A stretch of 64,000 nucleotides of DNA from Ruminococcus sp. (GTDB taxonomy: Bacteria > Bacillota > Clostridia > Oscillospirales > Ruminococcaceae), in contig JAJPYB010000004.1 of assembly GCA_021205185.1 (NCBI GenBank), positions 62,001 to 126,000 of the forward strand, in the 5' to 3' direction. Position numbers and translations under genes: made by a program. Below, in pieces: positions 1-64,000 of the stretch (positions within the stretch are counted from its first letter, which is position 1; each line of letters starts with the position of its first letter). The notes beneath the pieces are model-generated. The model did not search any database and had not been told where the DNA came from. It saw nothing but the letters and a program-made list of their open reading frames with translations.

Positions 1-74
1 TTACACGCTGGTTCACCCGTTTCTTCGCCAATTATTAAAACGATAGATAAAACCATTAGCTTCTAGTAAAAACT

Positions 75-102
75 CGTTCTGCCTGCTCTTGCAGGCAGAA
101 CG
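75..102 (+). promoter_or_regulatory. Strong intergenic hairpin before first permease gene
   Basis: A perfect 12-bp inverted repeat (75-86 and 91-102) closes on a TCTT loop. It lies 20 bases before the first FtsX-type gene and has no proper T-run after it, only TACTTTA. A similar hairpin stands at the same relative place in cassette 2 (3213-3253). I infer a processing or stability element, or a partial terminator, that separates an upstream peptide gene from the transporter genes. Confidence 0.7.
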
Positions 103-122
103 TACTTTATGGACTGAGAAAA

Positions 123-1412
123 ATGAAATACGTACTTAAAAACTTAAAGCAGTTCGCTACGAAAAACAAGCTGGTTTTCACCCTCTTTATTGTGTGCCAA
201 GTCGCTTCTATTCTAATTTTATTGCTTTCATATGGTGTATATTTGACATATAAGGAAAATTTAGATAGAGAATATATATCGACCTCGGGCTTGTATGGTG
301 ACGGCTTTTTTGGAGATAAAGACGAAAAATATAGTAAGGACGACTACAGGTATATGTTGTATACCATATATTTAGATACCGAAAACTACACGAAGACATT
401 AGGCGAGGTAAGACCAATGTTTTATGAGCTGACTGACTACTTTGACAAAAAGCTTGATTACATAGAAATGTCGTTTTTGACAGAACCAATGACACAAGAT
501 GATATAGATTATTATAACGAGCTTAACGGCTCAGGAACCTTTCCACTTTACATAATGACAATGCTTGCTAAGCACGACGGAGAATATACATTTGGAAAAA
601 CTTCACTCTTAACGCTTTACACACAACAAGAGCGTGGATATATTGGCAGATTCTTTACTGATGAAGAAGTTCAAAATGGAGATGCTGTGTGTATAGCAAA
701 TGTTGATAGAATGAAAAACCAGCAAGTAGAAACTGCAAAAGTATCTTTGAGGGAAGACGGCGAAGATGCTTATGTGACAATATGCGGCACGGAATATAAG
801 GTTATCGGTCAGGGTACAAATGGTTTGATAGGTGGTATATATATTCCCTTTGAAAACTCTCCCGATGAACTGTATGTCGACTATGCTATGTTTGTAAAAT
901 TCAACGAACCGCTCACGGTTGAAGAAAATAACAAATACGTCTCAATTATGAACAAATATCTCGGTGATATGTTGGTAAACGACTTAGACGTAGCCGTCGT
1001 AAACGTCGATAAGCAGACCTTTTACAACACGAACATCTGGCTGTCTGTAATAATTGCCTTCGCTGCAGCTATAAACCTTGCGGTTCTCTACAGATATGTC
1101 CTGACAACCCGCAGAAAAACGCTTGCAATTTTCAGACTTACAGGTGCTACAAAGAACAAAATTCGCAGAATTTATATAACAGAAACGCTGGGAATATCTG
1201 TTGTAATCTTTGCAATTTGTACAGTTATTTTCAATTTCGCCGTTCTGCCGTGGCTTACAAAATATTATCCGTACTGCGCCGAGGTGTATAATTTAAAGAT
1301 TTACGGCATTATGTTCTTAATCTATGCCGCAATCTCATATATAGTTTTAAACGCAATGATAATAGCACAAATTTCACGCTCACCAGTGGAGCTGTTGAGG
1401 GAGGGAACGTAA
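123..1412 (+). CDS. FtsX-type ABC permease, 'a' subunit of cassette 1
   Basis: 429 aa. One membrane segment at about residues 18-42, a large extracytoplasmic domain (about 45-300) rich in Tyr, Asp and Glu, then three membrane segments (about 307-325, 357-378, 393-415). This is the layout of FtsX/MacB-type permeases of ABC systems. The basic loop between segments 2 and 3 (RRKTLAIFRLTGA) is shared with the 'a' genes at 3272 and 6284 and is the usual ATPase contact region. It abuts the 'b' permease with no gap, so the pair likely works as a heterodimer energised by the ATPase at 8689. The substrate is unknown; the neighbouring secreted proteins suggest a peptide. The start has little Shine-Dalgarno (GACTGAG). 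Confidence 0.8.
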   Translation: MKYVLKNLKQFATKNKLVFTLFIVCQVASILILLLSYGVYLTYKENLDREYISTSGLYGDGFFGDKDEKYSKDDYRYMLYTIYLDTENYTKTLGEVRPMFYELTDYFDKKLDYIEMSFLTEPMTQDDIDYYNELNGSGTFPLYIMTMLAKHDGEYTFGKTSLLTLYTQQERGYIGRFFTDEEVQNGDAVCIANVDRMKNQQVETAKVSLREDGEDAYVTICGTEYKVIGQGTNGLIGGIYIPFENSPDELYVDYAMFVKFNEPLTVEENNKYVSIMNKYLGDMLVNDLDVAVVNVDKQTFYNTNIWLSVIIAFAAAINLAVLYRYVLTTRRKTLAIFRLTGATKNKIRRIYITETLGISVVIFAICTVIFNFAVLPWLTKYYPYCAEVYNLKIYGIMFLIYAAISYIVLNAMIIAQISRSPVELLREGT

Positions 1413-2633
1413 ATGTTCACATACATAAAACTGGGGTATCTGGAGTTCGTAAGAAATCTGAAAATAAACCTGCTGATAGTAATAGAGATAGCGGCGGTGC
1501 TGATAACAGCAATTTTCACCGTTTCGTCAGTCCGCTCACAGCTTCGATTTTACGAGCCTTTGTCCAATTATTTGAACTCAAATAGCCTGTATATCATACC
1601 TGAAACGCTGTCGAACAGAGTATCTTACGATAAACAGCTCACCTCATACGAAGCTATTTTTGAAAAAATTCCCGAAGCGGAAAGCGTCTGCGCGCAGACC
1701 TCCTTTAGCTTCAACTTCACAGGCGACAGTATGAACGTAAGCATTCGGGGAATGGGTTATCCGGAGGAGATAGTTGAAGGCTTCAAGCCGCTTTTGGAGG
1801 ACGGAAAATGGCTTAGCGAGGTAAGTCAGGAAGACGGGGTCGTAAATGCAGTTGTAACTGAAAATTATAGCAACTTAGAGGTAGGCAACGAGCTTACCGC
1901 CGAAACGGAATCGGGAGAACCTATAATTGTAAGAATTGTCGGCAAGATAAAAAACAGCGCCGCAATATTCAAAAAACCGAGCGGAGATATGTCTTCGTAT
2001 AAAGCGGACGATTTCTTCCCGAATTATCTTATAAATTCCGACACACAAAACGAGCCTTATATAATAGTAGCGCAGGAGGATATTGACAGGTGCGGATACT
2101 ACTATTATATTGACAAATGTGCGCTTATAAAGCTTGACGATTCGACAAGCGACGAGAGAGTTGAGGAAATACTTTCACTTGCAATGTCAGTAGGCAGCGG
2201 AATGAATGCCGAATCCATTGGCGAGAACACAATGGACGAAGTAAAAACAAACCTTATATTCCTGCTCCCGATAGTGGTAGGCGTTCTGCTCTTTACAATC
2301 GTCACAACGATTTGTATGTCCGCAATCAACGCCAAAAAGCAGCTGAGAAGCTACGGCGTATATTATATTTGCGGAAGCCGTTGGAAGCAATGCGTTTTCA
2401 TCAGCGTATTTTCGTCCATTGTAACTGCGGCAATAGCAGCAGTTTTGGCGGCCCTTGCGCTATTTATAGGAGATAAATCAGGACTGCTGAAGAACACAGT
2501 AATTGAATTTGGCTCGTGGCAGTTGCTCGCCTGCTTGGCGGTAGTGGTACTATATTTAATAACAGCAATCATAATGCCGCTTGCGATAATCGGCAGAACC
2601 AACCCGAGAGAAATATTGAAAAACAACGAGTAA
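1413..2633 (+). CDS. FtsX-type ABC permease, 'b' subunit of cassette 1
   Basis: 406 aa. N-terminal membrane segment at about 17-40, extracytoplasmic domain to about 280, then three C-terminal membrane segments. The ATG directly follows the stop of the 'a' permease, so translation is probably coupled. From base 2323 to the stop the DNA is identical to the 3' end of the 'b' gene at 4504, while the upstream two thirds have clearly diverged. This mosaic points to recent gene conversion or unequal crossing-over. Expected role: second half of a heterodimeric permease that moves or senses a peptide or lipid-linked substrate, sharing the ATPase at 8689. No database family beyond FtsX-like permease can be named. 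Confidence 0.8.
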   Translation: MFTYIKLGYLEFVRNLKINLLIVIEIAAVLITAIFTVSSVRSQLRFYEPLSNYLNSNSLYIIPETLSNRVSYDKQLTSYEAIFEKIPEAESVCAQTSFSFNFTGDSMNVSIRGMGYPEEIVEGFKPLLEDGKWLSEVSQEDGVVNAVVTENYSNLEVGNELTAETESGEPIIVRIVGKIKNSAAIFKKPSGDMSSYKADDFFPNYLINSDTQNEPYIIVAQEDIDRCGYYYYIDKCALIKLDDSTSDERVEEILSLAMSVGSGMNAESIGENTMDEVKTNLIFLLPIVVGVLLFTIVTTICMSAINAKKQLRSYGVYYICGSRWKQCVFISVFSSIVTAAIAAVLAALALFIGDKSGLLKNTVIEFGSWQLLACLAVVVLYLITAIIMPLAIIGRTNPREILKNNE

Positions 2634-2774
2634 AAAATTTCTGGCAAAATTTAATATAATTGGAAAGAGGGGGGTTCCAATGGTTTGAACAAGAGTACAT
2701 TTTATTGTACGTATAGAATGAGAAGCAAAAATATATAGTCAAAAACCCGACAGAAAGGAATTTTAAAATGAAAA
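2323..2774 (+). repeat. 452-bp direct repeat, copy 1
   Basis: This stretch matches 5414-5865 at a constant offset of 3091 bases. The coding part (2323-2633) is identical; the intergenic part differs at four bases. It covers the end of permease b, the whole spacer, the Shine-Dalgarno sequence (AGAAAGGAA) and the first seven bases of the peptide gene. Inside the spacer are small inverted repeats: ATTGGAA/TTCCAAT (2659-2665, 2675-2681) and GTACA/TGTAC. A weak promoter may be TTGAAC (2685) followed 17 bases later by TACGTA. Confidence 0.95.
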
Positions 2775-3205
2775 AATTATTTACAATCGCCGCTATGGTA
2801 GCTATCATAGCATCAATTTCGACAATGGGAGCAAGTGCAGCAGTAATTGATAACGGAGATACAGCTTCGCCAAATGCTATAACTGACTATGGACCTATGT
2901 TGGATGTTTGGTCCAGTCGTGTTTTTACAGCGACAGGTGCAAATGGACAGTCTAAAACAAATGTTACTAATCATAATTCGGCAACAACTAAAGTAGTCGT
3001 AGAAGTAAGTAGATGGAGTAAAACCTATCAAACACTATATGATGAAAAATATGAACAAGACAATGTAATCAAATCAGAATCTGTTGAAACATCATTGACA
3101 CAGAAAAGTGTGGGAGTTTATCGTTATCTTCATTCTGCTGATATCTACGGTTCGACTACAAGCAATACTGTGGTTCATACTTTTTCTTATGAAACGTTAT
3201 TTTAA
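2768..3205 (+). CDS. Small secreted protein, cassette 2
   Basis: 145 aa with a clear Sec signal peptide: basic start MKKL, a hydrophobic stretch to about residue 22 and a likely cleavage after ASA. The mature part has about 120 residues, no Cys, and is rich in Ser, Thr, Val and Tyr, so a beta-rich fold is likely. Its C-terminal half resembles the protein at 5859 (similar spacing of VEVSRWS / IDVYRYS, then YLHS / YVHTS, then SNT / SNSYT). Good Shine-Dalgarno AGAAAGGAA. Followed by a strong hairpin and then a permease pair. I do not recognise a family; the context is reminiscent of lactococcin-972-like loci, but the diagnostic motif was not seen. Confidence 0.75.
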   Translation: MKKLFTIAAMVAIIASISTMGASAAVIDNGDTASPNAITDYGPMLDVWSSRVFTATGANGQSKTNVTNHNSATTKVVVEVSRWSKTYQTLYDEKYEQDNVIKSESVETSLTQKSVGVYRYLHSADIYGSTTSNTVVHTFSYETLF

Positions 3206-3212
3206 AACTTGC

Positions 3213-3253
3213 GTGAGAGCCCTCCGACTCTTGTTGTCGGAGGGGTAACTCAC
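3213..3253 (+). promoter_or_regulatory. Intergenic hairpin between peptide gene and permease gene
   Basis: A two-part stem: outer GTGAG/CTCAC (213-217 with 249-253 of the 3000s) and inner CCCTCCGAC/GTCGGAGGG (3220-3228, 3236-3244), loop TCTTGTT. No T-run follows. It lies 8 bases after the peptide stop and 18 before the permease start. Its position and the TCTT in its loop match the hairpin at 75-102. Probable function: unequal expression of peptide and transporter from one message. Confidence 0.7.
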
Positions 3254-3271
3254 AAATAATGAGGAATAACA

Positions 3272-4507
3272 ATGAGATACACGTTAAAAAATATAAAGCA
3301 GTTTATAAAAAACAATACCTTGTATTTTTTTCTGTTTTTGCTTTCTGTGTTTATGTCGTCGCTTATTTTGCTTTCAGCATATGTAATTTATACCGAATAC
3401 CACGAAAAAACTTATAGAGAAATAAATGGTGCAGTTGGTTTGTATGATGAATCAGGAAGTGAGATGGACGAAGAGTCGCCGGAATATTTGCTTTTTCAGC
3501 AGCCGCTTGATAAATACTATGAAAATTCAATGATGCTTGGCGAATGCAGAGGATTTTTTGAAGAAGTAGGTAATGCGTTAGGAGATAAGTTAGATTATAT
3601 TTCCTTTGAATGCTATCCCAGGCTATATTCGGCGCAGGAACTTAATGATATGGAATGGAATGCCCCTTATATAACAATATATGCAACTCAAAAAAATGGA
3701 GAGGTAGTTTTTCCAAATATAAAAAATATGGTGATGACATCTGGAAGGATTCCAACGGAGTATGAAGCTTTAAACGGTGAGGCGGTTTGTCTTGCGGGTA
3801 TTGAACGTATGAGCATTTTTGATGAAAGCGATATGAAGCTGACTCAGGAGGACGGTCAGTATTATGTGACAACCTGCGGAGCTAAATATAAGGTTGTGGG
3901 TCGGTTCAATCCCCTTGCTCTGGGAATTGCAATGGCACCGCAGTCAGCTCCTGATAATTGTTATGTCGGTTCCATGTTCGAAATAAAGCTCAACGATGTG
4001 CCGACCGTAAAGGAATATGCGGCATACAAGAGCGTAGTTGATAAGTATTTCGGCGATATGATTACGCAGTCTTACGAAATCCCAACCGTTAGCGTAGAAA
4101 CAGAATATTTTTATACAACAAATGTATGGCTGTCAATTATTATTATCCTGGCGGCAGCAGTAAATCTCGCAGCACTTTATGAAAGCGTTTTAATGTCAAG
4201 AAGAAAAACATTTGCTATATTCAGACTGAATGGAGCATCAAAGCTTAAAATTTGCGAAATGTGTCTGGCAGAAACAGCGGGCATTTCAGCTATAGTATTT
4301 ATTTTAGCAGCAGTTGTATTTAAGTTTTTGGTAATGCCTGTTCTTTCAGATTATTATCCATATGCGGTATCAGTTATCAGCTTAAAAACATATATTTCAA
4401 TGTTCTTGATTTATCTTGCAGTAACAATAATAATTATCTTTGTTCTGGTTTTGAGATACTTATCCAAGACGCCTGTCACACTTTTGAAAGGCGGTGAGAG
4501 TAAGTGA
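3272..4507 (+). CDS. FtsX-type ABC permease, 'a' subunit of cassette 2
   Basis: 411 aa, paralogue of the genes at 123 and 6284. It has the same start (M-basic-YTLKNIKQF), one N-terminal membrane segment (about 17-40), an extracytoplasmic domain and three C-terminal segments separated by the basic loop SRRKTFAIFRLNGA. The extracytoplasmic domain differs most between paralogues, which fits each pair serving its own partner peptide. Shine-Dalgarno GAGGAATAACA before the ATG. The stop overlaps the start of the 'b' gene by four bases (GTGA). Confidence 0.8.
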   Translation: MRYTLKNIKQFIKNNTLYFFLFLLSVFMSSLILLSAYVIYTEYHEKTYREINGAVGLYDESGSEMDEESPEYLLFQQPLDKYYENSMMLGECRGFFEEVGNALGDKLDYISFECYPRLYSAQELNDMEWNAPYITIYATQKNGEVVFPNIKNMVMTSGRIPTEYEALNGEAVCLAGIERMSIFDESDMKLTQEDGQYYVTTCGAKYKVVGRFNPLALGIAMAPQSAPDNCYVGSMFEIKLNDVPTVKEYAAYKSVVDKYFGDMITQSYEIPTVSVETEYFYTTNVWLSIIIILAAAVNLAALYESVLMSRRKTFAIFRLNGASKLKICEMCLAETAGISAIVFILAAVVFKFLVMPVLSDYYPYAVSVISLKTYISMFLIYLAVTIIIIFVLVLRYLSKTPVTLLKGGESK

Positions 4508-5724
4508 TTACATATATAAGATTCGCACTTCTGGAATTAAAAAAGAACTCAAGATTTAATCTCATCATAGCGTTTGAAATAGCTATTTTGTTGGTTGTAG
4601 TCGTAGTTACTGTTTCTTCTGTCTTGTCACAGCTCAGGTATTATCTGCCGATGAAAGATATTTTGGATTCAAAAGGCTGCGTAGCGCAAATTGTATACAG
4701 CTCAAGCAGATATGACGAGGAAGACGCAATCTATTACGAGGAAGATATTAAAAACAAATATCCTTGCGTTGACAATATCGTTTCGATGTCACATACAACA
4801 TTATCTGTTGCAGATGCAGAAAAATATGTAAACGCTTATGTTTATGATGATATGCTTGTGGAAGGATATAAGCCGATAATGAAAAATGGTAAGTGGCTGA
4901 CTGAAGCGAAACAGGAGGACGGAGTTTTAAATGTCGTTGTTACAGAACTTAACGACTTCGGATTTAAAACAGGAGATGAGTATCAGATTCAGTCTGACGA
5001 TGGTTCGATTATAACAGCCAGAGTTGTCGGAGAAATTCTGGACGGTGCCGCTGTATTGAGCAGATATGGCAAGGATTTAGAGCTTACGGAGATAGACAGC
5101 TATTTTGCCGCTTATTATTACGACGAGGACAAAGGCGATTTGGGATTTGGAATAGTAAGCGAAAGCGAAATGGACAAATACGGATTGGATTACACGTTAT
5201 CTACTGGCGTTAGCTTTATAACTGTAAAAGATTCATCAACAGACGAAGAGCTTCAAACTCTTATGGATGGAATTAACAATTCAGGACGTTGCGTAGAAAT
5301 GTCAACAGTAAACAGCAATTCGATAAGAACTGTTAAGAAAAGCCTTTTGTTTATGGCACCTATTATGATAGGAGTTTTGCTGTTTGTAGTAATTACAAAC
5401 ATCTGCCTTTCATCAATCAACGCCAAAAAGCAGCTGAGAAGCTACGGCGTATATTATATTTGCGGAAGCCGTTGGAAGCAATGCGTTTTCATCAGCGTAT
5501 TTTCGTCCATTGTAACTGCGGCAATAGCAGCAGTTTTGGCGGCCCTTGCGCTATTTATAGGAGATAAATCAGGACTGCTGAAGAACACAGTAATTGAATT
5601 TGGCTCGTGGCAGTTGCTCGCCTGCTTGGCGGTAGTGGTACTATATTTAATAACAGCAATCATAATGCCGCTTGCGATAATCGGCAGAACCAACCCGAGA
5701 GAAATATTGAAAAACAACGAGTAA
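4504..5724 (+). CDS. FtsX-type ABC permease, 'b' subunit of cassette 2
   Basis: 406 aa, GTG start overlapping the stop of the 'a' permease; the ORF aligns with the ATG start of the 'b' gene at 1413 (ITYI / FTYI). N-terminal membrane segment at about 17-40, extracytoplasmic domain, three C-terminal segments. The last 103 codons (from 5414) are identical at DNA level to those of the gene at 1413, although the rest is only moderately similar. This is the second arm of the 452-bp repeat. Likely role as for its paralogue: half of a heterodimeric permease using the ATPase at 8689. Confidence 0.8.
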   Translation: MITYIRFALLELKKNSRFNLIIAFEIAILLVVVVVTVSSVLSQLRYYLPMKDILDSKGCVAQIVYSSSRYDEEDAIYYEEDIKNKYPCVDNIVSMSHTTLSVADAEKYVNAYVYDDMLVEGYKPIMKNGKWLTEAKQEDGVLNVVVTELNDFGFKTGDEYQIQSDDGSIITARVVGEILDGAAVLSRYGKDLELTEIDSYFAAYYYDEDKGDLGFGIVSESEMDKYGLDYTLSTGVSFITVKDSSTDEELQTLMDGINNSGRCVEMSTVNSNSIRTVKKSLLFMAPIMIGVLLFVVITNICLSSINAKKQLRSYGVYYICGSRWKQCVFISVFSSIVTAAIAAVLAALALFIGDKSGLLKNTVIEFGSWQLLACLAVVVLYLITAIIMPLAIIGRTNPREILKNNE

Positions 5725-5865
5725 AAAATTTCTGGCAAAATTTAATATAATTGGAAAGAGGGGGATTCCAATGGTTTGAACAAGAGTACATTTTATTGTA
5801 CGTTTAGAATGAGAAGCAAAAATATATAGTCGGAAACCCGACAGAAAGGAATTTTAAAATGAAAA
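5414..5865 (+). repeat. 452-bp direct repeat, copy 2
   Basis: Partner of 2323-2774. In the spacer this copy keeps a GTCGG/CCGAC inverted repeat just before the Shine-Dalgarno (about 5829-5842); in copy 1 the left arm reads GTCAA and the stem is lost. The other two differences are single bases at offsets equal to 2675 and about 2713 of copy 1. Recombination between the copies would remove exactly one peptide-a-b unit of 3091 bp and leave intact reading frames. Confidence 0.95.
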
Positions 5866-6281
5866 TCAAAAAATTAGTAACAATTTTATCAATTACAATT
5901 ATTGTGTTTGCGACGTTTACCATTGCAGCGCAAGCAACAACCGTGAACAAGTACAATAACACTTATAGTGCATCTTCCACGGTGGCAGATCTTGATTGGT
6001 CAGTTAATGGTACGTTGACTAAAGCGACCACATATAGCGAAAATGTGGTGTCATCATCAAGGTATATTGAAGCAAATATAGATGTGTATAGGTATTCAAC
6101 GGATACATATATTACTGGGAATGATAACTATGTAACCGGTGGGAACAAAGGGGTTTCTGCTTCGATTGCAAGGGATGCAACAAATAGGAACAAATATTAT
6201 GTGCATACATCTGTGATGAAACCATCTGCCTCAAATTCATACACTATAGGGGCAAATTATTATAGAGTTAATCAGAGGTAA
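5859..6281 (+). CDS. Small secreted protein, cassette 3
   Basis: 140 aa with a signal peptide (MKIKK, hydrophobic core to about residue 22, likely cleavage after AQA). Mature part of about 115 residues with no Cys and many Tyr, Ser, Thr and Asn. Distant relative of the protein at 2768, aligned best in the C-terminal half. The Shine-Dalgarno region is part of the 452-bp repeat, so both peptide genes have nearly the same upstream signals. Unlike cassette 2, no hairpin follows; only two bases separate its stop from the next permease start. Function unknown: bacteriocin-like effector, pheromone or substrate-binding partner are all possible. Confidence 0.75.
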   Translation: MKIKKLVTILSITIIVFATFTIAAQATTVNKYNNTYSASSTVADLDWSVNGTLTKATTYSENVVSSSRYIEANIDVYRYSTDTYITGNDNYVTGGNKGVSASIARDATNRNKYYVHTSVMKPSASNSYTIGANYYRVNQR

Positions 6282-6283
6282 AT

Positions 6284-7477
6284 ATGATCAGATACATTGT
6301 AAAAAACATTTCATCAACAATCAAAGAATCGTTTTTGATATCCGTATTGTACATTGTATGTTTGCTGGTATCTATTACCGTAATTTTGTTTTCGCACGGG
6401 GTTTATCAAAACTATGAAACCAAATTGCTAAGTGAGGATACGGGAGAAATTTTAAATCAGGATCTAGCGTATTTTTCAGTAGGTGAAGTTTCGGAAGTAT
6501 ATGAATACGAAGGTGTTACGGCGTATTTTTCAGATGACACCTTTCCTGTTTCTGATTTCAGAAGCTTTTTGGATATTTTAGATGATGATACCAAAGCTTC
6601 GTTCACAGGCTTTTTGATAGAATATGATTTTGAAGACACATATAATTTTGTAGACGAAGAATGGACTGCTATGGACAGCAGAATAGAATACGATGAAAAC
6701 GCTCATCAGTATGGTTTGTATTCTACATATATGAGTAATATTTCAGCATATAAAGGACGCCTGATTACACAGGAAGAAGAGCTTAATGGAGATATGGTTA
6801 TAGTGCTTCCTTACGGAAGCGATGAAGAGCTTATCGGACAAAAAGTTGAGTTTATAGGACAGGAATATGAGGTAGTGGGTATTCAAATGAGGAATCCGTA
6901 TTACACTGTACCATTTAATACGATACCTGATTCTATGCCTGTTAGTCGCTTTAGCTTTTTGGTTGATAAACCTATCTCTACAGAAACATACAAAAAAATC
7001 ACAAATGCACTTACTGAGGTTTTTGGTGATGAAATCAATTTGCCAATCTTTGAAACGGTTGATGAATCGGAACAAAGTTTTTATGTATCTGTAATGGCTA
7101 TCTCTGTAGTTTTATCTATACTCTCTGCGATAAATCTTTCGCTTCTGTTCAGGTATATTTTATCTAAAAGAAGAAAAACCTTTGCTATATATCGTGTACT
7201 TGGACTTTCTAAATTCAAGGCAAAACTAATGTGCCAAATTGAAATATTGGGAATTAACACCGTGGGATTTCTTTTGTGTGCATTGCTTTTCCACTTTGTC
7301 TTGATAGATATGATAAGCAAGGTATTTCCAAGGTTTGAAGAGGTTTATAGCATAAGCACATATTTGTATTTGTTTGCGATATTCATAGGAGTAATTTTTA
7401 TATTTACAGAGGCTGTGCTTAGAAAACAAGTAAGCAAATACCCAGTTGCTATGCTAAAAAAAGGCGGTGAATTATAA
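6284..7477 (+). CDS. FtsX-type ABC permease, 'a' subunit of cassette 3
   Basis: 397 aa. Same layout as the genes at 123 and 3272: N-terminal membrane segment (about 17-38), a shorter and more acidic extracytoplasmic domain, and three C-terminal segments with the basic loop SKRRKTFAIYRVLGLS. The start follows the peptide stop by two bases, so translation may be coupled. The stop shares one base with the ATG of the 'b' gene (TAATG). This pair is the most diverged of the three and lies next to the ATPase, so it may be the original unit. Confidence 0.8.
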   Translation: MIRYIVKNISSTIKESFLISVLYIVCLLVSITVILFSHGVYQNYETKLLSEDTGEILNQDLAYFSVGEVSEVYEYEGVTAYFSDDTFPVSDFRSFLDILDDDTKASFTGFLIEYDFEDTYNFVDEEWTAMDSRIEYDENAHQYGLYSTYMSNISAYKGRLITQEEELNGDMVIVLPYGSDEELIGQKVEFIGQEYEVVGIQMRNPYYTVPFNTIPDSMPVSRFSFLVDKPISTETYKKITNALTEVFGDEINLPIFETVDESEQSFYVSVMAISVVLSILSAINLSLLFRYILSKRRKTFAIYRVLGLSKFKAKLMCQIEILGINTVGFLLCALLFHFVLIDMISKVFPRFEEVYSISTYLYLFAIFIGVIFIFTEAVLRKQVSKYPVAMLKKGGEL

Positions 7478-8676
7478 TGCTGTCTTTAGGATTTAAGGAG
7501 TTTCAACGCCGTATTTTTACAAATTTGTTTGTAGCGCTTCAGCTTGCTGTAATTTTAGTCCTTATAATATCTGCCAGCTCGATTTTGTTTTACAGAACAT
7601 CTTTTTATTCTCCTTTGAAGGATTATATTGAAGGAAATGGTATGTACTGTCAAATTCGTACAGAAACACTAGGGGCGATGACTGAAAAAGATATAAAACA
7701 ACAGTATCCAGTTATTGAATCTATTGTAAGTGCTAATGCCGTAGATGCGACTTCAGGTTTTTCTAATATGATTGCATATACGGACGATACCATAAATATG
7801 TATGAGCCAAATATGGAATCTGGGAAATGGTTATCTGAATGCGATTTGTCGGATGATACGGTCTTTGGAGTTGTAAGTGCTAAAAGCAATCTTTCGGTTG
7901 GCGACGTTATAAAAATAACCTCTGTGCGATATGATGAGGATGATTACGAGTTTCAAAATCCGATATATGAGGATTTAGAGATACAGATAGTAGGTATCTT
8001 GAATGACAACGCAGATGTATTGTGCTTAGACGATTATTTTTCATATGACGATGATTACAGAAATATGTATGGCAATGTAGAGGATGTTGGTTCTTTGCTG
8101 ATTATGAGTCAATCTCAGCTTGACAGCAAACAAGTAGGGCATAGCCTATCGAATCGTAAGCAACTTATAAAATATAAAAGCGATGCATCGCAGCAGGAAA
8201 TTGATGAGATGAATAATCTTTTACGTGGTCTGGGACCTACTGTGGAGATGAAAGAATTTTATAACAACTCGCAAAACTATTTTTACAACCAAATGTTAAA
8301 GATAGTACCGTTGCTTATTTGTACTGTATTGCTTATAATTGTAAGTACAATTTCTATTTCGGCGTTGACTATTAAGAATAACATCAAGCTTTATTCGATT
8401 TATTATGTGTGTGGATCTGATAGAAGACAATGCTTGACTTTGTATTTCTTTAATAGTGCTTTAACCGCATTGATAGGTTTGGCGGTAACATATATTATTA
8501 TGAATATCAGTAATATTTCAGGAATTTTAGGACAAACAGTAATTCAAATTACAAACGGTGGAATCCTGATGTCTGCGGTTGCGATTTTATTACACATAGC
8601 TTGTTCTATGATAATGCCCATGGTGCTAATGAATAATAAGTCATTAAGAGAAAATATTACCGAAAACAACGAGTAA
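7477..8676 (+). CDS. FtsX-type ABC permease, 'b' subunit of cassette 3
   Basis: 399 aa. N-terminal membrane segment (about 16-38), extracytoplasmic domain, three C-terminal segments. The C-terminal region contains IKLYSIYYVCGSDRRQC, which lines up with LRSYGVYYICGSRWKQC in the two other 'b' genes, but DNA identity is much lower, so this copy did not take part in the recent conversion. Followed after 12 bases by the ATPase gene, with AAAGGAG as Shine-Dalgarno between them. Confidence 0.8.
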   Translation: MLSLGFKEFQRRIFTNLFVALQLAVILVLIISASSILFYRTSFYSPLKDYIEGNGMYCQIRTETLGAMTEKDIKQQYPVIESIVSANAVDATSGFSNMIAYTDDTINMYEPNMESGKWLSECDLSDDTVFGVVSAKSNLSVGDVIKITSVRYDEDDYEFQNPIYEDLEIQIVGILNDNADVLCLDDYFSYDDDYRNMYGNVEDVGSLLIMSQSQLDSKQVGHSLSNRKQLIKYKSDASQQEIDEMNNLLRGLGPTVEMKEFYNNSQNYFYNQMLKIVPLLICTVLLIIVSTISISALTIKNNIKLYSIYYVCGSDRRQCLTLYFFNSALTALIGLAVTYIIMNISNISGILGQTVIQITNGGILMSAVAILLHIACSMIMPMVLMNNKSLRENITENNE

Positions 8677-8688
8677 AGGAGTGCTAAT

Positions 8689-9357
8689 ATGATAAGTTTA
8701 AAGAACGTGGTTAAGGTTTACAACCCTAAAAAGGCGAACGAGTTTACAGCTTTAAAGGGTGTGGACGCACAGATTGAAGACGGAGAAATGGTAGCGATAA
8801 TTGGAAAATCAGGAGCAGGAAAGTCAACGCTTTTGCATATCCTCGCCTGCATTGACAGCTATGAGGACGGAGAGTATTACATTGACGATGAGCTTGTAAA
8901 GAAGCTAAGCGAAAAGAAATATGCAAAAATCCGAAATGAGAAAATCGGAATAGTAATGCAGGATTTTGCGCTTGTCGAGGACTTTTCAGCTATCGAGAAC
9001 GTAATGATACCGCTATCCTTTTCAAAGAAGAAAATAAGTGGAAAGAAGGATTTAGCTCTTAAAGCGCTTGATTCTGTAGGAATGAAGGAATACGCAAAGA
9101 AGTCCTGCAATAAGCTTTCAGGCGGTCAGAAGCAGAGAGTAGCGATAGCAAGGGCTATTGTAAACGATCCGACAATGATACTCGCCGACGAGCCGACAGG
9201 AGCGCTCGACACTAAAACCTCCGCTGAAATTATGGAGCTTTTCCATGAGCTTAACGAAAGAGGAAAGACGGTAATAATCGTCACACACGATCCTCTTGTC
9301 GCCGAGCAATGCGACAGAGTTATTGAAATTTCCGACGGACAAATTGTAGCCAGCTAG
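8689..9357 (+). CDS. ABC transporter ATP-binding protein (MacB/LolD/BceA type)
   Basis: 222 aa, the usual length for ATPases that serve FtsX-type permeases. Walker A GKSGAGKST (about 39-47), signature LSGGQKQR (about 141-148), Walker B MILADEPTGALD (about 160-171) and the switch His in VTHD are all present. It closes the three-cassette array and is the only ATPase in it, so it may power all three permease pairs. Such ATPases work in lipoprotein release, macrolide or peptide efflux and antimicrobial-peptide sensing; which applies here cannot be told from sequence. Confidence 0.9.
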   Translation: MISLKNVVKVYNPKKANEFTALKGVDAQIEDGEMVAIIGKSGAGKSTLLHILACIDSYEDGEYYIDDELVKKLSEKKYAKIRNEKIGIVMQDFALVEDFSAIENVMIPLSFSKKKISGKKDLALKALDSVGMKEYAKKSCNKLSGGQKQRVAIARAIVNDPTMILADEPTGALDTKTSAEIMELFHELNERGKTVIIVTHDPLVAEQCDRVIEISDGQIVAS

Positions 9358-9395
9358 AGATTCTCATAATTCCTTAACTTTTTTACACAAGAAGC

Positions 9396-9422
9396 AACCC
9401 CCTGATTTTTGTTCAGGGGGTT
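9396..9422. terminator. Terminator between convergent ATPase and rlmH genes
   Basis: Inverted repeat AACCCCCTG (9396-9404) and CAGGGGGTT (9414-9422) around a 9-base loop. It sits between two converging operons and can serve both strands, although the T-run is weak on each side. Confidence 0.75.
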
Positions 9423-9425
9423 CGC

Positions 9426-9908
9426 TTATTTATGATATTTTGAATTATTTAAAATTCCGAGCGCTCGGTAAAGCTGTTCAAGAAGCATTACCCTCGCAAG
9501 CTGATGAGGGAAGGTCATTTTCGACATTGACAGCTTAAAGTCGGAGCGGTTTTTAACCTCGTCGCAAAGTCCAAATGATGAGCCGATGATAAAGTTTACG
9601 GTTGAAATACCGCCGAGTGAAATATCGTTAAGCTTTTTGGAAAGCTCGGTCGAGGACAGCTCCTTGCCCTCAATGCACATAGAAAACGTATAGCTTCGAG
9701 GAGAGAGAAGCGATAGGATTTGCTTGCCCTCAATTCCCAGTCCGGCGGCGATTTCCTTATCGCTAGGTCTATCCGAAATTTTGTACTCGTTTACCTCGAT
9801 TATGCTTATCTTGCAAAATCCGCCAAGCCGCTTTTGATATTCGGCGCTCGCCTCACGGAGGTAATTTTCCTTTAGCTTGCCGACAGCAAAAAGGTTGATT
9901 TCAATCAT
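9426..9908 (-). CDS. rlmH: 23S rRNA (pseudouridine1915-N3)-methyltransferase
   Basis: 160 aa from the internal ATG at 9908, the normal RlmH length; an upstream in-frame start would add 24 unlike residues. It is a small SPOUT methyltransferase that methylates N3 of pseudouridine 1915 in helix 69 of 23S rRNA. Family signatures are the SAM-binding FIIGSSFGL and the C-terminal LSMSKMTFPHQLARVMLLEQLYRA. The ATG overlaps the stop of the metallo-hydrolase gene by four bases (ATGA), so the two are translationally coupled. The same neighbourhood is known in Bacillus (yycJ/walJ near rlmH). Confidence 0.95.
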   Translation of the reverse strand: MIEINLFAVGKLKENYLREASAEYQKRLGGFCKISIIEVNEYKISDRPSDKEIAAGLGIEGKQILSLLSPRSYTFSMCIEGKELSSTELSKKLNDISLGGISTVNFIIGSSFGLCDEVKNRSDFKLSMSKMTFPHQLARVMLLEQLYRALGILNNSKYHK

Positions 9909-10690
9909 ATTTCCACCTCTTGCCCCGGCTCGCCCGCAGGCGCAACAAAAAGCTGGTACTCGTCCTCTGGTATGTCGCAAAGCGTTGTTTCAACCGCTCG
10001 TCTTGCAACATAAGGTGAGTTATTCTCCTGACTTAAATGCCCTAAAATAATTCTGTCCGTGCCGTTTTGAATAAGCGTTTCAAGCTCATTAGCACAGCAT
10101 TTGTTTGAAAGGTGACCATGATTTGATTTTATCCGCTCTTTAAGAAAATACGGGTAGCGGCCATTGTTGAGCATTCTTTCGTCGTAATTTGCTTCGATAA
10201 GACAAACATCTGCTCCTAGCAAATTTCTATGTACCTCTTGTGTTACGTTGCCGAGGTCGGTACAGCTTGCAACAATTTTCCCCTCTGGATTTTTAATTCT
10301 GAAGCCGAAGCTCTCTATTGAATCGTGGGGAGTTTTAAATGGGTGAATCTCAAAATTATCGACGCAAAACTCCTTCTCGTCTGAAAATATATTGATTGCA
10401 CTGTCGGGCGATACAAGATTGTTAGATGTCAAGTATTCCGCAGTTTTTAAGCCTGTAAAAATTGGCGTGTGATATTTCTTTGTGAAATTCAAAAGACCCT
10501 TTATGTGGTCTGAATGCTCGTGAGTTATCAAAATTCCTGTTATTGCTTCAGGGGATACGTTAAGGCTTTGAAGTGCTACGCAAATTCTCTTGCAGCTAAC
10601 TCCTGCATCTATTAAAATTCCGCCTTTTGATCCGCCGAGAAATGTTGAGTTTCCTGAGCTTGAAGAATATAGCGGACATATTCTTGACAT
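9905..10690 (-). CDS. YycJ/WalJ-type metallo-beta-lactamase fold hydrolase
   Basis: 261 aa starting at the ATG at 10690, which has AGGTGG five to six bases upstream; the longer frame from a GTG three codons earlier overlaps that Shine-Dalgarno. Metal-binding motif HEHSDH at residues 57-62, further His and Asp ligands (PHDS, CTDLG, GHLS). In Bacillus the homologue lies in the walRK operon and has been linked to coordinating cell division with replication; it resembles 5'-exonuclease-like hydrolases of the fold. Here it lies downstream of murA and upstream of rlmH. Confidence 0.85.
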   Translation of the reverse strand: MSRICPLYSSSSGNSTFLGGSKGGILIDAGVSCKRICVALQSLNVSPEAITGILITHEHSDHIKGLLNFTKKYHTPIFTGLKTAEYLTSNNLVSPDSAINIFSDEKEFCVDNFEIHPFKTPHDSIESFGFRIKNPEGKIVASCTDLGNVTQEVHRNLLGADVCLIEANYDERMLNNGRYPYFLKERIKSNHGHLSNKCCANELETLIQNGTDRIILGHLSQENNSPYVARRAVETTLCDIPEDEYQLFVAPAGEPGQEVEI

Positions 10691-10702
10691 AAATACCACC
10701 TG

Positions 10703-10766
10703 CTTTAAAAAATAAAAGGCGGTAACCGTGACGAGCTGAATTCGCTCGCTTAAGCTAAGCCGCCTT
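10703..10766 (-). terminator. Terminator after murA
   Basis: On the minus strand AAGGCGG (10766-10760) pairs with CCGCCTT (10722-10716), with an inner hairpin CGAGC/GCTCG, and is followed by TTATTTTTT. It overlaps the Shine-Dalgarno area of the downstream hydrolase gene, so some read-through or separate initiation is needed for that gene. Confidence 0.7.
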
Positions 10767-10784
10767 GAATGTTCAAAATTAAAT

Positions 10785-12080
10785 CTATCCCGTTATAGCT
10801 TGTACATTTGAATCGGGATAATATCTTCTTACCATATCGCCGCCTAAAGCCCTGACCTTAGCGTCTATATTTTCGTAACCTCTTTCGATATGGTGAATAT
10901 CGTCTATTATAGTTTCTCCGTCAGCGGCAAGTCCTGCAATTACCATTGCTGCTCCCGCTCTTAAGTCGGTAGCCTTGACAGGTGCTCCTGCAAGATGACC
11001 TACTCCTTGAATAATGGCAACCTTACCGTCAACTAAAATATCTGCGCCCATTCTTCTGAGCTCTGCGACGTATCTGAATCTGTTTTCAAATATGTCGTCT
11101 GTTACAATGCTCGTTCCCTCAGCGAGAGTCAAAAGAGTTGAAAGCTGAGGCTGCATATCCGTCGGAAATCCCGGATGCGGCATTGTTCTTACGCTGGTCT
11201 TTACAAATTTTGTGTTAGGTTCAACGTAAACCCGAACGCTTTCGTCAAATTCTTCAACCTTAGCGCCGATTTTACGAAGCTTTGCGGAAATCGACTCTAA
11301 GTGCTTCGGAATGACGTTTTTAATCATTACGTCGCCTCTTGTAGCCGCCGCCATAACCATATAGGTTCCGGCTTCTATCTGATCAGGAATAATAGCATAA
11401 GTTATTCCCTTTAAGTAATCTACTCCACGAACCTTAATAACGTCGGTACCTGCTCCTCTTATGTCTGCTCCCATTGAGTTTAAGAAGTTAGCAAGGTCTA
11501 CAATGTGCGGCTCCTTGGCGGCGTTTTCAATAACAGTAAGTCCCTTAGCTTTTACCGCTGCAAAAATAGCGTTTATTGTTGCGCCAACTGTTATGAAGTC
11601 AAAATAGATGTTTCCGCCGTAAAGATTATCACACTTAACGTGTACGGTTCCTGCGTGCATATCGTCCTCTGCGCCTAAGCATCGAAATGCCTTCAGGTGC
11701 TGATCTATCGGTCGGTCGCCTAAATCACAGCCGCCCGGCATCGGAACATAAGCCTCGTGAAATCTACCTAATAAGGTTCCAAGAAAATAGCTTGAAGCAC
11801 GCATACTTCTTGCAAGCTCGTATGGAACGGTTGGGTGTTTGATAGCCGTTGTGTCAAAGGAAATCACATTCTTTGATAAAACGTTAATCTTCGCTCCCAT
11901 TTCACGAAGAATTTTCAAGCATATTGAGATATCGCTTATCTCGGGTACGTTTTCTAAAACGCAAGGTTCGTCGCAGAGTATAGTTGCGGCAACTATCGCA
12001 ACCGCCGCATTTTTAGCACCGCTTATGACAATCTCGCCGTTTAAGGGGTTGCCCCCTCTAATAACATACTTATCCATCAT
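10785..12080 (-). CDS. murA: UDP-N-acetylglucosamine 1-carboxyvinyltransferase
   Basis: 431 aa, full family length. MurA transfers enolpyruvate from PEP to UDP-GlcNAc, the first committed step of peptidoglycan synthesis. It has the conserved Lys-Asn near the N-terminus (SGAKNAAV) and the active-site Cys in MPGGCDLGDRPIDQH (about residue 118), the residue alkylated by fosfomycin. Two ATG codons stand in tandem; with AAGGGG upstream, the second (12077) has the better spacing. It has its own promoter at 12191-12219. Confidence 0.95.
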   Translation of the reverse strand: MMDKYVIRGGNPLNGEIVISGAKNAAVAIVAATILCDEPCVLENVPEISDISICLKILREMGAKINVLSKNVISFDTTAIKHPTVPYELARSMRASSYFLGTLLGRFHEAYVPMPGGCDLGDRPIDQHLKAFRCLGAEDDMHAGTVHVKCDNLYGGNIYFDFITVGATINAIFAAVKAKGLTVIENAAKEPHIVDLANFLNSMGADIRGAGTDVIKVRGVDYLKGITYAIIPDQIEAGTYMVMAAATRGDVMIKNVIPKHLESISAKLRKIGAKVEEFDESVRVYVEPNTKFVKTSVRTMPHPGFPTDMQPQLSTLLTLAEGTSIVTDDIFENRFRYVAELRRMGADILVDGKVAIIQGVGHLAGAPVKATDLRAGAAMVIAGLAADGETIIDDIHHIERGYENIDAKVRALGGDMVRRYYPDSNVQAITG

Positions 12081-12190
12081 TAAGCCCCTTATGAATCATT
12101 TTGTTGTCTGTATCTCTTATTTTATCTATTTTTACACTGGATTGATATTTCAAATAAATAAACGCAAAGCTTAAAGCTTTACTGTTTGTA

Positions 12191-12219
12191 ATTATACCCC
12201 GTTTGCTAAATTAAATCAA
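12191..12219 (-). promoter_or_regulatory. Sigma-A promoter for murA
   Basis: On the minus strand TTGATT (12219-12214), 17-base spacer, TATAAT (12196-12191). It reads toward murA, whose start lies about 110 bases downstream. Confidence 0.75.
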
Positions 12220-12497
12220 ATGATTTTGGAAAATTTCTACTATTTATATAGAAATGTTTGAAACAAGTCCGAAAATTTCTACAATTACAATACTGTGTCA
12301 ATTAAAAAAATGCGGGGAAATACAAGTCGCACACATCTCTATCTTGTGCGTCTTAAACTTGTACACACTAAATTTTATCACATCTCGTCGGAAAAATCAA
12401 GACCTTTTGCCAAATATGCCGATAAAAATGCTAATTTATTTGCCAGAGCAGTAATTTTGCTTGCAAAAACGCCCGACAAACAGCCAAAACTTCGTCC
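12220..12497. other. Intergenic stretch between divergent promoters
   Basis: Between murA (minus) and the NusG-domain gene (plus) lies a gene-free stretch of nearly 480 bases with promoters at each side. The two short overlapping ORFs here (12254-12454, 12295-12501) have no Shine-Dalgarno and no recognisable protein. The one structure seen is an inverted repeat, AAGTCGCACA (12324-12333) with TGTGCGTCTT (12345-12354), one mismatch and an 11-base loop, with no adjacent T-run. Confidence 0.6.
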
Positions 12498-12526
12498 TTG
12501 ACTTAACAGATTCTAAGTGTTAATAT
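12498..12526 (+). promoter_or_regulatory. Sigma-A promoter for NusG-domain/Gx transporter operon
   Basis: TTGACT, 17-base spacer, TAATAT, about 30 bases before the chosen start of the gene at 12558. Confidence 0.75.
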
Positions 12527-12557
12527 AGATTTAGAAAATTTTCAGGCGGTGAAGCTT

Positions 12558-12914
12558 ATGCTCAAAACTCAAAAATTTTGGATAGCTATATTTATAGTGC
12601 TTTTGGCCGCTTGCGTTTTGTGCGTATTTTTGTTTAATCGAAGCGGCGGCGAGGTGGTAGAAATCTACCACAAGGACGAGCTTATCTGCGAAATGGACCT
12701 GAATGTAAATCAGACTAAGACGTTTAAGCTTGACGAGGGAGTAAACGTAGTTGAAGTAAAGGACGGAAGCGTTTATGTCAAGAGCGCCGATTGTAAAAAT
12801 CAGATTTGCGTAAACAGCTCGCCTGTCAGCTCTGTCGGCTCGGTTATAGTTTGCGCTCCGCACAGCTTTACCGTAAAAATCGCTTCGCAAGTCTCGGAGG
12901 ACGCTTATGTATAA
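12558..12914 (+). CDS. NusG domain II-containing membrane-anchored protein
   Basis: 118 aa from the ATG at 12558 (AGGCGG eight bases upstream); a GTG three codons earlier is less likely. One N-terminal membrane segment (about 8-27), then a short domain of about 85 residues with the pattern ...KDGSVYVKSADCKNQICV...CAPHSF..., typical of the stand-alone 'NusG domain II' family found next to Gx transporters in Clostridia. Three Cys residues lie in the outer domain. Exact function is unknown; the family is often found with Rnf or flavin-transfer genes. Its stop overlaps the next gene by eight bases. Confidence 0.8.
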   Translation: MLKTQKFWIAIFIVLLAACVLCVFLFNRSGGEVVEIYHKDELICEMDLNVNQTKTFKLDEGVNVVEVKDGSVYVKSADCKNQICVNSSPVSSVGSVIVCAPHSFTVKIASQVSEDAYV

Positions 12915-13431
12915 GGGTATAAAGGCAAATTATAAAAGGCTGTGCCTTGCGGCTTTATTTCTGGCACTTTCAATAGCTATTTTTGTGCTTGAGAGCTTTA
13001 TTCCTCCTATCGGTATTCCGGGAGCAAAGCTCGGACTTTCAAATATTGTTACCCTGTTGGCGCTTATTTATTTAGGCGTCAGGCTGAGCGCTTGTATTTT
13101 ATTTTTGAGAATTATAATTACCGCCCTTTTTTGCGGAACAGTTATAAGCTTTGTGTTCTCGCTGCTGGGCGGCGTTTTTGCATTTATTATAATGAGCGTT
13201 ATGCTAAAGCTTTTGCCAAGCAAGCTTATCTGGGCGACGTCTGTTATGGGCGCTGTATTTCACAATATCGGTCAGCTTTTAGCTGCGACTATAATGATAA
13301 ACAATATAAGCGTCTGGTACTATCTGCCAATTTTAACTATTGCGGCAATAGCAACTGGTGTGTTCACAGGAATTGCGGCTCAGGTGACCGACAATCGGTT
13401 AGGAAAAATAGTAAGAGAGAAGTTTTGCTGA
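12907..13431 (+). CDS. Gx transporter family protein (HepS component-I-like)
   Basis: 174 aa, almost wholly hydrophobic with five or six membrane segments and several Gly-rich turns (GIPGAKLGLSNIVTLLAL). This matches the Gx transporter family, sometimes annotated as heptaprenyl diphosphate synthase component I, which resembles ECF substrate-binding proteins. It overlaps the preceding gene and is clearly in the same operon. The substrate is not known; involvement with quinone or flavin-related cofactors is inferred for the family only. Confidence 0.75.
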   Translation: MYKGIKANYKRLCLAALFLALSIAIFVLESFIPPIGIPGAKLGLSNIVTLLALIYLGVRLSACILFLRIIITALFCGTVISFVFSLLGGVFAFIIMSVMLKLLPSKLIWATSVMGAVFHNIGQLLAATIMINNISVWYYLPILTIAAIATGVFTGIAAQVTDNRLGKIVREKFC

Positions 13432-13457
13432 ACAGCTTCGTATTCGGGCGCTTTTGC

Positions 13458-13486
13458 TTGATTTTTTTATGCTGTTGTGTTAAAAT
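13458..13486 (+). promoter_or_regulatory. Sigma-A promoter for ruvC
   Basis: TTGATT, 17-base spacer, TAAAAT, ending 39 bases before the TTG start of ruvC. No LexA-type palindrome was seen beside it. Confidence 0.65.
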
Positions 13487-13525
13487 GTGAGTATGTATAT
13501 TTTAAATTGGCGAGAGGGTGATTTT

Positions 13526-14026
13526 TTGCGGATAATCGGTATAGATCCGGGCTATGCGATAGTGGGCTTTGGAATATTGGATTATGACTGCAATGAGTTT
13601 ACTGTCATCGATTTTGGAGCAATTACTACTCCTGCCGGCGCGCCGTTTGAATTAAGGCTAAAGTCAATTTACGACGATATGTGTGAAATTCTCGATACAT
13701 ATAAGCCTGAGGAAATGGGAATTGAAAAGCTGTTTTTTAATACCAACCAAAAGACGGGAATCGACGTAGCGCAGGCGAGGGGAGTTACTCTCTTGCCGGC
13801 AGTTCAGAGGGGAATTAAAATCAGCGAATATACTCCATTACAGGTGAAACAGGCGGTAGTAGGCTACGGAAGAGCTGAGAAAAAGCAGGTTCAGGAGCTT
13901 ACACGCTCTATTTTAAAGCTCAGCAAGGTTCCAAAGCCTGACGATACGGCGGACGCTCTGGCGCTGGCAATAACTCACGGACATTCGTCTTTTAATACAC
14001 TTAAAAATCTGGAGAAGTACATATGA
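13526..14026 (+). CDS. ruvC: Crossover junction endodeoxyribonuclease RuvC
   Basis: 166 aa from a TTG start at 13526, preceded by GAGAGGGTG at good spacing; an ATG 13 codons upstream (13487) has no Shine-Dalgarno and adds residues unlike the family. RuvC cuts Holliday junctions symmetrically. The four acidic active-site residues are seen: D6 (IGIDPG), E67 (GIEKLFF), D140 and D143 (PDDTADALA). It overlaps ruvA by four bases (ATGA). ruvB is not adjacent but lies 5 kb downstream. Confidence 0.95.
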   Translation: MRIIGIDPGYAIVGFGILDYDCNEFTVIDFGAITTPAGAPFELRLKSIYDDMCEILDTYKPEEMGIEKLFFNTNQKTGIDVAQARGVTLLPAVQRGIKISEYTPLQVKQAVVGYGRAEKKQVQELTRSILKLSKVPKPDDTADALALAITHGHSSFNTLKNLEKYI

Positions 14027-14619
14027 TATACAGCGTAACAGGAAATATTATTCACAGAGGAAGCGATATGGTGGTTGTCGAGTGCGGCGGAATTGGATTC
14101 TATGTAAATACCACGCTTACAACTCTTTCAGCTCTTAGCTCTAAAACAAGCGCTACTTTGTATACGCATCTAGCGGTACGGGAGGACGATTTATCGCTTT
14201 ACGGCTTTGCAACCTATGACGAGCTTAACGCTTTTGAGCTTTTGACCTCAGTTTCAGGAGTAGGGCCAAAGGCAGGACTTGCAATTTTGTCCGTCCTAAC
14301 GCCTCAGAGCTTTGCTTTAGCGGTAGCAACAGGAGATTCAAAAGCGTTTACAAAGGCAAAGGGAGTAGGCCCGAAGGTGGCTCAGCGAATTACGCTTGAG
14401 CTAAAGGATAAGGTTTCAAAGGAAACGGAGCTTTTAGGCGAAAACGCCGACGTTAGCTTTGATACAGACGGCTTCCCGAATGCGGAGCAGGCGTTACTTG
14501 CGCTGGTAACTCTTGGCTATACGCAAAGCGAAGCTGCTACTGCCGTCGCAAAGCTTGATAAGGATTTGTCGGTTGAGGAGCTTATAAAGGGCGGATTAAA
14601 GGTTCTGTCGGGAAATTGA
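14023..14619 (+). CDS. ruvA: Holliday junction DNA helicase subunit RuvA
   Basis: 198 aa, normal length. N-terminal OB-fold (about 1-62), middle helix-hairpin-helix region (FELLTSVSGVGPKAGLAIL and KGVGPKVAQRITLELKDK), flexible acidic linker and a C-terminal domain (about 150-198) that contacts RuvB. RuvA binds the four-way junction and loads RuvB for branch migration. Start overlaps the ruvC stop (ATGA). Confidence 0.95.
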   Translation: MIYSVTGNIIHRGSDMVVVECGGIGFYVNTTLTTLSALSSKTSATLYTHLAVREDDLSLYGFATYDELNAFELLTSVSGVGPKAGLAILSVLTPQSFALAVATGDSKAFTKAKGVGPKVAQRITLELKDKVSKETELLGENADVSFDTDGFPNAEQALLALVTLGYTQSEAATAVAKLDKDLSVEELIKGGLKVLSGN

Positions 14620-14697
14620 CAGAAGCTAAAGATAGGTAGAATATTGCCTTTTGGCAGTACAATAAAAAATATAAACAGGGAAAGGGACAGACGCAAA

Positions 14698-16053
14698 ATG
14701 GGAAGATTATTTGGAACAGACGGAGCCAGAGGAGTTGCAATTACCGAGCTTACCTGCGAGCTTGCAATGAAAATAGGCAGAGCGGCAGCGGTTGTGCTCA
14801 CTCGCCATTCAAAGAGAGATAAGGCGAAGATTATAATTGGCAAGGATACCAGAATTTCAAGCGACGTTCTGGAGTCGGCATTAGTAGCTGGGATTTGCTC
14901 GGTTGGAGCTGACGCCGTATTGCTGGGCGTTATACCAACTCCGGCGGTAGCGGTTCTTGTTGAAAAGTACGATGCAGACGCAGGATTTATGATTTCAGCT
15001 TCACACAACTCGGTTGAGTTTAACGGAATCAAGCTGTTTTCAAGCGAAGGCTTTAAGCTTCCTGACAGCGTTGAAAACGAAATCGAAAAGCTTATTCTTG
15101 ACACACCCGATGAGATAACTTTAAAGGAAGGCATAGCTATCGGCAGAATAATTCACGAGAAAAACGCCGTCTGGGATTATTTAAGACATATTATGAAGTC
15201 GGTTGACTGCGACTTCAGAGGAATAAAGGTAGCTGTCGACTGCGCAAACGGAGCTGCCAGCGACTGCGCTACAAAGCTGTTTCAGGGGCTCGGAGCCTCC
15301 TGCTATTTTATAAATAACGACCCTGACGGAACTAATATAAATCGTGACTGCGGTTCAACTCATCTGGAGCAGCTAAGAAAATACGTAGTTGACAACAGGT
15401 GCCATGTTGGCCTTGCCTTTGACGGCGACGCTGACAGATGTCTTGCTGTCGACGAAAAGGGAGAGGTAGTTGACGGCGATAAGCTATTGGCAATTTTCTC
15501 AAAGTATATGAAGGCTTGCGGTACGCTGAATTCCAATACCTGCGTTGTAACGGTTATGACGAATTTAGGCTTTATGAAGTACGCCAAGAAGGAAAATGTA
15601 GTTGTCGCAAGAACAGGCGTTGGCGACAGATACGTTTTAGAGGAAATGCAAAGGGGCGGCTACAATTTAGGCGGCGAGCAGTCAGGTCATATAATTATGC
15701 TTGATTACGCTAATACAGGCGACGGCGAAATGACCGGAGTCAAGCTGCTTGAAATTATGGTTAAGACAAAGAAAAAGCTCTCTGAGCTAGCATCTGTTAT
15801 GGAAACATATCCGCAGGTGCTGGAAAACGTAACGATAAAGAGCGAGTACAAGGGCAACTGGCAGACAGACAAGGGAGTTGCCGAATTTATAGAAATGTAT
15901 AAGGAGAAGCTTGGAGACGACGGAAGAATTTTAGTAAGAGAGTCGGGCACCGAGCCGCTTGTCAGAGTAATGCTTGAAGGAAAGCATTTAGGTAAAATTA
16001 CCGAATACGCAAAAACTATCGCTGAGGCAATAAGCAAGAGCTTCGGCGTATAG
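14698..16053 (+). CDS. glmM: Phosphoglucosamine mutase
   Basis: 451 aa from the ATG at 14698 (GGGAAAGGGACAG upstream); a longer frame from 14644 adds 18 unrelated residues. GlmM converts glucosamine-6-P to glucosamine-1-P on the way to UDP-GlcNAc, the substrate of MurA encoded nearby. Active-site phosphoserine S102 in ISASHNS, metal-binding loop FDGDADR (about 240) and phosphate-binding RESGTEPLVR near the C-terminus are all intact. Confidence 0.95.
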   Translation: MGRLFGTDGARGVAITELTCELAMKIGRAAAVVLTRHSKRDKAKIIIGKDTRISSDVLESALVAGICSVGADAVLLGVIPTPAVAVLVEKYDADAGFMISASHNSVEFNGIKLFSSEGFKLPDSVENEIEKLILDTPDEITLKEGIAIGRIIHEKNAVWDYLRHIMKSVDCDFRGIKVAVDCANGAASDCATKLFQGLGASCYFINNDPDGTNINRDCGSTHLEQLRKYVVDNRCHVGLAFDGDADRCLAVDEKGEVVDGDKLLAIFSKYMKACGTLNSNTCVVTVMTNLGFMKYAKKENVVVARTGVGDRYVLEEMQRGGYNLGGEQSGHIIMLDYANTGDGEMTGVKLLEIMVKTKKKLSELASVMETYPQVLENVTIKSEYKGNWQTDKGVAEFIEMYKEKLGDDGRILVRESGTEPLVRVMLEGKHLGKITEYAKTIAEAISKSFGV

Positions 16054-16064
16054 AAAGGAATAAA

Positions 16065-16937
16065 ATGAGGGTAGCGAAAAACTGGAAGGACTATAAAATT
16101 ATAGATACCTCCTGCGGCGAAAAGCTTGAAAGCTGGGGCGACATAACGCTTGTTCGTCCCGACCCACAGGTTATCTGGAAGTCTGAGCATAAAACCTCTC
16201 TCTGGAAAAAGGCTGACGGAGTTTATCACCGCTCTAACAAGGGCGGAGGCGAGTGGGAATTTCAAAAAAAGCTTCCTGAAAGCTGGAAGATAAGCTATGG
16301 GGGTTTGCGCTTTATTATTCGCCCGACAGGCTTTAAGCATACAGGACTTTTCCCTGAGCAGGCGGTAAACTGGGACTTTGCGGCCGAGAAAATAAAAGCT
16401 GCAAAAGCATCAAGCCGAGAGGTTAAGGTGTTAAACCTTTTTGCCTATATGGGCGGCGCTACGCTTGCTTGCGCTAATGCCGGAGCGAGCGTTACTCACG
16501 TTGACGCTTCCAGGGGAATGGTGCAGTGGGCAAGAGATAACGCTGCTGCAAGCGGACTGACCGATAAGCCTATACGCTGGCTTGTCGATGACTGTGAAAA
16601 GTTTGTAAGCCGAGAGATCAGGCGAAACAACAAATATGACATTATTATAATGGACCCGCCAAGCTACGGCAGAGGTCCCGGCGGCGAGGTCTGGAAGCTT
16701 GAGAATTGCGTATACGACCTCGTAAAGCTTTGCTCAAATGTTTTAAGCGACGCGCCAATTTTCTTTTTGCTAAACAGCTATACGACAGGGCTTTCACCGT
16801 CGGTTATGGCGTATATTTTAAGCGACCTACTTACTCCGAAGTTCGGCGGCAATGTAACGGCTGATGAAATCGGTCTGCCTGTTGAGCTTTCAAAAGCAGC
16901 CTTGCCTTGCGGCTCAACGGCAATCTGGACAAAATGA
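16065..16937 (+). CDS. Class I SAM-dependent methyltransferase (RlmI/RlmK-like)
   Basis: 290 aa. Motif I region NLFAYMGGATLACA (about 125-138), acidic D in VTHVDAS, and the catalytic motif DPPSYGRG (about 198-205) typical of the COG1092 group of 23S rRNA cytosine or guanine methyltransferases. It lacks the N-terminal PUA domain of RlmI, so the target is uncertain; rRNA is the best guess. It starts 11 bases after glmM. Confidence 0.8.
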   Translation: MRVAKNWKDYKIIDTSCGEKLESWGDITLVRPDPQVIWKSEHKTSLWKKADGVYHRSNKGGGEWEFQKKLPESWKISYGGLRFIIRPTGFKHTGLFPEQAVNWDFAAEKIKAAKASSREVKVLNLFAYMGGATLACANAGASVTHVDASRGMVQWARDNAAASGLTDKPIRWLVDDCEKFVSREIRRNNKYDIIIMDPPSYGRGPGGEVWKLENCVYDLVKLCSNVLSDAPIFFLLNSYTTGLSPSVMAYILSDLLTPKFGGNVTADEIGLPVELSKAALPCGSTAIWTK

Positions 16938-16943
16938 TCGGGG

Positions 16944-17838
16944 ATGAAGGCTTTGTCAGAAGATTTTATCTATATGTATGGAATGGTTATGTCAACGCAA
17001 AGCTTTTTGCTTGAAGATAAGTATCCGTCGGCGGACGGCTGCTGAAATATCAAGGAAGGATCACCTTCTAGGCGGCGAAACGGGTACTGCTTCAGCTGTG
17101 CTTTGCTCGCTTGGCGCAAACGTCAGGCTTGGCGGTACTCATTTAGGAACAATGAACAAGGACATCATTCTTGATTATTTTAAAGGTAAGCCTGCTGATA
17201 CAAGCGAGCTTGTCTGCAAGGACTTTGACGGAATAATCGACTGGGTGATAATTGACAAGAATAGCAGAACCTGCTTTGGTGAATGGAAGAAGCATTTTAG
17301 TAGCAAGGAGCCGTTTTACGAGCCTCCCTGCGAAAGCTCAGTAAGAGACTGTAAATGCGTTGGAGCTGATCCGTTTTTTGGCGAGCAAATAGCTCGGCTT
17401 GCAACGAAGTTTAACAAGCCGTTTGCGGTAATAGATTGCGAGCACGACAGCTTTTTTAATAAGCACTGTGCTGTAAACGCCGTGTCGCACCAGTATCTTG
17501 ACGACCGTTACAGCGGTATTGATTATACAGAAGTCTTTAAACTCTATACCGATAATACCGACGGACTTGTGATTTTTACGCTTGGTGAAAAGGGAGCTAT
17601 GTATGGAAGACGTGGACAGGCGCCGAAATATTTGAAAGCATTTGATGTTGACGCAGTTTCAACTTTAGGAGCAGGAGATAGCTTTAAGGCTGGAACGATT
17701 TACGGCTTGTATAAGCAAATGAGTGATGATGAGCTGGTGCGTTTTGCCACAGCGACAGCAGCAGTTGCCTGTACCCAGTTTCCGATTGCTACCAATCCGC
17801 CAACTCTTAACACTATACTGACGCTTTTAAACAAATAA
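16944..17838 (+). pseudogene. PfkB-family carbohydrate kinase, frameshifted
   Basis: The N-terminal part reads in the frame of the ATG at 16944 (MKALSEDFIYMYGMV...KYPSADGC) and then meets a TGA at 17043. The rest (HLLGGETGTASAV... to [11 protein letters not shown]) continues in the +1 frame. Dropping one base at about 17043 joins them into one PfkB kinase of about 297 aa. The catalytic anion-hole motif TLGAGDSFKAG is intact near the C-terminus, and downstream codons look undamaged. So this is a recent mutation, a sequencing error, or less likely programmed frameshifting. A start at 16978 would skip the N-terminal strand. The sugar substrate is unknown. Confidence 0.7.
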
Positions 17839-17854
17839 AAATAAGGAAAATATA

Positions 17855-18712
17855 ATGAGTGTATTTCTAAACGCAGACAATATTACATTTTCGTATGTGA
17901 ATGAAATGGAAGAGCCGCCAATCAAAACGACTGTCTTCAAAGACTTATCTCTTAAAGTCGAAAAGGGCGAGTTTGTTGCAATTTTAGGGCATAACGGCTC
18001 CGGAAAGTCAACTCTTGCGAAGTGCTTTAACGCTATCAACATCCCTGAAAAGGGCGACGTTTTTGTAAACGGGATGAGCATCAAGGACGAGAGTAAAATT
18101 TTGGACATTCGGCAATCGGTCGGAATGGTTTTTCAAAATCCTGACAACCAGATAGTCGCAACGGTAGTTGAAGAGGACGTAGCCTTTGCGCCTGAAAACA
18201 TGGGCGTTCCAAGTGATGAAATCAGGCGGCGGGTAGACGACTCTTTAAAAACTGTCGGAATGTATGAGTATCGGGAGCACGCACCTTACAGACTTTCGGG
18301 AGGACAAAAGCAAAGAGTTGCTATCGCTGGAATTTTAGCCATGCAGCCTGACTGCATTTTGCTTGACGAGCCGACGGCAATGCTTGACCCACGAGGACGA
18401 AAAGAGGTTATGAACACAATAAAAATGCTCAATCGTGAGCGAGGAGTAACTATTGTGCTTATAACTCACTATATGGACGAAGCAGCGCAAGCGGATAGAG
18501 TTGTCGTTATGGACAACGGAAAAATAGTTATGGATGATAAACCTAAGAAGGTTTTTTCGAGAGTGGATGAAATAAAGTCTTTAGGACTTGACGTTCCTCA
18601 GGTTACAGAGCTTGTTTACAGGCTTAACGAGTGCGGATATGAGCTTGACAGCGAAATCACAACAGAGGACGAATGTGTCGAAGCTTTGCATAAGCTTTTA
18701 AGTAGCGACTAA
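17855..18712 (+). CDS. ecfA1: Energy-coupling factor transporter ATPase EcfA1
   Basis: 285 aa. ABC ATPase with Walker [11 protein letters not shown]-loop region [10 protein letters not shown], signature LSGGQKQR and Walker [14 protein letters not shown], and the C-terminal extension typical of ECF ATPases. It forms a heterodimer with EcfA2 that drives EcfT and exchangeable S-components for vitamin uptake. No S-component gene lies here, so this is a group II (shared module) ECF system. Confidence 0.92.
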
Positions 18713-18724
18713 GGATGAAATTTA

Positions 18725-19585
18725 ATGGCAATAATTGAAACTCAGAATTTAACATACGTTTATGGCGAGGGAACGCCTTTTGAAAAGGTAGCTGTAGATG
18801 ATGTAAGCATAAAAATAGACGAGGGCGAGCTTGTCGGCGTAATAGGTCATACAGGCTCGGGAAAGTCGACGCTTATTCAGCATTTTAATGCGCTTTTGAA
18901 GCCTACAAGCGGTAGCGTTTTTATCGACGGTGAAAAGATAAACTGGGAGGACAAAAAAACCCTTCGGGCGTTTCGCTTTAAGGTCGGACTTGTTTTTCAA
19001 TATCCTGAGTATCAGCTTTTCGAGGATACAGTTTACAAGGATATTTCCTTTGGCCCTAAAAATATGGGTCTTGACGAAAAGGAAGTTGACAGGCGGGTTC
19101 GGGATACAGCAAGGCTTGTAGGAATCGACGATAAAATGCTTGAAAAATCCCCCTTTGATTTGTCTGGAGGACAAAAAAGGCGAGTTGCCATTGCAGGAGT
19201 AATGGCAATGGAGCCGAAGGTTCTGATTCTTGACGAGCCAACGGCAGGACTTGATCCAAATGGAAGGGAAACTATACTTGCTATGATACGGGAGTATCAC
19301 AGAGAAAAGAAAAATACAGTTATGCTTGTTTCTCATTCAATGGAGGACGTTGCAAAAAACGCAACGAAGATTTTGGTTATGAACAAGGGAAAGCTTTTTT
19401 GCTATGACGACACCAAAGCTGTGTTTTCAAGAGCTGAGGAGCTTAAAGCTATGGGCTTGTCGGTTCCTCAGGTTACAGACGTTTTTAACCAGCTCAAAAA
19501 AAGAGGAATTGACATAAACGAGGATGTATACACAGTCGATTACGGCGTGAAGCTTGTTAAAAGGCTTATGGAGATGAAAAAATGA
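18725..19585 (+). CDS. ecfA2: Energy-coupling factor transporter ATPase EcfA2
   Basis: 286 aa. Walker [11 protein letters not shown]-loop region [10 protein letters not shown], signature LSGGQKRR, Walker [13 protein letters not shown]. The YPEYQLFE form is characteristic of EcfA2 as opposed to FQNPDNQ in EcfA1. It follows ecfA1 by 12 bases and overlaps ruvB by four bases, which places ruvB inside the ECF operon. Confidence 0.92.
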
Positions 19586-20631
19586 TAGAAAAATCCGATT
19601 TCGATTTTGAAAACCGTGAAAACAGAATAGTGGCGCCTGAAGCGACGAGCGAGGAGCGGACAGACGATATAGATTATTCTCTCAGACCGAAAACGCTTAG
19701 CGAATATATCGGTCAGGAAAAGGTCAAGGAAAATCTTTCTATATTTATTGAAGCCGCAAAAAAGCGTGACGACGCCTTGGATCATGTGCTGCTGTATGGT
19801 CCTCCGGGACTGGGAAAAACTACTCTTGCGGGAATTATAGCGCACGAAATGGGAGTTAATTTCAGAGTTACAAGCGGCCCTGCTATTGAAAAGCCGGGCG
19901 ACTTAGCAGCTCTTTTGACAAATTTGCAGGAGGGTGATGTGCTTTTCATTGATGAAATTCACAGGCTTTCCCGTGCGATTGAAGAGATTTTATATCCGGC
20001 GCTTGAGGATTATGCGCTTGATATTATAATAGGAAAAGGGCCGAGCGCCAGAAGCATAAGACTTGATCTTAATAAGTTTACGTTGGTTGGCGCTACTACC
20101 AGGGCCGGACAGCTTACCTCTCCGCTAAGAGACAGATTTGGAGTTATTCAGCGTCTTGAGCTTTATACGCAGGAGGAGCTTTGCGATATTATACTTCGTT
20201 CCGCTTCAATTTTAGGAGTTGCTTGCGACAAGGAGGGAGCTCTTGAGCTTGCAAAGCGAAGTCGGGGAACTCCGAGAATCGCCAACCGCTTTTTAAGACG
20301 AGTAAGAGATTTTGCCGACGTTATGGGAAACGGTCGGGTTACCAAGGAGATTGTAACTATCGCCCTTGACCGAATGGAGGTCGATAAGCTTGGACTTGAC
20401 ACAATGGACAAGCGGCTTCTCACTATGCTTATAAAGGGCTACAACGGCGGCCCTGTAGGACTTGAAACTTTAGCGAGCGCAATCGGCGAGGAGGCGGTAA
20501 CGCTTGAGGATGTTTGCGAGCCGTATCTGATGCAGCTGGGCTTTATTTCAAGAACGCCCAGAGGAAGAGTAGCGACAGACTTAGCATATAAGCATTTAGG
20601 ACTACTCAAGGACGGACAGACCACTCTTTAA
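19582..20631 (+). CDS. ruvB: Holliday junction branch migration ATPase RuvB
   Basis: 349 aa. AAA+ motor that drives branch migration with RuvA. Walker [10 protein letters not shown], Walker [10 protein letters not shown], sensor region [19 protein letters not shown] and a C-terminal winged helix (RTPRGRVAT). Its ATG overlaps the ecfA2 stop (ATGA), and ecfT follows after 35 bases. It is thus split from ruvCA by glmM, a methyltransferase, a kinase and two ECF genes. Confidence 0.95.
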
Positions 20632-20666
20632 AGACTGTTTTTAAACGTAGTATGAAAGGGAATTAG

Positions 20667-21476
20667 ATGATAAAGGATATAACGATAGGACAGTTTTTTC
20701 CCGGAAAGAGCATTGTTCACAGATTGGATTCGAGAATAAAGCTTCTTTTGACGGCAATGTTTATTGTAATGCTGTTTATGGCGAATACCTTTTTAGGACT
20801 TCTGGTAGGCGTTGTGTTTATCGGTTTTGCATATATGATGTCGAAAATACCGCTGAAGATGATTTTAAAAAGCGTAAAGCCGATAGCTCCGCTTATTATT
20901 CTTACAGCAATTCTGAATTTGTTTTTTATAACCACAGGCGACGTTCTGGTTGATTGGTGGATTTTTAAAATAACGACAGGGGGCGTTAAAACCGCCGTAT
21001 TTATGGTGGTGAGAATTATAGCTCTTATTGTCGGCACCTCGCTTTTAACCTACACAACCTCGCCGATAGAATTGACAGACGCTATTGAGCGAGTTCTTTC
21101 GCCGCTAAAAAAAATAAAGCTTCCCGTTCATGAGGTTGCAATGATGATGACGATAGCGCTGAGATTCATTCCAACGCTGATTGAGGAAACGGACAAGATT
21201 ACAATGGCTCAGAAGGCGAGGGGCGCAGATATGGAGTCAGGCTCAATTTTAAAAAGAGCGAAGGCTCTTGTGCCTGTTTTGATTCCGCTTTTCGTTTCAG
21301 CTTTCAGAAGAGCTGAGGAGCTTGCAATGGCTATGGAATGCCGTTGCTATCACGGTGGCGACGGAAGGACAAGGCTTAAACAGCTTCATATGACTAGGAA
21401 GGATCTGAATGCAGTAATTGTTACAGCAATTCCTATTGTGCTGATTGTTATCATTGACAAGGTGAATATTTTCTGA
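20667..21476 (+). CDS. ecfT: Energy-coupling factor transporter transmembrane protein EcfT
   Basis: 269 aa with about five membrane segments and the coupling helices that bind the ATPases: an ARG motif in MAQKARGADMES and a second basic motif near AMECRCYHG. EcfT links the EcfA1/EcfA2 dimer to S-components. Start has AAAGGGAATTAG upstream. Stop and the truA start overlap by one base (TGATG). Confidence 0.92.
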   Translation: MIKDITIGQFFPGKSIVHRLDSRIKLLLTAMFIVMLFMANTFLGLLVGVVFIGFAYMMSKIPLKMILKSVKPIAPLIILTAILNLFFITTGDVLVDWWIFKITTGGVKTAVFMVVRIIALIVGTSLLTYTTSPIELTDAIERVLSPLKKIKLPVHEVAMMMTIALRFIPTLIEETDKITMAQKARGADMESGSILKRAKALVPVLIPLFVSAFRRAEELAMAMECRCYHGGDGRTRLKQLHMTRKDLNAVIVTAIPIVLIVIIDKVNIF

Positions 21477-22210
21477 TGAGAAATTTTAAGGTTAAAATGG
21501 CTTATGACGGCTCCTGCTATCACGGCTTTCAGCGTCAGGACAACGCCGTTACCGTTCAGCAAAAGGTTGAGGAGGCGCTTTTTGAGCTTCTTCACGAGAA
21601 TATAACCATTGACGGCTGTTCAAGAACCGACACCGGAGTTCACGCCAGAGAGTTTTATTTTTCCTTTCAGTCGGAAAGTCCGATAACTCTAAGGGGAATA
21701 GTTTTTGGCCTGAACCCGAAGCTTCCGCCCGATATATCAATTCTTTCAGCTGAGGAAGCGCCAATGAACTTCCACGCAAGATTTGATTCAAAGGGCAAGG
21801 AATACGAGTATATAATTCACAACAGCGAAATAAAAAATCCGTTTTACAAAAACACAGCGCTCAAATATTGGTACCCGATAGATGAGGGAAAGCTTGATCT
21901 GGCGGCGAAGGATTTTATAGGCGAGCATGACTTTAAAAGCTTTTGCTCCACCGCCTGCGACAAGCAGATAACCGTCAGAACAATTTACGACGCAAGAGTT
22001 GTAAGAGAAGGGGATCTGGTAAAGTTTTATTTTTCCGGAAGCGGATTTCTTTACAATATGGTGAGAATAATGGTGGGGACCTTGTTGTTTATAAACGAGG
22101 GGAAAATCCCGGAGAATGCAATCCCTGATATTATTTCAGCAAAGGACAGAACTAAGGCGGGAAAGACAGTTGCACCGCAAGGACTTTATCTTAATAGAGT
22201 TTTTTATTGA
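21476..22210 (+). CDS. truA: tRNA pseudouridine(38-40) synthase
   Basis: 244 aa. TruA isomerises uridines 38-40 in the tRNA anticodon arm. The catalytic Asp is D52 in CSRTDTGVHA. Conserved FHARFDSKGKEYEY and a C-terminal FLYNMVRIMVGTL are present. The ecfA1-ecfA2-ecfT-truA order is common in Firmicutes, usually behind ribosomal protein genes; here the cluster is elsewhere and carries ruvB. Confidence 0.95.
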   Translation: MRNFKVKMAYDGSCYHGFQRQDNAVTVQQKVEEALFELLHENITIDGCSRTDTGVHAREFYFSFQSESPITLRGIVFGLNPKLPPDISILSAEEAPMNFHARFDSKGKEYEYIIHNSEIKNPFYKNTALKYWYPIDEGKLDLAAKDFIGEHDFKSFCSTACDKQITVRTIYDARVVREGDLVKFYFSGSGFLYNMVRIMVGTLLFINEGKIPENAIPDIISAKDRTKAGKTVAPQGLYLNRVFY

Positions 22211-22234
22211 TGAGGGAAAAAGAAAGGACACAAA

Positions 22235-23422
22235 ATGGCAAAGGCAAAAGCGTTTCAAACAGATATACGACGCGCAAGAAGAAGGAAAAAGCTAAAAAGA
22301 TTTCTGCGGCGATTATCTATAATACTGCTTGTGTTAGCGGCGGCGTTTGCGATATATTATACAAGAAGCACTTGGATACCGTGGTTTGAGGATATTTTAG
22401 ACAGAACGCAAACGACAACTGTAAACGACGGCGAGCTTGAAGCGGGTAATTTTCCAATCTCGACAAGCGACAGCAGCACAAGCAATACGAAGCTTGTGAA
22501 ATTCGGCGACGAATTTATAATTGCGACCGACACGCATATAAATTTCTACAAGGCAAACGGAGTCAGAAAAAATTCAATTCAGCATACATTTTCAGATTAT
22601 GAGGTAAAGGTAGGCGACGGAAGAGTTTTAGTTTACGGCAGAGGTTCAAGCACCCTGAGCGTTATGAACGACAAGGAGATTTTGTTCGATAAGGAGCTTG
22701 ACGGAGATATTTACTTTGCCGAGATGTCGTCAGACAATTCCTTCGCAGTAGTTACAAGCTCGGAAGGATATTCCTCCTATCTTACCGTTTATGACAAAAA
22801 CGGAGAGGTCATATATAAATTTGCAAATAACGCAAGAATAAACGCCGTAGACTTTAAGCCCAGCGGACTTGGCTGCTTCGTTTCGGCCTTTGAAATGAAA
22901 AACGGTGATATGATTACGAATATTTATTCGCTGGACTTTGACGAGGACGAGGTTGTATTTAAAAGCGACAATATAGAAAACACCACAGTCATAAAAGCAA
23001 ACAAGCTTTCCGACGGCGACATTATAGCTGTTTGTGACGATAGGGTAATAAGACTTGACAAGAGTGGTAAAATATTAGGTGAAATAGAATACGAGTCTGA
23101 TTTGATTGACTTTGACGCATCGACAGAGGTCGTATCTATTGCAATTAAAAATTCGATTGATTCCTCAAAATCGAAGCTTTTAGTAGTAAGAAGCGATAAC
23201 GATGCGCTTGAGTTTGAGTTTGACGAGGAAATTAAATCGGTTGAGTGTGATTCGAGAAATACTTATGTTTTAACTGACAGCCTGCTTAATTTGTACTCTA
23301 TGTCGGGAACTCAGATAGTGACGGCTCAGGTAAGCAGCGATTATGTTGATTTTATCGCTTTGGACGACGAGGTTTTGTTCTTAGGATACAGAGAAATCAA
23401 TAAGATAGATTATAGCTATTAG
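22235..23422 (+). CDS. DUF5711-like membrane-anchored protein
   Basis: 395 aa. Very basic N-terminus (about 1-27, many Arg and Lys), one membrane segment (about 28-47), then an outer domain of about 340 residues with repeating short beta-strand patterns and Asp-Gly turns that suggest a beta-propeller. It fits the DUF5711 family of Clostridia, function unknown. It is followed by a CvpA-like gene; the pairing suggests an envelope role, but that is inference. Confidence 0.65.
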   Translation: MAKAKAFQTDIRRARRRKKLKRFLRRLSIILLVLAAAFAIYYTRSTWIPWFEDILDRTQTTTVNDGELEAGNFPISTSDSSTSNTKLVKFGDEFIIATDTHINFYKANGVRKNSIQHTFSDYEVKVGDGRVLVYGRGSSTLSVMNDKEILFDKELDGDIYFAEMSSDNSFAVVTSSEGYSSYLTVYDKNGEVIYKFANNARINAVDFKPSGLGCFVSAFEMKNGDMITNIYSLDFDEDEVVFKSDNIENTTVIKANKLSDGDIIAVCDDRVIRLDKSGKILGEIEYESDLIDFDASTEVVSIAIKNSIDSSKSKLLVVRSDNDALEFEFDEEIKSVECDSRNTYVLTDSLLNLYSMSGTQIVTAQVSSDYVDFIALDDEVLFLGYREINKIDYSY

Positions 23423-23451
23423 TTGATTAGTGTTCAATCCAAGGAGGAAAA

Positions 23452-24324
23452 ATGGCGCTTATTTACGATTTATTGGTAGTTCTGATATTGATTGTGTTCT
23501 TTGCGTTTGGCGTAAGGAAGGGCTTTATAAAGAGCATTCTTTCGCTTATTTGCTTTGTGCTGTCGGTAGTGTTGTCGCTGTTTTTGTCCGAAAGATTGGC
23601 GGAGCCGATTTATGAAATGTGCTTTAAGGAAAGCGTTACCACACTTATTGAGGAAAACCTTGACAAGCTTGATGTAACTGACGTCGTCAATTCGTATATT
23701 TTAGACGATTTAGGAATCGAAGCCGACGATAGTACCATCAGAAGCATAATCGGTACGGACGGCGACATAACTCAAAATATAAAGCTCTACGCCGAAGGGC
23801 AGGGAGTGGAGATAGACGAGCAAACTATTGAGGACAATATCAATAGCTTTGTTAAGTCTGACGAGCTTGAAAACGCATTGAGCGTATCGAAGCTTGACTT
23901 TTTAACAAACGCAGTATTGTCAGGAGTAGAGGATTCTACCGACGCTATTGTCGATATTTTACAGGCCTGCGTCAGCAACGATAAAGGCGCTGCCGCAGAA
24001 GCTATTGAGGAGACGTTTGTAAACGACGCTTTAGTTTCTTTGGTAAAGTGCGTTTTGTTCCTTATCTTTTATATAATTATCAGATTCCTGCTGAAGCTGT
24101 TGGTTGCGGCGACGGGAATAATAAACAAGATTCCTGTTGCCGGAAAAATAAACCGTGCGCTCGGTGGAGTCTTTGGTATATTAAAGGGCGGAGTGTTTGT
24201 GCTCTTAGTGGCTGTTATTGTAGTAGGACTATCGTATTTCCTTTCGGGAAGCTATTCGATTTTCTCGGAATCTACAATCGACAATTCTTTGATATTTAAG
24301 TACTTTTACGATATGGTGAAATAG
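23452..24324 (+). CDS. CvpA family membrane protein
   Basis: 290 aa. N-terminal segments (about 4-20, 27-45) with the CvpA-type opening LIYDLLVVLILIVFFAFGVRKGFIKSI, an acidic extracytoplasmic middle part (about 60-185), and two further segments around 195-215 and 240-265 with KIPVAGKINRALGGVFGILKG. CvpA proteins are linked to colicin V export and biofilm in E. coli and to envelope stress in others. Good Shine-Dalgarno AAGGAGG. Confidence 0.75.
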   Translation: MALIYDLLVVLILIVFFAFGVRKGFIKSILSLICFVLSVVLSLFLSERLAEPIYEMCFKESVTTLIEENLDKLDVTDVVNSYILDDLGIEADDSTIRSIIGTDGDITQNIKLYAEGQGVEIDEQTIEDNINSFVKSDELENALSVSKLDFLTNAVLSGVEDSTDAIVDILQACVSNDKGAAAEAIEETFVNDALVSLVKCVLFLIFYIIIRFLLKLLVAATGIINKIPVAGKINRALGGVFGILKGGVFVLLVAVIVVGLSYFLSGSYSIFSESTIDNSLIFKYFYDMVK

Positions 24325-24350
24325 AAAAATTTGAAAGGATAGTGATTATA

Positions 24351-26657
24351 ATGATGATGTGTACAAGATGCAAAAAGCGTCCTGCAGCAGTTTTTATAAC
24401 CTCTATGAACGGACAGGAAAAGAAAAATGAAGGTCTTTGTCTTGTCTGTGCCAGAGAGCTTGGAATTTCTCAGGTAGACGATTATATGAAGTCTATGGGA
24501 ATAAGCGATGACGATCTTGAAATGCTTACAAGCCAGATGATGGAGGCAAGTGACGGCGATGATTTCGAGCCGGGCGGAAGTCCGACAATGCCGAGCTTTC
24601 TTTCAAATATGCTGGGACAGTTTTCAAATCCTCAAAGCAATTCAGCAAGCGAAAAGTCAGGCGTGACAGCAGGAGAATCGGAAGCTGAAAGCATAAAGGA
24701 AAAGAAAAAGGAACGTGGCAAGGACAAGAAGGATAAAAAAAGCAAGCTTAAATTCCTGCCAAACTATGCGACTAACCTTACCGAGCGAGCGAGAGACGGC
24801 AAGCTTGATAACATTATAGGTCGTGACAAGGAAATAGCTCGTGTCGTTCAGATTCTTTCAAGAAGGCAAAAGAATAACCCTTGCCTTATAGGTGAACCGG
24901 GAGTTGGTAAAACGGCAATAGCTGAGGGAATAGCTCAAAGAATCGTCGCTGACGACGTTCCATATCATCTGAAGGGAAAGGAGCTTTATCTTCTCGATCT
25001 TACAGCTATGGTTGCCGGAACGCAATTTCGAGGACAATTTGAAAGCCGTGTAAAGGGACTTGTCGAAGAGGTAAAAAGTCTTGGAAACGTAATTTTGTTT
25101 ATCGACGAGGTTCATAATCTTGTCGGAGCAGGCGACAGCGCAGAGGGCAGTATGAATGCTGCGAATATCTTAAAGCCTGCGCTTTCAAGAGGAGAAATTC
25201 AGGTAATCGGCGCTACAACCTTTAAGGAATACAGAAAGTATATCGAAAAGGACGCAGCGCTCGAAAGAAGATTTCAGCCTGTTACCGTTTCTGAGCCGAC
25301 GCTTAGCGACACCATTGAGGTTCTTCAGGGAATCAGAAAGTATTACGAAGAGTACCACAAGGTTAAGATTGACGACGCAACGCTCAGAATGTGTGCGATT
25401 TTGTCGGAGAGGTATATAAATGACCGATTTCTGCCCGATAAGGCGATAGATCTGCTTGACGAGGCTTGTGCTCGGACGAGTATAAGAAGTCCTGAGCTTG
25501 CCGAGCTTGCTGAAATTTCAAAGGAGCTTGAAGCTAAAAACGCAGAGCTTGCGGAGCTTGAGGGAGCCGAGTCGCCAGACTTTGAAAAGATAGCCGAGAT
25601 AAAGGCTGATATACTTAGAATTGAAGAAAATCAAAAGGAGCTGCAGCAAAAGGCTGATAACATTAAGGTAGGCGAGGAGGATCTGCCTAAGGTAATTGAG
25701 CTTTGGACGGGAATACCTGCTAACAAGGTTGTTGAAACTGAGTATTCAAAAATCAGGAACCTTAAAGAATCGCTTTCCAAACGAGTAATTGGACAGGAGC
25801 AGGCGATAGACGCTGTTGCTAAGGCTGTAAAGAGGACAAGGGTTGGACTTTCAAAGCGCCGCCGTCCGGCTTCGTTTATTTTCGTCGGACCGACAGGCGT
25901 TGGAAAAACCGAGCTTGTAAAGGTTTTAGGCGAGGAGCTTTTTGACGCAACCGAGCCGCTCATTCGAGTTGATATGAGTGAGTATATGGAACGCCACAGC
26001 GTAGCAAAGCTTATAGGCTCGCCTCCGGGATATGTAGGCTATGACGAAGCGGGACAGCTTACCGAAAAGGTGCGTCGCCGTCCGTATTCGGTGATTTTGT
26101 TTGACGAAATTGAAAAGGCTCACCCTGATGTTATGAACATACTTCTTCAGATTCTTGACGAGGGTAAAATTACCGATGCTCAGGGAAGAAACGTTTCCTT
26201 TGAAAATACCGTAATCGTTATGACCTCGAATGCTGGAAGCACCTCGCAGGAAACAGGCGTTGGATTTAACAAGACTAACATGGAAATTTCAAAGGAAAAG
26301 GCAATGAAGGGACTTCGTGATTTCCTGCGCCCAGAGTTTTTAGGAAGAGTTGACGAGGTAGTAGTATTTAATCCTTTGACGGAGGAAAATTACGCCGACA
26401 TTTGCGCATTGATGCTTGATGAAATGAAGGAGCCGCTTGCCGAAAAGGGAATTGAGTTTGAATACGACAGAAAGGCTTGCGTTTACATCGCTCACAAGTC
26501 GCACAACCAGAAGCTTGGCGCAAGAGATATTCGCCGGGTTATCAGACGAGAGGTTGAGGACAAAATTGCGTCTGTGCTGATTGACGAGCTAAGAATTGAA
26601 ACAAAGCATTTAAGCCTCACCGAAGAAAACGGCAAGCTTAAGGTAGAAGCCGAATAG
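24351..26657 (+). CDS. ClpE/ClpC-like AAA+ protease ATPase with N-terminal zinc finger
   Basis: 768 aa from the ATG at 24351 (a GTG three codons earlier is possible). Starts with a treble-clef zinc finger CTRCKKR...CLVCAREL (about 3-33), a linker rich in Ser, Lys and Glu (to about 135), then two AAA domains: Walker A GEPGVGKT and GPTGVGKT, a ClpC/E-type middle domain (about 370-440, coiled coil) and a C-terminal D2-small domain. The zinc finger in place of Clp-N repeats is the ClpE arrangement. It unfolds proteins for ClpP. No CtsR operator was found upstream. Confidence 0.88.
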   Translation: MMMCTRCKKRPAAVFITSMNGQEKKNEGLCLVCARELGISQVDDYMKSMGISDDDLEMLTSQMMEASDGDDFEPGGSPTMPSFLSNMLGQFSNPQSNSASEKSGVTAGESEAESIKEKKKERGKDKKDKKSKLKFLPNYATNLTERARDGKLDNIIGRDKEIARVVQILSRRQKNNPCLIGEPGVGKTAIAEGIAQRIVADDVPYHLKGKELYLLDLTAMVAGTQFRGQFESRVKGLVEEVKSLGNVILFIDEVHNLVGAGDSAEGSMNAANILKPALSRGEIQVIGATTFKEYRKYIEKDAALERRFQPVTVSEPTLSDTIEVLQGIRKYYEEYHKVKIDDATLRMCAILSERYINDRFLPDKAIDLLDEACARTSIRSPELAELAEISKELEAKNAELAELEGAESPDFEKIAEIKADILRIEENQKELQQKADNIKVGEEDLPKVIELWTGIPANKVVETEYSKIRNLKESLSKRVIGQEQAIDAVAKAVKRTRVGLSKRRRPASFIFVGPTGVGKTELVKVLGEELFDATEPLIRVDMSEYMERHSVAKLIGSPPGYVGYDEAGQLTEKVRRRPYSVILFDEIEKAHPDVMNILLQILDEGKITDAQGRNVSFENTVIVMTSNAGSTSQETGVGFNKTNMEISKEKAMKGLRDFLRPEFLGRVDEVVVFNPLTEENYADICALMLDEMKEPLAEKGIEFEYDRKACVYIAHKSHNQKLGARDIRRVIRREVEDKIASVLIDELRIETKHLSLTEENGKLKVEAE

Positions 26658-26671
26658 CTTTGACATAATAT

Positions 26672-26708
26672 AAACCACCTGTGAATAGATTATCACGGGT
26701 GGTTTTTT
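26672..26708 (+). terminator. Strong terminator after the clp gene
   Basis: 13-bp stem: AAACCACCTGTGA (26672-26684) pairs with TCACGGGTGGTTT (26693-26705), 8-base loop, then TTTTTT. The 3' arm contains GGGTGG, the only ribosome-binding-like sequence for the following M50 gene, whose TTG start lies in the T-run. Confidence 0.9.
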
Positions 26709-27276
26709 GTTTAAGCTGACGGTCAAAAATACAGATATAGTTATCTGCTTTTCGTTTGTTGCGGTTGTAACGCTTTGCGTCTTGCTGTACAACGAGCAGA
26801 TTATAATCATTTCCGTCATATCGAGTCTTTTGCACGAGTGCGGTCATATTGCGGCAATGAAAGTAAATGGGGTAAAAATCAAAGAGCTTCGCCTTTACGG
26901 AGGCGGTGCGAAAATTTCTGCGGAGAATAATATACTTAGCGTTAAGCGTGAGCTTTTTATAGCCTTTTCAGGCGTGGCAGTCAATCTCATTCTCTGCGTT
27001 TTGTTTTACAAGCTTTTTCCGCTTGTCTTTGCTGTGAATCTTTCAATACTCATTTTTAATCTTCTGCCGATCGGAACGCTGGACGGCGCAAGAGCGCTTG
27101 ATATTATAAGCGACAAATATCCCTCTCTGCAGACGCCTGCAAAGGTGGTAAAATGTATTGTAAGCCTTTTGCTTGCAGTTCTTTGTGCGTATTCGATTTT
27201 TCGCTTTGAAATCAGTATAAGCGTGCTTGTCACCGTTTTGTTTTTGACGATAGGCGAGCTTGTAAACAAAAAATAA
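26707..27276 (+). CDS. Small M50-family (site-2 protease-like) membrane metalloprotease
   Basis: 189 aa. About four membrane segments with the zinc motif HECGH (residues 43-47) and the second site in NLLPIGTLDGARALD, where the Asp is the third ligand. This matches short SpoIVFB-like proteases that cut within membranes. The TTG start at 26707 is not certain; it overlaps the terminator of the clp gene, and GGGTGG in the hairpin arm would be its Shine-Dalgarno. Target protein unknown. Confidence 0.75.
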   Translation: MFKLTVKNTDIVICFSFVAVVTLCVLLYNEQIIIISVISSLLHECGHIAAMKVNGVKIKELRLYGGGAKISAENNILSVKRELFIAFSGVAVNLILCVLFYKLFPLVFAVNLSILIFNLLPIGTLDGARALDIISDKYPSLQTPAKVVKCIVSLLLAVLCAYSIFRFEISISVLVTVLFLTIGELVNKK

Positions 27277-27315
27277 AAAAGCTAAGCCGAAGGCTATTAC
27301 CTCGACTTAGCTTTT
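27277..27315. terminator. Bidirectional terminator between M50 gene and purD
   Basis: AAAAGCTAAGCCGA (27277-27290) pairs with TCGACTTAGCTTTT (27302-27315). An A-run on the left and T-run on the right let it work on both strands for the converging genes. Confidence 0.88.
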
Positions 27316-27329
27316 GCTTTAGTCTTATC

Positions 27330-28685
27330 TTATTGTCTTAAATAAACGCCGTTATCCTCAAGATAATCCTCCAGATCCTGCTTGTATTCAAGATTAAGAG
27401 GGTCGTTGTCAAGCGCCTTTAAAGCTCTCTTTCCTATATCAGTTCTGAAATGTGCATTGTCCCAGCTTATTTTAGAAACAGCCTTATAGGACTTGTCAAG
27501 CGCTCCCTGAAGCGTAAGCGAGTTGCAGGTAACGCCTAAAACTCTGCCGCCGTTTGTTAGGAATTTGCCGTCTGAGAATTTAGTTCCGGCATGGTAAACA
27601 AAAGCGCCTTCAACCTGACCTTTTTCGTCAAGTCCTGAAATCTCAAGTCCCTTAGGGTAGCTTTGCGGATAGCCGCCGCTCGCCATAACAACGCAGGTGC
27701 AGTAGCCTTGCTTCCAATCAATTTTTGCATTCTTTAAGTCGTGGTTGTAAATCTTTACCATTATATCGGCTAAATCGCCGTCGAGCATCGGCAGCACAAC
27801 CTGAGTTTCAGGGTCGCCGAAGCGGCAGTTGTACTCAATTACTTTAGGACCCTTTGGAGTTATCATAAGCCCAAAGTAAAGACATCCCTCAAAGGTTCTG
27901 CCTTCAGCCTTCATAGCGTTAATGGTCGGCAGAAAGATTTTTTCCATGCATTCCTTCTGAACGCTGTCGGTGTAGTAAGGGTTCGGCGCAACCGTTCCCA
28001 TTCCGCCTGTGTTTAATCCTTCGTCGTTATCGTAAGCTCTCTTGTGATCCATAGAGGAAATCATCGGTACTAGCGTTTCGCCGTCGGTAAATGACAATAC
28101 GGAAACCTCAGGGCCTGTTAAAAATTCCTCGATTACAACTCTTGCGCCCGACTCGCCGAATTTTTTGTCATTTATCATTGAATTTACAGCGTCGACAGCC
28201 TCCTGTTCGTTTTGAGCGATTATAACGCCCTTTCCGAGAGCTAAGCCGTCAGCTTTAATTACAGCAGGGTATGAGTTTTGCGCTTTTAGATATTCTATCG
28301 CCTTATCGGCGTCTGTGAACACCTCATAAGCTGCGGTAGGAATATTATACTTTTTCATAAGCTCCTTAGAAAAGACCTTGCTGCCTTCGATTATTGCCGC
28401 CGCCTTAGTAGGGCCAAACGTCATAAATCCTTCCTTGCGTAAAGCGTCAACCATTCCAAGCACCAGCGGGTCGTCAGGCGCAACCACTACCATATCAACG
28501 TTTAATTTCTTTGCAAGCTCTACCATTCCGTCAATATCAGTAGCCGAAACAGGGAAGCATTCTGCGAACTTTGAAATTCCGCCGTTTCCCGGCGCACAGT
28601 AAAGCGCTTCTACCTTATCGCTTTGCGCAAACTTCATAACAATGGCGTGCTCTCTTCCGCCGCCGCCAACTACAAGAATTTTCAT
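27330..28685 (-). CDS. purD: Phosphoribosylamine-glycine ligase
   Basis: 451 aa. ATP-grasp enzyme of purine synthesis making GAR from phosphoribosylamine and glycine. N-terminal KILVVGGGGREHA, ATP-grasp lid KADGLALGKGV, and ATP/metal residues in EYNCRFGDPETQ. It is about 25 residues longer than many PurD proteins and lies 18 bases downstream of the HIT gene, so it is probably expressed from the alaS T-box leader rather than with other pur genes. AGGAGG precedes the ATG. Confidence 0.95.
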   Translation of the reverse strand: MKILVVGGGGREHAIVMKFAQSDKVEALYCAPGNGGISKFAECFPVSATDIDGMVELAKKLNVDMVVVAPDDPLVLGMVDALRKEGFMTFGPTKAAAIIEGSKVFSKELMKKYNIPTAAYEVFTDADKAIEYLKAQNSYPAVIKADGLALGKGVIIAQNEQEAVDAVNSMINDKKFGESGARVVIEEFLTGPEVSVLSFTDGETLVPMISSMDHKRAYDNDEGLNTGGMGTVAPNPYYTDSVQKECMEKIFLPTINAMKAEGRTFEGCLYFGLMITPKGPKVIEYNCRFGDPETQVVLPMLDGDLADIMVKIYNHDLKNAKIDWKQGYCTCVVMASGGYPQSYPKGLEISGLDEKGQVEGAFVYHAGTKFSDGKFLTNGGRVLGVTCNSLTLQGALDKSYKAVSKISWDNAHFRTDIGKRALKALDNDPLNLEYKQDLEDYLEDNGVYLRQ

Positions 28686-28703
28686 GCTGTATTCCTCCTT
28701 TTG

Positions 28704-29045
28704 CTAAATGAGCTTATCCATTTTTGTTCCTGACAAAATGTGAAAATGAATGTGAAAAACTGTCTGTCCTGCCTGCTCTCCGCAGTTGTTGATAACCCGA
28801 AAGCCGTCCTTATCAAAGCCCTTTTCCCTAGCAATTTTTGCAGTCACCTCATAGATGTGAGCAATATACTTTGAGTTATCCTCATTAACCTCAAGAGCTG
28901 ATGAGAAATGCTTTTTCGGAATTGCCAGATAGTGAATCGGTGCAGCAGGCGCTATATCCTCAAAAACATACACCATTTCGTCCTCGTAGACCTTCTTAGA
29001 CGGAACTTCACCGTTAATGATTTTACAAAACAAGCAGTCGTTCAT
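28704..29045 (-). CDS. HIT family nucleotide hydrolase
   Basis: 113 aa. CLFCKIINGEVPSK start and the histidine triad in QTVFHIHFHIL (HxHxH) identify the HINT/PKCI subgroup, purine-nucleoside phosphoramidases. HINT proteins can hydrolyse aminoacyl-AMP, which makes its place right after alaS sensible. Start 31 bases after alaS. Confidence 0.92.
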   Translation of the reverse strand: MNDCLFCKIINGEVPSKKVYEDEMVYVFEDIAPAAPIHYLAIPKKHFSSALEVNEDNSKYIAHIYEVTAKIAREKGFDKDGFRVINNCGEQAGQTVFHIHFHILSGTKMDKLI

Positions 29046-29075
29046 TTTTAATACACTCCTTTTCGTATTTTGAAT

Positions 29076-31724
29076 TTACTTAACAAACTCGCCGACAATA
29101 GCATTTGCCTGGCTGAGAGCCTCATCGATTTTATAAATATCGCCTACGCCGCCCATAGCGCTGTCAGGCTTTCCGCCGCCCTTACCGCCGGTAAGAGCAG
29201 ATACCTTTTTCAAAATGTTTCCTGCGTGTGCGCCAAGTGCTATCGCTTCCTTTGTACAAGCACAGTATAAAACGCCCTTGCTTTCGCTTGCACGGCCGAA
29301 TAGTATTGCCGCTACAGGCTCGTTGATGCTCTTTATCTGGTCGCCGATTTTTCTTAAAACCTCGCCGTTTGAATTAGCCATATATGTAGCGATTACCCGA
29401 ACGCCGTTTACTCTCTCGCACTGGTTCATCAATTCTTTGATCTCGCCAAGCGCAAGCTTGTCGTTTAACACCTGAATGGTCTTTTCAAGGTCTTTTGTAT
29501 TTTGCATCATACTCTCACACTTGTCAACAAGAGCGGAAAAGTCGTTTAACTTTAAAGCCTTGCAAGCGTTGACCATAACCTTGTTTAATCCGTTTAATCT
29601 CTTTAAAATGCCATAGCCTGTAACTGCTTCTATTCTTCTTACTCCGGCAGCAACGCTTGACTCTGAAATAATTTTAAACAGTCCCGCCTGAGATGTGTTT
29701 TTAAGATGAGTACCTCCGCAAAATTCAATAGAGAAGTCGTCTACCGAAACAACTCTTACAACCTCGCCGTACTTTTCGCCGAAAAGCGCCATTGCGCCGA
29801 GCTTACGAGCGTCGTTTATCGCCATTTCCTTGGTATCAACGTCGATAGAATCCATAATCTTTTGGTTTACAATATCTTCTACCGCCATAAGCTGATCAGG
29901 TGTTACAGCGTCAAAGTGAGAGAAATCGAAACGAAGTCTGTCTGCGGTTACAAGCTGACCTGCCTGATGAACATGATCGCCTAAAACCTCTCTTAGCGCC
30001 GCCTGAAGAAGGTGAGCGCAGGTGTGGTTACGAGTGATTGACATTCGGTTTTCTTTGTCAACCTCAAACTCTGCTTTTTGACCAACTGAAATCTCGCCGC
30101 TTACAATCTTCGCTGTGTGAGCAAATTTTCCTGCCACTACCTTTTGAGTGTCGATTACAAGCATTTTTCCTGTTGGAGTGGAAATAGTACCAATATCGCC
30201 AACCTGTCCGCCGCTTTCAGCGTAAAACGGAGTGAGAGGAGAAACGATATAAACTGTATCGCCCTCGTTTGCCTTTTCGATAAGCTCATTATCAGTTGCA
30301 ATAAAGGAAATTTCACTTATAGCGGTAAGCGTATTATAGCCTGTAAATTCAGTATTGAAGGACTTGTCAATCTGGTGAAAAACCGTTTCATCAGCTCCCA
30401 TATATTTTGAGCCGCCTCTGGCTTCTCTTGCTCTTTCCTTTTGCTCCTCCATACATTTAGCAAATTCTTTCTCGTCGCATGAAAGACCCTGTTCCTCCAA
30501 AAGCTCTCTTGTAAGGTCGATAGGGAATCCGTATGTATCGGAAAGTAAGAAGCAGGATTTACCGTCGAGTACAGTTTTTCCGCTTGCTTTAAGCTCGTCA
30601 ACAAAGCCGTTTAATATAGTTATTCCTCTGTCAATCGTTTCATTAAAGCTCTTTTCCTCGTTTGTCAGAAGCTTTTCGATGTAGTCAAATTTTTCCTCAA
30701 GCTCCGTGTACTCGCCCTTTGAGTTGTCAACTACCGTCTTTACAAGCTCGCTTAAGAAAAGTCCGTCAATTCCCAAAAGCTTTGCGTGACGAACGGCTCT
30801 TCTTATAAGGCGGCGCATAACGTAGCCTCTGCCTTCGTTTGAAGGGAATACTCCGTCGGAAGCCATAAAGGTAACGGAGCGGATATGGTCTGTAATAACT
30901 CTGATTGATACGTCCTTTTTAGGGTCTGACTGATATTCACAATGTGCAATCTCGCAGACCTTATCTCTGATAGCCTTTATTGTGTCAACGTCAAAAATCG
31001 AGTCAACTCCCTGCATCATAGCAGCAAGTCGTTCAAGCCCCATTCCTGTGTCGATATTTTTCTGCGCAAGAGGAGTGTAGGTTCCGTCCTCGTGACGTTC
31101 AAACTGAGTGAACACTAGGTTCCAGAATTCCATATATCTGTCGCAGTCGCAGCCTACTGTACAGCCAGGCTTGCCGCAGCCGTATTCCTCGCCCCTGTCA
31201 AAATAAATCTCTGAGCAAGGTCCGCAAGGTCCGTCAATTCCAGCCTCCCAGAAGTTATCCTCCTTGCCCATTCTGAAAATTTTATCGTCGGAAAGTCCGA
31301 TCTTTTCATGCCAGATTGAATACGCTTCGTCGTCGTCCTCGTAAATTGAAACGAAAAGCCTGTCAACAGGAAGCTCTAAAACCTCTGTGCAAAATTCCCA
31401 CGCCCAAGAAATTGCGTCCTCTTTGAAGTAATCTCCAAATGAGAAATTTCCAAGCATTTCAAAAAATGTTCCGTGACGAGCTGTAATTCCAACATTTTCA
31501 ATGTCGCCTGTTCTGATGCACTTCTGACAGGTAGTCATTCTTCTTCTTGGCGGCTCCTCCTGACCCGTAAAATAAGGCTTCAGCGGCGCCATTCCAGCAT
31601 TTATCAAAAGCAGGCTGTTGTCGTTCTGAGGAACGAGCGGAAAGCTCTTGTGCCTTAAATGTCCCTTGCTCTCAAAAAAGCGAAGATACATATCTCTCAA
31701 TTCGTTAAGTCCTGTCCACTTCAT
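29076..31724 (-). CDS. alaS: Alanyl-tRNA synthetase
   Basis: 882 aa from the ATG at 31724; an upstream in-frame start would run back into the terminator of the leader. Class II catalytic core (about 1-260), tRNA-recognition domain, editing domain with zinc-site residues HTCAH and CGGTH (about 560-670), and the C-terminal oligomerisation/DHHA1 domain ending in GGKGGGKPDSAMGG. Regulated by an Ala T-box immediately upstream. First gene of an alaS-HIT-purD operon. Confidence 0.96.
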   Translation of the reverse strand: MKWTGLNELRDMYLRFFESKGHLRHKSFPLVPQNDNSLLLINAGMAPLKPYFTGQEEPPRRRMTTCQKCIRTGDIENVGITARHGTFFEMLGNFSFGDYFKEDAISWAWEFCTEVLELPVDRLFVSIYEDDDEAYSIWHEKIGLSDDKIFRMGKEDNFWEAGIDGPCGPCSEIYFDRGEEYGCGKPGCTVGCDCDRYMEFWNLVFTQFERHEDGTYTPLAQKNIDTGMGLERLAAMMQGVDSIFDVDTIKAIRDKVCEIAHCEYQSDPKKDVSIRVITDHIRSVTFMASDGVFPSNEGRGYVMRRLIRRAVRHAKLLGIDGLFLSELVKTVVDNSKGEYTELEEKFDYIEKLLTNEEKSFNETIDRGITILNGFVDELKASGKTVLDGKSCFLLSDTYGFPIDLTRELLEEQGLSCDEKEFAKCMEEQKERAREARGGSKYMGADETVFHQIDKSFNTEFTGYNTLTAISEISFIATDNELIEKANEGDTVYIVSPLTPFYAESGGQVGDIGTISTPTGKMLVIDTQKVVAGKFAHTAKIVSGEISVGQKAEFEVDKENRMSITRNHTCAHLLQAALREVLGDHVHQAGQLVTADRLRFDFSHFDAVTPDQLMAVEDIVNQKIMDSIDVDTKEMAINDARKLGAMALFGEKYGEVVRVVSVDDFSIEFCGGTHLKNTSQAGLFKIISESSVAAGVRRIEAVTGYGILKRLNGLNKVMVNACKALKLNDFSALVDKCESMMQNTKDLEKTIQVLNDKLALGEIKELMNQCERVNGVRVIATYMANSNGEVLRKIGDQIKSINEPVAAILFGRASESKGVLYCACTKEAIALGAHAGNILKKVSALTGGKGGGKPDSAMGGVGDIYKIDEALSQANAIVGEFVK

Positions 31725-31739
31725 TATATAAACTCCTTT

Positions 31740-31962
31740 GTAAAAAAATAAAGTCCATCCCATACTCCTGGGACGAACTTAAAATTCGCGGTACCACCCA
31801 AGTTGCAGAAATCTGCCACTCGAATCCTTTAACGCAGGGGAACGTCGATGTTTACATCGAAGCTCAGGGTCAGCCACCAAGCTGCAAATTAAAGGCTCTC
31901 ACCAACCGCCTTTTCTCTGAAAATCGCAAGACTCAGATAAATCCCTTCAAAGCTTTTCATAC
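31740..31962 (-). promoter_or_regulatory. T-box riboswitch leader of alaS
   Basis: On the minus strand the leader carries a Stem I loop sequence (GGTTGGTGAGAGCC), the conserved T-box GGGTGGTACCGCG (31799-31787) and a terminator GTTCGTCCCA/TGGGATGGAC (31778-31769, 31762-31753) followed by TTTATTTTTTT. Candidate specifier codon GCT (Ala) in GGTGGCTGACCC about 18 bases after the Stem I loop. Uncharged tRNA-Ala would stabilise the antiterminator. Confidence 0.92.
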
Positions 31963-31968
31963 AATTAC

Positions 31969-31997
31969 AGTATATCAAAAACACAGAGAAAAATCAA
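31969..31997 (-). promoter_or_regulatory. Sigma-A promoter of the alaS operon
   Basis: On the minus strand TTGATT (31997-31992), 17-base spacer, TATACT (31974-31969). The -35 box overlaps the stop codon of the upstream membrane protein gene. Confidence 0.8.
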
Positions 31998-32407
31998 GTG
32001 GTTTGAGCAATATTTTCCTCATCCCTAAAAATCTTGCGGGAAAGAAATCTCTCAAGTGGCATTACAACCATCGACAGCGCCACCCAGGCTATAGAAAAGG
32101 GTAGACAAATCTGACCGTTTATATTAAGGGGAGTAGTGCTGTAATCCCAGATGTTAAGTCCCAGCAGAAGGTTTAAAAAGTAACCCATTGCGCCCTCCAT
32201 AATAGTGATAAACACGCCGCTTATCAAGGCGCAAACAATAAGCGATCGAAAAGAAGTACGAAAGTAATTCAGGATGCTCATAAACAGCAGACAAATTCCC
32301 CCTAAAACGCCCATTGTAATGTGCGTATAACCTCGAAACAAAATCTCTATAATTCCGTAGCCAAATGCGCCGATGCAAAATATTGTAAATGATTTTAGCC
32401 AATCCAT
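31994..32407 (-). CDS. Small membrane protein, CmpB/type-IV ABC permease-like
   Basis: 137 aa from the ATG at 32407 with GGGGAGC five bases upstream; the longer frame from 32473 adds 22 unlikely residues. Four membrane segments with a pattern FGYGIIEILFRGYTHITMGVLGGICL and NINGQICLPFSIAW, as in the putative ABC-transporter type IV (CmpB, PF06541) family. Function unknown; no ATPase next to it. Confidence 0.6.
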   Translation of the reverse strand: MDWLKSFTIFCIGAFGYGIIEILFRGYTHITMGVLGGICLLFMSILNYFRTSFRSLIVCALISGVFITIMEGAMGYFLNLLLGLNIWDYSTTPLNINGQICLPFSIAWVALSMVVMPLERFLSRKIFRDEENIAQTT

Positions 32408-32459
32408 AAAGCTCCCCACGTTTTTTATCTTATGGTTTGCCGGCGTGTTAAAAAAATTC

Positions 32460-32488
32460 TTGACAAGAAACAAAAAGTGTGCTAGTAT
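32460..32488 (+). promoter_or_regulatory. Promoter of tRNA-Leu
   Basis: TTGACA (32460-32465), 17-base spacer, TAGTAT (32483-32488), 15 bases before the mature tRNA 5' end. Confidence 0.8.
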
Positions 32489-32503
32489 ATTATGGTTGAA
32501 TGT

Positions 32504-32590
32504 GCCGGTATGATGGAATTGGCAGACGTGCTGGACTCAAAATCCAGTGGTAGCGATACCGTACCGGTTCGACCCCGGTTACCGGCACCA
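32504..32590 (+). tRNA. tRNA-Leu (anticodon CAA)
   Basis: 87 bases including an encoded CCA. Acceptor arms GCCGGTA and TACCGGC pair fully. Anticodon stem CTGGA/TCCAG with loop CTCAAAA gives anticodon CAA at 32538-32540, reading TTG. The long variable arm and GGTTCGACCCC T-arm are typical of class II tRNA-Leu. Confidence 0.97.
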
Positions 32591-32598
32591 GCGCATAA

Positions 32599-32633
32599 GC
32601 GCCCTGAGAGCATAGCTTTCGGGGTGCTTTTTT
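32599..32633 (+). terminator. Terminator after tRNA-Leu
   Basis: 13-bp stem with some G-T pairs: 32599-32611 and 32615-32627 around a 3-base loop, followed by six T. Confidence 0.88.
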
Positions 32634-32686
32634 ATAGTTCAAAAGCTTTGTGTCGGGAATTTTTAAATTCATAGCAAAGCTATTCA

Positions 32687-32715
32687 TTGACAATTATAAC
32701 TTTTTGTGATATAGT
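32687..32715 (+). promoter_or_regulatory. Sigma-A promoter of the fucokinase-rmlB operon
   Basis: TTGACA (32687-32692), 17-base spacer, TATAGT (32710-32715), about 95 bases before the gene start, leaving a short 5' leader without a clear hairpin. Confidence 0.82.
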
Positions 32716-32817
32716 GATGATAACCTGAGTGTGTGCTTGATTTACTTGGAAATCAAAGAAAAATCAAGCAAAATTTTAAAAAGAATGAAAGCTCTTTGAG
32801 AGAGGCGGATTGAATTT

Positions 32818-35724
32818 ATGAAGAAAACTGATTACAGCACTTTGTTTGAACAGCAATCGTACAACGATTCGTTGGATTTTTATGAGAATTTACTTAGCTG
32901 TCCGTTGGACGCAGAAACGTGGGATTATGTTATTTTGACAGCTTCCAATGAAGCTCAGGCGAACGGATATATACAGCAGATAAAATACAGGCTCGAGGAA
33001 AACAGACTTCCTAAAAGCACTCATTTTGCAGTTTTGCCAGATCCGAATGGCGAGCGTGTGGGTTCGGGCGGCGCAACTTTAAACGCTATTCTTTATGTCA
33101 AGGAGCAGGAAAAAAGCAGCTTTGATCCGTTTGATAAAAGGATACTTGTTATTCATTCGGGCGGCGACAGTAAGCGAGTTCCGCAATATTCTGCTTGCGG
33201 AAAGCTATTTTCGCCGGTTCCAAGGACATTGCCTGATGGCAAGAGAAGCACCTTGTTCGATGAATTTATGATTGCAATGTCGCCGGTAGCTGAGAGAATT
33301 TCGTCAGGAATGCTGGTATGCTCAGGAGATGTTCTTTTGCTGTTTAACGCATTGCAGATTGACTTTTATTCTAAGGGAGCGGCGGCTCTTTCAATTAAAG
33401 AAAACGTAATGACAGGAAAGAACCACGGCGTATATTTAAAGGACGAGGATTCAAATGTCGGTTCGTTTTTGCACAAGCAATCGGTTGAGCGTTTAAGAGA
33501 GGTTGGCGCAGTAGACGAGTACGACAATGTTGGTATAGATACAGGAGCGGTAATTTTCGACAAGCATCTGCTTTCTGATTTGTGCAGCTTGGTTGAAGAG
33601 GACCCGAAAAAGTATATAAACGAAAGGGCGCGTTTGTCATTTTACGCTGACTTTTTGTATCCGCTCGCTTCGTCGGCAACAGAGGAGCAGTATTACAAGG
33701 AAACCCCAGAGGGCGAATTTAATGACGAGCTTCACGAGTGCAGAGCGGCGCTCTGGAATGTGCTGAATAAGTATTCTATGAAGCTTATTCAGCTTTCTCC
33801 TGCTTCGTTTATTCATTTCGGTACAACCAAAGAGCTCTTAAGACTTATGACCGATGACATGGATAAGTACAGGTTCTTAGGCTGGAGCAGAAATATTGAT
33901 TCAAACGCCAAGGCTGAGAGCTTTGCTGTAAGCAACAGCTATATAAGCCGTAAAGCGGAAATTGGCGAGGGTTCATATATTGAGGACTGCTATATTCACC
34001 ACAACAGCACAGTCGGTAAAAACTGCGTTTTGTCGGGCGTTACATTAAACGGCGAAGCTATTCCTGACAACTGCGTGCTTCACGGCTTAAAGCTAAACGA
34101 CGGACGCTTCGTGTGCAGAATGTACGGCGTTGACGACAATCCTAAAAAGAATAAGCTTTTTGGAAAGGAAATTGAAGACAGTCTTTGGGAAAGTAAAATT
34201 TACCCTGTCTGCGATACAATGGCACAGGCTGTAAACGAAACTCTTTCAGCGCTTGTTTCAGGCAAGCCTGTCGATTGTGAGCTTACAAGCCTTAAAGACA
34301 GCTTTAACAACGCTGATATTTCAGCGATTTTACCTTGGCAGATAAAGCTTTCAGATAAAGTAAAAACCGTTTCGGTGCTGCAGGCAATTGACGACGGTAT
34401 TTCTGTAGACGAATTGCATTTTGAGGTAAATCCTCGAATTGAAAACTATCTTATCAGGGAAGCTGAAAGAATAAAGGATAACAGCATAGAGGAATTCAGC
34501 CTTAAAATAAGAATATACTACTATTTGTACAAGCTTAGCGGAAAGGCAAGCTACTCGGATATGTGCTTTGAAACCATTTCTCAGACTGTTTTAGAATCGG
34601 CGTTAAAGGGAACAGCTTATCGTGCGGACGCTAAAATAACAAAGGACGAGGTTGTAACCAAGCTTCCTGTTCGAGTAAACTGGGGAGGAGCCTGGAGCGA
34701 CACGCCGCCTTATTGTATGGAAAACGGCGGTACTGTTCTTAATGCCGCTATAAGCCTAAACGGCAAGCTTCCTATTGAAGTAACATTAAAACGACTTGAC
34801 GAAAAGAAAATAGTTCTTTGCTCTACCGACATTGGAGCTTACGAGGAATTTACAGGCGACTTATCTTCACTTCAGAATTGCCGCAATCCTCAGGACGCAT
34901 TTGCTTTGCACAAGGCGGCATTGATCGCTTGCGGAATTATTCCTTATACCGATATATCCTCCGTTGAACAGATTTGCGACAATTTAGGCGGAGGCTTGTA
35001 CTTCAATACTCGTGTTATCAACATTCCGAAGGGCTCAGGACTCGGAACAAGCTCTATATTAGCAGGTGCTTGCGTCAAGGGACTTTACGAGCTTACAGGA
35101 GCTGATATTTCATCAGACGAAATGTACAGCAGAGTTTTGTGTATGGAGCAAATTATGATGACCGGCGGCGGCTGGCAGGATCAGGTCGGCGGCTTGGCGA
35201 AGGGAATAAAAATGATTTCCTCAAGAGCAGGACTTGAGCAGGAAATTTCCTGCTTACCTCTTGATATTCGCCCTGAAACGATAGACGAGCTTAATCAGAG
35301 ATTTTGCCTTATCTACACAGGACAGCGCAGACTTGCCCGAAACCTTTTGAGAAAGGTTGTTGGAAATTATATAGGAAACAATCCCGACAGCATAGCAGTT
35401 CATTACGAGATTCAAAAGTATGCGGTGCTTATGAGATTAGAGCTTGAAAAGGGTAATATAGACGGCTTTGCAAAGCTTTTGTCAGAGCACTGGGAGCTAT
35501 CCAAAAAGCTGGACGCCGGCTGCACCAACACCTGTATTGACCACATACTTTACAGCATCAACGATTTAATTGACGGACAGATGATTTGCGGAGCTGGCGG
35601 CGGCGGCTTTTTACAGGTCGTTTTAAAGAAGAACGTTGAAAAGACGGAGCTTAAAAAGCGGCTGCGTGAAATTTTCAGAGATAGCGGAGTTACTGTATAC
35701 GATTGTGAGTTTACAGGGTATTAA
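32818..35724 (+). CDS. fkp: Bifunctional L-fucokinase/GDP-L-fucose pyrophosphorylase-like protein
   Basis: 968 aa, close to the 949 aa of Bacteroides Fkp. N-terminal half: pyrophosphorylase domain with PNGERVGSGGATL (about 81-93) and a middle left-handed beta-helix-like part (about 380-440). C-terminal third: GHMP kinase with LPVRVNWGGAWSDTPP (about 620-635), ATP loop GSGLGTSSILAG (about 739-750) and a C-terminal GAGGGGF motif. It would salvage free L-fucose to GDP-fucose. Related GHMP enzymes act on heptose, so the sugar is not proven. It lies 23 bases before rmlB, suggesting glycan decoration. Confidence 0.85.
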   Translation: MKKTDYSTLFEQQSYNDSLDFYENLLSCPLDAETWDYVILTASNEAQANGYIQQIKYRLEENRLPKSTHFAVLPDPNGERVGSGGATLNAILYVKEQEKSSFDPFDKRILVIHSGGDSKRVPQYSACGKLFSPVPRTLPDGKRSTLFDEFMIAMSPVAERISSGMLVCSGDVLLLFNALQIDFYSKGAAALSIKENVMTGKNHGVYLKDEDSNVGSFLHKQSVERLREVGAVDEYDNVGIDTGAVIFDKHLLSDLCSLVEEDPKKYINERARLSFYADFLYPLASSATEEQYYKETPEGEFNDELHECRAALWNVLNKYSMKLIQLSPASFIHFGTTKELLRLMTDDMDKYRFLGWSRNIDSNAKAESFAVSNSYISRKAEIGEGSYIEDCYIHHNSTVGKNCVLSGVTLNGEAIPDNCVLHGLKLNDGRFVCRMYGVDDNPKKNKLFGKEIEDSLWESKIYPVCDTMAQAVNETLSALVSGKPVDCELTSLKDSFNNADISAILPWQIKLSDKVKTVSVLQAIDDGISVDELHFEVNPRIENYLIREAERIKDNSIEEFSLKIRIYYYLYKLSGKASYSDMCFETISQTVLESALKGTAYRADAKITKDEVVTKLPVRVNWGGAWSDTPPYCMENGGTVLNAAISLNGKLPIEVTLKRLDEKKIVLCSTDIGAYEEFTGDLSSLQNCRNPQDAFALHKAALIACGIIPYTDISSVEQICDNLGGGLYFNTRVINIPKGSGLGTSSILAGACVKGLYELTGADISSDEMYSRVLCMEQIMMTGGGWQDQVGGLAKGIKMISSRAGLEQEISCLPLDIRPETIDELNQRFCLIYTGQRRLARNLLRKVVGNYIGNNPDSIAVHYEIQKYAVLMRLELEKGNIDGFAKLLSEHWELSKKLDAGCTNTCIDHILYSINDLIDGQMICGAGGGGFLQVVLKKNVEKTELKKRLREIFRDSGVTVYDCEFTGY

Positions 35725-35747
35725 AAAGCTATGAGGGAAAGGAAAAA

Positions 35748-36707
35748 ATGAAAACCGTTTTAGTAACCGGCGGCGCAGGGTTTATCGGCTCGCATTTTGT
35801 CGACTATATTCTGGAAAAATATCCAAGCTATCGAGTGGTTTGCCTCGATAAGCTGACTTATGCCGCAAGTCTTGACAATCTGGAAAAGGCGTTTAAAAGC
35901 TCTCGCTTTCGCTTTATAAAGGCTGATATCTGCGACAAGGTTCAGGTCGATAAGGCTTTTTGCGAGCAACGCCCTGAAATTGTTGTGAATTTTGCGGCTG
36001 AAAGCCACGTTGATCGTTCTATTGCCGACCCGGGTATTTTTCTTAAAACGAATTTTTCAGGGACTGGCGTTCTGATGGACGCTTGCATTAAATACAATGT
36101 GTCAAGATTTCATCAGGTGTCAACCGACGAGGTGTACGGCTCGCTTTCGCTTGAAAGCTCAAAGAAATTTTCTGAGCGCTCGCCGCTTGCGCCGTCAAGT
36201 CCATATAGCGCTTCAAAGGCGTCTGCTGACCTGCTTGCTTTATCCTACTTTAAAACCTACAAGCTTAACGTCAGCATAAGCCGTTCGGGGAATAATTTTG
36301 GCGAAAGGCAATACCCTGAAAAGCTTATTCCGTTAATGGTGAAAAATGCGCTTGATAATAAACCGCTTCCGATTTACGGAAACGGTGAGAATATCCGTGA
36401 TTGGATATATGTTAAGGACCATTGTGAAGCAATAGATTTGATAATTCACAGCTCAAAGGCTGGCGAGATTTACAATGTCGGCGCAGGAAATGAGATCAGC
36501 AATTTAACGCTCGTCAAAAAGATTTGCAAGGAGCTCGACAAGCCGGAGAATATAATAGAGTTTGTCCCTGACAGAAAGGGTCATGACAAGCGGTATGCGT
36601 TATCAACAGACAAAATAAGCGAGGAGCTAGTCTGGCACGCAAAAGCGGATTTTGATAAGGCTTTTACGTCTACCATAAATTGGTACAAAACTAAATTTTC
36701 CAAGTAA
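35748..36707 (+). CDS. rfbB: dTDP-glucose 4,6-dehydratase (RmlB-type)
   Basis: 319 aa. Extended SDR with NAD motif TGGAGFIGSH (about 7-16), STDEVYG active-site region and the YxxxK pair in PYSASKASAD; sugar-nucleotide residues ERQYPEKLIPLM match RmlB. It makes dTDP-4-keto-6-deoxyglucose, an intermediate for rhamnose and other deoxysugars. No rmlA, rmlC or rmlD is next to it. Probably one transcript with the Fkp gene. Confidence 0.88.
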   Translation: MKTVLVTGGAGFIGSHFVDYILEKYPSYRVVCLDKLTYAASLDNLEKAFKSSRFRFIKADICDKVQVDKAFCEQRPEIVVNFAAESHVDRSIADPGIFLKTNFSGTGVLMDACIKYNVSRFHQVSTDEVYGSLSLESSKKFSERSPLAPSSPYSASKASADLLALSYFKTYKLNVSISRSGNNFGERQYPEKLIPLMVKNALDNKPLPIYGNGENIRDWIYVKDHCEAIDLIIHSSKAGEIYNVGAGNEISNLTLVKKICKELDKPENIIEFVPDRKGHDKRYALSTDKISEELVWHAKADFDKAFTSTINWYKTKFSK

Positions 36708-36714
36708 ACAACAA

Positions 36715-36751
36715 CCCCCTGGGTTTTTAAACTCGGGGGGGGCGATTTTTT
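36715..36751. terminator. Terminator between rmlB and trpA
   Basis: CCCCCTGGGTTT pairs with AAACTCGGGGGG (about 36715-36738) and is followed on the plus strand by GCGATTTTTT. It can stop rmlB transcription and may also end the trp operon from the other side. Confidence 0.82.
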
Positions 36752-36766
36752 GTATGTCAGGAAGGT

Positions 36767-37552
36767 CTACATAGCTTCCTTTAAGCCTTTTACTAGCTTG
36801 CCAACCTCGTCGATTGAATCAGCGCCGTACTTTTCAATCAACTTTACAATTGCGCTTCCAACGATTACGCCGTCGCAGTATTTTGACATTTTTTCAGCCT
36901 GTTCAGGGGAGGAAATACCAAAGCCAACGCAAGCGGGGCAGGAAACGCTTTTGTTTATAAGCGAGAAGAACTCATCAAAGTTTGTTTTAAATTCGGTTCT
37001 TGTTCCGGTTACTCCGAGAGAAGATACGCAGTACAAAAATCCCTTGCTGTTTGAAGCAATTTCAGCAATTCTGTCGTGCGAGGTAGGAGCGACGAGATTT
37101 ACATTGTAAATTCCGTATTTGTCAGCGGTATCGAGAATTTCGTCACGCTCCTCATAAGGCATATCGGGAACTATTACTCCGTCAATTTCGTAGTCGCGAC
37201 AGTTTCTAAAGAACTTTTCCTTTCCGTAAACGAAAATCGTATTTAAGTACATCATCAAAAGCATCGGCTTGTCTGTCTTTTTGCGAAGAGAAGCGACAAG
37301 GTCGAATATCTTGTCAAGCGTTGTTCCGCCGTTTAACGAGCGAAGCGACGCTTTTTGAATTGTTACGCCCTCAGCGATTGGGTCTGAAAAGGGAACGCCA
37401 AGCTCTACTATATCGGCGCCGTTATCAAACATCGAAAGGACTGCCTTTTCGGTGGTTTCCATATCGGGATCTCCTGCTGTAACAAAGGTTATAAGCGCTT
37501 TTTCGCCCTTTGCCTTCAGAGCTTCAAAGCAGTCGTCTATTCTATTGCTCAT
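36767..37552 (-). CDS. trpA: Tryptophan synthase alpha chain
   Basis: 261 aa TIM barrel. It cleaves indole-3-glycerol phosphate to indole. Catalytic Glu in [12 protein letters not shown] and Asp further on; the phosphate loop GFGISSPEQ is present. Its ATG lies inside the 3' end of trpB (11-base overlap). Last gene of the trp operon. Confidence 0.96.
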
Positions 37553-38732
37553 CTATGTCAACCTCCCTGTATTTTGCGACCGAGTATACGTCCTTGTCGC
37601 CTCTGCCCGAAAGATTTATAACTAAAATCTGATCCTTGCCCATTGTCGGCGCAATTTTCATAGCTGCCGCTACTGCGTGAGCAGATTCGATAGCAGGAAT
37701 AATTCCTTCTGTTTTTGAAAGGTATTCAAAGGCACAAACCGCTTCCTCATCGGTAATATCTACATATTCAGCTCGCTTTGTCTGGTGAAGATATGCGTGC
37801 TCAGGGCCGATTCCTGGATAATCAAGTCCTGCTGAAATAGAATATACCGGATCGATCTGTCCGTACTCGTTTTGCAGGAAAAGCGATTTCATTCCGTGAA
37901 AAATTCCAACGCTTCCCTTTGTTATGGTAGCAGCGTGCTTGTCGGTGTCGATTCCTCGTCCTGCCGCCTCTGCGCCTACAAGTCTGACGCTCTCGTCCTT
38001 TATAAAGTCGTAAAATGCACCCATTGCATTTGAACCGCCGCCAACGCAAGCGACAACACAGTCGGGGAGCTTGCCCTCTGCTTCATATAGCTGCGAGCGG
38101 ATTTCTTCGGAAATTATCTTCTGAAAATCTCTTACAATTTCAGGGTAGGGGTGAGGCCCCATAACCGAACCGATGCAGTAAAATGTGGTGTCGATGTTTG
38201 AGCACCAATCTCTCATAGCTTCGTTGATAGCGTCCTTTAAAGTTGCCGTTCCGCTGTCAACGCCCGTTACCTTTGAGCCTAAAAGATTCATTCTGTATAC
38301 GTTAAGCGACTGTCTTTTCATATCTTCGCTTCCCATATACACTTCGCATTCAAGTCCCATAAGAGCGCAAACTGTAGCGGTTGCAACTCCGTGCTGTCCG
38401 GCGCCGGTTTCAGCTATAATTCTCTTCTTGCCCATTTTTTTTGCAAGAAGAATCTGTCCCAATACGTTGTTTATCTTGTGAGCGCCTGTGTGGTTAAGGT
38501 CCTCACGCTTGATGTAAATTTTAGCGCCGCCTAAGTCCTTAGTCATTCTGTCAGCATAATAAAGCATAGAAGGGCGGTTTGCATAAGTTTTATAAAGATT
38601 TGCAAGCTCCGCCTTGAACTCAGGGTCGTCCTTGTATTTTTCGTAAGCCTCGTTTAATTCGTTTACGGCGTTCATTACAGTTTCGGGAACATACTGTCCG
38701 CCAAACTCGCCGTACCTTCCGATTTTACTCAT
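37542..38732 (-). CDS. trpB: Tryptophan synthase beta chain
   Basis: 396 aa. PLP enzyme joining indole and serine. The PLP Lys is in [13 protein letters not shown], the phosphate loop is [10 protein letters not shown], and [15 protein letters not shown] closes the C-terminal part. Classical TrpB1 form, fitting partnership with the adjacent trpA. Confidence 0.97.
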
Positions 38733-38736
38733 ACCT

Positions 38737-39351
38737 TTACTCCTTCCTTGTTATTGAAATAAGCTTTTCTACCTTGCGCTCGTCTTTGAAGCCGTCCGTT
38801 TCGACCGAGCTTGAAGCGTCAACGCAAAACGGCGAAAGAGCGTTTATTGCGTCCAAAACATTTTCTGATGAAATTCCGCCTGCTAAGAAAAACGGCTTGC
38901 TTATTTTTGCCCTTTTTATAATGCCCCAGTCTGCGACCTTTCCGGTTCCGCCGTATTCGCCTTTTTTATAGGCGTCAATAAGCAGATAGTCGCAGGGGTA
39001 GCCGTTAAAGCGTTCGATGTCATCAGGGCTTTTAGCTCGTATTGCTTTAATTATTTTCCTGTCAGTTTTTTGTCGAAGCGTTGTAGCGTACGAAGCGTCC
39101 TCGTCGCCGTGAAGCTGTAAAACGTCCAAGTGTTCAGCAAACTTTAAAATGCTTTCAATCGGCTCGTTTACAAAAACGCCTACCGTTTGAATTTCAGCCT
39201 TTACGTTTTTTACGAGTCTTAAAAAGTCGCTGTACCCGACAGTTCTTTTAAAGCCCTGTGACAAAATAAATCCAGCATAGTCAGGCGAGCAGGAGTTTAC
39301 AATTTTTATGTCCTCCTCACGTCTTAACCCGCAAATTTTTACCCTTGTCAT
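38737..39351 (-). CDS. trpF: Phosphoribosylanthranilate isomerase
   Basis: 204 aa. [11 protein letters not shown] at the N-terminus holds the catalytic Cys; a general-acid Asp lies in [15 protein letters not shown]. Stand-alone, not fused to trpC. Its start overlaps the trpC stop by four bases. Confidence 0.95.
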
Positions 39352-40127
39352 ACACCCTCCGTCAAAGCTTTAAACGTGCTGCCTATATCGCCCGATCTCA
39401 TAAGCGTTTCGCCGATTAAAACGGCGTCTGCGCCATATGAGCGAAGGGATCTCATATCCTCGTTTGTCTTGATTCCGCTTTCAGAAACCCGAACCTTGTC
39501 GCTTCCGATTTTACTCATAAGAGCTTTTGTGGTGTCAAGCGTTACCTCAAAGGTTTTAAGATTTCTGTTGTTTACGCCAATTATCTCAGCGTCGAGCGAA
39601 AGAGCTCTTTCAAGCTCACTTTCGTCGTGAACCTCCAAAAGCGCCTTCATTCCAAGTGAGTGAGTAATATTCAGGTATTCCCGTAGCTTTTCGTCGTCTA
39701 GCACTGCCGCTATCAGCAAAACTGCGCTTGCGCCTAAAGCTCTTGCGTGGTAAATCTGATACTCGTCAACGATAAAATCCTTTCTCAAAACAGGAATTTT
39801 AACGCACTTTGCGATCTCGCTTAAATACTCATTCGAGCCTTGAAAATAATGCTCCTCAGTAAGACAGGAAATAGCTGCGGCGCCTGCCGCTTCGTACTGC
39901 CTCGCCGTACTGAGCGGATCAAAGTTTGCGGCGATAAGTCCCTTTGAGGGCGACGCCTTTTTAACCTCGCATATAAGCCTTAGCCTGTCGCTTTTCAAGC
40001 TTTTCGTAAGGTCGTAAATCGGCTTTGTCGAACGCTCTGCAAGTGCCTTTATTTCGCTCTCGCTTATCTTAGATTTCTCACGCTCAAGCTGCCCCAGCCG
40101 AACCTTTACAATTTCATCGAGAATCAT
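39348..40127 (-). CDS. trpC: Indole-3-glycerol phosphate synthase
   Basis: 259 aa TIM barrel that closes the indole ring. Conserved CEVKKASPSKG, LRKDFIVDEYQIYHARALGA and GVNNRNLKTFEV motifs carry the catalytic Lys and Glu residues. One base separates it from trpGD; the ATGA overlap couples it to trpF. Confidence 0.96.
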   Translation of the reverse strand: MILDEIVKVRLGQLEREKSKISESEIKALAERSTKPIYDLTKSLKSDRLRLICEVKKASPSKGLIAANFDPLSTARQYEAAGAAAISCLTEEHYFQGSNEYLSEIAKCVKIPVLRKDFIVDEYQIYHARALGASAVLLIAAVLDDEKLREYLNITHSLGMKALLEVHDESELERALSLDAEIIGVNNRNLKTFEVTLDTTKALMSKIGSDKVRVSESGIKTNEDMRSLRSYGADAVLIGETLMRSGDIGSTFKALTEGV

Positions 40128-40128
40128 A

Positions 40129-41766
40129 TTACTGCACCCTGTTAGAAAATTCTATAAGCTGCTCAAGCTTTTTGTATGCCGAGCCGTTATCAATTAGCTC
40201 TCCTGCAAGCTTTACGCCTGCTTCAATGCTGTCAGCCTTCCCGCTTACATAAAGAGCTGCGCCGGAGTTAAGAAGAACAATATCACGCTTTGAGTCGCGA
40301 ATTTCGCCCTTTAAAATTCCAAGCGTAATCTGAGCGTTTTCGCTTGCGTTTCCGCCAACAATATCCGACTTGCTTCCTCTCTTTAAGCCGACCGACTCAG
40401 GAGAAATGCTGTACTTTTTAATCTCGTCGCCGTCGATTTCACAAACGGTAGTGCAGTCGGAAATTGAAAGCTCGTCAAGTCCGTCGTCGCCGTGAACGAC
40501 AAGCGAGTGCTTTACTCCTAAGTTTTTAAGAACATTAGCAACAATTTCGAGCAGACGCTCCTCATATACGCCGATGATGTTATACTCAGCGTCAGCAGGA
40601 TTTGTAAGAGGTCCTAAAATGTTAAATACTGTACGAACGCCGATTTGTCCTCTCACAGGGCCGACAAAGCGCATTGCCTTGTGGAAGCTTTGAGCGAACA
40701 GGAATGAAATTCCTATTTCCTTTATGCTCTTTGAAGCTTCTTCAGGAGTTGAAGCAATCTTGACTCCTAGCTTCTCTAAAACGTCTGCAGCTCCGCTCTT
40801 TGAGGAAACGCTTCTGTTTCCGTGCTTTGCAACCGCCTGACCGCTGGCTGCAATTACAAACATAGATGTTGTCGAAATGTTAAAGCTTCCGGCAAGATCT
40901 CCGCCTGTTCCTACAATTTCAAGCACAGGCTCGTCATGCTTAACAGGCGTCATCTTTCCACGCATACCGAGCGCACAGCCTGTAATCTCCTCAGGCGTTT
41001 CAACATTCATTCGCATAGCAGTAAGTAAAGCTGCTGTCTGAGCGTTTGTAGCCCTGTCGCTCATAATAATGTCAACCGCCTGTCTAGCCTCTTCCTGAGT
41101 GAGATGCTCGCCGTCGACTGCCTTCGCAATAAGCGGCTTAAGCTCGGTTCTCTGTTCTGTTGGAAGCGGCTCCTGCTTTTCGTCGGTTTTGAGGCCGACA
41201 ACCTCGTTTAAAAAGTTCTTCATAATAATCATACCTTCTTTTGTTAATATTGATTCGGGGTGAAATTGCACTCCGTAAACGTCGTATTCCTTGTGCTTTA
41301 TAGCCATTATCTCACCGTCAGTGTCAACGGCAATTATCTTTAGCGTATCGGGGAGCGTTGCCTTTTCAACGATAAGAGAATGATACCTTGCAACTGTTAT
41401 GCTTTCCTTAAGTCCTTTAAAAATCGGAGAGGAAACGTCAATTTTTACAACTGATGATTTTCCGTGAAGCTGCTTTTTTGCAACCACAACCTTTCCGCCA
41501 AACGCCTCCGCGATCGCTTGATGTCCCAGACAAACTCCCAGAATAGGAGTGGTTTTAGCAAAGTGCTTTATTACCTCAATTGAAATTCCTGCGTCCTTTG
41601 GGAAAGCTGGCCCCGGGGAAATAACAATAGCGTCAGGCTTTAGCGCTTCGATCTCAGAAATTGTAATCTCGTCGTTTCTGAAAACCAAAATGTCCTTATG
41701 AAGCTGACCAATATACTGATATAAATTATAGGTGAAGCTGTCATAGTTGTCAATCATTACTATCAT
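40129..41766 (-). CDS. trpGD: Fused anthranilate synthase component II/anthranilate phosphoribosyltransferase
   Basis: 545 aa fusion. Residues about 1-190: class I glutamine amidotransferase with nucleophile Cys in GVCLGHQAI and the His-Glu pair in VQFHPES. Residues about 205-545: TrpD with the PRPP loop GTGGD and KHGNRSVSSKSGAADVLE. The fusion is also known from E. coli and several Clostridia. First ATG has AGAGG eight bases upstream. Confidence 0.96.
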   Translation of the reverse strand: MIVMIDNYDSFTYNLYQYIGQLHKDILVFRNDEITISEIEALKPDAIVISPGPAFPKDAGISIEVIKHFAKTTPILGVCLGHQAIAEAFGGKVVVAKKQLHGKSSVVKIDVSSPIFKGLKESITVARYHSLIVEKATLPDTLKIIAVDTDGEIMAIKHKEYDVYGVQFHPESILTKEGMIIMKNFLNEVVGLKTDEKQEPLPTEQRTELKPLIAKAVDGEHLTQEEARQAVDIIMSDRATNAQTAALLTAMRMNVETPEEITGCALGMRGKMTPVKHDEPVLEIVGTGGDLAGSFNISTTSMFVIAASGQAVAKHGNRSVSSKSGAADVLEKLGVKIASTPEEASKSIKEIGISFLFAQSFHKAMRFVGPVRGQIGVRTVFNILGPLTNPADAEYNIIGVYEERLLEIVANVLKNLGVKHSLVVHGDDGLDELSISDCTTVCEIDGDEIKKYSISPESVGLKRGSKSDIVGGNASENAQITLGILKGEIRDSKRDIVLLNSGAALYVSGKADSIEAGVKLAGELIDNGSAYKKLEQLIEFSNRVQ

Positions 41767-41786
41767 TTTTCAAACCTCTTTCTCTT

Positions 41787-43262
41787 TTACAGCTCCGCAG
41801 CGTCCTTAATGGCGTTTATTACCGCAAGCGCTTTGTTGCAGGATTCCATATATTCGTTTTCACCAATAGAATCAAGCACAACGCCGCCGCCCGCCTGAAC
41901 ATAAGCCTTGTTGTTTCTAAACAGCACCGTTCTTATAGCGATGCAGGTATCTAAGCTCCCGTCAAATGCAATGTATCCAACAGTTCCGCCGTAAAGACCG
42001 CGCTTGTTAGGTTCAAGCTCGTCGATTATCTCCATTGCTCTTACCTTTGGTGCGCCCGAAAGCGTTCCTGCCGGAAGAACCGCCGCTAGTGCGTCAAGCG
42101 GCTTTTTGCCGTCAGCCATTTCGCCTGTACAGTCGGAAACAATGTGCATAACCTTCGAGTATCTTTCTATGTGCATCGGGTCGTGAACCTCAACAGTACC
42201 AAACTTTGAAACCTTTCCGATGTCGTTGCGCCCTAAATCGACAAGCATCGTATGCTCTGCAAGCTCCTTTGGGTCGCCAAGGAGAGTTTTCTCGTTCTTT
42301 AAATCCTCCTCGTCGGTAATTCCACGCTTTATCGTGCCTGCAATAGGCTTTGTAGTTACTGTGTTTCCAAAAACCGATACCAGCATTTCAGGAGATGCGC
42401 CGGCAAAAGCGTAATCGCCGTGGTCGAAGTAATAAAGGTACGGACTGGGATTAGTAGCTCTCAGCATTCTGTAAACGTCGAAGCTGTCCGGCGGATTGTC
42501 AACCTCAAATCGTTGAGAGGGGACAACCTGAAAAATATCACCCATTTTAATGTAGTCCTTTGCCTTCTCTACATTTTTTATAAATTGTTCCTTAGTGATG
42601 TTTGAGGTTACCTCAATTTCACACTTTTCTCTTTTTGCTTTAGGAGAGCTTGTAGGCTTGTAGCTTCTGAGAATTTCCCGAATCTCGTCCTTTCGGATGT
42701 TAAGCCTTGAATATGCTTCTTCGTAATCCTCATCCGAGTGAACGTTTAAAATTATAACCGCCTTGTTGCTTAAATGGTCGTAGGCTACAACCTCGTCGTA
42801 TAAAAACAAATTAGCGTCAGGCATATTCAAATCGTCCTTTGGCGGATTCACAAGCGTCTTTTCAAAATACCTCACCATATCATAAGCGAAGTATCCCATC
42901 AGTCCGCCTGTGAGCTTTGGTCTGTTAGGGAAGCGAGGCGACTTGTACTCCTCTAAAATATCCGACAGGAAAGAAACTGGGTTGTCGCATCTTTCGCTTT
43001 TTTCACCGCTTTCGTCAATGACAGTCGCCAAATGGTTCTTTATAACAATTTCCATTTTCGGGTTGATTCCGACAAACGAATAGCGTCCCCATTGGTTCTT
43101 GTTGTCAACGCTCTCCAGGAAGAAGCAGTTTTTGTACTTCTCCCGAAACGCCCTGAACATTTCTATCGGCGTATATGAATCAATCAGCATTTCATAGAAG
43201 AAGGGAACCGTCTTGTATTTTTTCAAAAGCTCTCTTGCTTCGTCTTTTTCAGGATAAAACAT
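41787..43262 (-). CDS. trpE: Anthranilate synthase component I
   Basis: 491 aa chorismate-utilising enzyme. N-terminal feedback domain and C-terminal catalytic domain with GDIFQVVPSQRFE, PIAGTIKRG, DLGRNDIGKV and the GAPKVRAMEIIDE motif. First gene after the Trp T-box leader, followed by trpGD after 20 bases. Confidence 0.96.
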   Translation of the reverse strand: MFYPEKDEARELLKKYKTVPFFYEMLIDSYTPIEMFRAFREKYKNCFFLESVDNKNQWGRYSFVGINPKMEIVIKNHLATVIDESGEKSERCDNPVSFLSDILEEYKSPRFPNRPKLTGGLMGYFAYDMVRYFEKTLVNPPKDDLNMPDANLFLYDEVVAYDHLSNKAVIILNVHSDEDYEEAYSRLNIRKDEIREILRSYKPTSSPKAKREKCEIEVTSNITKEQFIKNVEKAKDYIKMGDIFQVVPSQRFEVDNPPDSFDVYRMLRATNPSPYLYYFDHGDYAFAGASPEMLVSVFGNTVTTKPIAGTIKRGITDEEDLKNEKTLLGDPKELAEHTMLVDLGRNDIGKVSKFGTVEVHDPMHIERYSKVMHIVSDCTGEMADGKKPLDALAAVLPAGTLSGAPKVRAMEIIDELEPNKRGLYGGTVGYIAFDGSLDTCIAIRTVLFRNNKAYVQAGGGVVLDSIGENEYMESCNKALAVINAIKDAAEL

Positions 43263-43264
43263 CG

Positions 43265-43604
43265 TTTAATACCTCCAGATTGTGCAATAAAAAAGTCTAT
43301 CGCCAAAAGGATTACAAAAATCCTTTTGGGACGATAGACGAAATCTTCGTGGTGCCACCCAAATTTCCGATTTAAAAAAATCGGCTCAGAAAGTACGCAA
43401 CATTTTAATATGTATCAATACTTCTTTCCTTTAACGCAGGAAACACACGGCTAAGGATAATTTCAAAAATGATTTCACCCAGCTCCTCGCAAATCCATTC
43501 GCAAATTTCCTTTTGTATCGGACTCCCACCGCCGCCGACTCTCTGTGACATAGTGAAAAAAGCTACTTACCTTTGTTCATCGGAGTTATTCTTTTAAGTT
43601 ATTA
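43265..43604 (-). promoter_or_regulatory. T-box riboswitch leader of the trp operon
   Basis: About 340 bases. On the minus strand: Stem I loop sequence GGTGGGAGTCC, candidate Trp specifier TGG in GAATGGATT about 20 bases further, T-box GGGTGGCACCACG (43360-43348) and a long terminator with arms at about 43339-43318 and 43313-43295 followed by TTTTTT. The operon is thus controlled by uncharged tRNA-Trp through transcription antitermination. This accounts for the gene-free stretch of about 400 bases upstream of trpE. Confidence 0.93.
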
Positions 43605-43610
43605 CATATC

Positions 43611-43639
43611 ATTATATGACTTTTTTTGTCTTTTGTCAA
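43611..43639 (-). promoter_or_regulatory. Consensus sigma-A promoter of the trp operon
   Basis: On the minus strand TTGACA (43639-43634), 17-base spacer, TATAAT (43616-43611): a perfect match to the consensus. Confidence 0.92.
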
Positions 43640-43667
43640 TAGCTATGTCTGAAATTTCACAAAAAGC

Positions 43668-44741
43668 CTACTGGTTCATAATTTCTTCGACAAGAGCCGA
43701 GTTTTCACCGGTGCTTGTAAACATACAGCAGGCGAACAGTACGTCCGTTGCGCCGACGTTCTGACAAAACTCAATAGCGTTCAGCTCAAAGTATCTGACG
43801 TCGCAAACGTATATATGCTCAAAGGACTGAGTTAAAAACGGAACGAGCGCATTTCCAAAGCTGTCCTTGAAGATTACAAGCGTTCTTGAATTTTCAACGT
43901 CTGTATCAATCTGAGCTATCTCTCTGTCATCGCCTAAAAATGTGCTGTAGGCGTTTTTCATTTCAAAGCTGTCAAAGAACAGCATACTTTCAACAGGGTT
44001 TGTAAAATCAGTATCGTAGTAGGTTGTAGTTAAATTGTCGAGGTTAGCAGGCTTGTAATAGGTAAACAAATCGGGGTTTTCAGAAAGCTCGTTTGATTTT
44101 GCATATCCTTCCAGCGAGCCGCAAAAGTCTTCGTATTCGATTTTTTCATAAGTAGAAAGGTCGGGAAACTCGTCGAGAGCCGCTCTTTCAGCAAAAACCT
44201 CCGCCGCATAATAGGCTGCGAGCGGCTGCCAATGGTGATCGGTTCTGAAGTATATATACTCGTCGGAATGTGACTCGAGCGTTTCGTAAATATCAACGTC
44301 AATTACGTTTACAAGCTGACTTTGAATGTTTAAAATGTTGTCGTACTGACTTGCGTATTCCTCCTCGTACTGCTCAGGTAAATAGTACGCAAAAGCCGTC
44401 GGAATACACATATTATATACGTTTACCATATCGCCGAGCTCTTCCTTGCAAAGATTTAACGCTTCGGCATAAACGGTACCGTTTTTAAAGCTTCCGCCGT
44501 AAAGTTCAATAGCTCTTACGTCCTCGCCACTTCCTGTTATCATAACGCCGTTGTTTTCCCAGACGTCAACCGTTTCCTCCTCTTCTTCGGTTGTAGCTTC
44601 AGTTTCCTCAACCTCGCTTGAAAGGGAAGACGATTCGCTCTTGCTGCTTGAGCTATCTTCAGACGAGCTGTCGCCACTATCGCAACCGACAACGGCAAGG
44701 GAAAGAATAAAAGCCGTTAAAATCAATAGTGCTTTTTTCAT
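43668..44741 (-). CDS. DHHW-motif lipoprotein (SGNH/AlgX-like)
   Basis: 357 aa. Lipoprotein signal peptide with lipobox AVVGC (Cys about 20), then a low-complexity Ser/Glu/Thr linker (about 21-60). The main domain has TDHHWQPLAAYYAAE (about 170-184) and near the end VIFKDSFGNAL, the two hallmarks of the DHHW family, which is related to AlgX/DltD-type O-acyltransferase partners. It probably sits on the outer face of the membrane. It follows the PASTA lipoprotein and may be in one operon with it. Substrate unknown. Confidence 0.75.
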   Translation of the reverse strand: MKKALLILTAFILSLAVVGCDSGDSSSEDSSSSKSESSSLSSEVEETEATTEEEEETVDVWENNGVMITGSGEDVRAIELYGGSFKNGTVYAEALNLCKEELGDMVNVYNMCIPTAFAYYLPEQYEEEYASQYDNILNIQSQLVNVIDVDIYETLESHSDEYIYFRTDHHWQPLAAYYAAEVFAERAALDEFPDLSTYEKIEYEDFCGSLEGYAKSNELSENPDLFTYYKPANLDNLTTTYYDTDFTNPVESMLFFDSFEMKNAYSTFLGDDREIAQIDTDVENSRTLVIFKDSFGNALVPFLTQSFEHIYVCDVRYFELNAIEFCQNVGATDVLFACCMFTSTGENSALVEEIMNQ

Positions 44742-44786
44742 TTTTTGTTGTTCTCCTTTGGTACTTATCTCTCTATCTTTGTTCGT

Positions 44787-45377
44787 TTAATATGTCAGCT
44801 TAGTTGTTGCCGGTCGTGTTCCGTCACGAGCGAGCGCTTCGGTTGTAGTTGTCTTTATTTTTGAAGGTTCAAGAGCGTTTGCTCTTATCGTTACTACCGA
44901 GCCGTAAACTGCATTGGTTCCTTCTTCCGGTGAAATTGAATTTATCGAATCGTCGCAGGAGCCTTCCTCGCCCTCGTAAACGATTTCAACCTCAAAGCCT
45001 ACTGATTCCAAAACCGTTTTGGCAACCTGATAGGTAAAGCTTGAAACTACTGGCACCTCCTCGTACCTTGCGCCCTTTGAAACGTAAACGTCAACGACTG
45101 CTCCTAAAGCTACAGTTTCGCCTGCCTTAATGCTTTGCTCAAAAATTACACCCTCCTCGTAGTCGACCGAATAGCTTTCAATAGGATTAAGCTTGTATTC
45201 CAAAGCGTTTTCGTTAGCCTCCTCAAGCGTTACGCCGGTAAGATCCGGCATTATGTTGTCCTCGTACTCAGAGTAGGAAACTGAAAACTCAGGCGTTGTA
45301 TAAAAAATGTCGTCGCAGCCGCAAATACAAAGAGCCAAACAAAGACAAAGCGCTGCCGCCAAAATTTTTTTACTCAT
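44787..45377 (-). CDS. PASTA-domain lipoprotein
   Basis: 196 aa from the ATG at 45377 (GAGGA upstream). Lipobox CICGC (Cys about 21). Two PASTA-like repeats: about 45-103 (MPDLTGVTLEEANENA ... VYVSKG) and about 108-165 (VPVVSSFTYQVAKTVLESVGF ... VTIRA). PASTA domains bind cell-wall muropeptides, usually in PrkC-type kinases; here there is no kinase domain. The start overlaps the stop of the phosphorylase gene by eight bases. Confidence 0.8.
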   Translation of the reverse strand: MSKKILAAALCLCLALCICGCDDIFYTTPEFSVSYSEYEDNIMPDLTGVTLEEANENALEYKLNPIESYSVDYEEGVIFEQSIKAGETVALGAVVDVYVSKGARYEEVPVVSSFTYQVAKTVLESVGFEVEIVYEGEEGSCDDSINSISPEEGTNAVYGSVVTIRANALEPSKIKTTTTEALARDGTRPATTKLTY

Positions 45378-46161
45378 TTTTATCCTCGTCAATAAGAATT
45401 TTTATCGCTTCAATCGCACATTTTATAGCTCTTGAAGAATCGTTTGTTATGTTGTCGGCAAGTCCCTTGCTTGACCGCTCGACATTCCAGAGCGCCGTCA
45501 GAACGGCTGCACATCTTACTCGCCTTACAAGTCCTACCGAAAATATCGCCGCACATTCCATTTCGCTGGCAAGACAGCCAGCCTTGAGATATGCGTTCCA
45601 TCTTTCCTTTATGTCCGCACTAACCGCAGAGCCGTCAGGCTCGACCTCGCCGTAAAAGCTGTCCTTTGAATGAACCACGCCTGAATGATAGCCGTTGCCA
45701 AAATCCTTGCTGGAAAGCTTTTTTGCTGCCTTTTTCAGAGCAGCTACAACCTCAAAGCTTGCAACAGCTGGGTAGTCTGGCGTCAGGTATTCCTTGCTGG
45801 TGCCCTCGCCTCTGACGGCGGCTGTAGCAATTATCAAGTCCCCGCCTACAACATCTTCTACCATTCCTCCGCTTGTGCCAACCCGAATAAATGTGTCCGC
45901 TCCGCACTTTACAAGCTCCTCAACTGCTATTGCCGCCGACGGACCGCCTATTCCTGTTGAACAAACGGTAACACGTTCGCCGTTTAAGTAGCCTGTATAA
46001 ACAGTATATTCACGATTTCTGGAAATAAATACAGCGTCGTCAAGATACTCGGCAATTACACTGACGCGTTCAGGGTCGCCGGGCAGTATAACATACCTTC
46101 CGACCTCGCTTTCAAGCGTTTTGATATGAAATTGTCGTGGAGTATCCATAATTGACGCCAT
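45370..46161 (-). CDS. udp: Nucleoside phosphorylase (uridine phosphorylase-like)
   Basis: 263 aa. Phosphorylase superfamily signature STGIGGPSAAIAVEEL, phosphate Arg in RVGTSGG and the ribose-binding SEMECAA. Closest in pattern to Udp. It splits a pyrimidine (or purine) nucleoside with phosphate for salvage. Start has AGGAGGAAAAGC. Located between nadC and the PASTA lipoprotein. Confidence 0.85.
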   Translation of the reverse strand: MASIMDTPRQFHIKTLESEVGRYVILPGDPERVSVIAEYLDDAVFISRNREYTVYTGYLNGERVTVCSTGIGGPSAAIAVEELVKCGADTFIRVGTSGGMVEDVVGGDLIIATAAVRGEGTSKEYLTPDYPAVASFEVVAALKKAAKKLSSKDFGNGYHSGVVHSKDSFYGEVEPDGSAVSADIKERWNAYLKAGCLASEMECAAIFSVGLVRRVRCAAVLTALWNVERSSKGLADNITNDSSRAIKCAIEAIKILIDEDKNE

Positions 46162-46180
46162 GCTTTTCCTCCTGCATTAC

Positions 46181-47026
46181 TTACTTGTTCTTCTCCATTT
46201 TCATTGATATGTCAAAGCACTTGACCGAATGAGTTAATGCGCCGATTGAAATAATATCAACCCCTGTTTCGGCGATGCTCCTGATAGTTTCTTCGGTTAC
46301 GTTTCCGCTCGCTTCCAAAAGCGCTCTCTTGTCGCAAAGCTTTACAGCCTCTGCCATTTGCTCGCAGGACATATTGTCAAGCATTATAAGCTCCGCTCCA
46401 ACGTCAAGAGCTTCCTTTACCTCGTCAAGATTAGTGGTTTCTACCTCGATTTTTACCGTATGTCCTAAATGCTCTCTCAAAGCGTTTACAGCGTTTGTAA
46501 TGCTTCCGTAAGCGTCAAGGTGAGTGTCCTTCAGCATTGCACAGTCGGAAAGATTATATCTGTGGTTCTTTCCGCCGCCAACCGTTACCGCATACTTTTG
46601 AAGCGAACGAAGTCCGGGAAGAGTTTTTCTCGTGTCCGCAACGCTTGCGTTTGTGCCTTTAATAAGCTCGACGCACTTTCTCGTCTGTGTTGCAATTCCC
46701 GACAGGTGGCAAACTATATTAAGAGCCGTTCTCTCACCCTTTAAAAGCGTTTTGACTCTGCCGTGAATGGCAGCGATAATATCGCCCTTTTTAACTTCTT
46801 CTCCGTCGTGAATTAAAATCTCATAGGTTATGTCGCTGTCTAAAAGCTCAAACACTCTCATTGCAAATTCAATTCCACAAACTACTCCGTCGTCTTTAGA
46901 TAAGTACCTTGCGCTCGACGTAAGGCTATCGTCTATAAGGTAATCGGTCGTGACGTCGATATAGTTTATATCCTCTTTAATTGCTCTTTTGATTATGTCG
47001 TCTATTTCAAACTGCAATGGTTTCAT
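46181..47026 (-). CDS. nadC: Nicotinate-nucleotide pyrophosphorylase (carboxylating)
   Basis: 281 aa. Makes nicotinate mononucleotide from quinolinate and PRPP. Conserved ERTALNIVCHLSGIAT, DTRKTLPGLRSLQKYAV with Arg/Lys substrate contacts, GGGKNHR and the EVETTNLDE barrel motif. Lies 22 bases after nadB; no nadA in the window. Confidence 0.95.
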   Translation of the reverse strand: MKPLQFEIDDIIKRAIKEDINYIDVTTDYLIDDSLTSSARYLSKDDGVVCGIEFAMRVFELLDSDITYEILIHDGEEVKKGDIIAAIHGRVKTLLKGERTALNIVCHLSGIATQTRKCVELIKGTNASVADTRKTLPGLRSLQKYAVTVGGGKNHRYNLSDCAMLKDTHLDAYGSITNAVNALREHLGHTVKIEVETTNLDEVKEALDVGAELIMLDNMSCEQMAEAVKLCDKRALLEASGNVTEETIRSIAETGVDIISIGALTHSVKCFDISMKMEKNK

Positions 47027-47048
47027 AGCTTTTCCCTTTCTTTAACTC

Positions 47049-48563
47049 CTAGTAATTGTTAAGCTCGCCCTCTACCCAGTCCTGAGTTTTAAGCTCAAGG
47101 CTTTCGGTAGCGGTTTTGTTAGCTTCGGATAAAATAATGTAAGATACAGTAGCAAGCGATCTTGCTTCTGTGTAGTCCTTGTCAATGATAAAGTTTCCGT
47201 TTTCAAGCATTTCCTTTATCCTGAATATTTCGTCCAACCCAGAAAACAGCTTTTCAATATTCGGCATTACAAAGTAAGCCGATTGCATAATGCTTCTGAT
47301 GCGGGTTCTTATTCCTGTAGGAATATGCTCGGCTCCCTCAGGCTGCTTGAATTGGTATTCGCTGTAGCTTCGCTTCATTCCCTTTGCACGCTCGTTTATA
47401 ACGCTCGCCGCACGCCTTGAAAATACCAGAGCCTCCATTAACGAATTTGAAGCAAGCCTGTTGTTGCCGTGAACTCCTGTATGAGAGCATTCGCCGCAAG
47501 CAAACAGATTATCTACTGTCGTTTCAGAGTATTCGTTTACAGCAATTCCACCCATAAGGTAGTGCTGACAGGGGTAAATAGGAATCAGATCCTTCGTCAT
47601 ATCGTAGCCTGCTTCCAAAAGCTTTGAATAAATCATCGGGAAGCGGTTCTTTACAAATTCCGGATCCTTGTGAGTTATATCGAGGTAAAACTTGTCGCTG
47701 CCTGTTTTTTGCTCCTCGAAAATTATCGAGTGCGAAACAACGTCTCTCGGTGCAAGCTCCAGTCTGTCGTCATAGTTTTGCATAAATCTCTGCTTGTGGC
47801 AGTTCTTTAAATAAGCGCCCTCGCCACGAACAGCTTCTGAAATCAGGAAGCATTCTCTTGAGCTCTTGTCGTTAAACGCCGTCGGGTGAAATTGTATGCT
47901 GCTGAGTTTTGAAATCTTAGCTCCCATATTGTAGGCAAATGCTATTCCGTCGCCTGTTGCGATAGCAGAGTTTGTAGTATACTCGTAAACTCTACCTATT
48001 CCGCCTGTCGCAAAAATGCTGAAGTGCGAGTGATAAGTAGTATAAACTCCGTCACGAAGCACGTTGAATGAAAAGCCGTGATGCGATTTTTTAACTCCGC
48101 ACACAAGCGCATTGTCAATAACGTCGACATTCTCAAGCGATAAAACGTAGTTACGAAGCTTAGTCGTTATTTCGTTTCCCGTTGAATCCTTGTGGTGGAA
48201 AATTCTATGCTTGCCGTGACCGCCTTCGAGCGTTCTGTGATAATCGCCGCCTGGCGCTTTGTCAAAATCCACTCCGAGCTTTATTATCCGCTCAATATCT
48301 ATATGCGCTTCGTTTACAAGAATAGTAGTTGTTTTCGGATTGTTCTCAAATCCTCCTGCAACGAAGGTATCGTGCTTGTGATATTCAGGGGAATCGCTTG
48401 GAGAATTATAAACGCCTGCAATTCCTCCCTGTGCAAGTGAGGAGTTACAAAGAGAAAGCTCTGATTTTGAAAGTAGTAAAACCCGCAGGCTTTCAGAGAG
48501 ATTTATCGCTGAATAAAGACCTGCTGCGCCGCTTCCAACAACTATAACGTCATAATTGTTCAT
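47049..48563 (-). CDS. nadB: L-aspartate oxidase
   Basis: 504 aa from the ATG at 48563, where the flavoprotein sequence begins (NNYDVIVVGSGAAG); 35 extra upstream codons in the frame are basic and unlike the family. FAD-dependent enzyme giving iminoaspartate for quinolinate synthesis. ELSLCNSSLAQGGIAG, HHKDSTGNEITTKL and GVHGNNRLASNSL motifs are present. It needs NadA, which must be encoded elsewhere. Confidence 0.93.
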   Translation of the reverse strand: MNNYDVIVVGSGAAGLYSAINLSESLRVLLLSKSELSLCNSSLAQGGIAGVYNSPSDSPEYHKHDTFVAGGFENNPKTTTILVNEAHIDIERIIKLGVDFDKAPGGDYHRTLEGGHGKHRIFHHKDSTGNEITTKLRNYVLSLENVDVIDNALVCGVKKSHHGFSFNVLRDGVYTTYHSHFSIFATGGIGRVYEYTTNSAIATGDGIAFAYNMGAKISKLSSIQFHPTAFNDKSSRECFLISEAVRGEGAYLKNCHKQRFMQNYDDRLELAPRDVVSHSIIFEEQKTGSDKFYLDITHKDPEFVKNRFPMIYSKLLEAGYDMTKDLIPIYPCQHYLMGGIAVNEYSETTVDNLFACGECSHTGVHGNNRLASNSLMEALVFSRRAASVINERAKGMKRSYSEYQFKQPEGAEHIPTGIRTRIRSIMQSAYFVMPNIEKLFSGLDEIFRIKEMLENGNFIIDKDYTEARSLATVSYIILSEANKTATESLELKTQDWVEGELNNY

Positions 48564-48692
48564 AAAAATGACACGGCCTTTCTGTGTTGAATATATTTGA
48601 ATTGAGTAAAATTTTCGCTTATAGATAATCATACCACATTTTTTTGGAAAATACCATACTTTTATCATTATTTTTCTAAATATATCGCTTTA

Positions 48693-48716
48693 TTTCTTGC
48701 CTTGCGTGGCAAGAAA
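48693..48716. promoter_or_regulatory. Inverted repeat in the divergent nadB upstream region
   Basis: TTTCTTGCC (48693-48701) and GGCAAGAAA (48708-48716) form a perfect 9-base inverted repeat with a 6-base centre. It lies between nadB (minus, about 130 bases away) and the gene at 48780 (plus, about 64 bases away). Operator or hairpin; the regulator is unknown. Confidence 0.5.
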
Positions 48717-48779
48717 ATGAATAACGGGTGAGTTTTTACCAATTATTATGCTAAAAGAAAAAGCTAAGGGGGCTTTATT

Positions 48780-49919
48780 GTGGATAATTTTAACTTTTCA
48801 AATGCACACGAGCGAATATTTTCTCCGCTTGAAGCGTATAGGTTCGGCTTGGCAGTAGGCTCGTCTTTAAAGGAAAACAGCAAGGTCACAGTAGGCTATT
48901 GCCGAAGCAGAGGCTCAGACATTTATGCCTTTTTAATCTCGTCGGCAATAACTGCCTGCAAAAACGATTGCTTTATAGTGCCGGAAAGCGAAGAGTTTAT
49001 GTCGGAATACGCAGCGTATAAGCTTCACGCAGAGCAATGTATACAAATCTGTTCGGGAAGTCATATAAGCGTCAGCGCAAAGGGAGCTTTGGGAAGCGGC
49101 TTGAGCGCAGACTTTCTAAACGAGGTAACAGCTCGCTACCATTCAAACGACTACAAAAGGGTAAAGCCTGCTCAAAGCGGAAAAATTAAAATAGTAAACG
49201 ACATTCCCGTTCTTTACGAGCTTGACCTGCTCCACAAATTTGAAAGCATAAAAAATATACGAGCGAGCGTTAAAACTGCGTCGCCGCTTGTAGCAAAGCT
49301 TTTTGACGAGGTAATAAGAGACAAAAACGACTTGGGTGCTGAGGAGATAGTTTTTAACTTTTCGCTCGACTGCAAAAAGGTTTCAGCCTACAGTGAAAGA
49401 TCAGGCTATGTGTTTTACGAAACGCTTTTGCTGATAGCCGCAAAAATTGAGCTTGAAAAGGGCGTGGAGGTAGAGGTTCCGAAATACTTCCCTCAGGCGG
49501 CTGATATCCTTTCAGGCAGACTGATAAGAGCTAAGGACAGAGAAAGCCTTAAAATAAATGCCAATAACAGGTTTTTAACAGACAGCTTTTATCTTATTAC
49601 AATGATTCTGGATTATCTTGGCAAAAATAAGCTGTCGCTGAGCGAAGCGCTTGAGGACGTCCCGAGCGTATATTTTACAGAGCGCTATATTTATACGGGC
49701 GAGCGAAGCGAGGATAAAATGAATAAATTGCTTAAGTCAAAATTTCTGAACGAAAATCAGGAGAGGGTCAGCAGTATCGGAAAGGCAAGAGTAAAGCTTG
49801 ACAAGGGTAAAAAGGGACTCAATTTATTTGCCGACGCTTTAAGCTTTGAAGCTGCAAGCTCAATCTGCGATGAAATAGAAGGCTATGTAAGCCGAATAAA
49901 TCTTGACAAAGAGGAATAA
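48780..49919 (+). CDS. Degenerate phosphohexomutase-like protein
   Basis: 379 aa from a GTG with AAGGGGG seven bases upstream. The N-terminal FSPLEAYRFGLAVGSSLKEN...VGYCRSRGSDIYAF resembles domain 1 of GlmM/ManB enzymes, and later blocks follow the order of their domains. However, the phosphoserine loop (TASHN), the metal loop (DGDADR; here FNFSLDCKK) and the RxSGTEP loop are all absent. So it is probably a non-catalytic paralogue or a protein with a new role. Alternative: an unrelated fold with chance likeness. A consensus promoter lies inside its 3' end. Confidence 0.5.
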   Translation: MDNFNFSNAHERIFSPLEAYRFGLAVGSSLKENSKVTVGYCRSRGSDIYAFLISSAITACKNDCFIVPESEEFMSEYAAYKLHAEQCIQICSGSHISVSAKGALGSGLSADFLNEVTARYHSNDYKRVKPAQSGKIKIVNDIPVLYELDLLHKFESIKNIRASVKTASPLVAKLFDEVIRDKNDLGAEEIVFNFSLDCKKVSAYSERSGYVFYETLLLIAAKIELEKGVEVEVPKYFPQAADILSGRLIRAKDRESLKINANNRFLTDSFYLITMILDYLGKNKLSLSEALEDVPSVYFTERYIYTGERSEDKMNKLLKSKFLNENQERVSSIGKARVKLDKGKKGLNLFADALSFEAASSICDEIEGYVSRINLDKEE

Positions 49920-49931
49920 AGTGGTTATAAT
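49903..49931 (+). promoter_or_regulatory. Perfect consensus sigma-A promoter
   Basis: TTGACA (49903-49908), 17-base spacer, TATAAT (49926-49931). It overlaps the last codons of the gene at 48780 and points to the candidate RNA/leader before the RNase J gene. Confidence 0.9.
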
Positions 49932-49937
49932 AGGTTT

Positions 49938-50066
49938 ATTCATATTGGTCGGATTTTTTACAGGGTGAGTTTTTCTCATCTATGATAAAACGAAACAGTT
50001 TTAGTCTTTCAAACATACCCGAGCCGCTTGAATTTTAGATTTTGTTATGGCTCGGGACTTTTTATT
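49938..50066 (+). ncRNA. Candidate small RNA or rnj leader with attenuator
   Basis: A transcript from the promoter at 49903 would start near 49938 and meet a terminator about 120 bases later: CCCGAGCC (50018-50025) and GGCTCGGG (50049-50056) followed by ACTTTTTATTT. A small hairpin GTGAG/CTCAT lies near its middle. No ORF fits. It is either a short independent RNA or a 5' leader of the RNase J operon that is partly terminated. No known RNA family (SRP, 6S, tmRNA) was recognised. Confidence 0.5.
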
Positions 50067-50181
50067 TACAAGTTATTTATAGAATCTCACTCCACAAAGG
50101 GAGTTGTTTTAATCCGTTATACGCCGAACGGAAATATGCGTATAGGGAAATTTTCAAAGGGAAGAAGGATATATTTTTTAT

Positions 50182-52188
50182 ATGACAAAATTAAATAAGA
50201 GCTACTCTAAGCGTCCGAAATACGATAGAGCAGCGGCGAAAAGAGATCTGAGGCAGAAGTCGTTGGACGGAACTTATGACGACGAGCTTACCGGTCTTTT
50301 TACTATTGACGTGCCCGAAGTAAATGCGGCAGCAAGCAAAAAAGCCGCTGAAAAAAAATCCTCGGCGCAAGCGTCAACACAAGCAGATGTTAAGAAGTCA
50401 ACAAAGCAGACTGCAAAGCAACAGACAAAGCAGCAAACTCAAAAGGCGAAATCCAGCCGCACCGATTCAAAGACGAAAACTACAAATAAAACTGTACAAA
50501 ATACACAGCGCAAAAAGGAAGTAAAACGCTCGACTCCGGTTAAAATAATCCCACTTGGCGGACTTAATGAAATCGGAAAGAATATGACTGTAATAGAATG
50601 CTCTAACGACATTTTTATCATCGACTGCGGACTTGAATTTCCTGATTCTGAAATGCTGGGCGTCGACCTCGTTTTACCTGATTATACCTATCTGGAGAAA
50701 AACGTCGATAAAATAAGGGGAATTGTCTTAACTCATGGACACGAGGACCATATTGGCGGACTTCCTTATTTTCTCAACAAAATAAACGTACCGGTTTACG
50801 GAACAAGGCTTACTATCGGTCTTGTTGAAGGAAAGCTCAAGGAGGCGGGCCTTTTAGGCAGCGTTCAGCTTACTGTTGTAAAGCCTGGAGATACAATAAA
50901 ATTCGGCTGTATGGCGGTTGAGCTTATCCGAGTTAATCATTCTATTCCGGACGCCGTCGGTATGGCAATTTTTACGCCTGCCGGAATTTTAATTCACACA
51001 GGCGACTTTAAGGTAGACTTTACGCCTATTGAGGGCGGAGCTATTGACCTTGCGAGATTTGCGGAGCTTGGAAACAGGGGAGTGTTGGCTATGATGTCAG
51101 ACTCTACGAACTCCGAACGCCCCGGCTTTACTATGAGTGAAAGAAAGGTTGGCGAAAGCTTTTCAAGGCTTTTCCAAAGAGCCGACGGCAAGAGAATTAT
51201 AATCGCAACCTTTGCGTCTAACATTCACCGTGTTCAGCAGATAATCGACAGAGCGATTAAGGACGGCAGAAAGGTTGCCGTATCAGGCAGAAGCATGGTA
51301 AACGTAATGCAAAAGGGCAGAGAGCTGGGCTACCTGAAATGCCCTGACAGCATTATGATTGATATTGAGGAGATAAACAGATATTCGCCTGAGGAGCTTG
51401 TTATTATTACAACAGGAAGTCAGGGCGAGCCGATGTCTGCGCTTACCAGAATGGCAAGAAACGAGCACAGGCAGGTAACTATTACTCCTCAGGACTTTAT
51501 TATAATTTCAGCTACTCCTATCCCTGGAAACGAAAAGGGAGTTACTAATGTAGTAAACAGCTTGATGCGGCTTGGGGCGGAGGTAATATACGAGTCGATG
51601 TATGACGTTCACGTTTCAGGACACGCTTGTCAGGAGGAGCAGAAAATGCTGATTTCTCTTGTAAAGCCGAAGTATTTTATCCCTGTTCACGGAGAGTATA
51701 AGCATCTCTCACGTCACGCTCAGACGGCGCATTCCACAGGAATCGACTACAAAAACATAATTATGGCGGACTTGGGAAGCGTTATTGAAACTGACGGAGT
51801 AGATATGAAAATAACAGGTACCGTTCCCGCTGGAAAGGTTTTGGTGGACGGACTAGGCGTTGGAGATGTCGGAGTTATTGTTCTTCGCAACAGAAAGCAT
51901 TTGGCGGAGGACGGACTTATAATCGCAGTAGCGGCAATAGACAGTAAAAACCGCACTATCGTTTCAGGTCCCGACATCGTTTCAAGAGGCTTTGTTTACG
52001 TCAGAGAAGCCGAAGAGCTGCTCGACGGAGCGAAGGACCTTTTGTACGACTGCTTAAAGGGCTGCCTTGACAATTCAGTTTACGAGTGGAGTACGATGAA
52101 AAATAAAATGAAGGATTCGCTTTCAGGATACATTTATCAAAAGACAAAGCGAAGTCCGATGATACTTCCGATAATTATGGAGGTTTAG
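50182..52188 (+). CDS. rnj: Ribonuclease J
   Basis: 668 aa. Core from about residue 119 (VKIIPLGGLNEIGKN) with the zinc motif HGHEDHIGG, beta-CASP domain and C-terminal domain. It degrades and matures RNA by 5'-3' exo and endo cleavage. Unusual is the first 118 residues: a low-complexity extension rich in Lys, Gln, Thr, Ser and Ala, likely disordered and RNA- or partner-binding. Shine-Dalgarno GAAGAAGGAT stands about 12 bases from the ATG. Confidence 0.93.
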   Translation: MTKLNKSYSKRPKYDRAAAKRDLRQKSLDGTYDDELTGLFTIDVPEVNAAASKKAAEKKSSAQASTQADVKKSTKQTAKQQTKQQTQKAKSSRTDSKTKTTNKTVQNTQRKKEVKRSTPVKIIPLGGLNEIGKNMTVIECSNDIFIIDCGLEFPDSEMLGVDLVLPDYTYLEKNVDKIRGIVLTHGHEDHIGGLPYFLNKINVPVYGTRLTIGLVEGKLKEAGLLGSVQLTVVKPGDTIKFGCMAVELIRVNHSIPDAVGMAIFTPAGILIHTGDFKVDFTPIEGGAIDLARFAELGNRGVLAMMSDSTNSERPGFTMSERKVGESFSRLFQRADGKRIIIATFASNIHRVQQIIDRAIKDGRKVAVSGRSMVNVMQKGRELGYLKCPDSIMIDIEEINRYSPEELVIITTGSQGEPMSALTRMARNEHRQVTITPQDFIIISATPIPGNEKGVTNVVNSLMRLGAEVIYESMYDVHVSGHACQEEQKMLISLVKPKYFIPVHGEYKHLSRHAQTAHSTGIDYKNIIMADLGSVIETDGVDMKITGTVPAGKVLVDGLGVGDVGVIVLRNRKHLAEDGLIIAVAAIDSKNRTIVSGPDIVSRGFVYVREAEELLDGAKDLLYDCLKGCLDNSVYEWSTMKNKMKDSLSGYIYQKTKRSPMILPIIMEV

Positions 52189-52230
52189 TCTGTCGGCGTT
52201 AAGATAAGTCGAGCTACGGAGGAAAAAGCT

Positions 52231-54207
52231 ATGAAAAAGAAAGTCCAGATACCCTTGATTGTGGCGTTTTTGCTGCTTGGAATATCGGCGGTACTTTCTG
52301 CGTTTTATATAATTGCAGGAGACGGCAATGAAAATGTTGGAATTGCAGCTTTTATTGTCGATATAGTAATGCTTGCTGTAATTATGATTTATTTTATAGT
52401 CAGCGAAAACAGAAAGCTGAAGTACATTGCGAAAATGTCGCACGACTTAAAGTACACTCAAAGGGAAACGCTGTTTAACTTTCCGGCGCCTGTTCTGATA
52501 GTTGACGAAAGCAGAACGGTAGTCTGGGTAAACGAAAGCTTTTCAAGAGAGCTTTTTTCCGAAAAGGAAGCCTTTGGCAGAAAGGTTTCAGAGCTGTTTA
52601 CAGTGAACTTCGATATGATGTTTCACGAGCAGGGAACTGTAGTTAAAATTCACGACAGGTATTTTATTGCAAGAGCCACTCGCCCCGAAAGGGAGGTAAA
52701 CGGCCTTATAATGATTTACCTCAACGACGAAACTGAGTTTAAAAGCTTGCAGAACGAATATACTCTTTCTCATCCGTCCGTTATGATAATTTCTGTCGAC
52801 AACTATGACGATGCGCTTCAGAATTCAAGAGCGAGCGAAAAGAGTACAATTGTCGGTGAAATTGAAAGGCTGGTTGAAGACTTTATAGATTCGACAACCG
52901 GAATAGCTGTAAACATTTCCTCGTCAAGGTTTGTAATTGTAATTGAAGAGCGTCATTTAAGACAATGTATTGAAAACAAGTTCGATATTCTGAACAAGGC
53001 AAGAGATATTTTAGTTGGCGGAAGTCAGCCGATAACATTTTCTATCGGAATCGGAAAGGACGCCGACACTCTTTCGCAAAGCGAGTCGTATGCCAAGCAG
53101 GCGCTTGATATGTGTCTTGGCAGAGGCGGCGATCAGGCGGCAATAAGGAACAAATCAGGCTTTGAGTTTTTCGGCGGAGTTTCAAAGGGCTACGAGCGTA
53201 GGACCAAGGTCAGAAGCCGTGTAATCGCAAACGCTATTTCCGAAGCGATAAAGGAATCGGATACGGTATTTATAATGGGACACCGAAACGGCGACCTTGA
53301 CAGCATTGGCTCGGCGACAGGACTTTGCGCAGTAATAAGAAGTCTTGGCAAGCAGTCGTTTGTCGTTTGCGACCTTGAATCTAACCTTGCGACGGTTATG
53401 ATAAATCACATAAACGAAAACGAGAAGGATACATACTACATACCTCCTCAGATGGCAATGACTATGAAAACCGACGACAGCGCTCTTATTATTGTCGATA
53501 CGCACAATCCTGATATTCTGGACAGCACAGAGTTTTATCGGATGTTCGACAAGGTTATTGTTGTCGATCACCACAGAAGAATGGTAAACTCGATTGAAAA
53601 CGCAGTTATTTTCTATAACGAGCCTAACGCATCTTCTGCTTCTGAAATGGTAGCGGAGCTTGTTCAGTATCTATCTGAAAATACAACGCTCAAGCCGCAC
53701 ATTGCTGAAAGCCTGCTTGCGGGAATTATGCTTGACACCAAAAATTTTGTTATGAAAACAGGCGTCAGAACCTTTGAAGCGGCGGCGTACTTAAAGCGAC
53801 AGGGAGCGGACACAATAGCTGTTAAAACGATGTTCGCAACGCCTATTGATACCTACAGAGAAAAGTCGAAGCTGATAAGCGAAGCGGAGCTTTACGGCTC
53901 CTGCGCTATTGCGACGGGCGATGGAAACAACGACGCTGTACGACTGGCGGCGGCGCAGGCGGCGGACGAGCTTTTAGGAATTTCAGGAATCAAGGCTTCG
54001 TTTGTTTTGTACGAAAGCAACGCTATGACCGCTATGAGCGCAAGAAGCATGGGAGATGTAAACGTTCAGGTTATTATGGAAGCACTCGGCGGCGGCGGAC
54101 ATCACAATATGGCGGCAACTCAGGTCAATATGCCGATTGACGAGGCTAAGGAAAAGCTAAAGGAAGTGCTAGAGCAAAATGTAGAAGGCTACGCCGAAAA
54201 GGCTTAG
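52231..54207 (+). CDS. gdpP: Cyclic-di-AMP phosphodiesterase GdpP
   Basis: 658 aa. Two membrane segments (about 7-27, 32-53), PAS-like domain (about 75-160), degenerate GGDEF domain (about 170-300) and DHH/DHHA1 phosphodiesterase (about 335-655). Catalytic motifs GHRNGDLDSIGS, VDTHN, VVDHHRR and the GGGGHHNMAA end are intact. It hydrolyses c-di-AMP. The gdpP-rplI-dnaB order is widely conserved in Firmicutes. Confidence 0.95.
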   Translation: MKKKVQIPLIVAFLLLGISAVLSAFYIIAGDGNENVGIAAFIVDIVMLAVIMIYFIVSENRKLKYIAKMSHDLKYTQRETLFNFPAPVLIVDESRTVVWVNESFSRELFSEKEAFGRKVSELFTVNFDMMFHEQGTVVKIHDRYFIARATRPEREVNGLIMIYLNDETEFKSLQNEYTLSHPSVMIISVDNYDDALQNSRASEKSTIVGEIERLVEDFIDSTTGIAVNISSSRFVIVIEERHLRQCIENKFDILNKARDILVGGSQPITFSIGIGKDADTLSQSESYAKQALDMCLGRGGDQAAIRNKSGFEFFGGVSKGYERRTKVRSRVIANAISEAIKESDTVFIMGHRNGDLDSIGSATGLCAVIRSLGKQSFVVCDLESNLATVMINHINENEKDTYYIPPQMAMTMKTDDSALIIVDTHNPDILDSTEFYRMFDKVIVVDHHRRMVNSIENAVIFYNEPNASSASEMVAELVQYLSENTTLKPHIAESLLAGIMLDTKNFVMKTGVRTFEAAAYLKRQGADTIAVKTMFATPIDTYREKSKLISEAELYGSCAIATGDGNNDAVRLAAAQAADELLGISGIKASFVLYESNAMTAMSARSMGDVNVQVIMEALGGGGHHNMAATQVNMPIDEAKEKLKEVLEQNVEGYAEKA

Positions 54208-54260
54208 CGCTTGATTTTGAATTTTTTAGTATTTACTTTTTGGAAAGGTAGGTTTAAAAT

Positions 54261-54710
54261 ATGAAGGTTATATTTTTAAAGGACGTAAAGGGCTCAGGCA
54301 AGGCCGGAGAGATTAAAAACGTTGCTGACGGATATGCAAGAAACTTTTTGCTGGCTAAGGGATTAGCCGCAGAAGCTACAAACAAGAACTTAAACGTACT
54401 TAAGGGTCAGCAGTCGTCAGTTCAGCATAAAATAGAAGTTCAGAAGTCTGAGAACGAGAGCATTGCCAAAGCGTTAAGCGGAAAGACTATTTCTATCAAG
54501 GCAAAGGCTGGCAACGGCGGAAGGCTTTTCGGAGCGGTAACGCCAAGCGTTATTTCTCAGGAAATTGAAAGGGCATATGACATAAAGCTTGACAAGAAGA
54601 AAATATCCCTGAAGGGCGGAGACATAAAGACTTTCGGCGATTACGAAGCCGATGTAAAGCTTTCGCAGGGAGTTTCCTTTGCGGTTAAGGTAAGCGTTAG
54701 TGAAGAATGA
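54261..54710 (+). CDS. rplI: 50S ribosomal protein L9
   Basis: 149 aa. N-terminal rRNA-binding domain ([31 protein letters not shown]), long connecting helix and C-terminal domain with [10 protein letters not shown]. Stop overlaps a possible upstream ATG of dnaB. Confidence 0.97.
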
Positions 54711-54727
54711 TTTTCGAGGGTAAAAAA

Positions 54728-56080
54728 ATGGACTTTACAACTGATATGGGCGTTTCCTCATTGCCTGTAAGTCTGGAAGCAGAGCAGACCGTTTTAGGCG
54801 GAATACTTATCGACGCTAAAAAAGCGCTTCCTGTTGTTATCGAACGGGTCAAGGCGGATTTCTTTTACAGCGAGCAGCACAGAGCTATTTTTGCAATTAT
54901 GCAAAGAATGTTCACCTCAAACCAAAACGTCGATATTCTGACAGTAGCGAACGAAGCTCAGAAAATGGGCGTGTTTGAAACGGACGTTATGGCGAGAACC
55001 TACTTAAAGGGTATGGCCGAAAGCGTTCCAAGCGTTTCAAATATTGAAAGCTATTGCGATATTTTAGAGGAAAAATACTACCTTCGTTCGTTGATTTTAG
55101 CGGCGAGGGAAATTATAGACAATGCTGAAAACGCATCTCTTGACGCAAGGACTCTTCTTGACAGCGCAGAGCAAAAAATCTACGATATAAGAAAAGGCAA
55201 GGACGCTGAGGGACTTACTAAAATCGACAGCATTATTCTGGATTCCTATCAGCACCTGCAGCAGATAACAGGCGAGGACAAGGAAAAGTATTTAGGTGCA
55301 AAATCCGGTTTCTCTCAGCTTGACAGAATAACGGGCGGACTTAATAAATCCGACCTTATAATCTTAGCGGCAAGACCGGGCGTTGGAAAATCTGCGTTTG
55401 CGGTTAATGTCGCCGTAAATATGTGCAAGAGAAGCAATAAAGAGGTAGCTGTATTCTCGCTCGAAATGGGTAAGGAGCAGCTTGTAACCAGAATGCTTTC
55501 GAGCGAATCGCTTGTCAGCAATACATCTCTTCGCTCAGGCTATCTGGAGGTTGAGGACTGGAACAAGCTTGCTGCCGGCGCAGCGGCACTGTCCGAGCTG
55601 CCAATTTATATTGACGATACAGGCGGGATTACAGTTCCTCAAATGAAGGCGAAGCTACGCCGAATGAGAAATTTAGGACTTGTAATAATCGACTATTTAC
55701 AGCTTATGGAAAGCGTTGGCAATCATTCAAACAGAGTAAACGAGGTTTCTGAAATTACACGACAGCTTAAACTAATGGCGAAGGAAATTAACGTACCTGT
55801 AATCTGTCTTTCACAGCTTGCCAGAGGGCCAGAAAACAGACAGGACCACCGCCCGATGCTTGCGGACCTTCGTGAATCGGGTTCTATCGAGCAGGACGCA
55901 GATATAGTTATGTTTTTGTATCGTGACAGCTATTACAACAAGGAGTCGGAAAACCAAAGCGAAGCCGAGTGTATAGTTTCCAAAAACAGACACGGCGAAA
56001 CGGGAACTGTGAACTTAGCATGGCTCGGCGAATATACGCTGTTCAGAAGTATTGACACGACGGCAAGACAGGAGAATTAA
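54728..56080 (+). CDS. dnaB: Replicative DNA helicase DnaB
   Basis: 450 aa from the ATG at 54728 (GAGGGT six bases upstream). Another in-frame ATG at 54707 overlaps the rplI stop and would add seven residues. N-terminal primase-binding domain (to about 150) and RecA-like motor with Walker A ARPGVGKSAF, Walker B LVIIDYLQLM and Arg finger region in the C-terminal part. Unwinds DNA at the replication fork. Confidence 0.95.
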   Translation: MDFTTDMGVSSLPVSLEAEQTVLGGILIDAKKALPVVIERVKADFFYSEQHRAIFAIMQRMFTSNQNVDILTVANEAQKMGVFETDVMARTYLKGMAESVPSVSNIESYCDILEEKYYLRSLILAAREIIDNAENASLDARTLLDSAEQKIYDIRKGKDAEGLTKIDSIILDSYQHLQQITGEDKEKYLGAKSGFSQLDRITGGLNKSDLIILAARPGVGKSAFAVNVAVNMCKRSNKEVAVFSLEMGKEQLVTRMLSSESLVSNTSLRSGYLEVEDWNKLAAGAAALSELPIYIDDTGGITVPQMKAKLRRMRNLGLVIIDYLQLMESVGNHSNRVNEVSEITRQLKLMAKEINVPVICLSQLARGPENRQDHRPMLADLRESGSIEQDADIVMFLYRDSYYNKESENQSEAECIVSKNRHGETGTVNLAWLGEYTLFRSIDTTARQEN

Positions 56081-56091
56081 GAGGGATTTTT

Positions 56092-57402
56092 ATGCTTCCT
56101 GATAAGGTATATGATTTTTTGAAGGGAAAGGATATGCTTAATAGCGGCGACAGGGTGCTTTGCGCCTTGTCGGGAGGCGCCGACAGTACGGCGCTTTTGT
56201 GCGTTTTATGTGCTTTGCAAAAAAGGCTTGGCATATCCGTTTGCGCGCTTCATTTAAATCACAATCTTCGAGGGGAGGAAAGTAATCGCGACGAGCGTTT
56301 TTGCAAGGATTTGTGCAAAAAGCTGGGCGTTGAGCTTAAGGTTGTAAGCGAGGACGTTTTGTCCTTCTGCAAGCAACATTCCCTTTCAACAGAGGAGGGG
56401 GCAAGAGCTTTGCGCTATAATGCTCTGTTGAGCGAGGATAGTGACAAAATCGCAACAGCGCATACCCTTAACGATTCTTATGAAACCTGTCTTTTTAATC
56501 TGGCGAGGGGAACGGCTCTTAAAGGCTTGACGGGGATTCCCGCTAAGAGAGGAAAAATTGTAAGACCGTTTATTGAGGTCACAAGGCAGGAGATTGAAGA
56601 GTATCTGACCGCTATAAAACAAGAGTATGTAACAGATTCGACTAATCTTACAAACGACTACAAGAGAAACTTCATTCGCCACGAAATAGTTCCTGAAATG
56701 CTGAAGATAAACGCCTCAGCTCTTAAAAGTTTTAAGAATACGGCCCTTGCTTTAAATGCCGATGAAGAATATTTGACAAATGTTGCTCTTGACGTTTTAA
56801 GTCAAAGCAAGAAAGCAAAAAGCTGCTATGACATAAGAGCGCTTAAAGTCCAGCCGACGGCGATACAAAACAGGGTTATCGCTATGATTTTGAGAGAAAA
56901 TTCGGCTGGAGTCAGCAAAATTCGCATTGACGACATCAGACAGACGATAAACGAAGGAAAAAAAATAAATCTTTCAAAAAACCTGTATAGCTTTATAGAT
57001 GAAAGCGGCAATTTAAAAATAGGCGAAATTAAAATGCGTGAGTGGCGGTCAGTTTCAAAGCCTATAGAGCTTTCAAAGGCAGAGAGCTTTTTTGAAAAAA
57101 CCGTACAGCTTAAATTGTGTGCAGACGATACCTGCAAATATCCTGTTATGGATTTTGACAAAATCAAGGGAAAAATTATTTTGCGAAACAGAATGAGTCA
57201 GGACAAGGTAATATTTTCCCGCCGCCAGCATACAACGCTTCTTAAAAAGGCGTATAGCGAAAAAATAGCTCCTGACAAAAGAGAAAGCAATGTTATTTTA
57301 GCCGACAGCGAGGGAATAATATTTGTTGAAAATTTTTCGGTTGCAAAAAGAGTAGCGGTTGATGAAAACACAAAAGTAAAGGTAGCGGTTGTTATTTTGT
57401 AA
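56092..57402 (+). CDS. tilS: tRNA(Ile)-lysidine synthase
   Basis: 436 aa. PP-loop ATPase motif LSGGADSTALL (about 27-37) and LHLNHNLRGEES; C-terminal TilS domain with LRNRMSQDKV. It changes C34 of tRNA-Ile(CAU) to lysidine so that it reads AUA. Begins 11 bases after dnaB. In Bacillus tilS is followed by hpt and ftsH; here hpt is missing and ftsH follows after 246 bases. Confidence 0.93.
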   Translation: MLPDKVYDFLKGKDMLNSGDRVLCALSGGADSTALLCVLCALQKRLGISVCALHLNHNLRGEESNRDERFCKDLCKKLGVELKVVSEDVLSFCKQHSLSTEEGARALRYNALLSEDSDKIATAHTLNDSYETCLFNLARGTALKGLTGIPAKRGKIVRPFIEVTRQEIEEYLTAIKQEYVTDSTNLTNDYKRNFIRHEIVPEMLKINASALKSFKNTALALNADEEYLTNVALDVLSQSKKAKSCYDIRALKVQPTAIQNRVIAMILRENSAGVSKIRIDDIRQTINEGKKINLSKNLYSFIDESGNLKIGEIKMREWRSVSKPIELSKAESFFEKTVQLKLCADDTCKYPVMDFDKIKGKIILRNRMSQDKVIFSRRQHTTLLKKAYSEKIAPDKRESNVILADSEGIIFVENFSVAKRVAVDENTKVKVAVVIL

Positions 57403-57508
57403 AAAAATGGGTTTTGTACTGTTGATATATCATACAATTTTCACATTATTATAGTAAATTCAGTTAAGGCTTTTTACGTTGACAACGAAAAGGTCGGAAA
57501 TTTAAGTG

Positions 57509-57536
57509 TTGACATAGAGCTTTTGTGTAGTACAAT
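57509..57536 (+). promoter_or_regulatory. Promoter of ftsH
   Basis: TTGACA (57509-57514), 16-base spacer, TACAAT (57531-57536). It would give a leader of about 105 bases. Confidence 0.72.
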
Positions 57537-57563
57537 CTGAAAAACACATAACTTGAAGGGATG

Positions 57564-57608
57564 AAAGTCCTGAAGACTTTAAATTGAGCTTCAGGCAGTT
57601 TTTATTGA
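57564..57608 (+). promoter_or_regulatory. ftsH leader with two exclusive hairpins
   Basis: AAAGTC (57564-57569) can pair with GACTTT (57575-57580). Alternatively CCTGAAG (57569-57575) can pair with CTTCAGG (57589-57595), followed by CAGTTTTTATT, a terminator-like form. The two stems share bases and cannot form together. The order fits transcription attenuation, but the signal is unknown. Confidence 0.5.
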
Positions 57609-57648
57609 AAAAATATTGAGCAATCAGACTTAACGAGGAGTTGGTAGG

Positions 57649-59532
57649 ATGAAAGGTAAAAAGAACAGGAGCCTGGTGGTTTATCTCTTGGTATCAGCCG
57701 CAATAATTTTCGGCTTGGTATTTTTGTTGAGCAGCGTTTCAGGCTCTAATACAACTGAGGTGGAATATTCTGAAATTTTGTCGTATTTTGACGATTTGGA
57801 GGTTTCGGAATTTGAGCTTGATTTAGGAACCGGCGAGCTTAATTATACGCTGAAAAGCGACGATACAAGTCAGCTTAGCGACGGACAATACGCTCATACC
57901 TATGAGGTTCCGTCAGTATCGGCGTTTTACAATAGACTGTTTAACGAAAGCTACGATTACCAAAAGCTCTACAATGCTGAAAACGAAGACGAGCCTTTGA
58001 AGATGAATCTCCTCGAGGTTCAGGACAACAGCATCTGGCTGAGCATTTTGCCGTACATTTTGATTATCGGCTCTATGGTCTTGCTTTTCTATATGATGAT
58101 GAAAAGTCAGGGCGGCGGAAAAATCGGCGGCTTTGGAAAGTCAAATGCAAAGCAGCACCTCAATACTGGTAAAAAGGCTACCTTTGCTGACGTCGCAGGA
58201 GCAGACGAGGAAAAGGAAGAGCTTGCAGAAATTGTCGACTTTTTAAAGAATCCGAAGAAGTTTGATTCTATCGGCGCAAGAGTTCCAAAGGGTGTTCTTC
58301 TGATGGGACCTCCGGGAACCGGTAAAACTCTGCTTGCAAGAGCAGTAGCTGGAGAAGCGGGAGTCCCATTCTTCTCGATTTCAGGTTCTGACTTCGTTGA
58401 AATGTTTGTCGGCGTCGGAGCTTCAAGAGTCAGAGATCTTTTCGGCGAGGCTAAGAAAAATGCGCCTGCTATTATATTTATCGACGAGATTGACGCAGTA
58501 GGCCGTCAAAGAGGAGCAGGACTAGGCGGCGGCCACGACGAAAGAGAGCAAACGCTCAACCAGCTTCTTGTTGAAATGGACGGCTTTGACGGTAACGAGG
58601 GAATTATCGTTATGGCGGCGACAAACCGTCGTGATATTTTAGACCCCGCTCTTTTAAGACCGGGAAGATTTGACAGACAGATTCTGGTTTCCTATCCTGA
58701 CGTTAAGGGAAGAGAGGAAATTTTAAAGGTTCATTCGAGAAATAAGCCGCTCGCTCCTGACGTTGATCTTAAAACAATCGCTAAAACGACAGTTGGCTTT
58801 ACGGGCGCAGACCTTGAAAACCTTATAAACGAAGCCAGCCTTCTGGCGGCGAGAAAGAACAGAAAAGCAATTACCAAGGAGGATATGGAGGAAGCTTCAA
58901 TCAAGGTAATTGCAGGACCTGAAAAGAAATCGAAGGTTGTCACAGAAAACGAAAAGAAGCTGACCTCTTATCACGAAGCTGGTCACGCAATCTGTACCTA
59001 TTATTGCAGCTCTCAGGATAAGGTTCATCAGGTTTCAATCATACCAAGAGGAATGGCAGGCGGCTATACGCTTTCGCTTCCTGAGAAGGATAAGTCTTTT
59101 GTTTCAAAGCACGAAATGATCGAGCAGATTGTCGTTTTGCTGGGAGGAAGAGTAGCTGAAAAGATTGTTCTCGACGACATTTCAACGGGCGCTTCCAACG
59201 ACCTTGAGCGTGCAACCTCAACTGCCAGAGATATGGTTACAAGATACGGCTTTTCCGAAAAGCTCGGACCTGTCGTTTACGGTCACGACGAATCTCAGGT
59301 CTTTTTAGGACGTGATTACGCCGGCGGAAATCATTATTCAGAAGCTATTGCTGCGCAGATAGACGACGAGATCAGAGATTTGATTGAAGACTGCTTTAAG
59401 GAAGCTGAAAAGATTTTAAGAGAACATATCGACAAGCTTCATACAGTAGCCGGATACTTGTTCATTCACGAAAAGATTGACGGAAACGAGTTTGAGTCTT
59501 TGATGAACGGAGTCGTTCCAAGCAAGGAATAA
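57649..59532 (+). CDS. ftsH: ATP-dependent zinc metalloprotease FtsH
   Basis: 627 aa. Two membrane segments (about 9-28 and 130-150) around an outer domain, AAA domain with Walker A GPPGTGKT and Walker [10 protein letters not shown], the [21 protein letters not shown], and the zinc motif HEAGH in the C-terminal protease. Degrades membrane and regulatory proteins. Followed by a strong terminator. Confidence 0.97.
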
Positions 59533-59547
59533 ACTTTAACACTACAG

Positions 59548-59572
59548 GGCGGACGATTAAGTCCGCCTTTTT
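59548..59572 (+). terminator. Terminator after ftsH
   Basis: GGCGGAC (59548-59554) and GTCCGCC (59561-59567) with loop GATTAA, followed by five T. Confidence 0.92.
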
Positions 59573-59592
59573 CATAAATTTGCGGCTTTTGC

Positions 59593-59621
59593 TTTACATT
59601 TTTCTTATTCTGTGGTAGAAT
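59593..59621 (+). promoter_or_regulatory. Promoter of metA
   Basis: TTTACA (59593-59598), 17-base spacer, TAGAAT (59616-59621), 33 bases before the ATG. No SAM riboswitch or T-box fits in the short leader. Confidence 0.75.
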
Positions 59622-59654
59622 TACAATATTCGTGAAAAGAAAGGAGCGAGGATT

Positions 59655-60572
59655 ATGCCTATTAAGATACCGAACGGACTTCCTGCATTTAAAACGCTGG
59701 TCGAGGATAGAATTATGGTCATTGATGAGAGCAGAGCAACTCATCAGGATATAAGACCGCTTGAAATAGCAATCCTCAACCTGATGCCTAAAAAAATTGA
59801 AACGGAAACTCAGCTTTTAAGGCTTTTGAGCAATACTCCGCTTCAGATTAACATTGAGCTTTTGCAAACGGCAAGTCATGAAACCAAAACAACTCCACAA
59901 GAGCATATGTTTAAGTTCTATACCACCTTCGATAAGGTGAAGGACAAATATTTTGACGGACTTATAATAACGGGTGCGCCTGTTGAACAGCTTGAATTTG
60001 AGGACGTTGACTACTGGGACGAGCTTTGCGAAATTATGGAGTGGAGCAAAACTCACGTCTATTCCACAATACATATCTGCTGGGGAGCGCAGGCAGGACT
60101 TTTTTACCATTATGGAATTAAAAAATATCCGCTTGAAAAGAAGATGTTCGGGGTTTTTGAGCATCACGTTTTAAATCCAAGACATCCGATCTTAAACGGC
60201 TTTGACGACGTATTTTTAGTTCCTCATTCAAGACACACTGAGGTCAGAAGAAGTGACATTGAAAAGGTGCCGGAGCTTGAGATTCTCGCTGAAAGCGATA
60301 TAGCGGGAGTTGACATTGTCGGCGATGAAAGCATGAGAAAATTCTTTATCTTCGGGCATAGAGAGTACGACAAGAGGACCTTAGCGGAGGAGTATTTCAG
60401 AGATCTTGAAAAGGGACTTTCGATTGATATTCCGTATAACTATTTTCCCGATGACGATACAAGCAACAAACCGCTTCACACATGGATCTGCCACGCAAAC
60501 CTGATGTTTTCAAACTGGCTTAACTTTATAGTTTATCCCGGAACGCCGTTTGACCTTACGCAAATCAAATAG
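59655..60572 (+). CDS. metA: Homoserine O-acetyltransferase (MetA family)
   Basis: 305 aa. Amidotransferase-like fold with nucleophile C142 (IHICWGAQ), H235 and E237 (FGHREY). Residue 111 is Glu (GAPVE); in this family Glu111 is reported to favour acetyl-CoA and Gly111, as in E. coli, succinyl-CoA. So an acetyltransferase is predicted. First step of methionine synthesis from homoserine. Single-gene unit with its own promoter and terminator. Confidence 0.93.
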
Positions 60573-60579
60573 AACTGCT

Positions 60580-60601
60580 GCCGCCTTCGGGCGGCTTTTT
60601 T
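60580..60601 (+). terminator. Terminator after metA
   Basis: GCCGCC and GGCGGC around a TTCG tetraloop, followed by six T. Confidence 0.93.
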
Positions 60602-60676
60602 GTCGCAAAAATAAGCATTCGATGTGCTTTTTCTCTACAATAGACGAATTTCATATCTTTTTGTTAAAAGCCGCCT

Positions 60677-60709
60677 TTGACAAAATTTTTTACATTACCT
60701 TGCTACAAT
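60677..60709 (+). promoter_or_regulatory. Spo0A-type sigma-A promoter of spoIIE
   Basis: TTGACA (60677-60682) and TACAAT (60704-60709) are 21 bases apart. This wide spacing is the known form of Spo0A-activated sigma-A promoters such as spoIIE and spoIIG of Bacillus. Six-of-seven matches to the 0A box TGNCGAA lie at 60642-60648 (AGACGAA) and 60678-60684 (TGACAAA). Confidence 0.6.
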
Positions 60710-60782
60710 AAAAACGTACAATTTCCGTATATAGAGAAAGACGCGGAAAAATCTATAAATTATAAAGACAGGTGTGTAGGGA

Positions 60783-63050
60783 ATGTTAAAAATGGAGACA
60801 ACTTTAAAAAACACGGAGAAACTGCGCTATTTTTCATTTGCAGGGTTAACAATGATTTCGAGCTTTGTGGCGACGGGAGGCGAGCTTTTTTCCTTTCCGT
60901 CGCCGATTAACGTCGTAATTTCGGCTCTTTGCGGAAATTACGGCGTATTTTCGCTTGCGGCGTCGCTTTTGTCGTACATAATCAATGGAAATATTTTTGA
61001 CGGGATAATAAACCTTTGCGCAATAGCAACGCTTATTGCCATAAGAATTATTACAGGTAAAGCTGAAAGCGAAACGCCGACAGTAACCGCTATGATTTCC
61101 TCTTCGTCGTATCTTTTGTATGCGGCAATAATAAGTCTGGTGTCAGCCTCTGAGCTTGATGAGGTTTTGTACAGACTTCTAAGTACGTTTTTGATTTTTG
61201 CAATAACCTATTCTGCAAAGGTCTGCTATGAAAAGTACATAGACGACGGAATGTTTGAAATGAACGGCAGAGCGGGAATTATGATAGCGCTTATTTTTGT
61301 CACGTTAGTTTCAACTCTGACAAGCGTTTCGATTTTAGGAATAAACTTAGGTAGAGCGACAGGCGTGGCTGTTATGCTTTTTGCGGCGAACAAATACAAG
61401 TATATAGGCGGCGCCGTTTACGGAGCGCTTTGCGCAGTAGGAGTAATTATTTGCTCGCCTGAAATGGCAAAAAATACTCTGCTTCTGGCGGTAGCGGGTC
61501 TTATCTGCGGAGCCTTTTCGTCGCTTGGAGTTGTAGCGGTAGTGGTATCGCTGATTGTAAGCGTTCTCGGCGGAATTTTTGTTATGGGAACAAACGCCGA
61601 TTCCTTTAAGCTTTTAGCGGATATTATAGTCGGTGCGGTGATGTATCTGAGCCTGCCCGACAATAAAATTCTTTCAGCCTTCAGACTTGTCGGAGGAAAG
61701 CGAAAATCTCCTGAGCTTTTGTGCCAGACCGCCGCTTCAAGGCTTGAGTTTGCATCGAAGAATATAAACGCTGTAAGGGAGCAGATTGTGAGCGTTACCG
61801 AAGCGCTCGAAAAGAAAATCGAGCCGTGCGACCTGTCAAACGAGGTCAGAATGTGCGTCTGTAAGGACTGTACAAAATTTGCTTTTTGCTGGCAGCACAA
61901 CGCAGCAGGAGTTAAAAGCGTCTTTTTGCAGCTTTCTATGAGAGCAAATTTAAACGGCGCAATAACGCTTGAGGACATACAAAACAAATATAGCGAATGC
62001 TGCCGCAAGGAGGTTTTGATGAGCTCGTTTAATATGCTCTATATGAGCCTTCGATACGAGCAGGAGAGAAAAAACCGAATAGCTGAGCTTCGGGAGCTTT
62101 TATGCTCGCAGTTAAGCGTTATGTCGAGTATGTTTGACGACCTTTCAACCGACACGGACAGCTTAAACAGAATTGACGCTATGCTTTCGGACAGCATTGC
62201 AGATATTGTTTACAGGCAGGGCATCAGAAACGCAAAAATTTGCGCTTATATTGACCAGGCGAGCAGACCGAGGGTTGAGATTTATATTCCCAAAAACATA
62301 AAGCCAGACCTTGTTAAGCTTACCGTTGAAATTGGCGAAGCGGCCTGCGCTGACTTTGACCTGCCGGTTGTAAGCGTAGTAGAAAATATGAAAAGGCTGG
62401 AGTTTTCAACAAAGCCGTACTATTCTCTCGAATTTGACGTTCTGGCGGCAAGCGCCGTTTTCGGCGATTATTCGGGCGATTACTACGAGCTTGTAAAGGC
62501 AACTCCAAACAGGCAGTTTATAATCCTTTCGGACGGTATGGGAACAGGAAAAAGCGCAAGGCTTGATTCAATGCTTGCGGTAAACTTAGTGACAAGGCTC
62601 ATAACAAGCGGAGCGAGCGGAACAACTGCGGCTTCTTTGATAAACGCAGTTTTAAGAGTCAAAAGTGAGGAGGAAAGCTTCGCTACCCTTGATATTGCCG
62701 ACATTGATTTAACAACAGGCGTACTCAATCTTTTGAAATGCGGCGCAGCGTACAGCTATCTTATCCGAAAGGGAAGCTTAAACGTCTTAGACGCCAAAAC
62801 CTTTCCGCTCGGAATTCTATCGGGAATAACTCCTGAAACTATAAGCTTAAAGCTTGAAAGGGAGGATATACTGCTTATGTGCTCCGACGGAATATCAAAA
62901 GCGGAAATAAGTCAGTCAGTTTCAAATAAGAAATCAATCAACAAGTGCGAGCCAAAGGAAATTATCAGAATGATTTCAGACGAAATAAGCCTTAAAAAGT
63001 CAAGCGCAAAGCCTGACGACGTTACTGTTATAGCGACAAAAATTTTGTAA
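60783..63050 (+). CDS. spoIIE: Stage II sporulation protein E
   Basis: 755 aa. About ten N-terminal membrane segments (to about 300), a middle region with Cys residues (CVCKDCTKFAFCW, about 357-369), and a C-terminal PP2C phosphatase (about 540-755) with SDGMGTGKSA and CSDGIS metal sites. SpoIIE dephosphorylates SpoIIAA to free sigma-F after asymmetric division. It shows that the organism has sporulation genes. As in Bacillus, it is close to tilS and ftsH, here on the far side of metA. Confidence 0.93.
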   Translation: MLKMETTLKNTEKLRYFSFAGLTMISSFVATGGELFSFPSPINVVISALCGNYGVFSLAASLLSYIINGNIFDGIINLCAIATLIAIRIITGKAESETPTVTAMISSSSYLLYAAIISLVSASELDEVLYRLLSTFLIFAITYSAKVCYEKYIDDGMFEMNGRAGIMIALIFVTLVSTLTSVSILGINLGRATGVAVMLFAANKYKYIGGAVYGALCAVGVIICSPEMAKNTLLLAVAGLICGAFSSLGVVAVVVSLIVSVLGGIFVMGTNADSFKLLADIIVGAVMYLSLPDNKILSAFRLVGGKRKSPELLCQTAASRLEFASKNINAVREQIVSVTEALEKKIEPCDLSNEVRMCVCKDCTKFAFCWQHNAAGVKSVFLQLSMRANLNGAITLEDIQNKYSECCRKEVLMSSFNMLYMSLRYEQERKNRIAELRELLCSQLSVMSSMFDDLSTDTDSLNRIDAMLSDSIADIVYRQGIRNAKICAYIDQASRPRVEIYIPKNIKPDLVKLTVEIGEAACADFDLPVVSVVENMKRLEFSTKPYYSLEFDVLAASAVFGDYSGDYYELVKATPNRQFIILSDGMGTGKSARLDSMLAVNLVTRLITSGASGTTAASLINAVLRVKSEEESFATLDIADIDLTTGVLNLLKCGAAYSYLIRKGSLNVLDAKTFPLGILSGITPETISLKLEREDILLMCSDGISKAEISQSVSNKKSINKCEPKEIIRMISDEISLKKSSAKPDDVTVIATKIL

Positions 63051-63267
63051 AGCTATAAGCTATTGCTCATTTGCAACCCTCAAAAGTCCATATTACCATC
63101 TCATCAAAACTGAAACCTCAGACGTCTTAATGTTAAAAGTTCTTATTTTTTTACAGTCAGTTTACATAATCGTCGTTTGTTTGTTACGAATTGTAGAAAG
63201 TTATTGTCATTTTCAACAAATTTAGGTGTCGTTTTATGTGAGAATTGGAAAAATTGAATAAAAACTC
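63051..63267. other. Intergenic stretch between spoIIE and glgB
   Basis: AT-rich; no gene, clear terminator or repeat seen. The glgB promoter follows. Confidence 0.5.
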
Positions 63268-63296
63268 TTGCATATAACACGAAAAAGAGGTACAAT
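63268..63296 (+). promoter_or_regulatory. Promoter of glgB
   Basis: TTGCAT (63268-63273), 17-base spacer, TACAAT (63291-63296), with GGAGGAG and the ATG shortly after. Confidence 0.75.
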
Positions 63297-63323
63297 AGAT
63301 AAAAAGAAGATGGAGGAGTGACT

Positions 63324-64000
63324 ATGTCCGAAAATAGCATTAACAATAATAATGATTTTCCTATAATGCTTTTTCATCAGGGGAACAATTTCCAAATGCA
63401 GGACCTTTTGGGCAACCACAAGGGTGAGCTTGATGGAAAAAAGGGTTATTATTTCAGAGCCTGGGCGCCTCACGCTAAAAGCGTAAGCGTTATCGGCGAT
63501 TTTAACGATTGGGACGAGGATAAAAACGTTATGACTCGCCTTAAGGACAATGAAATCTGGGAGTGCTTTATCCCTGACCTCAAGGAATATGATTTGTATA
63601 AGTACCGCATTATCACAAGCGACGGCGAAAAGCTTACCAAGGCGGATCCTTACGGCATTCATATGCAAACGCCCCCTGAAACGGCGACCAGAATTTATTC
63701 GGTTGACGGCTTCAGGTGGACGGATTCTGTATATATGAAAGCAAAGGCAAAGAAAAACGTATACAAGAGTCCGATGAACATATACGAGGTTCATTTCAAT
63801 TCCTGGAAGCGCTATCCTGACGGAAATTATTATACTTATGATAAGCTCGCCGAAGAAATGATACCCTATATGCTTGAAATGGGTTACACTCATATCGAGT
63901 TTATGCCGCTTTCAGAGTATCCGTTTGACGGCTCGTGGGGCTATCAGCAAATGGGTTATTATGCGCCTACTTCAAGATTCGGTACGCCGAAGGATTTTAT
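63324..64000 (+). CDS. glgB: 1,4-alpha-glucan branching enzyme, 5' part
   Basis: The first 225 codons are in the window; the frame is open at the right edge. N-terminal CBM48 domain (about 30-125) with YYFRAWAPHAKSVSVIGDFNDWD, then the start of the GH13 barrel: NIYEVHFNSW, a GYTHIEFMPLSEYPFDGSWGYQ block and GYYAPTSRFGTP, all typical of GlgB. It adds alpha-1,6 branches to glycogen. Shine-Dalgarno GGAGGAG is strong. Confidence 0.93.
   Translation, partial: MSENSINNNNDFPIMLFHQGNNFQMQDLLGNHKGELDGKKGYYFRAWAPHAKSVSVIGDFNDWDEDKNVMTRLKDNEIWECFIPDLKEYDLYKYRIITSDGEKLTKADPYGIHMQTPPETATRIYSVDGFRWTDSVYMKAKAKKNVYKSPMNIYEVHFNSWKRYPDGNYYTYDKLAEEMIPYMLEMGYTHIEFMPLSEYPFDGSWGYQQMGYYAPTSRFGTPKDF

What the first reader, a model, noticed from the sequence alone, without database searches (positions are those of the whole stretch)
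1..9357. Three tandem FtsX permease-pair cassettes with interspersed secreted proteins and one shared ATPase
Seen: six FtsX-type permease genes in three a/b pairs, two small signal-peptide proteins preceding pairs 2 and 3, and a single ABC ATPase at the end. Known: FtsX-type permeases need an ATPase dimer and often act on peptides (bacteriocin, BceAB-like and lactococcin-972-like loci). Inferred: each peptide pairs with its adjacent permease, the outer domains having diverged for specificity, and all share the ATPase. A modular toxin/immunity or peptide-signalling array would be new.
Basis: partly seen in the sequence, partly recalled or inferred. Interest (0 to 1): 0.8.

Follow-up and report, generated by a model that had tools for sequence, protein, structure and literature searches.

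The report
Secreted-protein and transporter cassettes sharing one ATPase
A gut Ruminococcus carries three side-by-side gene cassettes, each pairing a small secreted protein with its own two-part membrane transporter, with one ATPase gene apparently serving all; it looks like a stack of bacteriocin-and-immunity units, but no activity has been tested.

Summary
The array is real and larger than reported: a third secreted-protein gene (SP1) starts 375 bases before the window, giving three full cassettes, SP-A-B x3, then one ATPase. A is a 4-TM MacB/FtsX-type (type VII ABC) permease, B a divergent partner. The SPs are Sec-type proteins without a family in Pfam, NCBIfam or the PDB. In the genus, 13 of 13 strong SP matches sit directly before an A permease. 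In sister genome G567, SP and the A outer domain are replaced together, while the A C-terminal membrane part, B and ATPase stay 98-100% identical. The ATPase clade occurs once in each of 10 of 10 genus genomes with these permeases (38 B rows, 47 A rows, some partial) and in 0 of 5 without; in G063 and single-contig G117 it stands apart from every permease found. SP is lost repeatedly (frameshifted in one relative) while SP-less A genes stay under purifying selection. Best reading: Sec-secreted bacteriocin-like proteins with dedicated permease immunity energised by one shared ATPase, arrays keeping orphan immunity. It works like lactococcin-972 loci but fails that family's sequence tests. Toxicity, immunity and physical ATPase sharing are inferred, not shown.

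The parts
1..66 (+). SP1, last 22 codons with the stop (the gene starts 375 bases upstream of the window, C4:61626-62066; 146 aa with Sec-type signal)
75..102 (+). 12-bp perfect hairpin between SP1 and A1; a hairpin with paired base changes stands at the same place in sister genome G567
123..1412 (+). A1 permease, 429 aa, FtsX C-terminal domain, 4 TM
1413..2633 (+). B1 permease, 406 aa, 4 TM
2321..2767 (+). 447-bp direct repeat, copy 1 (end of B1 plus intergenic, stops at the SP2 start codon)
   Evidence: 98.7% identical to copy 2
2768..3205 (+). SP2, 145-aa Sec-type secreted protein
3213..3253 (+). hairpin between SP2 and A2 (9-bp GC-rich inner stem)
3272..4507 (+). A2 permease, 411 aa
4504..5724 (+). 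B2 permease, 406 aa (last 102 residues identical to B1)
5412..5858 (+). 447-bp direct repeat, copy 2 (end of B2 plus intergenic, stops at the SP3 start codon)
5859..6281 (+). SP3, 140-aa Sec-type secreted protein
6284..7477 (+). A3 permease, 397 aa
7477..8676 (+). B3 permease, 399 aa
8689..9357 (+). ABC ATPase, 222 aa, thought to be shared; best NCBIfam model TIGR03608 at 231.5 bits (cut-off 254.85)
9396..9422 (.). hairpin after the ATPase, terminator-like on both strands by a consensus scan

Best explanation
Each cassette encodes a small Sec-exported bacteriocin-like protein (SP) and a two-subunit MacB/YknZ-like permease (A with B) that protects the producer from it. The outer domain of A recognises the matching SP; B completes the permease; one ATPase gene at the end of the array supplies ATPase subunits to every A/B pair, here and elsewhere in the genome. 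ATP-driven movement of the outer domains removes or keeps the SP from its target at the cell surface. Arrays grow and shrink by recombination between repeated permease ends. Permeases that have lost their SP are kept as orphan immunity, which would explain why permeases outnumber SPs and the single ATPase. Shown: gene order, SP-A linkage and joint divergence, one clade ATPase per genus genome with strict co-occurrence there, repeated SP loss or gain on the A tree, purifying selection on SP-less A. Inferred: SP toxicity, immunity, direct SP-A contact, physical ATPase sharing.
For: SP tied to A: 13 of 13 genus SP matches of at least 40 bits lie directly before an A gene; 18 of 62 A genes against 12 of 528 other genes and 0 of 55 B. 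SP and A distances correlate, Mantel r 0.83 on 12 representative cassettes; a same-genus and an other-genus cassette share SP 50% and A 60% identical (L109_13, L131_7). In G567 the SP mature part (55% aa, dS saturated) and A outer domain (70% aa, dS 1.8) differ, while A residues 304-429 (98.4%), B (98-100%) and ATPase (99.1%) have dS at most 0.24; two flank genes 0.23 and 0.36. One ATPase of at least 80% identity in 10 of 10 genus genomes with A, none in 5 of 5 without; family sample 17 of 21 with A, 0 of 20 without (the 293-bit line was drawn after seeing the scores). G063: nine A matches, one clade ATPase with no permease beside it. G117, one contig: the clade ATPase has no A or B match within 18 kb and lies about 0.67 Mb from the A-A-B locus. 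SP label needs 13 changes on the A tree, at least 10 forced by strong branches; G568 has a frameshifted SP beside intact A/B while the nearest A relatives in G164 and G574 lack SP; 10 of 10 SP-less A pairs compared have dN/dS 0.03-0.17. Precedents read in passages: YknWXYZ protects against SDP toxin (PMC4887032); scbBC without scbA in 157 of 571 pneumococci (PMC11796350).
Against: No SP has known toxicity, and none matches a bacteriocin family: PF09683 not met, profile comparison with two Lcn972 proteins gives probability 1.4%. Adjacent genes are replaced together by recombination whether or not they interact, so the G567 block and the Mantel test do not prove contact; A also correlates with B (r 0.92). 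No SP was found for 44 of 62 A genes, so A/B may have a main function unrelated to SP. Four of 21 family genomes with A lack the clade ATPase (G056, G083, G094, G106); in G083 and G094 a 55-58% identical ATPase lies near the A match instead. The G108 clade ATPase has a stop codon inside. G116-type outliers aside, G117 also has a second A-B pair with its own 55% identical ATPase. SP-bearing A pairs have dN/dS 0.11-0.27 (3 pairs), not clearly different from SP-less ones. In the best-sampled clade the SP mature part (71% mean identity) is no faster than the A outer domain (70%) or its own signal peptide (72%). Other ATPases of the genome could serve some pairs.
Confidence: 0.5

Rival explanations
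1. Secretion or release system: SP leaves through Sec and the adjacent A/B/ATPase machine pulls it off the membrane or releases it (as LolCDE does for lipoproteins); SP is cargo, not a toxin.
For: SP is tied to A; the A model matches LolCDE and MacB chains.
Against: SP has a Sec-type signal and, read by eye, no consistent lipobox, so it should need no dedicated exporter. No SP was found for 44 of 62 A genes, the 10 SP-less A pairs compared are under purifying selection, and in G568 the SP is broken beside intact A/B.
Confidence: 0.15
2. Extracellular peptide sensing or signalling: SP is a pheromone read by the permease.
For: Type VII permeases can act as sensors or signal relays (BceAB, FtsEX; established knowledge); the A model shares that fold. 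A Ser/Thr protein kinase and a PP2C-like phosphatase (recognised by eye) lie about 7-10 kb upstream of SP1.
Against: No histidine kinase or response regulator was recognised among the ORFs of the array and its flanks; SPs of about 115 mature residues are larger than usual pheromones; SP-less permeases are common.
Confidence: 0.1
3. SP is a structural partner or adaptor of the permease, like the FtsEX cofactors or MacA, and the transporters have an unrelated job such as envelope maintenance or drug efflux.
For: SP lies in the permease operon and diverges with the A outer domain.
Against: An obligatory partner should not be missing from 44 of 62 A genes nor be broken while A stays intact. SP matches no adaptor family by sequence.
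Confidence: 0.15
4. Each A/B pair uses any of several ABC ATPases; the single ATPase at the array end serves only pair 3.
For: A second ATPase, 41% identical, exists in the genome, and others fall below the threshold of that search. Subunit sharing was not tested biochemically. G083, G094 and one G117 pair have a different ATPase nearby.
Against: Sister genome G567 has the same ATPase (99%) directly after B1, without cassettes 2 and 3. One clade ATPase per genus genome against 1-7 B rows, and co-occurrence 10 of 10 versus 0 of 5. In G063 and G117 the clade ATPase stands alone.
Confidence: 0.15

Closest known systems
Lactococcin 972-type loci (lcn972-orf2-orf3, scbABC, mediterrocin mdc)
   Same: Sec-exported small protein in one locus with a membrane permease and an ATPase thought to give immunity (PMC4055356 and PMC11796350: passages; PMC12345188: abstract and passages); nearest NCBIfam ATPase model is TIGR03608.
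   Different: SP not PF09683; permeases are separate 4-TM A and B proteins, not the DUF1430/TIGR01654 protein; several cassettes per ATPase; permeases outnumber SPs.
YknWXYZ of Bacillus (SDP toxin protection)
   Different: YknWXYZ has a YknX adaptor and its own ATPase; here no adaptor, two permease subunits, arrays, SP inside the operon.
MsmX multitask ATPase of sugar importers
   Same: One ATPase powers several permease pairs (PMC11466899, passages).
   Different: MsmX serves type I importers; here type VII permeases, and sharing is inferred from gene counts and co-occurrence only.
ADOP orphan FtsX-type permeases (TIGR03434; definition recalled)
   Same: Many permeases without a neighbouring ATPase.
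   Different: 20.5 bits at best against a cut-off of 622.3; here linked to SP and to one clade ATPase.
BceAB-type peptide resistance
   Same: Type VII fold; about 170 residues of the A model align with BceB at 2.8 A.
   Different: BceB is a single longer permease with a two-component system (recalled); neither was seen here.

Membership tests
Lactococcin 972 bacteriocin locus | Bacteriocin matches PF09683 | tested here: not met
   No match for SP1-SP3 or 6 relatives; none in own genome; hhalign probability 1.4% against two Lcn972 proteins (a weak test)
Lactococcin 972 bacteriocin locus | Sec-type signal peptide on the small protein | tested here: met
   Positive then hydrophobic N-terminus by own script and by reading; SignalP not available
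Lactococcin 972 bacteriocin locus | DUF1430/TIGR01654 permease | tested here: not met
   At most 20 bits, cut-off 189.35
Lactococcin 972 bacteriocin locus | TIGR03608 ATPase | tested here: inconclusive
   Best model, 231.5 bits, but under the cut-off 254.85
Lactococcin 972 bacteriocin locus | Antibacterial activity and immunity | not testable with these tools
   Needs experiments
Type VII ABC (MacB/FtsX/LolC) transporter | FtsX domain, 4 TM with large outer domain after TM1 | tested here: met
   A1-A3 pass PF02687 (B1-B3 do not); 4-5 hydrophobic segments; AlphaFold model of A1, pLDDT 67, matches MacB, LolCDE, YtrF, HrtB, BceB and FtsX chains at Foldseek E 1e-8 to 1e-2 with TM-scores of about 0.3
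Type VII ABC (MacB/FtsX/LolC) transporter | MacB-type outer domain | tested here: inconclusive
BceAB-type module | Adjacent two-component system | tested here: not met
   None recognised: nine array proteins and six upstream proteins scanned, other flank ORFs read by eye
FtsEX with peptidoglycan hydrolase | Secreted partner with a hydrolase domain | tested here: not met
   SPs have no Pfam domain above cut-off
Multitask ATPase (MsmX-like sharing) | One ATPase gene, many permease pairs in the genome | tested here: met
   One clade ATPase in each of 10 genus genomes, 38 B rows in all, 1-7 per genome
Multitask ATPase (MsmX-like sharing) | ATPase physically energises several permeases | not testable with these tools
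   Needs deletion or complex purification
ADOP orphan permeases | TIGR03434 above cut-off | tested here: not met
   20.5 bits at best, cut-off 622.3

The most novel reading that the evidence does not exclude
A modular immunity repertoire: a single hub ATPase powers an expandable set of A/B permeases, each A outer domain matched to one variant of a polymorphic family of Sec-secreted bacteriocins. Cassettes are gained, lost and re-paired by recombination that swaps SP and A outer domain as one unit, while A cassettes stripped of their toxin accumulate as a record of toxins met in the gut.
Probability: 0.35. Interest if true: 0.8.

Novelty: new variant of a known kind. Interest (0 to 1): 0.6.

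Why it matters
If right, it describes a bacteriocin-like family without a model in Pfam or NCBIfam in gut Ruminococcaceae-like bacteria, and an immunity system built like a rack: interchangeable recognition permeases on one shared engine. It would give natural toxin/receptor pairs for studying how MacB-type transporters recognise proteins, and a test case of ATPase sharing in type VII ABC systems, known for sugar importers (MsmX). No such array appeared in the listings of four searches of the held library (none found; 12 of 21 listed; 1 of 1; 10 of 680 listed); apart from passages of one paper only titles and abstract beginnings were seen there, so this does not show that it is unpublished.

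Tried and rejected
Lcn972 membership: a likeness seen by eye between SP C-termini and one Lcn972 protein (L117) was not borne out by profile comparison (two template sequences only). AlphaFold of SP3 with SP2 gave pLDDT 39, pTM 0.29: no fold search was run on it, so the SP fold is unknown. PDB sequence searches with SP gave nothing below E 0.07. Relatives elsewhere: viral contigs for SP, A and ATPase none; plasmids and phages for A none; plasmids for the ATPase, three records at most 51% identical. SP was not searched in plasmids or phages. The order-wide SP search gave 34 of 394 genomes, but outside the own genome no match exceeds 31 bits and none covers the whole profile; not used as evidence. 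Class-wide, A relatives at 1e-25 occur in 3 of 391 genomes, the three listed being of the own family (at most four candidates per genome were scored there, so a lower bound). The ATPase co-occurrence test examined 20 of the 176 family genomes without an A match. The SP-A hairpin is not general: clear in 4 of the 17 cassettes with gaps under 200 bases (SP1, SP2, G567, L107). PADLOC: no match for SPs or permeases; for the ATPase 31 families, the strongest mad3 at 124.9 bits, taken as general ATPase similarity. The SP label is only weakly clustered on the A tree (13 changes, shuffled mean 16.2, 20-23 of 500 shuffles as low; quick tree with long branches). Rows dropped before counts: L052_6 and L130_6 (permease N-terminal fragments) and L113_15 (a 191-aa protein of another kind) from the 21 raw A-with-SP rows; L040_7 was kept, its SP one gene further upstream; the tree left out A rows under 330 aa (59 of 62 kept). 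The 47 A rows include partial rows of one gene split by contig ends or frames (G164 and G574 at least). My gene caller missed the ATPase genes of L135 and L128, found by tblastn, so the 22 ATPase genes are a lower bound.
Full report
What is there. The window is C4:62001-126000 of a 1.75-Mb genome. The array reads SP1-A1-B1-SP2-A2-B2-SP3-A3-B3-ATPase on one strand. Upstream lie a GH26 gene and zinc-ribbon-like and SPFH-like genes (the last two kinds below Pfam's cut-offs); downstream, on the other strand, a gene that reads as rlmH (recognised by eye).

Secreted proteins. SP1-SP3 are 19-28% identical to one another, have a Sec-type start, and match nothing above cut-off in Pfam or NCBIfam. Over 12 relatives the only invariant residue besides Met1 is a His, mostly within Y/W-H or Y-x-H, near the C-terminus.

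SP goes with A. In 15 genus genomes, 13 SP matches of at least 40 bits occur in 9 genomes; all 13 lie directly 5' of an A permease, one of them frameshifted. The weaker rows of that search (under 28 bits) mostly cover the N-terminal part only; one nearly full-length 20.5-bit row in G574 is not beside a permease (L114). The SP of G578 (L123) was found by position, not by that search. Across the 44 loci mapped, a small Sec-type ORF precedes 21 of 62 A genes (18 after curation), 0 of 55 B, 0 of 22 ATPase genes, 12 of 528 others (p about 7e-12). These loci were chosen because they hold A permeases. SP and A distances correlate (Mantel r 0.97 on 18 cassettes, 0.83 on 12 representatives; SP-B 0.76; A-B 0.92), so A and B cannot be told apart by this test alone.

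The sister genome. Against flanks of 92-93% DNA identity, G567 shows no cassettes 2 and 3, its B1 being followed straight by the ATPase with the junction at the ends of B1 and B3 (only two A rows and one B row in the genome; contigs end inside the array, so sequence in the gap cannot be excluded). On another contig it has an A1-like gene, cut by the contig end (outer domain 95% aa), with SP1 missing between the upstream gene and A. Its SP-bearing cassette is a mosaic: SP mature part 55% aa with saturated dS, A outer domain 70% aa with dS 1.8 and dN/dS 0.1; SP signal 93% aa (dS 0.9) and A residues 1-45 98% aa (dS 0.68) are also old; A residues 304-429 98.4% (dS 0.2), B 98-100% (dS at most 0.12), ATPase 99.1% (dS 0.24); two flank genes dS 0.23 and 0.36. 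A block carrying SP plus the A outer domain was exchanged, the rest kept. Adjacent genes can move together without interacting, so this supports but does not prove matching. In the own genome a 447-bp repeat, 98.7% identical (end of B plus intergenic, ending at the SP start codon), flanks cassette SP2-A2-B2, a possible means of such exchange.

One ATPase, many permeases. A permeases occur in 10 of 15 genus genomes (47 rows, some partial), B in the same 10 (38 rows). Each of these 10 has exactly one ATPase at 80-100% identity to the window's, the next best being at most 54%; the 5 without A have none (best 55%). In the family, 17 of 21 genomes with A have an ATPase of 293 bits or more, against 0 of 20 sampled without A (p 5e-8; the line was drawn after seeing the scores); some have more than one (G113 three; G010 and G193 two), and the one of G108 has a stop codon inside. 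The 4 exceptions are G056 (85% complete, 510 contigs) and G083, G094 and G106 (A matches of 1e-21 to 1e-17); G083 and G094 have a 55-58% identical ATPase near the A match. In G063, nine A matches lie at seven places, five of the mapped loci holding fused 816-883-aa A-B proteins, and the ATPase has no permease gene next to it (its contig begins 0.6 kb beyond). In G117, a single contig, the clade ATPase (75%) has no A or B match within the 18 kb fetched and lies about 0.67 Mb from the A-A-B locus, which has no ATPase beside it; a second G117 pair has its own, 55% identical ATPase. Arrays in relatives mix orders such as A-B-A-B-A-A-S-A-B-A-B-T in G574, so A without its own B also occurs. Within one clade of six cassettes mean identity is 97% for the ATPase, 89% for A and B C-terminal membrane parts, 70% and 74% for A and B outer domains, 71% for the mature SP and 72% for its signal.

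SP loss, permease kept. On a 59-row A tree the SP label needs 13 changes, at least 10 forced by strong branches (quick method, several long branches). L110 (G568) has signal and mature SP in different frames beside intact A and B; its closest A relatives in G164 and G574 have no SP in the 119- and 108-base gaps. Ten SP-less A pairs compared have dN/dS 0.03-0.17, so these permeases stay useful without an SP beside them. That is expected of immunity genes, and matches scbBC without scbA (157 of 571 pneumococcal genomes, PMC11796350, passages); it is less expected of a cargo exporter or an obligate partner. It is also expected if A/B has a job unrelated to SP, and three SP-bearing pairs have similar values (0.11-0.27).

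Mechanism. Best reading, 0.5: SP is a Sec-secreted bacteriocin-like protein, A/B plus ATPase its immunity, in the manner of YknWXYZ against SDP (PMC4887032, passages) and of the lcn972 cluster, whose carriers had MICs of 800-1600 against 12.5 AU/ml in the rows seen (PMC4055356, passages). Sub-claims: shared ATPase 0.8, SP-A pairing 0.75, SP toxicity about 0.5 (my estimates). It is not filed as a lactococcin 972 locus, since PF09683 and TIGR01654 were tested and not met.

Noticed in passing
L132 (G063:C11:600-1271) and L135:8776-9441 (G117:C1): Genes for the clade ATPase with no A or B permease beside them, in genomes whose A-type permeases lie elsewhere (in G063 partly as fused 816-883-aa A-B proteins).
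   Followed up: partly
L109 (G568:C9), 7415-7846 and 9359-9790: Two SP copies with identical protein sequence in tandem cassettes whose A permeases are 91% identical, the first A without a B.
   Followed up: no
L114:9101-9523 (G574:C9) and L049:11497-11898 (G071): Another small secreted protein type, alike by eye in two genera; not beside a permease in L114, one gene away from a fused permease in L049.
   Followed up: no
L113:2388-5267 (G571:C2): Next to the array, a second set of an ABC ATPase, two membrane proteins and a 145-aa secreted protein.
   Followed up: no
L033, L110, L124 (G164, G568, G574): Conserved neighbourhood: A-B pair beside a peptidyl-prolyl-isomerase-like lipoprotein gene (recognised by eye) and another ABC ATPase with a membrane protein.
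   Followed up: no
L118 (G308:C13): A true Lcn972-family gene (PF09683, 31.5 bits) with a 683-aa membrane protein and an ATPase, the only one in 197 genomes of the order searched.
   Followed up: partly
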